A stretch of DNA of 28,160 bases. Source: a virus. Both the position numbers and the translations under genes were made by a program. The number at the start of each line of letters is the position of its first letter. Position 1 is the first letter of the stretch. Shown in pieces: positions 1-28,160 of the stretch. Under the pieces are notes generated by a model. The model saw nothing but the letters and a program-made list of their open reading frames with translations, searched no databases and was not told where the DNA came from. Location: positions 1 to 28,160 of IMG/VR virus record IMGVR_UViG_3300018080_000492. One strand, 5' to 3'.

Positions 1-2
1 AA

Positions 3-986
3 GACGAAAATTCTCTTAGAACATTTTTGAAAGATAATGGAACCTCTATAGCTGATTTAGAGTTAATTCATATGGGGGGTTCTTCTAAGACAGATAGTAC
101 GGTTCCTCTTAAATCTTTAAAGATGATAAAAGAGAAGTTTCCGCATGTTAAGATGACGGCCTTTTATGGGGATGTTTACTATAATCCGTATAATCAAGAA
201 AGATCCCATATTGTTGATGCTACTCACGTTACGAATGGGTCAAACTTATTATCTATTAAAGGGGGGGAAATACTTCCAGCCAAAAGTATGTTTCATTACC
301 CATGTCCTGCCCCAATTGACTCTATATTTAGTAATCAAGATGCTAAGTCTTTTAAGGTAAAAACTAGAGGTAAAAACATTTCAATTTACACTAAAGGTTC
401 TGGGGTTTTTATTGGTAACAGTTATCATGATCCTCGTATAAAATACTTAAAAGAGGTGGCATTGATGCTTAGAAAACATGAGATGAAACTTTGTATCTTT
501 GGGGACAATTGGCCTAATGCCGATAAACTAGGAGACAACGTTGAAGTGTATTACCCATCAAATCCAAGAGATAATATTTTGATCTATAAGAAGCATACTA
601 TTGCTTTTGATGATCCAACTGCTAAAGTTTGTTCCCATGTAAGTATCTTAAAACAGTGTGGCTTGAAACATAAACAATATAAGCATCCACTTTGTACTAA
701 TTATAAGTGTCAGGATTTCACGCCCACTCAGGGATGGTTTTCGAATAGGTCGGTGTTTCCCATGATAGCTAAGATTCCTTATATTGCTGCTAGAAGACAA
801 GGGCAGGAGGAGTTTATTCCCACGCCTTTTTATTTCGAAAATACCTCTGAAATAGAAAATCATATTAATTTTATCTTGAACCCTAACAATAAAGAAAGTG
901 TTCAATCTTCTTTAGAGAAATGTTATTCTTTTGCTAGTAAATACTCTTTTAAATACGTCATAGATCAGCTATTGGGGAAGATATGA
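3..986 (+). CDS. Glycosyltransferase-like protein, GT-B/CgeB type (5' partial)
   Basis: The frame is open from the first bases of the window, so the true start lies upstream; a TTG at 27 is in frame but has no reason to be the start. The visible part looks like the C-terminal half of a GT-B-fold glycosyltransferase of the CgeB/spore-maturation type. It has a strand-turn segment GVFIGNSYHDPRIKYLKEVA, followed by LCIFGDNW, which resembles the nucleotide-sugar half of that fold. Near the end there is a stretch (SVFPMIAKIPYIAARR) where such enzymes carry the R/E-rich donor-binding segment. The stop overlaps the next start as ATGA, so the two genes are translationally coupled. The acceptor is unknown; phage glycosyltransferases modify DNA, host surface sugars or virion proteins. 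The fold call is by motif resemblance only. Confidence 0.5.
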   Translation, partial: DENSLRTFLKDNGTSIADLELIHMGGSSKTDSTVPLKSLKMIKEKFPHVKMTAFYGDVYYNPYNQERSHIVDATHVTNGSNLLSIKGGEILPAKSMFHYPCPAPIDSIFSNQDAKSFKVKTRGKNISIYTKGSGVFIGNSYHDPRIKYLKEVALMLRKHEMKLCIFGDNWPNADKLGDNVEVYYPSNPRDNILIYKKHTIAFDDPTAKVCSHVSILKQCGLKHKQYKHPLCTNYKCQDFTPTQGWFSNRSVFPMIAKIPYIAARRQGQEEFIPTPFYFENTSEIENHINFILNPNNKESVQSSLEKCYSFASKYSFKYVIDQLLGKI

Positions 987-1216
987 AAAAATTAGCATAT
1001 AAACTAGGACAACTCTTGGCCATAAAGCAGGCCGAAAAGTTACCCGAGATTAATGAGGGTGATGAACTGCTAGGTGGTAGATTTAAAAACATGAAAATGA
1101 CTGCTAAGGGATTGAAAAAAGATAAACACAATCAACCTGTGGTTGAGACAAATAAAGGTGATAGGAAAGTTTTTAATTTTAGAATGAAGAAATTGATGGA
1201 TGAGAAAAAAGACTAA
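983..1216 (+). CDS. Small basic protein of unknown function
   Basis: A 77-residue, lysine-rich protein (ends KKLMDEKKD) with no membrane segment or cysteine motif. It starts at an ATG overlapping the preceding stop by four bases (ATGA), which supports it as a real coupled gene. The central segment NEGDELLGGRFKNMKM followed by a short beta-rich tail has the look of a small conserved phage protein, but I do not recognise a family. Its stop codon TAA shares the tetranucleotide CTAA with the stop of the minus-strand protease gene, leaving no room for a terminator between the converging genes. Confidence 0.6.
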   Translation: MKKLAYKLGQLLAIKQAEKLPEINEGDELLGGRFKNMKMTAKGLKKDKHNQPVVETNKGDRKVFNFRMKKLMDEKKD

Positions 1217-2442
1217 AGAAGAGATTTATAAGCGTCTAAAGTTCCGCCAGTAACTGATATTTCCTCTAAGACATCTAGTTTTTGAACACCCTTCATAAGA
1301 CGTTCTTTGACCTCAGAGTAGCTACTACCAGGATATTTACTAAGAATCAGAGCGGCGGCACCACTAACGTAGGGCGTTGCCATTGAAGTTCCTGATAGCT
1401 CCTTGTAGTTATTACCAATCACTGAACTGTAGATGTCTAAACCGGGAGCAAATAGATCTACGGTTTCTTTACCATAATTACTAAAGTAAGCTTTTCCGCC
1501 CTCAGGATTAAGAGCACCTACGGCCACAACATTCTCTACATCGTAAGTAGCAGGGTAAGTAGGTCTTTCATCGTTATCCCCGTAACTGTTACCAGCGGCC
1601 GCGATAAAGATAACGCCTTTACTTTCAGCGTACTTAACAGCATCGCCAAGAGCTTCATTATACATGGTAGTTCCCCAACTATTGGATAGAACTTTAGCAC
1701 CATTATTTACGGCATATTCTATACCTTGGATTCCGCCTTCCAGCGTTCCTCCTCCCCAACGAGTTAAGAACTTTATGGCCATAACTTTAACATTAGGAGC
1801 AATTCCGTATAGCTTAGGATGATTAGCAGCTATAATTCCTGCGCAGTGAGTACCGTGCATATTGTCATCTAATGGATCTGAGTCTGAGTTAGCGAAATCG
1901 TAGCCATATATGTCATCTACATACCCATTTTCGTCGTCATCGATTTCGTTTCCTGGGATCTCACCTTTATTGACCCACATATTATTTTTAAGAGCTTCGT
2001 GGTTGTAATCGATTCCGGTATCTATAACGGCGACCACTACATCGGCGGCACCTTTAGTTATGGCCCAAGCTTTTTCTGCTTGGACACCGTAATTTGAAGT
2101 TAGGGCCCATTGTTGTGATGGAATAGTTGTCATTGCTTGTACTGTTCCATTTGGCTCAACGTATTTGAATTCTACTTTTGACTTTAGAAGCTTTAGGTCC
2201 TCCTTGTTGACCTTGATAGTGTAAGCGTTAATCCCTTTTAAATGGGACTTAATAATTCGGTTACTATTTCCTTTCTCACTAAAGAAATTAAAGAAATAAT
2301 TACTTTGTTTGTTCTCTGATAACTTCACTATGTACTCATCCTGAGTACTAGGGGTAGGAACTGGAACTACTGCCTTGGCCAGAGAAACGATTCCGAGAAA
2401 AGCAAAATAGAAAGCAAACAAAAGATAAATTCGTATAATCAT
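1213..2442 (-). CDS. Secreted subtilisin-family serine protease (peptidase S8) with propeptide
   Basis: A complete S8 protease of 409 residues. Order: signal peptide (hydrophobic residues 5-20, signal peptidase I-type site AKA at 22-24), inhibitor-like propeptide (about 35-105, I9-like, YIVKL at its start), then the catalytic domain. Triad residues, numbered from the chosen start: Asp141 (AVIDTG), His196 (HGTHCAG), Ser353 (GTSMATP); oxyanion Asn285 (AAGNS). An Asp-rich loop DDDENGYVDD (about 169-178) looks like a calcium site. I chose the ATG at 2442 because GGAGG lies 5 bases upstream; the in-frame ATG at 2454 lies just upstream of that ribosome binding site. The gene runs against the structural operon and has its own promoter (2461-2489), so it behaves as an independently expressed accessory gene beside the lysis genes. 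Substrate unknown. Confidence 0.95.
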   Translation of the reverse strand: MIIRIYLLFAFYFAFLGIVSLAKAVVPVPTPSTQDEYIVKLSENKQSNYFFNFFSEKGNSNRIIKSHLKGINAYTIKVNKEDLKLLKSKVEFKYVEPNGTVQAMTTIPSQQWALTSNYGVQAEKAWAITKGAADVVVAVIDTGIDYNHEALKNNMWVNKGEIPGNEIDDDENGYVDDIYGYDFANSDSDPLDDNMHGTHCAGIIAANHPKLYGIAPNVKVMAIKFLTRWGGGTLEGGIQGIEYAVNNGAKVLSNSWGTTMYNEALGDAVKYAESKGVIFIAAAGNSYGDNDERPTYPATYDVENVVAVGALNPEGGKAYFSNYGKETVDLFAPGLDIYSSVIGNNYKELSGTSMATPYVSGAAALILSKYPGSSYSEVKERLMKGVQKLDVLEEISVTGGTLDAYKSLL

Positions 2443-2460
2443 AAACACCTCCATGCTTTT

Positions 2461-2489
2461 ATTATGATGGAATGGTGAGCAAAAAACAA
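2461..2489 (-). promoter_or_regulatory. Sigma-70-type promoter for the protease gene
   Basis: On the minus strand, TTGTTT (2489-2484) and CATAAT (2466-2461) are separated by exactly 17 bases. Transcription would start near 2454, giving a leader of about a dozen bases that holds the GGAGG ribosome binding site and ends at the ATG at 2442. The short leader agrees with the chosen start codon. Promoter assignment is by consensus match only. Confidence 0.5.
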
Positions 2490-2521
2490 AATTTCAGTAA
2501 CTTGTGTAACTATTTGTTAGA

Positions 2522-2533
2522 TTCGGTATAATT
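2522..2533 (+). promoter_or_regulatory. TTCGGTATAATT box, candidate -10 region
   Basis: The 12-mer TTCGGTATAATT contains a perfect TATAAT (2527-2532) 41 bases before the start at 2573, with no good -35 hexamer at 16-18 bases. The identical 12-mer occurs on the minus strand at 8521-8532, about 45 bases before the metallophosphoesterase start. It could be recognised by host polymerase or by the phage sigma factor encoded at 21389. Confidence 0.4.
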
Positions 2534-2572
2534 GAATATTATGGAACAGTAACCATTTAGCAGGAGTGAGGG

Positions 2573-2836
2573 ATGATTGATTTTTCCGGTATTATATTAT
2601 TGTTAGTTATGGCCGTGATGGGATTGACGGTAGTTGTGTGTGTGGCCATTTATTATGGGTTTGATTTTAAGTTTAAGTCGCTACATTTGACTATTAAATC
2701 GGGTAGGTTGGCATTTGAAAGAAGCAGAATAGAGAAAGAAATTGCGGAAGACAAGATATTGTTTGAAGACGATTGGGATAATGAGTTGGAAGACGATGAT
2801 ACTGATAAGGAAAAAGACAAGAAGACTTATCATTAA
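2573..2836 (+). CDS. Small single-TM protein next to the endolysin, possible holin
   Basis: An 87-residue protein with one strong membrane segment (about residues 6-29, ILLLVMAVMGLTVVVCVAIY) followed by a basic stretch and a highly acidic tail. The ribosome binding site AGGAG lies 6 bases before the ATG. It is the first gene after the divergent protease and is followed after 20 bases by the amidase gene. In phages a small membrane protein directly before the endolysin is often the holin or antiholin. Only the size, the membrane segment and the position support this; the sequence matches no holin family I recognise, and an unrelated membrane role is equally possible. Confidence 0.6.
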   Translation: MIDFSGIILLLVMAVMGLTVVVCVAIYYGFDFKFKSLHLTIKSGRLAFERSRIEKEIAEDKILFEDDWDNELEDDDTDKEKDKKTYH

Positions 2837-2856
2837 AATTTGATCAGGATATAAGT

Positions 2857-3690
2857 ATGGATTTTATAAGATTTAAAGAACATAAAGCACGATATAGATT
2901 TTGCCCTTTTGCTGAAAGAGCACCTTCCATAACTATGACTGTTCAAGGGGAATACCCAGATAAATACCCACAAGGAGCGGTGATACATTACACCGCAGGT
3001 CGTTTTAAAAAAGGGAAAGAGGACGCTTTAAATACGTTATCTTATGCAGAAGGAAGGGCCTTATGTTTTTTTTGTATTGCTAGTGATGGGACTATTTACC
3101 AACAGTTCTCTCTTAAACACTGGGGGTACCACGCAGGTTCCAGTAAGTATAACGGTATGGGCGATGGCCTTTCTAGTAAATTGGTAGGAATTGAAGTTTG
3201 TAACGCAGGTAAGGTTACAAAAGTAGGAGATGGTATTTATAAATCTTGGTTTGGCGAGGTATACCGAGAAGATGAGGTGCGGAAAGTAGACGAGGTCTAC
3301 TACACTAAATTTACAAAAGAGCAAGAAGAATCGCTATCTAAATTAATTTTATGGTTGAAATGGAATAACCCTGAAGTATTTTGCTTAGATTATATACTTG
3401 GTCATAATGAGATATCTTCTCATAAAATTGATCCAGGAGGGAGCTTATCTATGACAATGACTCAGTATCGTAAACATCTCCAAGAATTCTATGAAGAAAT
3501 GGTACCTCAAGAACCTGAGATTATATTCTCGAACGAACATATTCCAGGCGTAGATGCCCTTCAACTCCTCATAAATGAATTATTTAATTTTCAATTAACG
3601 TTAGACGGAGTACCGGGGTATAAAACTTCTGCGGCGTTTAAAGCGGTGTTCGGTAGGTATTTAATTGGGGACCCTAGAGAAGAAGCTTAA
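2857..3690 (+). CDS. Endolysin: N-acetylmuramoyl-L-alanine amidase (Amidase_2) with C-terminal wall-binding repeat
   Basis: A 277-residue zinc amidase that would cut the bond between muramic acid and L-Ala in peptidoglycan at the end of infection. The catalytic domain spans about 20-210. Likely zinc ligands are His44 (VIHYTAG), His183 (LGHNEIS) and Asp192 (IDPGG), the spacing seen in AmpD-like amidases; HWGYHAG (88-94) and GIEVCN (111-116) are further family signatures. The C-terminal segment 230-268 (VDALQLLINEL, then DGVPGYKTSAAF) resembles a peptidoglycan-binding repeat (PG_binding_1 type: LQ, DGV-G-T-A). There is no signal peptide, so release would need a holin, for which the gene just upstream is the candidate. 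Family assignment is firm; the binding-domain call is moderate. Confidence 0.9.
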   Translation: MDFIRFKEHKARYRFCPFAERAPSITMTVQGEYPDKYPQGAVIHYTAGRFKKGKEDALNTLSYAEGRALCFFCIASDGTIYQQFSLKHWGYHAGSSKYNGMGDGLSSKLVGIEVCNAGKVTKVGDGIYKSWFGEVYREDEVRKVDEVYYTKFTKEQEESLSKLILWLKWNNPEVFCLDYILGHNEISSHKIDPGGSLSMTMTQYRKHLQEFYEEMVPQEPEIIFSNEHIPGVDALQLLINELFNFQLTLDGVPGYKTSAAFKAVFGRYLIGDPREEA

Positions 3691-3711
3691 TTCCTATTTT
3701 TTTATTTCAAA

Positions 3712-3740
3712 TTGACATATCTAATCGATCTTTATATTGT
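3712..3740 (+). promoter_or_regulatory. Candidate sigma-70 promoter before the chaperone operon
   Basis: A perfect TTGACA (3712-3717) is followed after 17 bases by TATTGT (3735-3740), or after 15 bases by the better hexamer TATATT (3733-3738). It lies in a 91-base gap between the endolysin and the zinc-ribbon gene, about 40 bases before the start at 3782. No hairpin plus U-run terminator was seen in the same gap. Confidence 0.45.
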
Positions 3741-3781
3741 TACTTACTATTAAGTAAAGCCTGTTAACTTGGGAGATATTC

Positions 3782-4099
3782 ATGTTAAAGAATCAGCAAC
3801 TAGAGAAAGATGTTCGTAAGATGTTACAACAGACACAGAATTCCTACCAGCTCAAACCTGAAGACATTATTATTTGTAATAGTTGTGGGGGAGAGTTGTT
3901 TGTCTCTCCTATACGTTTGGCAAAAACTAAAATTGATCTTCAAGGTGAAGTTATAGGGATGGTTAAGGAACAGCCTCGGGCATTTTGTTTTGAATGCAAA
4001 ACGGAGCTATCGAATGATGCTAAAGAGATTAAAGCAAAAAAAGATTTAAAAGAGGATGCTTTTATAGAAGAAAAGGGAGAGAACGATGTCGCAGAATAA
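3782..4099 (+). CDS. Small zinc-ribbon protein, function unknown
   Basis: A 105-residue protein with two Cys pairs, Cys32/Cys35 (CNSC) and Cys69/Cys72 (CFEC), separated by a beta-rich segment: a typical zinc ribbon. N-terminal residues 1-25 look helical and the C-terminal third is charged (KK/EE rich). GGGAG lies 6 bases before the ATG. Its end overlaps the start of the next gene by 14 bases, so it is probably translated together with the candidate tail chaperone. Zinc ribbons of this size in phages occur in transcription regulators and in assembly factors; nothing in the sequence decides between these. Confidence 0.7.
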   Translation: MLKNQQLEKDVRKMLQQTQNSYQLKPEDIIICNSCGGELFVSPIRLAKTKIDLQGEVIGMVKEQPRAFCFECKTELSNDAKEIKAKKDLKEDAFIEEKGENDVAE

Positions 4100-4814
4100 T
4101 GATTTAGATCTGTCCTCAACAAAAAAAGCATTTGATTCTTTTTTTAGTAAGGATGCGCTTAAGTCGGAAAATAGCCCCAGTACTAATCAAGGTAAAAACG
4201 TAGATCTGAATCCCGTAGATAGAGTTATGCAGCAGGTTGAGGCGCAAAAGAAGCCGCCGAATTCTGGAAAACAGATTCATAAGATAAATGCCGATAGTGA
4301 CAGCAATGATATTGAATCTATGTCAGTGGAGGATGCTAAGAGTATTCTTAACCAGAGAAAAACTTTTGATGAGATGTTAAAGGATTTTGATGTTAAGTAC
4401 TCTGACTTATTTTCAATTATAGACGCTTTCTTAGAGAGGGGTACTTATGAGAAGAAATATTCTATTAAGAATTTTCACTTCGTTCTCCGGGCAAAAAAGG
4501 TTCACTCCATTGACACAATAAATGATGATTTAGATGGAGCAAAGTTCACATTACCTTCCGCTGCGGAACAATTGATTCTAGAGAGAAATCTGGCAGCCAG
4601 CTTATGTTATTTTAAGTTAGGAGAAAGTCCGGCCAGAATATTTAATCATGACAGTGAAGAAGATGACAGGGCAGTACTAGAGTTTATTAGGAAAGAAGTT
4701 TCTTCCCCTATTTATCGTATAATGTGTTCTAAGTTAGCTAAGTTTGAGGTATTGGTTACCCTAGCTACTAGAGAGGAGGCGTTAGACCATTTTTTGGAAC
4801 ACACACAGGATTAG
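4086..4814 (+). CDS. Candidate tail assembly chaperone, upstream (G-like) part
   Basis: A 242-residue protein. Residues 1-85 are polar and look disordered; residues about 85-240 look folded and mostly helical. No enzyme motif is visible. The reason to suspect a tail assembly chaperone is structural: the gene ends with a canonical -1 slippery heptamer T TTT TTG (4790-4796) six codons before its stop, and the -1 frame is open from there through the next gene. This is the arrangement of the lambda G/GT pair and of many tail phages, upstream of the tape measure gene. Here a large tape-measure candidate starts at 11596 with accessory genes between. I do not recognise the sequence family itself. 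Confidence 0.6.
   Translation: MSQNNDLDLSSTKKAFDSFFSKDALKSENSPSTNQGKNVDLNPVDRVMQQVEAQKKPPNSGKQIHKINADSDSNDIESMSVEDAKSILNQRKTFDEMLKDFDVKYSDLFSIIDAFLERGTYEKKYSIKNFHFVLRAKKVHSIDTINDDLDGAKFTLPSAAEQLILERNLAASLCYFKLGESPARIFNHDSEEDDRAVLEFIRKEVSSPIYRIMCSKLAKFEVLVTLATREEALDHFLEHTQD
4790..4796 (+). other. Predicted -1 programmed frameshift site T TTT TTG
   Basis: In the zero frame the codons are CAT TTT TTG, so the heptamer T TTT TTG has the X XXY YYZ form that lets both tRNAs re-pair one base back. After the shift, reading continues GTHTGLGRV and then into the 89-residue downstream frame without a stop. The fused product would be 237 + 98 = 335 residues. The -1 frame opens only at 4772, just before the site. 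Confidence 0.6.
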
Positions 4815-4822
4815 GAAGGGTA

Positions 4823-5092
4823 TTGCAGTATAGAGCTGGTTTGAAGCTTAGTCCTGTGGATTCGATACAAGATAGATTGATGACCAAGTTGTTGATGAAC
4901 GAGAGGCATGTGGAATTATTAAAGCTAGTGATCCACTTGCTTAAAGACACTAAGAAAGCAGGTAAAGTACCTGATATTTTAGAGGAAGTTCAACAGAGGT
5001 TGTTAGGTAGAGAGCAAGAATATTTTTATAATAAAGCTAAGAAAATTATGGAATTATCTGGGGTACTTGATGAGGCCTCGAAATTTTTATAG
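4823..5092 (+). CDS. Downstream (T-like) part of the candidate tail chaperone pair
   Basis: A helical, charged 89-residue frame following the 4086 gene. As a free gene it would have to start at a TTG (4823) only 3-4 bases after AGGAAGGG, a weak arrangement. Read by a -1 shift at 4790-4796 it is entered nine codons earlier (from 4796), with sensible residues GTHTGLGRV bridging the two parts. I therefore think its main expression is as the C-terminal 98 residues of a 335-residue fusion. In the lambda-like scheme, this extension binds the tape measure. A separate TTG-started protein remains possible. Confidence 0.6.
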   Translation: MQYRAGLKLSPVDSIQDRLMTKLLMNERHVELLKLVIHLLKDTKKAGKVPDILEEVQQRLLGREQEYFYNKAKKIMELSGVLDEASKFL

Positions 5093-5101
5093 GAGATTAA
5101 A

Positions 5102-5533
5102 ATGAACGATGAAAGACAAGAAGAAGTTGGCACTGATAACCAACAAGAACTAAGTAATGAAGCGGAAGAAACTAAGGAGGAAATTTTATCGGAAGAGGAC
5201 ATTCTTAGAAAGAAACAAGAATTTGAGTCTCAAATGAAAGACGCTCCTATTATTGAGCAGGATGTGGGAAAAGTAGTAGTAGAAAAGAGTGCTGATGCTT
5301 TAAAGAAGGCCGCATATTATGTAGTATTTGCGCCAAAGGATCATGAAGCTGATAAAATAAATCAGGCCATAAAGAGTGTTCATATTGCTCGTTTTGAAAC
5401 TCGTACTCAATTAAAAAGTGTTATTAAATCCTTAGATGATAGTGGTTTTAAAATGATTGACATTATTAGAGGTCGTCCTCTTTCATTTGAGATAAAGATA
5501 AAAACAGTTAGTGAAATTAACATTGGACAATAG
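5102..5533 (+). CDS. Acidic N-terminus protein of unknown function
   Basis: A 143-residue protein. Residues 1-55 are very acidic and probably disordered (EE/KE-rich); residues 60-143 alternate helix and strand with a basic end. The start ATG follows AGGAG closely, 9 bases after the preceding stop, in the same transcription unit as the candidate chaperone pair. I do not recognise a family. Its place between the tail chaperone and other small genes suggests a virion assembly factor, but that rests on position alone. Confidence 0.6.
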   Translation: MNDERQEEVGTDNQQELSNEAEETKEEILSEEDILRKKQEFESQMKDAPIIEQDVGKVVVEKSADALKKAAYYVVFAPKDHEADKINQAIKSVHIARFETRTQLKSVIKSLDDSGFKMIDIIRGRPLSFEIKIKTVSEINIGQ

Positions 5534-5542
5534 GAGAGGTAG

Positions 5543-5947
5543 ATGCCTTTATTACAAAAAGCTGAAACAAAAAAAGATGCTAAATGGGTTCCCATTAAGC
5601 ATAGTATGAAAAAAATAACTAGTCGTGATGTTTATGTTCTAGGACATCCTGATGTTAAAATGCCTGCGGTTGTGTCTAGCTCAACAATTAAAGGGGTTAA
5701 GGCACGATTAGTTAAGTTAAAAAAAGTAACCAATGCAGGTCCACCTAAAACGGATTACCAAGAAAAAGATTTAGAGGTGATTAACGAATGGGAATTTGAT
5801 AAAGATAATCAAACAAAGCCTATTTATTTTTCAAACCCTGAACAGGTAGACTCTGATTTTTGGGTTGAAATGAAGAATGAGAGCACTAGTTCGGATGCGG
5901 CCGTAAATGCTCTAGTTCATGGCATGATCCGAAGTAAAAATATTTAA
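5543..5947 (+). CDS. Protein of unknown function in the tail assembly region
   Basis: A 134-residue basic protein that starts 9 bases after the previous stop, with AGGAGAGG upstream of the ATG. The N-terminal part is Lys-rich (MPLLQKAETKKDAKWVP), the middle is strand-rich, and the end is a short helix. No cysteine pairs, membrane segment or catalytic motif are visible. The spacing and strong ribosome binding site show that it is a real member of the operon. No function can be given from sequence. Confidence 0.6.
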   Translation: MPLLQKAETKKDAKWVPIKHSMKKITSRDVYVLGHPDVKMPAVVSSSTIKGVKARLVKLKKVTNAGPPKTDYQEKDLEVINEWEFDKDNQTKPIYFSNPEQVDSDFWVEMKNESTSSDAAVNALVHGMIRSKNI

Positions 5948-5960
5948 ACCATAGATTATA

Positions 5961-6548
5961 ATGGTGAAATCAACTAAGTTTATCTCGTTATGTGGTCCGT
6001 TACGGTCGTTTCAAGTAGCGGACTACATCTCCCTGTATTTAAATATTCCATGTATTAATGGAGTTGGTTATGACGACCGTCAACTTCATTTAGAGGCGGT
6101 CATATCTTCTTATACTGATGAAAAAGATTATGAAGAAGCCGCATTACTTAGCTTAGTAAAAGATACAATTCACCTGAGGCAAACTGTAGGTATTTCCCTT
6201 GTTAAGAATCCTAAGGGGGTTATGATGCCCGCTAACTTCATTGATACGATAGCGTCTTATAGTGTATTAACGCCTCATTTATCGGTTAAAGAAATGATTG
6301 ATATCTCTAAAAATATTTCTTTATTTAAAATGGTTCCTCATAAAATTATTTATATGTATAATAAACCAGACGTCCCTAGTATTTTTAATACAAAGTTAGA
6401 TAAGCAATACTTGACTATATTTAAGATATTAGAAATGCTGCCGGTTAGGTCAAAGGTATTTAAGTACGAAGTAGATGTTTTAAAAGAGTCATCGGAAGCG
6501 GCGGTAGATATATTAAAACTTATTGGAGAATATAATGAGGAAGATTGA
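5961..6548 (+). CDS. Deoxynucleoside-kinase-like P-loop-fold protein lacking the Walker A lysine
   Basis: A 195-residue protein that resembles deoxynucleoside kinases in layout: a first strand and loop at residues 7-16 (FISLCGPLRS), a mid-section with an acidic residue before a hydrophobic helix (FIDTIASYSVL), then KIIYMYNKPDV, where dNK proteins have the strand and lid start (pdliIYLdapP). The loop at 12-17 is GPLRSF instead of GxxxxGK(S/T), so the phosphate-binding lysine is missing. If the fold call is right, the protein has probably lost kinase activity and serves another role. There is no clear ribosome binding site before its ATG. It ends just inside the following glycosyltransferase gene (14 bases overlap). 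Fold assignment is tentative. Confidence 0.4.
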   Translation: MVKSTKFISLCGPLRSFQVADYISLYLNIPCINGVGYDDRQLHLEAVISSYTDEKDYEEAALLSLVKDTIHLRQTVGISLVKNPKGVMMPANFIDTIASYSVLTPHLSVKEMIDISKNISLFKMVPHKIIYMYNKPDVPSIFNTKLDKQYLTIFKILEMLPVRSKVFKYEVDVLKESSEAAVDILKLIGEYNEED

Positions 6549-7284
6549 TATTTTGTTTTTAACGTGGAACCGTTTAGAATTAAATAAAAGGAGTCTCCCT
6601 AATTTGTTAGACTCGGACCCTGATGTAGATTTTAGGGTACACGTTTATGATAATAATTCTACTGACGGAACGGTTGAATACCTAAAATCTTTAGATCATC
6701 CAAAGATCGGTAGTATTACGTTTAACGATAAAAACTTAGGTATTTCTCCAGTAACAAATACTTTTTGGGGAAAGACGGACGCTGAGATAATTGGTAAAAT
6801 AGATAACGATATAATGGTTCCTAAGGGGTGGGTTTCTAAAGTACTTCTTAGATTAGAAAATGCTCAAGAAGAAAATATTGGGCCTGTGACTCTTTACCAT
6901 TGGATTAAAGAATGGGCAGATGACATATTATTGGATAAGTGCCCTATTGTAACTTTAAAGAACGGGTCAAAATTAATTAGGTCTACTCATACAGGTGGTA
7001 ATTATTTGATGCACCGTTATTTATTGGATAAACTAGGAAAAGTTCCTGAACAATTTGGGATGAAAGGTGGGTTTTCTAGGTGGCAATATCAGGCCAGTGG
7101 TCGGGAGTTAATTTGTGGGTATATTTATCCATTGGACTTTTTTGAGCAGCCTGCTTTTGAAGAATCGTGGGTAGAATATTGTAAAGGGGAACTTTCTCCG
7201 GGATCTAAGGCCGCAATGGAAAAAGAGAGAAAGGAAGCAAAACATCTATTAGAAATACCCTTTTATCTGTATAATAAGAAATAG
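6535..7284 (+). CDS. GT-A glycosyltransferase (family 2-like)
   Basis: A 249-residue GT-A enzyme. It opens with a Rossmann-like strand DILFLTWNR, followed by VHVYDNNSTDGTVEYL, the classic family 2 nucleotide-sugar binding stretch, and then IDNDI (Asp90-Asn91-Asp92), equivalent to the metal-binding DxD. The length matches single-domain family 2 enzymes. I start it at the ATG at 6535, with GGAG 6 bases upstream; an in-frame TTG at 6523 overlaps that ribosome binding site. It overlaps the kinase-like gene by 14 bases. With the GT-B-like gene at the window start this makes two glycosyltransferases near the tail genes. A virion or host-surface sugar target is plausible, but the acceptor is unknown. 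Confidence 0.8.
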   Translation: MRKIDILFLTWNRLELNKRSLPNLLDSDPDVDFRVHVYDNNSTDGTVEYLKSLDHPKIGSITFNDKNLGISPVTNTFWGKTDAEIIGKIDNDIMVPKGWVSKVLLRLENAQEENIGPVTLYHWIKEWADDILLDKCPIVTLKNGSKLIRSTHTGGNYLMHRYLLDKLGKVPEQFGMKGGFSRWQYQASGRELICGYIYPLDFFEQPAFEESWVEYCKGELSPGSKAAMEKERKEAKHLLEIPFYLYNKK

Positions 7285-7304
7285 ATAAATATAAGGAAGG
7301 GCGT

Positions 7305-7733
7305 ATGGAACAGAATTTAGAAAAGGTAGCAAACATAGGAAAATATTTAGTACCTGCTTTGGCCGCAGGAGCAATTGGGTCTGCTGGTTTAGGAGCATAT
7401 CATATGCTGAAACCAGAGAAAACTTGGACAGATAGAATTGGAGATTTTGCATCAAACGTCGGGGGGACATTAGGAAACTTCGCGTCAAATATGGGATCTG
7501 ATTTATCTTATGTTTCACAGAATAATCCTGAACTATTAGGGGCAGTAGCTAGTAAGGCACTGAGTCAACTAAGTGCCCCACCTCAAGGAGCTATGGGATA
7601 CCAACCTCAAATGGAGTACCAGACTCCGGCCTATGATTCTTTAGTGAGTAATAATTATTTACCGGAAGGTTTAGACCCGCAATCATTAGGAGCTATGCAA
7701 CAACAATACGACTCCTTTTCTCCTTATAACTAA
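7305..7733 (+). CDS. Small membrane-associated protein with Gln/Tyr-rich tail, function unknown
   Basis: A 142-residue protein with one hydrophobic, Gly/Ala-rich segment (about residues 12-34, YLVPALAAGAIGSAGLGAYH). A helical Asn/Ser/Gly region follows, then a tail rich in Gln, Pro and Tyr that looks disordered. AAGGAAGGG lies just upstream of the ATG. The composition recalls phage structural or ejected proteins more than enzymes, but there is no family match I can name. Its TAA stop shares the tetranucleotide CTAA with the stop of the minus-strand phosphoesterase, so the two transcription units meet without a terminator between them. Confidence 0.6.
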   Translation: MEQNLEKVANIGKYLVPALAAGAIGSAGLGAYHMLKPEKTWTDRIGDFASNVGGTLGNFASNMGSDLSYVSQNNPELLGAVASKALSQLSAPPQGAMGYQPQMEYQTPAYDSLVSNNYLPEGLDPQSLGAMQQQYDSFSPYN

Positions 7734-8476
7734 ACATTAAATAATTTGTAATTGGGATTATTATAATCTGAGCCTGAGTTTAAAACTAAACATCCCCTAT
7801 CTACAAAGTTTTCTCTTCTATGAGAATGACCTACACAATAAATATCTGCGAAACTAGTAATAAAGTTGTGATATGCGTATGACCCTGAGAAGTCTTCTTG
7901 GTTGTTAAAGAAACAATTTTTAGATGGGAAAGTGGGGAAATGAGTAACTAAAATTACTTTATTATTAGGGGTTGGTCGTCCTAAAATTTTAATCATACTT
8001 TTATGTGCCTGATCCATCATGAATTTATGCAGTCGGTGTATACCTTTTACTTTTATATGATCTATATCGTTTGTAGGGGGAAATTCATTTCCATACCACC
8101 CATCAAATCCGTAGATTGACACTTCGTTATAGTGACACGGACTATCTTGTAGGTAGTGAATTTCGAATTCATCGCAAATTTCTTTTTTTTCTTTTTGTGT
8201 TTTTTCGTACCACTCTTCAATTTCAGGTAGTTCTCCAGTGACAAACCTATCCCAATAATCGTGGTTTCCGTAGACCACAAAAACATCTCGTGTAGTATAA
8301 GTTCTGAGTAATTCAAAGAATTCACGGAATTGCTGGGGTTTATCACTCATAATATCCCCTGCAATAATCATGAAATCCCATTTCTCTTTATTAATTCTTT
8401 GAAAAAATCTTTTTATTATTTCCTTGTTCCTATTGTCAAAACCATAGTGTAAATCACTAGTAAGTAACCCTATCAT
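7730..8476 (-). CDS. Calcineurin-like metallophosphoesterase
   Basis: A 248-residue two-metal phosphoesterase with the full motif set: Asp8-Leu-His10 (SDLHYG), Gly40-Asp41 (AGDI), Gly70-Asn71-His72-Asp73 (YGNHDYW), His179 (VTHFP) and Gly216-His217-x-His219 (GHSHR). All metal ligands are present, so it should be active on a phosphomonoester or phosphodiester. Phage members include protein phosphatases, 2',3'-cyclic phosphodiesterases and nucleases; the sequence does not say which, though the small size argues against an SbcD-type nuclease. It is encoded against the structural genes, with a TTCGGTATAATT box 45 bases upstream and an inverted repeat in its leader. This suggests separate control as an accessory gene. 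Confidence 0.92.
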   Translation of the reverse strand: MIGLLTSDLHYGFDNRNKEIIKRFFQRINKEKWDFMIIAGDIMSDKPQQFREFFELLRTYTTRDVFVVYGNHDYWDRFVTGELPEIEEWYEKTQKEKKEICDEFEIHYLQDSPCHYNEVSIYGFDGWYGNEFPPTNDIDHIKVKGIHRLHKFMMDQAHKSMIKILGRPTPNNKVILVTHFPTFPSKNCFFNNQEDFSGSYAYHNFITSFADIYCVGHSHRRENFVDRGCLVLNSGSDYNNPNYKLFNV

Positions 8477-8487
8477 AAATGCTCCAT

Positions 8488-8502
8488 GTAAACTTAGTTT
8501 AC
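8488..8502. repeat. Inverted repeat GTAAAC-TTA-GTTTAC in a divergent intergenic region
   Basis: Perfect 6-base arms around a 3-base centre, lying between the metallophosphoesterase (minus) and the two-TM gene (plus). It sits downstream of the minus-strand TATAAT, so it would be in the leader of the phosphoesterase mRNA. It could be an operator for a dimeric repressor. With only six bases per arm in AT-rich DNA it may also be chance. Confidence 0.3.
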
Positions 8503-8520
8503 TTCTAATTATTAATATGT

Positions 8521-8532
8521 AATTATACCGAA
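8521..8532 (-). promoter_or_regulatory. TTCGGTATAATT box, candidate -10 region for the phosphoesterase
   Basis: On the minus strand this reads TTCGGTATAATT, identical to 2522-2533, with TATAAT about 46 bases before the start at 8476. No -35 hexamer stands at the usual distance (the sequence there is GATACC). Same sequence, same orientation to the gene and nearly the same distance in both cases. Confidence 0.4.
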
Positions 8533-8542
8533 CGAGGTGATT

Positions 8543-9091
8543 ATGGTATCTAAAATTCTAAATAAAGTTAATAATCTGTGGGATGACTTGATTAAACATG
8601 ACTGGCGTCTTGGTTTGATGTGGGGTGCATCAATACCTTTCGTTATATATTTAGTTACTTACAACCTATTAGACGTTTCATTTGAGAGTAAGTTTTTTGT
8701 GGCGGCTCAATTTGGTTTATGGTTTTTTTTAGTTATTTTATATTGGGTTTGGGTTTCAGCTAAGATTAAAAACACTGAGGACAAGTGCCATTGTACGACT
8801 ACTAAAGCAAATCCTACGGTGGAGTACCTCATTAAAGATAGGGAGTATCTTTTACTACTCATAACTAGATCCTTCTATTCTGTAGATAAGCTTATAGTTG
8901 AGAAACGACACCCAAACGCGGACCAAGTGATCCTTGTTTTCCAGTTAAAGAATGGCAATCTTAGATTTTCAGTGCGGGAGAGTATTTTACCAGAATCTCT
9001 TAGGCCTAAGACTACTAAAATAAATAGCAATAAAGTAAATTATAAAAACAATTATCGTTTAATTGATGAATTAATAGAGGTTGCCACATAG
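8543..9091 (+). CDS. Two-TM membrane protein, function unknown
   Basis: I start this 182-residue protein at the ATG at 8543, with GAGG 5 bases upstream; a GTG at 8537 is in frame but falls inside that ribosome binding site. Two membrane segments (about residues 24-44 and 52-75, the second Trp/Phe-rich: FGLWFFLVILYWVWV) are followed by a short Cys-His-Cys motif (CHC) and a soluble strand-rich C-terminal domain of about 90 residues. I know no family for it. The next feature is an IS607-family element, whose insertion may have replaced the last codons: joining the flanks at GG would give the ending IEEALNE instead of IEVAT. Confidence 0.6.
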   Translation: MVSKILNKVNNLWDDLIKHDWRLGLMWGASIPFVIYLVTYNLLDVSFESKFFVAAQFGLWFFLVILYWVWVSAKIKNTEDKCHCTTTKANPTVEYLIKDREYLLLLITRSFYSVDKLIVEKRHPNADQVILVFQLKNGNLRFSVRESILPESLRPKTTKINSNKVNYKNNYRLIDELIEVAT

Positions 9092-9104
9092 TAAATAGTT
9101 TATT

Positions 9105-9133
9105 ACCTAAGTCATATAATTATTGACTAAGGT
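9105..9133. repeat. Imperfect inverted repeat with central TATAAT in the IS left end
   Basis: ACCTAAGTCA (9105-9114) and TGACTAAGGT (9124-9133) form 10-base arms with one mismatch around a centre that contains the palindrome ATAATTAT. TATAAT at 9115-9120 lies exactly in the centre, 20 bases before the tnpA start. This could be a TnpA binding site that overlaps the tnpA promoter, allowing autoregulation and end recognition at one place. Confidence 0.45.
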
Positions 9134-9139
9134 TAACAA

Positions 9140-9712
9140 ATGAGATTATTAAAGACTAAGCTAGCATCGGAAGTATTAGGTTTACATCCGAACACACTGA
9201 GAAGATATGGAAATGAAGGGCAAATTAAGACAATTAGGACAGAATCAGGACAAAGATTGTTCGACGTCGACTCATATTTGGGAAAACAAAAAGATTCAGA
9301 AATCCTCTGCTATTGTCGAGTCTCTTCCTACAAACAAAAAGATGATCTCGAAAGACAAGTTGCACACATGCAACAACACTTCCCAAAAGCAAAAATCATC
9401 AAAGATATTGGAAGTGGGATCAACTTTAAAAGAAAAGGACTTAACTCCATACTGGAACGATTACTGCAAGGAGATAAGCTCAGGCTTGTGGTTGCCTACA
9501 AGGACAGACTTGCTCGATTTGGATTCGAACTTATCGAGTTCCTGGTCAAGCAAAACGGTGGAGAAGTCGTGGTTCTCAACCAAATTGATCTCTCTCCCAA
9601 CGAAGAGCTCACAAATGACCTTCTCAACATTATCCATGTTTTCTCATGTAGGATGCATGGTCTCAGGAAATACGGTCAACAAATCAAAAAAGATAAGAAT
9701 CTATCCAACTAG
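9140..9712 (+). CDS. tnpA: IS607-family transposase TnpA: MerR-type HTH plus serine recombinase
   Basis: A 190-residue serine recombinase with a reversed domain order typical of IS607. The MerR-like winged helix is at residues 3-45 (SEVLGLHPNTLRRYGNEGQI). The resolvase domain follows: YCRVSSYKQKDDLERQ with the likely nucleophile Ser62, Gly-rich DIGSGINFKRKGL (89-101), and KDRLARFGFE (121-130) with the active-site Arg residues 123 and 126. All key residues are present, so it should be able to excise and integrate the element. Codon use changes sharply after about codon 38: CTC, ATC, TTC, AAC and TAC dominate, whereas neighbours and tnpB prefer TTA, ATT, TTT, AAT and TAT. This suggests a separate recent origin for the catalytic part. 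Confidence 0.93.
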   Translation: MRLLKTKLASEVLGLHPNTLRRYGNEGQIKTIRTESGQRLFDVDSYLGKQKDSEILCYCRVSSYKQKDDLERQVAHMQQHFPKAKIIKDIGSGINFKRKGLNSILERLLQGDKLRLVVAYKDRLARFGFELIEFLVKQNGGEVVVLNQIDLSPNEELTNDLLNIIHVFSCRMHGLRKYGQQIKKDKNLSN

Positions 9713-10793
9713 TTTCCAAAAAGAACTTTTGAAAGAGTGTTTAGGTGTTTATCGTTTTGTTTACAACAGAACGATAGATTATCTCAAACAAGAAGGAACT
9801 AAAGCAAATTGGAAGGGTATTAAGACAGAAACCTTACATGGTCTTCCAGAATTTTGTAAGGATATTCCTTATCAGATTAAATCTATCGCTATTCGGGATG
9901 CTTGTATTTCTGTAAGAGAAGCAAAGAAGAAATGTCTTACGAATGGTATATTTAATGAAGTTAAGTTTAAAAGTAGGAAAAACCCTAAACAGTCTTTTTA
10001 TGTTCCAAAAAGTGCTGTGACAGGCAATGGTTTCTATAAAACTATTTTTGGGGAAATGCTATATAAAGAACAATTACCTGAAAATATTAAAGATTGCCGG
10101 CTATCCTTCTATTTGGATAAATGGTATTTGTGCGTACCCTTTGAAAGTAAACTAAACATAACCGAGAGCCAAGGTCGTTTAGTTTCTCTTGATCCAGGGG
10201 TACGCACTTTTCAAACTTTTTTCAGTCAAGATTCTTGTGGAAAATTAGGCACAGGGGACTTTAGTAGAATTCAAAGACTATGCTGTTATTTAGATAAACT
10301 AATATCTAAAAGGGAATTAGCTCGAGCAAAAAGAAAGAATTCTATAAAGAAGGCCATAAATCGTCTTAGATTTAAAATTAGAAACTTAGTGGATGAATTA
10401 CATCACAAAATAGCAAACTTTTTAGTTACTAATTTTGATGTGATTCTTTTACCAACCTTTGAATCTAAAGACATGTCTATGAAAGCTACGAGAAAGATAA
10501 GAAAGAAGAGTGTAAGATCACTTTTAACGTGGAGTCATTATAGGTTCAAACAATTCTTAAAGTCCAAAGCGTATGAATATGGAAAAGTAGTCCTTGATGT
10601 TAATGAGGCCTATACTTCTAAGACAGTATCGTGGACTGGCGAAATCATAGAGAATCTAGGTGGGAGAAAGTGGATAAAAAGTCCTCTTACAGGAAAAGTT
10701 ATGGATCGAGATTACAATGGTGCACGTGGGATTTTCTTACGTGCTTTGGTAGATTCACCCACTCTTAGGAGTGCTATTATTAATGTTAGTTAA
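9657..10793 (+). CDS. tnpB: TnpB-family RNA-guided nuclease with intact RuvC triad but no zinc-finger cysteines
   Basis: I start this 378-residue TnpB at the ATG at 9657, just before the conserved beginning KKIRIYPTSFQKELL; the frame is open further upstream through tnpA but that part is not TnpB-like. The N-terminal recognition region (10-170) is followed by RuvC. Asp179 (LDPGVR), Glu269 (LPTFES) and Asp352 (DRDYNGAR) match the catalytic residues, with spacing close to ISDra2 TnpB. Between Glu269 and Asp352 the usual Cys4 zinc finger is degenerate: TSKTVSWTGEI and KSPLTGKV stand where TSKTCxxCG and CPxCG are expected, so all four cysteines are replaced (V, T, S, T). TSKT, ENLGG and DRDxNGAR remain. 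TnpB normally nicks and cuts DNA guided by an omega RNA made from the element's 3' end. Confidence 0.92.
   Translation: MVSGNTVNKSKKIRIYPTSFQKELLKECLGVYRFVYNRTIDYLKQEGTKANWKGIKTETLHGLPEFCKDIPYQIKSIAIRDACISVREAKKKCLTNGIFNEVKFKSRKNPKQSFYVPKSAVTGNGFYKTIFGEMLYKEQLPENIKDCRLSFYLDKWYLCVPFESKLNITESQGRLVSLDPGVRTFQTFFSQDSCGKLGTGDFSRIQRLCCYLDKLISKRELARAKRKNSIKKAINRLRFKIRNLVDELHHKIANFLVTNFDVILLPTFESKDMSMKATRKIRKKSVRSLLTWSHYRFKQFLKSKAYEYGKVVLDVNEAYTSKTVSWTGEIIENLGGRKWIKSPLTGKVMDRDYNGARGIFLRALVDSPTLRSAIINVS
10760..10773 (+). ncRNA. Hairpin in the 3' end of tnpB, possible part of the omega RNA scaffold
   Basis: CACTC-TTAG-GAGTG forms a 5-bp stem with a 4-base loop in the last codons of tnpB. Omega RNAs of TnpB systems derive from the 3' end of the element and overlap the tnpB reading frame, ending with a guide copied from the DNA flanking the right end. 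Only this small hairpin can be seen; the RNA's full extent and its existence are inferred from the family. Confidence 0.25.
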
Positions 10794-10816
10794 TAAAAAA
10801 GGATCGGAGGCTCTTA

Positions 10817-11479
10817 ATGAGTGATAACTATTTGTATTTAGATACTGAGACTACAGGATTGAACCCTGTTATAAATGATATAATTGAGCTAGGGGCAATT
10901 ATAGAAGTTAAGGGTGAGAGGAAAGAAGAATTTAAGGCGGTATGTCGTCCTTTTAATATGAAGTCCATTTCTCGTAAGGCATTAGAAACTAATCAACATA
11001 CGATGGACATGATTGAGACTTATCCTGATCCTAAAGAAGTGTTTAAAAAATTCATACTATTTTTAGGTAAATATTTTAATGGAAAAGACTTCAATAATCG
11101 TTATGTTTTGGTGGGACAAAATGTTGATTTTGATAAGCGATTTTTGAAAGCTTTTTTTCATAAGTGTGGTTACGATGAATATGCGTTTAACAAGGTCATT
11201 CATTATCAATCAATTGACCTTTTAGGGTTGAGTTTTTTACTAAGGGCCAAGGGACTTATTCCTAATGGTAAATTAAAATTAGAGGTTATGACTAAGCTTT
11301 ACGGGATAAAGCAGGCCAAAGAGCATGATGCTTTGGAAGATATTCGATCTACTTATGATATCTTGAAGAAGATAGAAAAATTATTTATTCGGAATCCAGA
11401 GGAGATTGATCTGTCTCTTTTGGATGATCAAACTCCTTTATATGCCCACCTTCTTAATATTTCTCAATCTAAATCATAA
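10817..11479 (+). CDS. DnaQ-like 3'-5' exonuclease (DEDDh)
   Basis: A 220-residue exonuclease of the RNase T/DnaQ superfamily. Exo I: Asp9 and Glu11 in LDTETTGL; Exo II: Asp106 in NVDFDKRF; Exo III: His170 and Asp175 in EHDALEDIRSTYDIL. All four acidic residues and the general-base histidine are present, so it should hydrolyse nucleotides from 3' ends with two metal ions. No polymerase domain is attached. GGAGG lies 6 bases before the ATG, and this ribosome binding site lies at the presumed right end of the IS607-family element, so expression may depend on transcription from tnpB. Possible roles are proofreading in trans, DNA or RNA turnover, or damage repair; position does not decide. Confidence 0.9.
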   Translation: MSDNYLYLDTETTGLNPVINDIIELGAIIEVKGERKEEFKAVCRPFNMKSISRKALETNQHTMDMIETYPDPKEVFKKFILFLGKYFNGKDFNNRYVLVGQNVDFDKRFLKAFFHKCGYDEYAFNKVIHYQSIDLLGLSFLLRAKGLIPNGKLKLEVMTKLYGIKQAKEHDALEDIRSTYDILKKIEKLFIRNPEEIDLSLLDDQTPLYAHLLNISQSKS

Positions 11480-11499
11480 CATTGGAAAAAGTTCATACT

Positions 11500-11515
11500 T
11501 CTCAGTATCATGAGA
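11500..11515 (+). repeat. Small hairpin TCTCA-GTATCA-TGAGA after the exonuclease gene
   Basis: Five-base arms with a 6-base loop, 21 bases after the exonuclease stop. No U-run follows, so it is not a typical intrinsic terminator. It could stabilise the 3' end of the mRNA, or be chance. Confidence 0.2.
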
Positions 11516-11554
11516 TTACAGGTTTCCTTTCGTATATCGGAATACTTTAAATGA

Positions 11555-11563
11555 TGCTATACT
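11555..11563 (+). promoter_or_regulatory. Extended -10 promoter (TGCTATACT) before the tape measure gene
   Basis: TG-C-TATACT fits the TGnTATAAT extended -10 pattern and does not need a -35; none is visible at 17 bases (TATCGG there). It lies in the 116-base gap before the tape measure gene, giving a leader of about 25 bases that contains the AGGAT ribosome binding site. This gap is one of the longest without a gene in the window. Confidence 0.4.
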
Positions 11564-11595
11564 ATATAGAAATATTTCTGGAATAGGATTGCTTT

Positions 11596-14500
11596 ATGTC
11601 AACAATGGAAGAAATGCTCCAAGCATATTTAGATGCAGGGGTAGACCCAACTATGGCCGATTTTAATGTTCAGTCTGCTTATAATCGTGTGGACCCTTCT
11701 GCTATGGGAGTAGGGGCGGGGCATATTATGGCCGGAGGAAATGCGTCGCGAGTACCAACTATGTCTCCGTTATCTAATTTAAGTTCTGTTGAGTCCATGT
11801 TGAATGAGAAAGAGCTGTCTAACCAGATGCAATCTTTAAGAAATGCGATCAAAGATCTGACTAGTATGTCTAAGTTGCAAATTGATGCTCAGCAACGTAT
11901 AGCTAATCAACAGATTTCTATGCAGCAGGCGCAGTGGAGAGTCCCCGAGGCCTATTCTAATTTTGCTCCTGGTTTACAATATCAAACGGATTCTAGGTCT
12001 GCGGTTTTTAGGGATCAGCTAACTAGTGGTGGTTTAAATTTAGCACAACGTCCCCAGGCATCTTTTTTCCAAGATATGCTGATGTCTAACACCGCTCTCC
12101 GACCTTACTATGAACCTTCTTTTGCTGAAGATCCCTACATGGGAGTTCTTAACGCTAATAGAAGAATGCAAGAAAGAATAGATACGGCTGTTAGAGGTGG
12201 TACTAATTTAGGAGCACAAATTGCAGGTGGTGGAGTTTCCTGGGGGCTCGCTAAGGCCGGAGGGTCGAAGTTAGCTGCCAGTGCTTTGACTCGTTTAGGA
12301 CTTGGAACTGCAGTGGCAGGTCCTATTGGTACTGTAGCAGCTATTGGAGATATTGCGCTTGATATGATGGGGCTTCCTAGTATATCGGGGACCGTGTCTA
12401 AAGGAGTAGATGCCGCTTGGGATGCTACGATAGGAAGGCATTTTACTAATTTAGACATGGCCAAAGACATTCAAAAGATGACCCCTTTTATGGTAGGGAC
12501 AGCAGCGGGGGCATCAGGTCAGGGGTTAAGCCTAGAGCGATCTGGTAGAATTGTTAGTTCACTAAACAAGATGGCGGCCAGTGATATATATCTAGATAAA
12601 GAAGATTATTTAGGGATATTCCAAACATCTGCACAAGAGGGTCTTCTTAGTCAATCTGCTAATGAAGAAGTGATGCTGAAAAATATTAGAAGTATCTCTA
12701 AGAACCTTAGGTTATTTATGAGGGTTTCAGGAGATCCTGATTATAAAAATGCTATTAAGCAGATGGGAGAATTATATAGATTAGGGGTTCCCCAAGAAGA
12801 GATGGGATCTGCCGTAAAGAATATTCAAAACCTTTCACGTATGGCCGGATTAAACTTCGAACAGACCCGTGTCTTTGGCCAACAAGGAGCTATGATTTTT
12901 CAGAATGCTGGTGCAAATATGGGTACTGGGTACCAAACAGGAATTATGGCCAGGGCGTTTGGTAGGGCCACGGCGCAGACCGGAGCACTTAGTCCTAGTA
13001 TGTTAGCTCAGATGGGAGGAGAAGAAGGGATTTCTCAGAATTTAACTGAGATCCTTGGTTCTTACTTAGGAGGACCAACAGGAAGGTTATCTATTGCTGG
13101 TTTATTGAAGAAAGATGCTTCTGGTAGATTGAGTGTAGATAAGGAAAAAGTAAAGAATTTTACTAATGGAACTATGGGGGTTGACGACTTACTTAAGAGT
13201 TCTGAAAGGGTTTTAAATTCTTCCACGGCGATAGCAGACTTCGCAGCAAGAAGCGATCAATTGGCCAACGATGTAACTCAAGGTTTAGGACCTACGGCCG
13301 GTATAAACTTAATTCTCCAATCAATAAAAAGAGTTCAAAAAGAAAACCCATTTCTTAGTTATGAAGGAGCTGCCACCGCTGTGCTAGGACAAGGACGGGG
13401 GTACGCTTTTACCCGTATGGTTAATCCTAGAACTATTCGTGAAATGGAAGAAGCGGAAAGAACGGCCAATCGTCAGCAGTCTTTTAATGAAACGCAGATT
13501 CTTAAGAATGAGAGAAGTTTTTTTAATAGGATGGGAAGGAATATTTCTGAATTTGCATATGATGCTTTTGGTAAACCTATTGATGATATAACGTTGGGGA
13601 GTAATAGGTCTAGAGAGATAGACGAATTTAATAAAGTAGGTAGAGTATATCGAGATACTCTATCATCTAGTGCTTTAACTAAATCATTTGTAAATGAAAT
13701 GATGGAAGGGAAATCAGAGTTAATCGCAAATAGAAGTAAAAAAGCAAGGGAAGTTTTGGAGGAAGTGATTAGCCTATCCCCTATTCAACATAATATTAAA
13801 AGAGACATTGAAATACAAAAAGATTTTATTAACCCAGAAGAGCTTCTGTCCTTTGACGCAATTAAAAAGTATTCAAGTTCCCTAGGAGGTAAGGCCCCTT
13901 CTAGAGAACAAGTGCAATCTCTTTATAAAGATATAGCTAGAAATGCCCGGAAAAAATATGGTAGCACATGGGATCAGTTGAGCGAAGATGATAAAAGAAG
14001 GGTACAAAAGAACGCTGTAAATGCAGCGGCTGCTAAGATTGGTGCTAAAAATAAGAAATTAGGAGATGATCTACGGTCCGCTTCTGTACCTATGGCAGAT
14101 GAATTAACTAAAGGAGCGGAGAGGTTAAATAAGGACTATGGTTTTACGTTAATAACGGAAGATGGAGGGAAACAAGTTTCCACAGCTATTGTAGCAGAAG
14201 CGGTAAATAGCCTAACTTCCGCGTCCAACTTAGAATCTTTAAGAAAAGAATTAGGTGATGACTTCTCATGGAAAGATACCCTTGAAATGTTGAGGGTGGG
14301 TGCTGGAGAAAGCGCCGGTGAAGTTACAGAGGTAGGAGGGGCTGCCTTTAATGCTGCCAGACAAAAATGGGGGAAGGATTTAAATCTAACAGAATTTAGA
14401 AAAAAAGCAGAGTCCCTTTATCAAACAACTGTAGATGATAGAGGTAGGAAAGCAGTAAATTTACTTAAAGGTGGGAGTAGGGAAGCTTTTGAAAAAAATA

Positions 14501-14874
14501 TTGTTAAGCTATTGGGGAGAGATGCTCTTAAAGAGGGATTTAATACGGCAGGGGTTAAATCAGCAGAGGAGACATCATTATCGGGGATGAAAGCTCTTAT
14601 GGGATCTATCCAGAAAGTCTACGATGTAGGGGAAGGAGGCCTTGCGGGGATTAATTCTCAGGAGGTAAGTTCTGTAGGTGGGAAGCTTGATATTACTAAT
14701 AGATTAGCGGGTGAAATAACGGATATACTTAAGGCGACGATAGGAAAAGATTCAGGTAAGGACATAAAAGAGGCCAGAGACGCGGCGTACATAGGCATAC
14801 AAGCTGCCAAAGCACGTAATCAAAAAACTATGTCATCTAGTAATCACTCAGGTATAACTAATTTTGTAGGTTAG
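11596..14874 (+). CDS. Tail tape measure protein (candidate)
   Basis: The largest gene of the window, 1092 residues. The N-terminal 200 residues are Met/Gln/Ala-rich and helical. Residues about 200-265 form a Gly/Ala-rich hydrophobic region (GGGVSWGLAKAGG to PIGTVAAIGDIALDMMG), like the membrane-inserting segments of tape measure proteins. The rest is long, helical, Lys/Glu-rich and cysteine-free. Its size and its place between the candidate tail chaperone pair and the baseplate genes fit the tape measure, which sets tail length. At about 0.15 nm per residue it would give a tail of roughly 160 nm. No peptidase or lysozyme motif was recognised inside it. Another large virion protein (for example an internal one) is the main alternative. 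Confidence 0.7.
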   Translation: MSTMEEMLQAYLDAGVDPTMADFNVQSAYNRVDPSAMGVGAGHIMAGGNASRVPTMSPLSNLSSVESMLNEKELSNQMQSLRNAIKDLTSMSKLQIDAQQRIANQQISMQQAQWRVPEAYSNFAPGLQYQTDSRSAVFRDQLTSGGLNLAQRPQASFFQDMLMSNTALRPYYEPSFAEDPYMGVLNANRRMQERIDTAVRGGTNLGAQIAGGGVSWGLAKAGGSKLAASALTRLGLGTAVAGPIGTVAAIGDIALDMMGLPSISGTVSKGVDAAWDATIGRHFTNLDMAKDIQKMTPFMVGTAAGASGQGLSLERSGRIVSSLNKMAASDIYLDKEDYLGIFQTSAQEGLLSQSANEEVMLKNIRSISKNLRLFMRVSGDPDYKNAIKQMGELYRLGVPQEEMGSAVKNIQNLSRMAGLNFEQTRVFGQQGAMIFQNAGANMGTGYQTGIMARAFGRATAQTGALSPSMLAQMGGEEGISQNLTEILGSYLGGPTGRLSIAGLLKKDASGRLSVDKEKVKNFTNGTMGVDDLLKSSERVLNSSTAIADFAARSDQLANDVTQGLGPTAGINLILQSIKRVQKENPFLSYEGAATAVLGQGRGYAFTRMVNPRTIREMEEAERTANRQQSFNETQILKNERSFFNRMGRNISEFAYDAFGKPIDDITLGSNRSREIDEFNKVGRVYRDTLSSSALTKSFVNEMMEGKSELIANRSKKAREVLEEVISLSPIQHNIKRDIEIQKDFINPEELLSFDAIKKYSSSLGGKAPSREQVQSLYKDIARNARKKYGSTWDQLSEDDKRRVQKNAVNAAAAKIGAKNKKLGDDLRSASVPMADELTKGAERLNKDYGFTLITEDGGKQVSTAIVAEAVNSLTSASNLESLRKELGDDFSWKDTLEMLRVGAGESAGEVTEVGGAAFNAARQKWGKDLNLTEFRKKAESLYQTTVDDRGRKAVNLLKGGSREAFEKNIVKLLGRDALKEGFNTAGVKSAEETSLSGMKALMGSIQKVYDVGEGGLAGINSQEVSSVGGKLDITNRLAGEITDILKATIGKDSGKDIKEARDAAYIGIQAAKARNQKTMSSSNHSGITNFVG

Positions 14875-14884
14875 GAGAAAAGCA

Positions 14885-15073
14885 ATGGCCAAAAAAGTAA
14901 CAATATTATTACCAACCCCATCTGCTTATATTGATTATGTTAATAAAGTTTTGTTAGATGCGTTTGAGTTGGATGTTCCCACGTTTTCTACGGTAGAACC
15001 AACTACTTCTGTAGCAAAAAAAATCGTAAATAAAGAAGGGTACTTTTTATTAGAAGAAGAGAGGGGTGAATAA
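14885..15073 (+). CDS. Small protein between tape measure and baseplate genes
   Basis: A 62-residue protein starting at an ATG after AGGAG, 10 bases downstream of the tape measure stop. It has a first strand (KKVTILLPTPSAYIDYVN), a helix and an acidic end. Its TAA directly precedes the ATG of the next gene. I do not recognise it. The tight packing on both sides indicates a real gene, probably a small virion assembly or baseplate component. Confidence 0.55.
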   Translation: MAKKVTILLPTPSAYIDYVNKVLLDAFELDVPTFSTVEPTTSVAKKIVNKEGYFLLEEERGE

Positions 15074-15910
15074 ATGGCCGAAAATACATCACTTAGAGGT
15101 TTTGACTTAGGAATCGACCCTAACGGATCTACTTTAAGTTTAAATCCCAAGATTTATAGTAAGTTTGGGGAAGGTCAGCCATCTGCCGATCTTATTGTTA
15201 ATAAAGAAAGAATCTTAAGAATGTATGTTGAGAATTGGAAACCTAAGAATAGTAACAAAACTATTCCGACTTCCTCTTCAGATGCCCACTCTTCTAGTTT
15301 TATTAAAGCGATTAACAGCGAACAATTAGCATCCCCAATCAATCCTTATATTCAGTTTTTTGTTCAAAGTGTAACCACAAATTTCTCAGAAACTATTTCC
15401 CCAATGAAGAATATAACTTCCGGTTTTACTACATACTCATTTGGGCAAGAGCCTCCCGTATTTTCTTTTAGTGGGGTTTTAGCAAATACGTATTTTGATA
15501 ACTGGGCGCAGACATTTTTGTCTTTGTACCACCATTTTCTCCGAGCGCCTAAACTAGCAGAATTAAACTTGCTACACAATACAAAGCCTTTGAATCGATA
15601 CCAGATTGTTATTAAGTACCAGGAAAAGACTCTCAAGGGCAGTTTGATTTCTATGATGGAAATGGAGAATGCGAATATAGAGCAGGCCGTACAATTTCAA
15701 TTCCAATTTTTATGTAAAGAATTGATTTTTGATTGGGGGCAAACAGCAGAGGCGACTACTTTATATAAAGAGAGTGTTGGAGGGTCACGTAAAGTTACTA
15801 CTCGAAACCCTGGCGCGTCGGTTACTGCTACGGATGTGGATGGGACTAATAATAACTCATGGTCATCTAGTATATTAAATATTGTTAATCAAATACCGAG
15901 AGGTAATTAA
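15074..15910 (+). CDS. Virion structural protein, probably baseplate or tail tube end
   Basis: A 278-residue protein with a polar N-terminus (1-90) and a strand-rich core (about 95-225). The core holds the pattern VFSFSGVLANTYFDNWAQ, then FLSLYHHFLR, and the segment LKGSLISMMEMENANIEQ before a strand FQFQFLCKEL. This pattern of a phage-specific strand domain with Trp and Arg between helices recurs in tail tube and baseplate adaptor proteins of large myoviruses. The C-terminal 50 residues are Ser/Thr/Asn-rich and probably flexible. The start touches the previous stop (TAAATG) behind GAGGGG, and its own stop overlaps the next start as TAATG. The exact baseplate position is unknown. Confidence 0.55.
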   Translation: MAENTSLRGFDLGIDPNGSTLSLNPKIYSKFGEGQPSADLIVNKERILRMYVENWKPKNSNKTIPTSSSDAHSSSFIKAINSEQLASPINPYIQFFVQSVTTNFSETISPMKNITSGFTTYSFGQEPPVFSFSGVLANTYFDNWAQTFLSLYHHFLRAPKLAELNLLHNTKPLNRYQIVIKYQEKTLKGSLISMMEMENANIEQAVQFQFQFLCKELIFDWGQTAEATTLYKESVGGSRKVTTRNPGASVTATDVDGTNNNSWSSSILNIVNQIPRGN

Positions 15911-16368
15911 TGGCAAAGTCACGCCCTTTATACACAATAGAAGATCAGTATGCGTTACTCGATCAAAACTTGGATGATCAACCCAAAATTAATGTTATAA
16001 AGTACAGGTTATTAATGGCCTGTTCAAGCGGGGGGACATTAGATCAGGCCAAAAATAGATTTCTAAATTTAATTCAGGATACGGAGTTTAGTAATTTGTT
16101 TGAATCATTAATAGAGGTTCCTGATATTAGAATAACGGAAGGGGTTAATAGGATACAAGATATCCACAGTCGATTCAGCCCTACTTATGGATTCTTAAGA
16201 TCTTCCATAAGAGAAGCATTAACCTTAGGGATACCTCGGTACACTTTGGATGTGTTAGAAAACTATTTTAAATCTAATGAAGATCCTGTGTATAAGTTGA
16301 GCGGAATGGCGTCACTTGTAATGCTTACTTATATTAAAGTAGATCAAATAAATAATGTTAAGGGATAA
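15910..16368 (+). CDS. Helical protein of unknown function, baseplate operon
   Basis: A 152-residue, almost wholly helical protein with two repeated-looking helix pairs. Its start overlaps the preceding stop by one base (TAATG), and the tail hub gene starts 2 bases after its own stop, so it is translated as part of the baseplate operon. There is no catalytic motif or membrane segment. By position it may be an assembly factor or a minor baseplate component; the sequence gives no more. Confidence 0.6.
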   Translation: MAKSRPLYTIEDQYALLDQNLDDQPKINVIKYRLLMACSSGGTLDQAKNRFLNLIQDTEFSNLFESLIEVPDIRITEGVNRIQDIHSRFSPTYGFLRSSIREALTLGIPRYTLDVLENYFKSNEDPVYKLSGMASLVMLTYIKVDQINNVKG

Positions 16369-16370
16369 CC

Positions 16371-18827
16371 ATGGCCAACGAATTTTCTAAAACTAAAGAT
16401 ATATTAGTTGATTATAAAGTATATATAGCCGGAGAATATGCCCCGGCCATGAATGTTATTGCCAAGTCAGGCATCTTTAGTTTTTCTGAGGCGACGATTA
16501 CTTTGTATGCGAATAAACATATAATGGATTTAGGAGAAGGAGACCGAGTACCTGTTCAAATATTCTACTTAGATGTTTTTGACTCTGAAGGCGCAGAATA
16601 TAAGTTGATGTTTGAAGGAGAAATTGTAAACATAAATTATACTAGAACTCCCAGTAACGTTGGCATTCAAATAAGTGCGGTCTCTCATTTTGAGATATTG
16701 GCACAGCTATTTAAGAAGTTATTTCAATCGTTAGATCAACAAGTAACCGATAGCCTAAGTAGAAACAGTAATTTAATTGTTGATAACAGTTTAAATCTCG
16801 AGGCCCTTTTAGGGAATGAACTTATTACTAATGTATCAGATATTGATTTGGCCGGTAAATCATTAGAAACATTATTATCAAAAAGTAGTATGCTACGCAG
16901 GTTCCCTAAGGCCAATGGTAAGAATGGATATATTAGGAGACCTTTTGTTTTACTAAGAAACATTCTGTTTGATATAGTTAATGGATCTACTATTAGAGAT
17001 AAAACTAAATCAGATGTTCAATTATTTCTTAGGAGCTTTATTTCTAAAAGGAATATATATAGAACAATATTTGCGTCCCCTATTTTAGAAGATTCTTCAT
17101 TCAGTACAGGTACTTCTGCTACGGCCACCGCTAATACAATATTGAGTGCCGTCAATTCTCAGTTAACTATTAACATGGTATTAACAGGCCTTAGTAAATT
17201 ACAAAGTCAATTGGCAGGTGCAAATGCATTTAGTTATTGGCAACTTATTACGCAGGTTTACAGTGTTATTATGTATGAAGTACTTCAACCAGTATGCCCT
17301 CCTTTTTTAAAGGCGGATGTCTATGGTGTACCACAAGATTTAGATGAGCCAACTTATAGTGGTATGATGCACATTTTAACTAAACCTGTAATTAATTTCG
17401 GTATACCTCCAATCTGTAATACAATTTTTCCGTGCATGATTAATACCATTAGTTATAGTAATGACCATTTTACGGCCCCTACTAGATGTTTTCTTGGGAA
17501 CCCCTCTAGTATAGTTAACCAATTAGGATCTTCATCGGGGGTAAGACAAAATGCTATCCAACAAATAGTATTAAATAATTCGAGCACAGTTTCTCCAGGG
17601 GATCTTCGAGGTACTTTAAAGAATAATGCTCGTTTATTAAATAAAAAATTATTATGGGATACATCAAAGAGTAATTATAAATTTAATGCAGAGTTTTTTA
17701 AAGGACCTATTACTCTTAATTCTCATGATGCTCCGGCATGGATTCAGTACGCTAAGAGATATATTTCACAGGAAATGCCTAAAGAGTCGAAAGATAAAGG
17801 AACTAATAAAACTAGGAATGAATTCGCACAGTCATCTAATCAGTTGGATAGTGTGATTAATATTTACTCTGATAATATTTTTGAATTAGAGCAAGCATCA
17901 CGTAAAACAATTAATATAGAGTTAAAATTTAATCCTTATATTATGGCCGGATTTCCCATGGTCATAATAGATAATATAGAATACAGGAGTTATTACCTTG
18001 CAATGCCCGTAGCAGTTACTCATTCACTTTCAACCAATGGAGCTTTTACTTCTGTGGCATTAAGTAATGTTATTAGTTTTCCAGAAGCTTACGTATATGA
18101 GAAGAAGGGTGATTATGATTTAGGTCCTATTCATATTTCGGCACAAGTTGCTGATATTTTTAATAGCTACTCGGGAGCGAATTCTTACTACAGTCAGTTA
18201 TTATACCAAGGACTTACTAGGGCAGACGGGCAATACTGCTTTAACCCTAAAAACTATTTTGACTTTAATGAAAAAACTGGGTTTATTAATACTAACACAG
18301 TATATAATAGTAAAATTAGTAAACCAGGTGTTTTAGTAGGTAGAGAAGATTTAATGGATGATTTTGAGAAGGCAATGACTCACGTATATAGACCAATTAC
18401 CTCCTTAACTGATTTTATGAATACTCGTCGTGATATTATTTTTATGAACTCGGAGGGGGAATATGATGATACTATCAAATATACCAAGGATTCAATAAGT
18501 ACGGCAGGTATAATAGCTCTGTCAGATAGAAGATTCTTTAATGAATCTCAAGCGACGGCACAAGTTACCAGTAGAAAAGTCGAGACTAAAATTACAGAAG
18601 ATGTTAAGCTTCCTAGAAATGTTCCTATCTTCTATGAACGTATCATGGGATTTTCTGCATTAACTGATAACGATAACCCAGATGGGGTTGTTGAATATAA
18701 TGCTGAGTTCGTAGGAGATAAACCCCAAGATGTCGGGGATATGCCTGATTTTATTACTAATTGGTCTAGGCGTATAGAGTTATACCGAGTTGATGTTAAA
18801 GATAACCAAGATTTTTATATAGGATAA
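16371..18827 (+). CDS. Tail/baseplate hub protein (gp27/Mu gp44-like N-terminus, candidate)
   Basis: An 818-residue virion protein. Residues 10-115 (VYIAGEYAPAM, then SGIFSFSEATITLYANK, then LMFEGEIVNINYTRTP) match the strand order of tail hub proteins that form the first beta-barrel under the tube (T4 gp27, Mu gp44 and related). A middle part (130-400) is helical and Asn/Ser-rich. Strand-rich sections follow around 520-600, including a hydrophobic IMAGFPMVIIDNIEYRSYYL that looks like a second hub barrel. No lysozyme motif is visible. It lies between small baseplate genes and the portal gene. Hub is the best guess from order and N-terminal pattern; a large wedge protein is the alternative. 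Confidence 0.6.
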   Translation: MANEFSKTKDILVDYKVYIAGEYAPAMNVIAKSGIFSFSEATITLYANKHIMDLGEGDRVPVQIFYLDVFDSEGAEYKLMFEGEIVNINYTRTPSNVGIQISAVSHFEILAQLFKKLFQSLDQQVTDSLSRNSNLIVDNSLNLEALLGNELITNVSDIDLAGKSLETLLSKSSMLRRFPKANGKNGYIRRPFVLLRNILFDIVNGSTIRDKTKSDVQLFLRSFISKRNIYRTIFASPILEDSSFSTGTSATATANTILSAVNSQLTINMVLTGLSKLQSQLAGANAFSYWQLITQVYSVIMYEVLQPVCPPFLKADVYGVPQDLDEPTYSGMMHILTKPVINFGIPPICNTIFPCMINTISYSNDHFTAPTRCFLGNPSSIVNQLGSSSGVRQNAIQQIVLNNSSTVSPGDLRGTLKNNARLLNKKLLWDTSKSNYKFNAEFFKGPITLNSHDAPAWIQYAKRYISQEMPKESKDKGTNKTRNEFAQSSNQLDSVINIYSDNIFELEQASRKTINIELKFNPYIMAGFPMVIIDNIEYRSYYLAMPVAVTHSLSTNGAFTSVALSNVISFPEAYVYEKKGDYDLGPIHISAQVADIFNSYSGANSYYSQLLYQGLTRADGQYCFNPKNYFDFNEKTGFINTNTVYNSKISKPGVLVGREDLMDDFEKAMTHVYRPITSLTDFMNTRRDIIFMNSEGEYDDTIKYTKDSISTAGIIALSDRRFFNESQATAQVTSRKVETKITEDVKLPRNVPIFYERIMGFSALTDNDNPDGVVEYNAEFVGDKPQDVGDMPDFITNWSRRIELYRVDVKDNQDFYIG

Positions 18828-18830
18828 AAA

Positions 18831-20573
18831 ATGCAAAGTCTTAATTTAAATTCACATAATGCCCTTTACCCTGAGAATGTGGCCCCGACTACTAATATAT
18901 TAAATGACTATACTACGAAAGATCTACCATCAGATATAAAAGAGCTTTTTACTTTAGTGGAATATTTGGCCTTTAACTCTGGTCAAGTTGTTAGTGCCAT
19001 TAAAAAGTTAACTGAATTTCCGATAACTAGACCAATGTTCAATACGGATAATTCTAAATTAAAGAAAAGACATGAAGAGATTTCAGACACTGTTAAGTAT
19101 AAGGCATTGTCTCTGGCCGTGGGTTTTGATTATAACATGTATGGAAATAGTATCACTAGTGTCTATACACCCATTATTCGTTATTTAATTTGTGGGAAAG
19201 ATACTTGTAAGCACAAAGTTAGATTAGTAGATGCTGATTTTAGGCATGAGACAAAGAGTAATAATTTCTATTTAAATAAATGCCCTGTGTGTAGTTGGTC
19301 TGGCAGGGCAAAGGTGGAAGACCATAAGGATAGAAATGAAAAGAAAGTTAATATTATCCGTTGGGATCTTAAGCAAATAGACATCGAGTATAATCAGTTT
19401 ACGGGTAAGTCTACTTATTATTATAACATGAGTGAAGATGAGCGTCGTAAAATAAAAGATAATAATATAGAGATATTATCTACATATCCAATAAAGTTAT
19501 TGGGGCTTGCTGGTAAAGATAAGAAACATAGATTTAGGTTTTCTGATAGTTATATCTTCCATATGAAAACTCCTTGTTTATCTGGTATTTCTAGAGTGTG
19601 GGGTTACCCACCACCCACTCCTGCTTTGAAATCTTTCTTTTACCAATTGATGTTACGTAAAGCTAATGAGGCCGTGGCCTTAGATTATTTAAATCATCTT
19701 AGAGTGATTTATCCGGCCATGAGTCAACCTGATAATAATCCGCTTCAATATATTAATATGTCGGTGTGGGCAGATGAGATGTCATCCACTTTGAAAAAGT
19801 GGCGTCAGGATAGGAATTTTATTAAGTTATCCCCACATCCTTTGGGGTATCAAACGATTGGAGGAGAAGGAAGAGGGTTACTCCTCTCTAATGAAATCAG
19901 AGAATCTTCATACGATATTCTTCTTACTCTTGGAATCCCTAGAGAATTAATGGAAGGATCTTCGGCCCAAAATATGGCGTCCCCTGTTATTCTAAGAATG
20001 GTTGAAAATATGATGCTTACTTACATGGAACAACTGACTGATTGGTTGAACTGGGTTGATGGTAAGATAAGTGATTGGTTTGGGATTGAAAAAGTACCCG
20101 TTGAGTTTATACCATTTAAATTTATTGATGACATTCAACGTAAAAATCTACTTATGCAGTGGGGACAAGGTTCCGGAGAAAAGAAAATCTCTGACACTAC
20201 GATCGCAGACCAATTGGATATTGACCTCGAAGAAGAACAAGATAAGATTATCGATGATTCTGTACGTCAATATAAACTAAGTAAAAATATTAACTCTAAG
20301 ATTGAGGAGCTTGAAATGTCATTAGCGGCCAAAGCAGAGCAGGAAGCAGCACAACAATCAGGAGCGGCAGTAGACTACAATAACCCTCAACAAACAATTG
20401 CACAGGCAGATGGTATTGCCCAACAAATGATTCAGATGCCATACGAAGAAAGAAAGTCTCAATTGCTAGCATTGCAAAAAGAAGACTATGTTATGTATTC
20501 TATTGTTATTCAAAGGATGGAAGAGTTGAATACTCAAATGAAGAACTCAGCTAATAATGCTGCACAGATGTAA
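18831..20573 (+). CDS. Portal protein with inserted zinc ribbon
   Basis: A 580-residue portal, the dodecameric ring at the head-tail vertex through which DNA passes. Support: N-terminal helical segment FNSGQVVSAIKKLTEFPITRP; GNSITSVYTPIIR; the central stem region SYDILLTLGIPRELMEGSSA followed by a long helix around MENMMLTYMEQLTDWLN, typical of portal stem and crown; and a Gln/Ala-rich C-terminus. Residues 121-154 carry two Cys pairs (Cys121/126, Cys151/154), a zinc ribbon inserted in the wing. The ATG follows AGGA, 4 bases after the hub gene. A portal between baseplate genes, with no terminase or capsid gene visible, is unusual; the head genes must lie outside the window. Confidence 0.75.
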   Translation: MQSLNLNSHNALYPENVAPTTNILNDYTTKDLPSDIKELFTLVEYLAFNSGQVVSAIKKLTEFPITRPMFNTDNSKLKKRHEEISDTVKYKALSLAVGFDYNMYGNSITSVYTPIIRYLICGKDTCKHKVRLVDADFRHETKSNNFYLNKCPVCSWSGRAKVEDHKDRNEKKVNIIRWDLKQIDIEYNQFTGKSTYYYNMSEDERRKIKDNNIEILSTYPIKLLGLAGKDKKHRFRFSDSYIFHMKTPCLSGISRVWGYPPPTPALKSFFYQLMLRKANEAVALDYLNHLRVIYPAMSQPDNNPLQYINMSVWADEMSSTLKKWRQDRNFIKLSPHPLGYQTIGGEGRGLLLSNEIRESSYDILLTLGIPRELMEGSSAQNMASPVILRMVENMMLTYMEQLTDWLNWVDGKISDWFGIEKVPVEFIPFKFIDDIQRKNLLMQWGQGSGEKKISDTTIADQLDIDLEEEQDKIIDDSVRQYKLSKNINSKIEELEMSLAAKAEQEAAQQSGAAVDYNNPQQTIAQADGIAQQMIQMPYEERKSQLLALQKEDYVMYSIVIQRMEELNTQMKNSANNAAQM

Positions 20574-20608
20574 TATAAACTAAATAAACTGAATTTAACG
20601 GAGATTTT

Positions 20609-21049
20609 ATGCAGTCACCTAATCCTTTTGGAAATTCCTCAGGACCTGATCCTTTTATCTTTAAGGATGAAAAGATGATAATCCCCACTGGAGCACAAAT
20701 GGTTCCAGTGGAGAACCAGGAACCTCACGCTAAGCAATATTGCTTAAGCCATCCCCGGGAACAAGGAGAATTTGACGCCCTTTTGGCCAGAGTATTTGAG
20801 AAAAGAGCAATTATATGGTCGATGGAAAAGAATTGGACCAAAGAAGGTGATTGCATGATTGCCGTTTTTTACTCAAATATCGTAAAGAAAAAGACCCAAG
20901 AAACGGGCAGCTATGAGACGTTTTCTGTGGGAGAAATATCGCCTGAAATATGTGAAAAAAGTAGCAAAAAAGAAGACGAGTTATTTGAAGAATTTGCTAA
21001 ATTTGCTGAAAGTATGGCAGAGGAAGAAAAAGATAACGAAGAAGATTAA
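20609..21049 (+). CDS. Protein of unknown function after the portal, acidic C-terminus
   Basis: A 146-residue protein: a Pro-rich N-terminus (1-40), a mixed core with two Cys (CLSH, DCMIAVFYSN) and a strongly acidic helical tail (last 35 residues, E/D/K). The start ATG follows CGGAG at a normal distance. Its stop is followed by a 56-base gap that holds the promoter and hairpins before the next gene. A portal-linked or head-closure role is possible from position, but I do not recognise a family. Confidence 0.6.
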   Translation: MQSPNPFGNSSGPDPFIFKDEKMIIPTGAQMVPVENQEPHAKQYCLSHPREQGEFDALLARVFEKRAIIWSMEKNWTKEGDCMIAVFYSNIVKKKTQETGSYETFSVGEISPEICEKSSKKEDELFEEFAKFAESMAEEEKDNEED

Positions 21050-21064
21050 ATGAACCTATAACGT

Positions 21065-21109
21065 TCCATTGCCATAATTTTTAACAATGGATATAATTTT
21101 TAATTATGG
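21065..21109 (+). repeat. Two interleaved inverted repeats over a start codon
   Basis: TCCATTG (21065-21071) pairs with CAATGGA (21085-21091). CCATAATT (21072-21079) pairs with AATTATGG (21102-21109), whose right arm contains the ATG of the next gene. The two hairpins interleave, so they are exclusive or form a pseudoknot. A direct repeat ATAATTTTTAA (21075 and 21094) runs through both. As DNA these could also be operator arms around the promoter in the same place. Confidence 0.4.
21069..21097 (+). promoter_or_regulatory. Near-consensus sigma-70 promoter TTGCCA-17-TATAAT before the sigma gene operon
   Basis: TTGCCA (21069-21074) matches TTGACA at five of six bases, the spacer is exactly 17 bases, and TATAAT (21092-21097) is perfect. 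This is the best host-type promoter in the window. Transcription would begin near 21104, so the ATG at 21106 would be almost leaderless. The sigma gene at 21389 would be the second gene of this unit. Confidence 0.6.
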
Positions 21110-21399
21110 ATAATATAGCAAAAATTTCAAAGACAATAATATTTCTCGATAAGATAGCAGCTAATGTAGATGATGCTATAAAGACGACCCGTAAGATGCA
21201 AAAGACCTATAAAAGTATAGGGCCTGCATCTAATACTAAGATCCCGGAGATAAAAGCTTTGGGTTCTGGTAAATCGTCTTCTGGAGGAGGGTCGGGTTCT
21301 AGTTCTTCTAGTTCATCTTCATCTCCTGGTGGAGATCCTTATTATCCAGTGGAAAATCCAGTTGATCGGCTAACTCCTGGGGGAATAAATGCCTACTAG
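21106..21399 (+). CDS. Small protein with Ser/Gly linker, upstream of the sigma gene
   Basis: A 97-residue protein: a helical Lys/Ile-rich N-terminus (1-45), then a low-complexity Ser/Gly run (residues 53-76, including nine consecutive Ser) and a Pro/Tyr tail. No good ribosome binding site stands at a normal distance from the ATG, which agrees with leaderless translation from the promoter just upstream. The last 11 bases overlap the sigma gene start. The linker suggests a tethered or flexible protein. Possible partner of the sigma factor (for example an anti-sigma or co-activator), but this is from gene order only. Confidence 0.55.
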   Translation: MDNIAKISKTIIFLDKIAANVDDAIKTTRKMQKTYKSIGPASNTKIPEIKALGSGKSSSGGGSGSSSSSSSSSPGGDPYYPVENPVDRLTPGGINAY

Positions 21400-22096
21400 A
21401 CAAGACGAAGATATCCGATTATGGAAGCAGTGGAAGAAAACTAAGTCTCCCCAAGATGCGTCTGCGTTAGTTAATCAGATGATGCCATTAGTTCGAAATG
21501 ATATTAGTAGGTACCATAACAATATGAACCCGGTTGTTGTTGAGGCACATGCGAAAGATTTAATTTTGCAAGCAGCAGAGAATTATGATCCAAATAAAGG
21601 TGTGGCATTTTCTACATTTGTTAAATCTTACATGGTTAAAATGAATCAACGGAGTGACGGGTGGGTTACTCCAATGAAGATACCGGATCATAGAAGGAAT
21701 AAGTACAATACTTTTAAAAATTCATATGAGGATTTAGCAGAAAAAAATAATAGAGAGCCTACTATAGAAGAGTTGGCAGATGATTTGAGGTGGAGTCAAG
21801 CAGAGGTAAAAAGATTCTTAAGTGAGATTAGAGAAGGTTATTCTGAGGATAGACCTTTTATGTCTACTTATATTCCTAATCAATCGGCAGAAGAGGAGAT
21901 CATTGATTATATTTATCATGATCTTTCTCCTAGAGAGAAGTTGCTTCTGGAATACACTACGGGTTATGGTGGTAAGCCAAAACTTAGTAATAAAGAAATA
22001 ATGAAAAGAATGAATCTGAATCAAAATCAGCTTTCATATGAGAGAAAGAAATTAGCAGATAAAATTGAAAAGGTTATGTTAAGTGGGCATAGGTAA
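21389..22096 (+). CDS. Phage RNA polymerase sigma factor, sigma-70 family (group 3-like)
   Basis: A 235-residue sigma factor that would direct host RNA polymerase to phage promoters. Region 2 (about 22-85): SALVNQMMPLVRNDISRY, then AAENYDPNKGVAFSTFVKSYM, the core-binding and -10 signature. Region 3 (about 96-150): NREPTIEELADDLRWSQAEVKR. Region 4 (about 178-230): LSPREKLLLEYTTGYGG, then LSNKEIMKRMNLNQNQLSYERKK, a helix-turn-helix for -35 recognition. There is no region 1.1, and the size matches FliA/sporulation-type factors. It overlaps the Ser-rich gene by 11 bases and the next gene by 14 bases. Its position inside the structural block, behind a host-type promoter, suggests a middle-expressed factor that then drives late genes. 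Confidence 0.88.
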   Translation: MPTRQDEDIRLWKQWKKTKSPQDASALVNQMMPLVRNDISRYHNNMNPVVVEAHAKDLILQAAENYDPNKGVAFSTFVKSYMVKMNQRSDGWVTPMKIPDHRRNKYNTFKNSYEDLAEKNNREPTIEELADDLRWSQAEVKRFLSEIREGYSEDRPFMSTYIPNQSAEEEIIDYIYHDLSPREKLLLEYTTGYGGKPKLSNKEIMKRMNLNQNQLSYERKKLADKIEKVMLSGHR

Positions 22097-22442
22097 CTTA
22101 CAAAATTTTAAAAATAAGTATAAGTCTATTTGCAAAAGTATGCAGTCTTTGTATCAAGGTAGAGCTATACGTGCTGAAAATTGGTTATCTATTGACTTTG
22201 ATGTATCTGATATTGTTAAAGACTTTGATGAGAATAACTCCGCTATTCTCCGATCTCCTATTAAGGCGGCACATGATTTAGTTAGGTCGCATCATAGGGC
22301 CTATCAAATATACGATTGTGGCCGGTCTTTTTATTATGAGGCAGCTAAAAACGCTAAGGCCCAAGATATTAAGACAATAGATTTTGTTATAGATGGGCTT
22401 AATAACTCATTTGATAGGGCCAAAAGGCAAGTCGAGGGATAA
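22083..22442 (+). CDS. Small protein of unknown function, coupled to the sigma gene
   Basis: A 119-residue protein starting at GTG (22083), overlapping the sigma stop by 14 bases; an ATG at 22140 is an alternative that would remove 19 residues. It is helical with basic patches (AHDLVRSHHRAYQIYDCGRS). Its stop directly precedes the ATG of the gp25-like gene. No family recognised. It could be a baseplate assembly factor or belong functionally with the sigma factor. Confidence 0.55.
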   Translation: MGIGNLQNFKNKYKSICKSMQSLYQGRAIRAENWLSIDFDVSDIVKDFDENNSAILRSPIKAAHDLVRSHHRAYQIYDCGRSFYYEAAKNAKAQDIKTIDFVIDGLNNSFDRAKRQVEG

Positions 22443-22913
22443 ATGGCCGTAGATAGAATTGATTATAGTTTAGAATTGGGCAGAACATATGACATTGATA
22501 TGATCCGTTGGGAAGATGATGTTGAGGGGGAAGCTCAATTTACTTTAGGTAACTTATCTAAGAAAACTACAGGAATTGTTAAATCAGTTAATAAGTTTGT
22601 GTTGATATTGCTTACCTTGAGTGGTTCCGATCCTTTCTTCCCTGAGAGGGGTACTCAATTTGATGAGATTATGGCGATGGGCGGGGAGGATGAACAAACC
22701 ATTGGCTCTTTTGCCCAGGAGCAGGTTTCTTCTGCTATTAAACAAATAAAAAGTATTCAGTCTAATTCTAGTATCCCGGAGGATGAGAGATTAATTGGTG
22801 CGCAAGTTACTAATGTAGCTAAGGTTAGTGCTGATAAAATATCTATATCTATATCTCTTTCTACAGAAGCAGGAGAAGGGGTTAGTATTAAAGTTCCAAT
22901 TATTGGGGGATAA
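22443..22913 (+). CDS. Baseplate wedge protein, T4 gp25/GPW-like
   Basis: A 156-residue protein with the gp25 layout: a strand and helix core with LLTLSGSDPFFPERGTQFDEIM (where gp25 has the T-x-GE-x2-P-x-G-T stretch), a helix (EQVSSAIKQIKSIQS), then PEDERLIGAQVTNV, where gp25 has its conserved EPR before a strand, and final strands ending in VPIIGG. In T4, gp25 links wedge and hub and starts sheath assembly. It directly precedes the J-like gene, the order usual for gp25 and gp6/J pairs. Similarity is by pattern, not strict identity, so moderately sure. Confidence 0.65.
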   Translation: MAVDRIDYSLELGRTYDIDMIRWEDDVEGEAQFTLGNLSKKTTGIVKSVNKFVLILLTLSGSDPFFPERGTQFDEIMAMGGEDEQTIGSFAQEQVSSAIKQIKSIQSNSSIPEDERLIGAQVTNVAKVSADKISISISLSTEAGEGVSIKVPIIGG

Positions 22914-22914
22914 A

Positions 22915-24453
22915 ATGGCCGTTGAAATAAATATTAGTCAAGAAGATATTCAATATGCGAAGACTTTGATCACTGAGTATCTTGAGAATAATATAGAAGG
23001 GGCCGACTTCTCAGATGGAACGGCACTGCAAGATTTAGTAGTAAAGTCCACTGCTTATACGTTTGCTTTTTTAAGATCAGAGTTAACTAAGGTAGGTACA
23101 TTAAGATCTCTTGCTAGATTAAATGATTTAGATGAGGACGATGAAGTTAATGAGGCCGTAGATGATATCATCTCTAACTTTTTTATTAATAGAGGTGGTG
23201 GAGAAAAATCGGTCGTAGGAGTGACTTTAGTACTTTCCCAAAGAGTAGATATTTATATAGGTGAAGATGATAGCTTTGATAGGGACGGGACTCATATCTT
23301 TGTACCCGGCCAAGTTTATAATATTGCTAAAGAGAACTTAATAGAAAAGGTCACGACTGATGGTGTGGTGACTTATGAATATGACTTAACTTTACAAGCG
23401 GAATCAATTGGCTCTGAGTACGATGTACCTGCGGGGAACTTTGTTAGTTGGACTAACTTTAATCCCTATGTAATAAGAGTTTATAATGACCAGAAGGCCA
23501 GTGGGGGAGCTCCGTTAGAGACTAACCAAGAATATATTGATAGGTCTAAAGACGCCATTACGGTTAGAAACTTAATTAATCCTAAATCTATTAGAACAGT
23601 ACTATTAGAAGTTTTTAAGGATCAAGGTCTAAAAGATGTGACTACTATTGGTTATGGTGACCCTGAGATGTTGAGGGATAAAATAAATACTAATGTCACT
23701 TGGATCACTATAGACACAGTTCATATTGGCAATCATCAAGATATTTATTTAAATCTTCCTCTTATTGAGGAGCAGGTTTACTCAGGCATAACTGGCAATA
23801 TGCAGTATTTAGGGGAACCTGACCGGGATGGGGTTGTTCAGCTACCATCTAGTCCTGTCTATAAGATACATGATGTTAGAGATAGCATTACAGAAGAAAG
23901 TCTCTTGTATCATTTGTACGTCAGAGATTCTAATTTATTTTACTCTGATCTTCAGGAAGCGTTTGTTATTTTAGATAGTGCTGAAAATGGCAGGGCCATA
24001 GATATTATTTACGATACGGTAAATGGCTTTGATGTTATTCATAATTACTTAAGAGATCCTGAAGAAAGAATTACTCTGGCCAATACGTTGGCCAAGGCAG
24101 TTATACCAATTTATATTTCAGTTAATATTGATTATACTCAAATATCAGGTCAACCAGATTTAGATGAAGAAGCCGCAGTAGAGACTGTAGTTAATTACAT
24201 TAATTCCTTAAGTAATAGTTCTGAATTAAATATAGATAATTTAGTAAAAGAGGTACATTCTAGCTATAGTCAGTATATAATTATAAGAACTCCTTTATCA
24301 ATAAAGGGAGAAGTTATTTACCCTGATGGGACTTCTCAAGTATTTTACTCAGATAATATCTTAACCGTTCCTGAGTACAAATCATTAGGAGTTACAAATA
24401 GGATTTGTGGTTTTTTCACATCTAATAGTTATGTTAGTTTTACTAGACTATAG
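22915..24453 (+). CDS. Baseplate J-like wedge protein (T4 gp6/Mu gp47 family)
   Basis: A 512-residue wedge protein started at the ATG at 22915, one base after the preceding stop and behind GGGGGA; an in-frame upstream extension lies wholly within the gp25-like gene. The N-terminus has the family pattern DFSDGTALQDLVVKSTAYTF and LRSELTKVGTLRSLA. Further on come SEYDVPAGNFVSW and SGGAPLETNQEYIDRSKDAI followed by a Pro/Ser/Ile hinge, then the long strand-rich body. J proteins form the inner ring of the baseplate and change shape on sheath contraction. Presence of gp25- and J-like genes in tandem is the main reason to call this phage contractile. Confidence 0.82.
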   Translation: MAVEINISQEDIQYAKTLITEYLENNIEGADFSDGTALQDLVVKSTAYTFAFLRSELTKVGTLRSLARLNDLDEDDEVNEAVDDIISNFFINRGGGEKSVVGVTLVLSQRVDIYIGEDDSFDRDGTHIFVPGQVYNIAKENLIEKVTTDGVVTYEYDLTLQAESIGSEYDVPAGNFVSWTNFNPYVIRVYNDQKASGGAPLETNQEYIDRSKDAITVRNLINPKSIRTVLLEVFKDQGLKDVTTIGYGDPEMLRDKINTNVTWITIDTVHIGNHQDIYLNLPLIEEQVYSGITGNMQYLGEPDRDGVVQLPSSPVYKIHDVRDSITEESLLYHLYVRDSNLFYSDLQEAFVILDSAENGRAIDIIYDTVNGFDVIHNYLRDPEERITLANTLAKAVIPIYISVNIDYTQISGQPDLDEEAAVETVVNYINSLSNSSELNIDNLVKEVHSSYSQYIIIRTPLSIKGEVIYPDGTSQVFYSDNILTVPEYKSLGVTNRICGFFTSNSYVSFTRL

Positions 24454-24461
24454 AGGTTGTT

Positions 24462-25928
24462 TTGGGAACTTTAGGACAAAATAAAGTAAATCAGAATTTC
24501 TTTAGAGGGATCTCTTCTTTTTGGAGCCGCTTTTTTAAAGATAGAGAGGTTCTTGAATCCTTGTCTGCCGCAAACGACCATTTAATGGGCCAGTTGTATT
24601 TAGAATTACTAGAATTACTTTTGGCCAACTCGATTAAAGATGTCCCTGTTTTTTCTAAGTCTAATTGGAAGCTTTTAACTTTTAATTCTAAAAAAGTGGA
24701 AATAGAAGACGGAAAATTTAAATTTAAATTAAATGAGAAGATAAGGGCGTTACCCTTCCTTTATAATAAGATATTTGATGCCAACACTATTTTAGAGAAT
24801 AATAAAGATTATGAAATAGTTGGTGAATATATTTATTTTTATAATAATATATTTAATGACTTGGAATTCCCTGGATTTGCTACTAGGCGAGAGCAGGGCG
24901 CTACTATTATTTCTTTATGGGCACCGGAAGCATCTATAGATAAAGAATATGTCTACGAACAGTATGGGCGAATGCTTGATATATATGAGCCTTCTTCTGA
25001 ATCATACAAAGCTTTTATCCAAGGTATCTGGTTCTATTATATGAATGGCCCAACCATTAATAGAATAACTTCGGCCATGAATATTATTGGGGGATACCCC
25101 TTAGCGTCTGAAGATGGGGAAATAGTCCTATCTATTAGAAGTATTGATGGGACTAACTACATAAAAACAACGGTGACTAATTACGAAATACCATCGGATG
25201 TAGGACTAGTTGTAGAAGTAGGAGATACATTATCTGCTTTCCAATTCCTAACGGATGCCTACACTGTTACTGATTATATCGATGACCCTAATTGGTTTGA
25301 CCACATTATTGTACCTATTGAAGTAATTCCTGGGTTGGACACTTTTAATAGGACAACTAACGCTAGATCGCCGCACCCCATTTTTATAGGGTACCCTATT
25401 GTAATTGGGACCCCTGGGTGGATAATTGGCGCGGGCGGTCTACCCAACTTCATGTGGCTGTTTTTTAATGGGGTTTTAAAGTATAATATATTTTATGTGA
25501 CATATAACGCACTAGCATCTCGATTTGTTAGATCAAATGAAGATTTGCAGGACATTGTTCTCTCCGGCAAGCCCGCATTTGATTTGGCCATGGTTGTTCC
25601 TTATGTCCCAATTGAAGATACTGTTGAAGAAATGAGTGAAGACGGTATTTATATAGATGGGGAATTTGACTTAGAAACTGTGTTCGATACTCCAAACGAC
25701 GCAGTTGAGGACTTAGCGTTTGATATTGACTTTGAGGTTTTTGACGAAACTTATGGAAAATACATTGTCGCTTTTGGGTCGACTCCTACTATAATAGGTA
25801 GTGGAGTTATAGGAGAACCTGGGGTTAGATTAGCGTCTAATGTCCCTGAGAGAATTGGGACAAATACTATAGGGCTAACTGAAAGTGGACTTTATACAGA
25901 ATTTCCTTTGGAGATTTTCGTCCAGTAA
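24462..25928 (+). CDS. Baseplate/tail tip structural protein
   Basis: A 488-residue virion protein with a TTG start (24462), 8 bases after the J stop; AGAGG sits 5-6 bases before it. N-terminal half helical with aromatic residues (FFRGISSFWSRFFKD); centre FIQGIWFYYMNGPTINRITSAMNIIGGYP, then a strand section with Gly-rich turns. The phrase of an aromatic helix followed by Gly-P and an IGG-P-A step recurs in proteins next to J genes (Tail I or wedge type). It lies between the J-like gene and the fibre genes, which suits the outer baseplate. Function by position and pattern; no T4 equivalent can be named safely. Confidence 0.6.
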   Translation: MGTLGQNKVNQNFFRGISSFWSRFFKDREVLESLSAANDHLMGQLYLELLELLLANSIKDVPVFSKSNWKLLTFNSKKVEIEDGKFKFKLNEKIRALPFLYNKIFDANTILENNKDYEIVGEYIYFYNNIFNDLEFPGFATRREQGATIISLWAPEASIDKEYVYEQYGRMLDIYEPSSESYKAFIQGIWFYYMNGPTINRITSAMNIIGGYPLASEDGEIVLSIRSIDGTNYIKTTVTNYEIPSDVGLVVEVGDTLSAFQFLTDAYTVTDYIDDPNWFDHIIVPIEVIPGLDTFNRTTNARSPHPIFIGYPIVIGTPGWIIGAGGLPNFMWLFFNGVLKYNIFYVTYNALASRFVRSNEDLQDIVLSGKPAFDLAMVVPYVPIEDTVEEMSEDGIYIDGEFDLETVFDTPNDAVEDLAFDIDFEVFDETYGKYIVAFGSTPTIIGSGVIGEPGVRLASNVPERIGTNTIGLTESGLYTEFPLEIFVQ

Positions 25929-25945
25929 AATTTGGTATAAAATAT

Positions 25946-25954
25946 TGATATAAT
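25946..25954 (+). promoter_or_regulatory. Extended -10 promoter (TGATATAAT) before the fibre genes
   Basis: TG-A-TATAAT is a perfect extended -10 in the 54-base gap before the start at 25983, with no -35 at 17 bases. It would give a leader of about 20 bases that includes AAGGAT. The gap is very AT-rich, so a chance match is possible. Confidence 0.4.
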
Positions 25955-25982
25955 ACGTTATATTATATTTAAGGATAGCTAA

Positions 25983-26444
25983 ATGATTATTAACAAAGAC
26001 TTAAGTAACAACATTTATAATAAGTATGTTGGGACATTAGAGATCCATGAGATTCATAAAGATTATGAAAAGATCCATAAGGCCCCCAATGTCATTACTT
26101 ATGATGCCAGACAAGTTCTCTCCTTCTTAATAGCAGGAGATAACTTAGTAGATAGGTACATTAAATACCTTCAAGTAGGGACCGATATTACTGTACCTAC
26201 TAGAGCAGACTCGGCCTTAGGGGGAACTGTAGATACTGTCGAAGTTACCTATACTTTCCCCGATATAGATCGAGTTCAGTTTGAGGGTATATTGTCAAAC
26301 ACCTCTTCTGCTAATGGGTATGAATTAGTAGAAGCGGGATTGTTTAATAACAGTGGGCAGATGTTTGCTCGCCAAGCGTATCCTATTATTACTAAAACTA
26401 GTGCGATTCAATTAAAATATATTTGGACAATAATTTTTACATAA
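25983..26444 (+). CDS. Tail fibre-associated protein with collar-like fold
   Basis: A 153-residue strand-rich protein. The middle follows a pattern seen in small phage fibre/adaptor proteins: NVITYDARQVLSFLIAG, then YLQVGTDITVPTRADSAL, then NGYELVEAGLFNNSGQMFARQAYP and a final Lys-Thr plus Trp strand. Such proteins lie next to fibre genes and often connect the fibre to the baseplate. The ATG follows AAGGAT. It is directly followed by the large fibre gene. Attachment role is inferred from pattern and place. Confidence 0.6.
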   Translation: MIINKDLSNNIYNKYVGTLEIHEIHKDYEKIHKAPNVITYDARQVLSFLIAGDNLVDRYIKYLQVGTDITVPTRADSALGGTVDTVEVTYTFPDIDRVQFEGILSNTSSANGYELVEAGLFNNSGQMFARQAYPIITKTSAIQLKYIWTIIFT

Positions 26445-26462
26445 TGATATAGGGGAACTGAG

Positions 26463-28160
26463 ATGCCTATTTCTCCAAGCAATTATCCTGATCTACAAGA
26501 ACTACGTAACGGCGAAGATGCTGAATCTATTATTTTTAATAGGCCTCTATTTGCCTTGTCTACTAGAACAAATTCGCTAAAAACTTTACTAGAAGCTGTT
26601 GAAGGCGAAGTGATAGATGCCCGAGGAGGGTACTCAACTCTTGAAAATCGTCTTGATGATATGACAGGTTCGGTCTCTAATGACATGAATATTTTTGTGA
26701 CAGGGGGTTCTGCCACTTGGAACTCTTCTACTAAAATATTTACTCATGGTAATTTAGAGTTAGTTCAGCCGTTCAATACCTATAACTACACTATTGCTGG
26801 TGGTTCAGTCACTGGAGTAGAAGATGGGGAATGTATCTACGTCACTCTAACTAGAGATTCGGGGGACACTGCCCTTACTTTTTCTAAAGCCGCCGCAGGG
26901 TCTGTCCCTGGGGGACAGAACTCTTTTGTCTTTGCGGTAAGAGTTGGGGAACGTCTTTGGGTCCGTGGTCATGGCGAGTTTGAAACCGATGAAACTCGAG
27001 AACTTGGTGATGGAACTACTCAAGCGATTCTAGGTCGTTTGGGAATGATCAACGATCGAGATACAGATTCCCATTTTACTAATACTACTTTTATCGGTGT
27101 TGGGGATACGATCCCTACAGCTATTTCTAAACATGATTTAAATCTAGAATATTTAGTTAGAGACCGTAATATACTCCTACACGGAGGGGGAAATGTATCC
27201 TGGAATGTCTCCGGAGGAGATGGCACTTTTGGTTTTGATGCTGATCTTACTCTCACAGTGCCTTCGGTTGGCGATGTTACTATCAATGCTACTTCAGTAA
27301 ACCCCGTTGCAGATAAAGAAGTAGTTTACTTATCTTTCATGCGGACAGGTTCTGATTACACAACTACCTTGGCATCCGCCGACAGTGCTACTCTCCCATT
27401 AGAAAACGGAGAAACTGATAAGTTTATTCTAGGATATAGAAATGGTAACGAGTTTATACTTAGATCTGGAGATATTTTTGTTGATGGTGAGTCTAAGCCT
27501 CTGGGAACTGGGGGTGCGGGGCTTGTTACATACCAAAATATGTCCTTATTTGCCTCGTCGGATAACGATGTTTCTTGGGACGCTACTAGTGGTGCCGTTG
27601 ATACTACTGGTGACGTTATTATTCATTTCCCATGGGAATCATTTTCAAATGTAATCCCCTCGACAGAATTCCCTTTTACTCTATCAGCAGATGGGAAAAA
27701 AGCGTATGTAGTTCTGGATAGAAGTGGTCAGGCCAATTTAACAATAGTTGACGATGTCGATACTATACCTATTTCCTATTCTCAACCCGATGTTCTTTTA
27801 ATAGCAGAAAGGGTAGGGAATGCTATTTATTTATTTGGATCTCATAGGTATAATGATGGTGATATCCGAAGAGTTGGTGAAGGTTTTGTAGCAGGCGAAA
27901 TATATGACGAAGTCGCTGTAGTTACAGGAACCACAACGGACGTTGTTACTCTACCTAATGGGGGAGAACATGGGTCGGATGATGTAACCTTAAAAGTTTG
28001 GGGTAACGGAGTATTTTTAGTACCTAATATTCATTATATTGAAGGACCAGGTACTACTCAGATTACTGCCAAAATTAGTCCAATGTTCCCAGATGGTTAT
28101 TTTACTGAGGACATGAGACTAAGATTTAGAATTGAATCTATAGTCACTGGTGGCGCAGGG
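26463..28160 (+). CDS. Tail fibre protein with repeated beta domains (3' partial)
   Basis: The frame is open from the ATG at 26463 (AGGGGA ribosome binding site) to the last base: at least 566 residues, so the end lies outside the window. Residues 1-80 look like a coiled-coil attachment head (LYALS-like helix, ENRLDDMTGSVSNDMN). Three similar strand domains follow, each opening with a Trp (Trp86, Trp247, Trp372) in a x-(S/T)-W-(N/D) turn, a Gly/Thr-rich loop, then a strand like FVFAVRVGERLWVRG / FILGYRNGNEFILRSG / LLIAERVGNAIYLFGS. From about residue 480 a different domain begins (VWGNGVFLVPNIHYIEGPG). Repeats like these build long trimeric fibres for host recognition. Confidence 0.75.
   Translation, partial: MPISPSNYPDLQELRNGEDAESIIFNRPLFALSTRTNSLKTLLEAVEGEVIDARGGYSTLENRLDDMTGSVSNDMNIFVTGGSATWNSSTKIFTHGNLELVQPFNTYNYTIAGGSVTGVEDGECIYVTLTRDSGDTALTFSKAAAGSVPGGQNSFVFAVRVGERLWVRGHGEFETDETRELGDGTTQAILGRLGMINDRDTDSHFTNTTFIGVGDTIPTAISKHDLNLEYLVRDRNILLHGGGNVSWNVSGGDGTFGFDADLTLTVPSVGDVTINATSVNPVADKEVVYLSFMRTGSDYTTTLASADSATLPLENGETDKFILGYRNGNEFILRSGDIFVDGESKPLGTGGAGLVTYQNMSLFASSDNDVSWDATSGAVDTTGDVIIHFPWESFSNVIPSTEFPFTLSADGKKAYVVLDRSGQANLTIVDDVDTIPISYSQPDVLLIAERVGNAIYLFGSHRYNDGDIRRVGEGFVAGEIYDEVAVVTGTTTDVVTLPNGGEHGSDDVTLKVWGNGVFLVPNIHYIEGPGTTQITAKISPMFPDGYFTEDMRLRFRIESIVTGGAG

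What the first reader, a model, noticed from the sequence alone, without database searches (positions are those of the whole stretch)
9657..10793. TnpB with complete RuvC triad but all four zinc-finger cysteines lost
The D179/E269/D352 catalytic set is present with usual spacing, and neighbouring signatures (TSKT, ENLGG, DRDYNGAR) are kept, yet the positions that bind zinc in TnpB are V, T, S and T. This is a neat substitution at each cysteine, not a deletion or a ruined gene. Known TnpB variants that lost function usually lose RuvC residues (the repressor-like TldR group), the reverse of what is seen here. It may mark a zinc-independent branch of RNA-guided nucleases carried by phages.
Basis: partly seen in the sequence, partly recalled or inferred. 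Interest (0 to 1): 0.68.

Follow-up and report, generated by a model that had tools for sequence, protein, structure and literature searches.

The report
Zinc-free RNA-guided nuclease in phage transposon
This phage carries a jumping gene whose RNA-guided DNA-cutting enzyme has lost all four cysteines of its usual zinc finger, and about 90 related genes found here, mostly in cyanobacteria, have lost them too while still looking intact and under selection, so the zinc atom seems to be dispensable in a whole overlooked branch of this enzyme family.

Summary
Confirmed and extended, with one correction. The ORF at 9657-10793 is the TnpB of a complete IS607-type element (9079-10807, GG at each end; intact serine-recombinase TnpA) inserted between two phage genes. 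All four zinc cysteines are absent (V324, T327, S342, T345). This is not a private loss: 93 of 97 aligned relatives (cyanobacteria, Poribacteria, Chloroflexota, Parabeggiatoa, phages) lack the finger and most share TSKT-V-S-W-T-G with a conserved Trp; no substitute Cys/His site appears. DPG plus E317 is the published 'pro-Fanzor' signature (IS607 TnpBs ancestral to eukaryotic Fanzors); that study's search pattern required CxxC..CxxC, so these were excluded. A guide-RNA pseudoknot, one arm inside tnpB, is perfectly paired in 86 of 90 loci with nine compensated combinations; dN/dS is 0.05-0.14 in 15 of 16 pairs; multicopy elements and empty sites show mobility; AlphaFold gives the same lid fold with and without cysteines. 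Best reading: an active RNA-guided nuclease whose lid folds without zinc. Cleavage and zinc content are untested. New variant of a known kind.

The parts
9079..10807 (+). Whole IS607-type element (1729 bp). GG dinucleotide at each end; left end GGTTGCCACATAG, right end AAAAAAGGATCGG.
   Evidence: Right end matches the conserved right end of ~90 relatives; left end resembles the Anabaenopsis element's GGTTAGCCAATAG. Joining the flanks gives an upstream ORF ending ELIEEALNE* that overlaps the ATG of the next gene. Empty sites in relatives confirm GG boundaries for the Anabaenopsis copies.
9140..9712 (+). tnpA, IS607 serine recombinase (MerR-type HTH plus resolvase domain), 190 aa
   Evidence: NF033518 transpos_IS607 E 6.5e-54, above cut-off; Pfam Resolvase E 4e-17, MerR E 1.5e-7
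9657..10793 (+). tnpB without zinc-finger cysteines, 378 aa, overlapping tnpA
   Evidence: NF040570 guided_TnpB 135.7 bits (cut-off 100); Pfam PF07282 TNB E 1.3e-15; Foldseek best PDB match mimivirus Fanzor2 9b0l E 2.1e-20
10191..10193 (+). catalytic D179 (DPG motif, RuvC-I)
   Evidence: D and G in 97 of 97, P in 95 of 97
10452..10454 (+). P266: position of the canonical RuvC-II Glu, here an invariant Pro
   Evidence: P in 97 of 97; canonical phage TnpBs have E here
10605..10607 (+). E317, alternative RuvC-II Glu (Ealt)
   Evidence: E in 96 of 97, six residues before the first lost cysteine
10626..10691 (+). former zinc finger in the TNB lid: V324, T327, S342, T345 replace the cysteines; W326 conserved
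   Evidence: W326 in 91 of 97; no row without C4 has more than one Cys between E317 and D352. AF2 mean pLDDT 84-92 over 321-350
10710..10712 (+). catalytic D352 (RuvC-III)
   Evidence: D in 97 of 97
10722..10744 (+). guide-RNA (omegaRNA/reRNA) stem 1, inside tnpB
   Evidence: 87% of cells paired, 5 of 6 pairs with changes on both sides
10752..10756 (+). guide-RNA pseudoknot arm A (GAUUC), codons D366-S367
   Evidence: pairs with 10801-10805; 100% of cells paired in 32 sequences; 86 of 90 loci fully paired
10760..10773 (+). guide-RNA hairpin 2 (CACUC UUAG GAGUG), the stretch in which TnpB C-termini vary
   Evidence: single-sequence fold; hairpin of other sequence at the same place in relatives
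10801..10805 (+). guide-RNA pseudoknot arm B (GGAUC), just before the right-end GG
10808..10827 (+). predicted guide (AGGCTCTTAATGAGTGATAA): the ribosome-binding site and start of the DnaQ-like exonuclease gene; would match the unoccupied site
   Evidence: inference from element boundary and IS607 reRNA architecture (PMC10711439)

Best explanation
A complete IS607-type insertion sequence in a phage genome. [quoted passage not shown] It works like other TnpBs: it binds the RNA of the element's right end, whose scaffold overlaps the 3' end of tnpB, uses the flanking ~16-20 nt as guide, and cuts the unoccupied site with a RuvC site made of D179, E317 and D352. This would help the element persist after TnpA excision and spread to uninserted co-infecting phages. 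Shown here: cysteine loss across a broad lineage, conserved triad, guide-RNA covariation, purifying selection, mobility. Inferred: nuclease activity, absence of zinc, the lid's role.
For: 93 of 97 aligned relatives lack C4 while D179 (97/97), E317 (96/97) and D352 (97/97) are kept. Distribution over several bacterial phyla and several phage groups. Pseudoknot 100% paired in 32 sequences with 3 of 5 pairs compensated; whole-structure covariation 0.436 against shuffled mean 0.099, 0 of 500, and collapse when slid by one column; 86 of 90 loci fully paired in nine distinct fully paired combinations, 2 of 20,000 shuffles as good. dN/dS 0.05-0.14 in 15 of 16 Zn-less pairs (the sixteenth, L016/L017, too similar to judge). 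About ten 1.7-kb copies, mostly ~97% identical, in one Anabaenopsis genome; phage elements 99.2% identical in unrelated flanks (L016/L017); empty sites. TnpA nearly complete beside 83 of 98 loci. AF2 secondary structure of the lid is the same, element for element, in the Zn-less window protein and a C4 relative.
Against: No cleavage or metal data. In ISDra2 TnpB most zinc-finger mutations are depleted in a deep mutational scan (PMC11844463), so loss needs compensation that is only suggested (Trp). The window's own empty site and close phage relatives were not found. Sampling was seeded with Zn-less proteins, so 93/97 is not a population frequency. Whether the finger was lost once or several times is unresolved.
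Confidence: 0.8

Rival explanations
1. The protein lost nuclease activity and acts only as an RNA-guided DNA binder or repressor, like TldR.
For: The canonical RuvC-II Glu is gone (P266), and the finger, important in ISDra2 TnpB, is gone.
Against: The alternative Glu E317 is conserved in 96 of 97 with D179 and D352, as in the DPG+Ealt pro-Fanzor/Fanzor group (PMC10711439). The gene sits in intact, recently mobile elements with TnpA.
Confidence: 0.08
2. Decaying TnpB: the cysteines were lost because the gene is drifting.
For: TnpB is dispensable for transposition in IS607 elements (PMC6188088 abstract); some Moorena copies carry stops (L049, L064).
Against: dN/dS about 0.1 over the whole protein; low dN in the lid in most pairs; a new conserved Trp; multi-phylum distribution; compensatory changes in the guide RNA.
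Confidence: 0.04
3. Zinc is still bound, by other residues of this protein or by a partner, so the enzyme is not zinc-free.
For: Not excluded by sequence alone; conserved C83, C209, H249 and H294 exist.
Against: Those residues are mostly shared with C4 members and are not in the lid; no Cys/His site is specific to Zn-less proteins near the lid.
Confidence: 0.08

Closest known systems
pro-Fanzors: cyanobacterial IS607 TnpBs with DPG and Ealt (Yoon et al. 2023, PMC10711439)
   Same: DPG motif, alternative Glu six residues before the finger position, IS607 TnpA partner, right-end RNA with pseudoknot, mainly cyanobacterial
   Different: All four zinc cysteines absent and a Trp in the former CxxC; the published pattern required CxxC..CxxC, so such proteins could not be retrieved; occurs also in phages and outside cyanobacteria
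Fanzor2 of mimivirus (TnpB-like L79, PDB 9b0l)
   Same: Best solved-structure match by sequence (E 1.2e-25) and by fold (E 2.1e-20)
   Different: Keeps the C4 zinc finger (alignment); virus of a eukaryote; longer protein with N-terminal extension
ISDra2 TnpB (PDB 8h1j)
   Same: Overall fold (TM 0.73); TNB lid between RuvC-II and RuvC-III
   Different: Canonical Glu E278, C4 finger C331/C334/C351/C354 binding zinc (PMC10097598); IS200/IS605 element
Vibrio phage F100/F88 IS607-type elements (annotated 'transposase')
   Same: Also without the four cysteines, same right end and pseudoknot
   Different: About 40% identical; in a different phage group; TSKTQTWDG variant of the lid

Membership tests
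IS607-family insertion sequence | TnpA serine recombinase with N-terminal MerR-like HTH | tested here: met
   NF033518 182.3 bits, cut-off 110
IS607-family insertion sequence | Ends at a short dinucleotide core, no terminal inverted repeats or target duplication | tested here: met
   GG at both ends in the window and in Anabaenopsis copies; empty sites in relatives G298, G311, G074. The window's own empty site was not found.
TnpB (OMEGA) RNA-guided nuclease | RuvC D-E-D triad | tested here: met
   D179, E317 (alternative position), D352 conserved
TnpB (OMEGA) RNA-guided nuclease | C4 zinc finger in the TNB lid (part of the published TnpB/Fanzor motif, PMC3627910) | tested here: not met
   V, T, S, T at the four positions; absent in 93 of 97 relatives
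TnpB (OMEGA) RNA-guided nuclease | Right-end guide RNA overlapping the 3' end of tnpB | tested here: met
   Covarying stem and pseudoknot
TnpB (OMEGA) RNA-guided nuclease | RNA-guided DNA cleavage | not testable with these tools
   needs biochemistry
pro-Fanzor (DPG + Ealt TnpB) | DPG in RuvC-I and Glu six residues before the finger | tested here: met
   SLDPGVRTF; E317-AYTSKT-V324
pro-Fanzor (DPG + Ealt TnpB) | CxxC-x(12,18)-CxxC as in the published search pattern | tested here: not met
   pattern quoted; cysteines absent
TldR (nuclease-dead TnpB-like repressor) | Loss of RuvC catalytic residues | tested here: not met
   Triad conserved when the alternative Glu is used

The most novel reading that the evidence does not exclude
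A widespread, active lineage of Fanzor-like RNA-guided nucleases has replaced the zinc finger of its lid by a metal-free, tryptophan-containing fold; it has been missed because published searches demanded the cysteines, and it coexists with zinc-containing relatives in the same cyanobacterial genomes.
Probability: 0.7. Interest if true: 0.65.

Novelty: new variant of a known kind. Interest (0 to 1): 0.6.

Why it matters
The C4 zinc finger has been treated as part of the defining motif of TnpB and Fanzor (PMC3627910), and most mutations in it are depleted in ISDra2 TnpB. A natural lineage that does without it makes the finger's role directly testable by swapping lids between close relatives, shows that surveys with a cysteine pattern undercount pro-Fanzors, and offers compact nucleases that may not need zinc. 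It also widens the range of this Fanzor-ancestor group from cyanobacteria (described as exclusive) to phages and other phyla.

Tried and rejected
Single-protein scan of viral contigs found nothing; alignment-based scans worked. Alternative zinc site elsewhere: rejected. Canonical catalytic Glu at E269: rejected by conservation. TldR-like inactivation and decay: rejected on triad conservation and dN/dS. Empty site of the window's element: no phage with it found by exonuclease relatives or by a 22-base joined-site pattern. Rfam has no model for this RNA. Single loss versus several losses: best trees need 3-5 changes but one origin is not rejected (AU p 0.33-0.38), so left open. Strict motif census in 292 cyanobacterial genomes (10 with the Zn-less motif, 7 with the C4 motif) is only a lower bound: the C4 pattern missed known C4 copies in G001. 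Two key survey papers (Sci Adv 2023, PNAS 2023) are not in the library, so prior mention there cannot be excluded.

Full report
What is there. The ORF at 9657-10793 encodes a 378-residue TnpB. It overlaps the 3' end of a 190-aa IS607 TnpA serine recombinase at 9140-9712 (NF033518, 182 bits). The element runs from 9079 to 10807, with GG at both ends. It lies between a small membrane-protein-like ORF (from 8537) and a DnaQ-like exonuclease gene (10817). Joining the two flanks in a script gives an upstream ORF ending ELIEEALNE* whose stop overlaps the ATG of the exonuclease, a natural arrangement that the insertion replaced with the ending VAT*. The window record is a 28,160-base virus contig; tail and baseplate-like genes, an amidase, a sigma-like factor and a subtilase surround the element.

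The cysteines. In the TNB lid the window reads EAYTSKT-V-S-W-T-G...K-S-P-L-T-G-KVMDRDYNG; canonical TnpBs have C at V324, T327, S342 and T345. Relatives had to be searched with an alignment. Viral contigs gave L010-L022 and L102-L110, and genome contigs gave 79 loci, mostly cyanobacterial, with Poribacteria, Latescibacterota, Caldilineaceae, Parabeggiatoa and a Desulfatirhabdium. Of 97 aligned proteins, 93 lack the finger. W326 is present in 91 of 97, and no Zn-less row has more than one cysteine between E317 and D352. Full C4 rows are L099, L106, L107 and the Microcoleus phage L004. Rows keeping only the first cysteine (TSKTCSW: L061, L103, L174, L175) look like intermediates. The Vibrio phage elements, about 40% identical, also lack all four. 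No substitute Cys/His site is specific to the Zn-less proteins.

The active site. The canonical Glu position holds an invariant Pro (P266), and E317 is conserved in 96 of 97. Yoon et al. (PMC10711439) describe exactly this combination, DPG in RuvC-I and a Glu six residues before the finger, as the signature of Fanzors and of 'pro-Fanzors', IS607 TnpBs said to occur exclusively in cyanobacteria. Their search expressions contain CxxC-x(12,18)-CxxC, so cysteine-less members could not be retrieved. The best solved-structure match, by sequence and by fold, is the mimivirus Fanzor2.

Guide RNA. The right end is conserved in nearly all loci. Five bases inside tnpB (GAUUC at 10752-10756, codons D366-S367) pair with five bases before the terminal GG (GGAUC at 10801-10805). 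In 90 loci, 86 pairs of arms are fully complementary (G-U allowed). There are 13 distinct arm combinations, nine of them fully paired; shuffling partners among the distinct combinations reached this in 2 of 20,000 trials. On a 32-sequence alignment the pseudoknot is paired in 100% of cells and the upstream stem in 87%. The covariation score is 0.436 against a shuffled mean of 0.099, and collapses if the partners are slid by one column. A conserved reRNA pseudoknot is known in TnpBs and Fanzor2s (PMC10711439); its presence here says the RNA partner is under selection in the Zn-less lineage. In L012-L017 and L048/L055 the stem is replaced by unrelated palindromes at the same place.

Selection and mobility. 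dN/dS is 0.05-0.14 between Zn-less TnpBs in 15 of 16 pairs; the exception is the 99.2% identical pair L016/L017, with too few changes to judge. One Anabaenopsis chromosome carries about ten copies of a 1.7-kb Zn-less element, mostly ~97% identical, plus a second, C4 family. Relatives have two of the sites unoccupied, joined at GG. Among phages, L016 and L017 share a 99.2% identical element in unrelated flanks. TnpA is nearly complete beside 83 of 98 loci.

Structure. AlphaFold2 models of the window protein (mean pLDDT 85; lid blocks 84-92) and of a C4 relative, L189, show the same order and spacing of strands in the lid. This suggests that the lid keeps its fold without the metal; no coordinates were available to see the packing around W326.

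How many losses. With the lid columns left out, the C4 cyanobacterial pro-Fanzors form a separate, fully supported clade. The Zn-less proteins need 3-5 state changes on the best trees, but one origin is not rejected (AU p 0.33-0.38).

Mechanism. By homology and the evidence above, the protein most likely binds its right-end RNA, takes the flank (from 10808: AGGCTCTTAATGAGTGATAA) as guide, and cuts the unoccupied allele. That would restore the element after excision and let it spread among co-infecting phages. The cleavage step and the absence of zinc are inference. Most zinc-finger mutations are depleted in ISDra2 TnpB (PMC11844463), so the natural loss implies compensation, and the conserved Trp is the candidate.

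Limits. The sampling was seeded with Zn-less proteins, so frequencies are not population frequencies. The motif counts in cyanobacteria are lower bounds. No earlier description of cysteine-less TnpBs was found in the held library, but two survey papers are not held.

Noticed in passing
L049, L064 (Moorena), tnpB lid region: Two copies share the same short insertion with a TGA stop between MD and RDING ('MD*PLVTLRERDING'), apparently a small repeat inserted at the same spot.
   Followed up: no
L012-L017, L021, L048, L055: sequence just before the pseudoknot: The guide-RNA stem overlapping tnpB is replaced by entirely different palindromes, with matching extra residues in the protein C-terminus: the coding sequence seems to be shaped by the RNA hairpin.
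   Followed up: partly
G001:C1:639551-651743 (L144): Three nearly identical Zn-less elements lie a few kb apart in Anabaenopsis with identical flanks (a repeated target sequence).
   Followed up: no
L141 left flank: One Anabaenopsis copy appears to have inserted near the start of another tnpB-like gene (left flank translates to a TnpB-like N-terminus).
   Followed up: no
window 1213-2454 (-): Subtilase (Peptidase S8, E 1.4e-60) encoded on the opposite strand inside the phage contig.
   Followed up: no
window 21389-22096 (+): Sigma-70-like factor (region 3, E 6e-7) among tail/baseplate genes, possibly a phage late-transcription factor.
   Followed up: no
L166 (188-kb viral contig): A phage-borne Zn-less TnpB groups with Oscillatoria copies (L083), pointing to transfer of the element between cyanobacterial hosts and phages.
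   Followed up: partly
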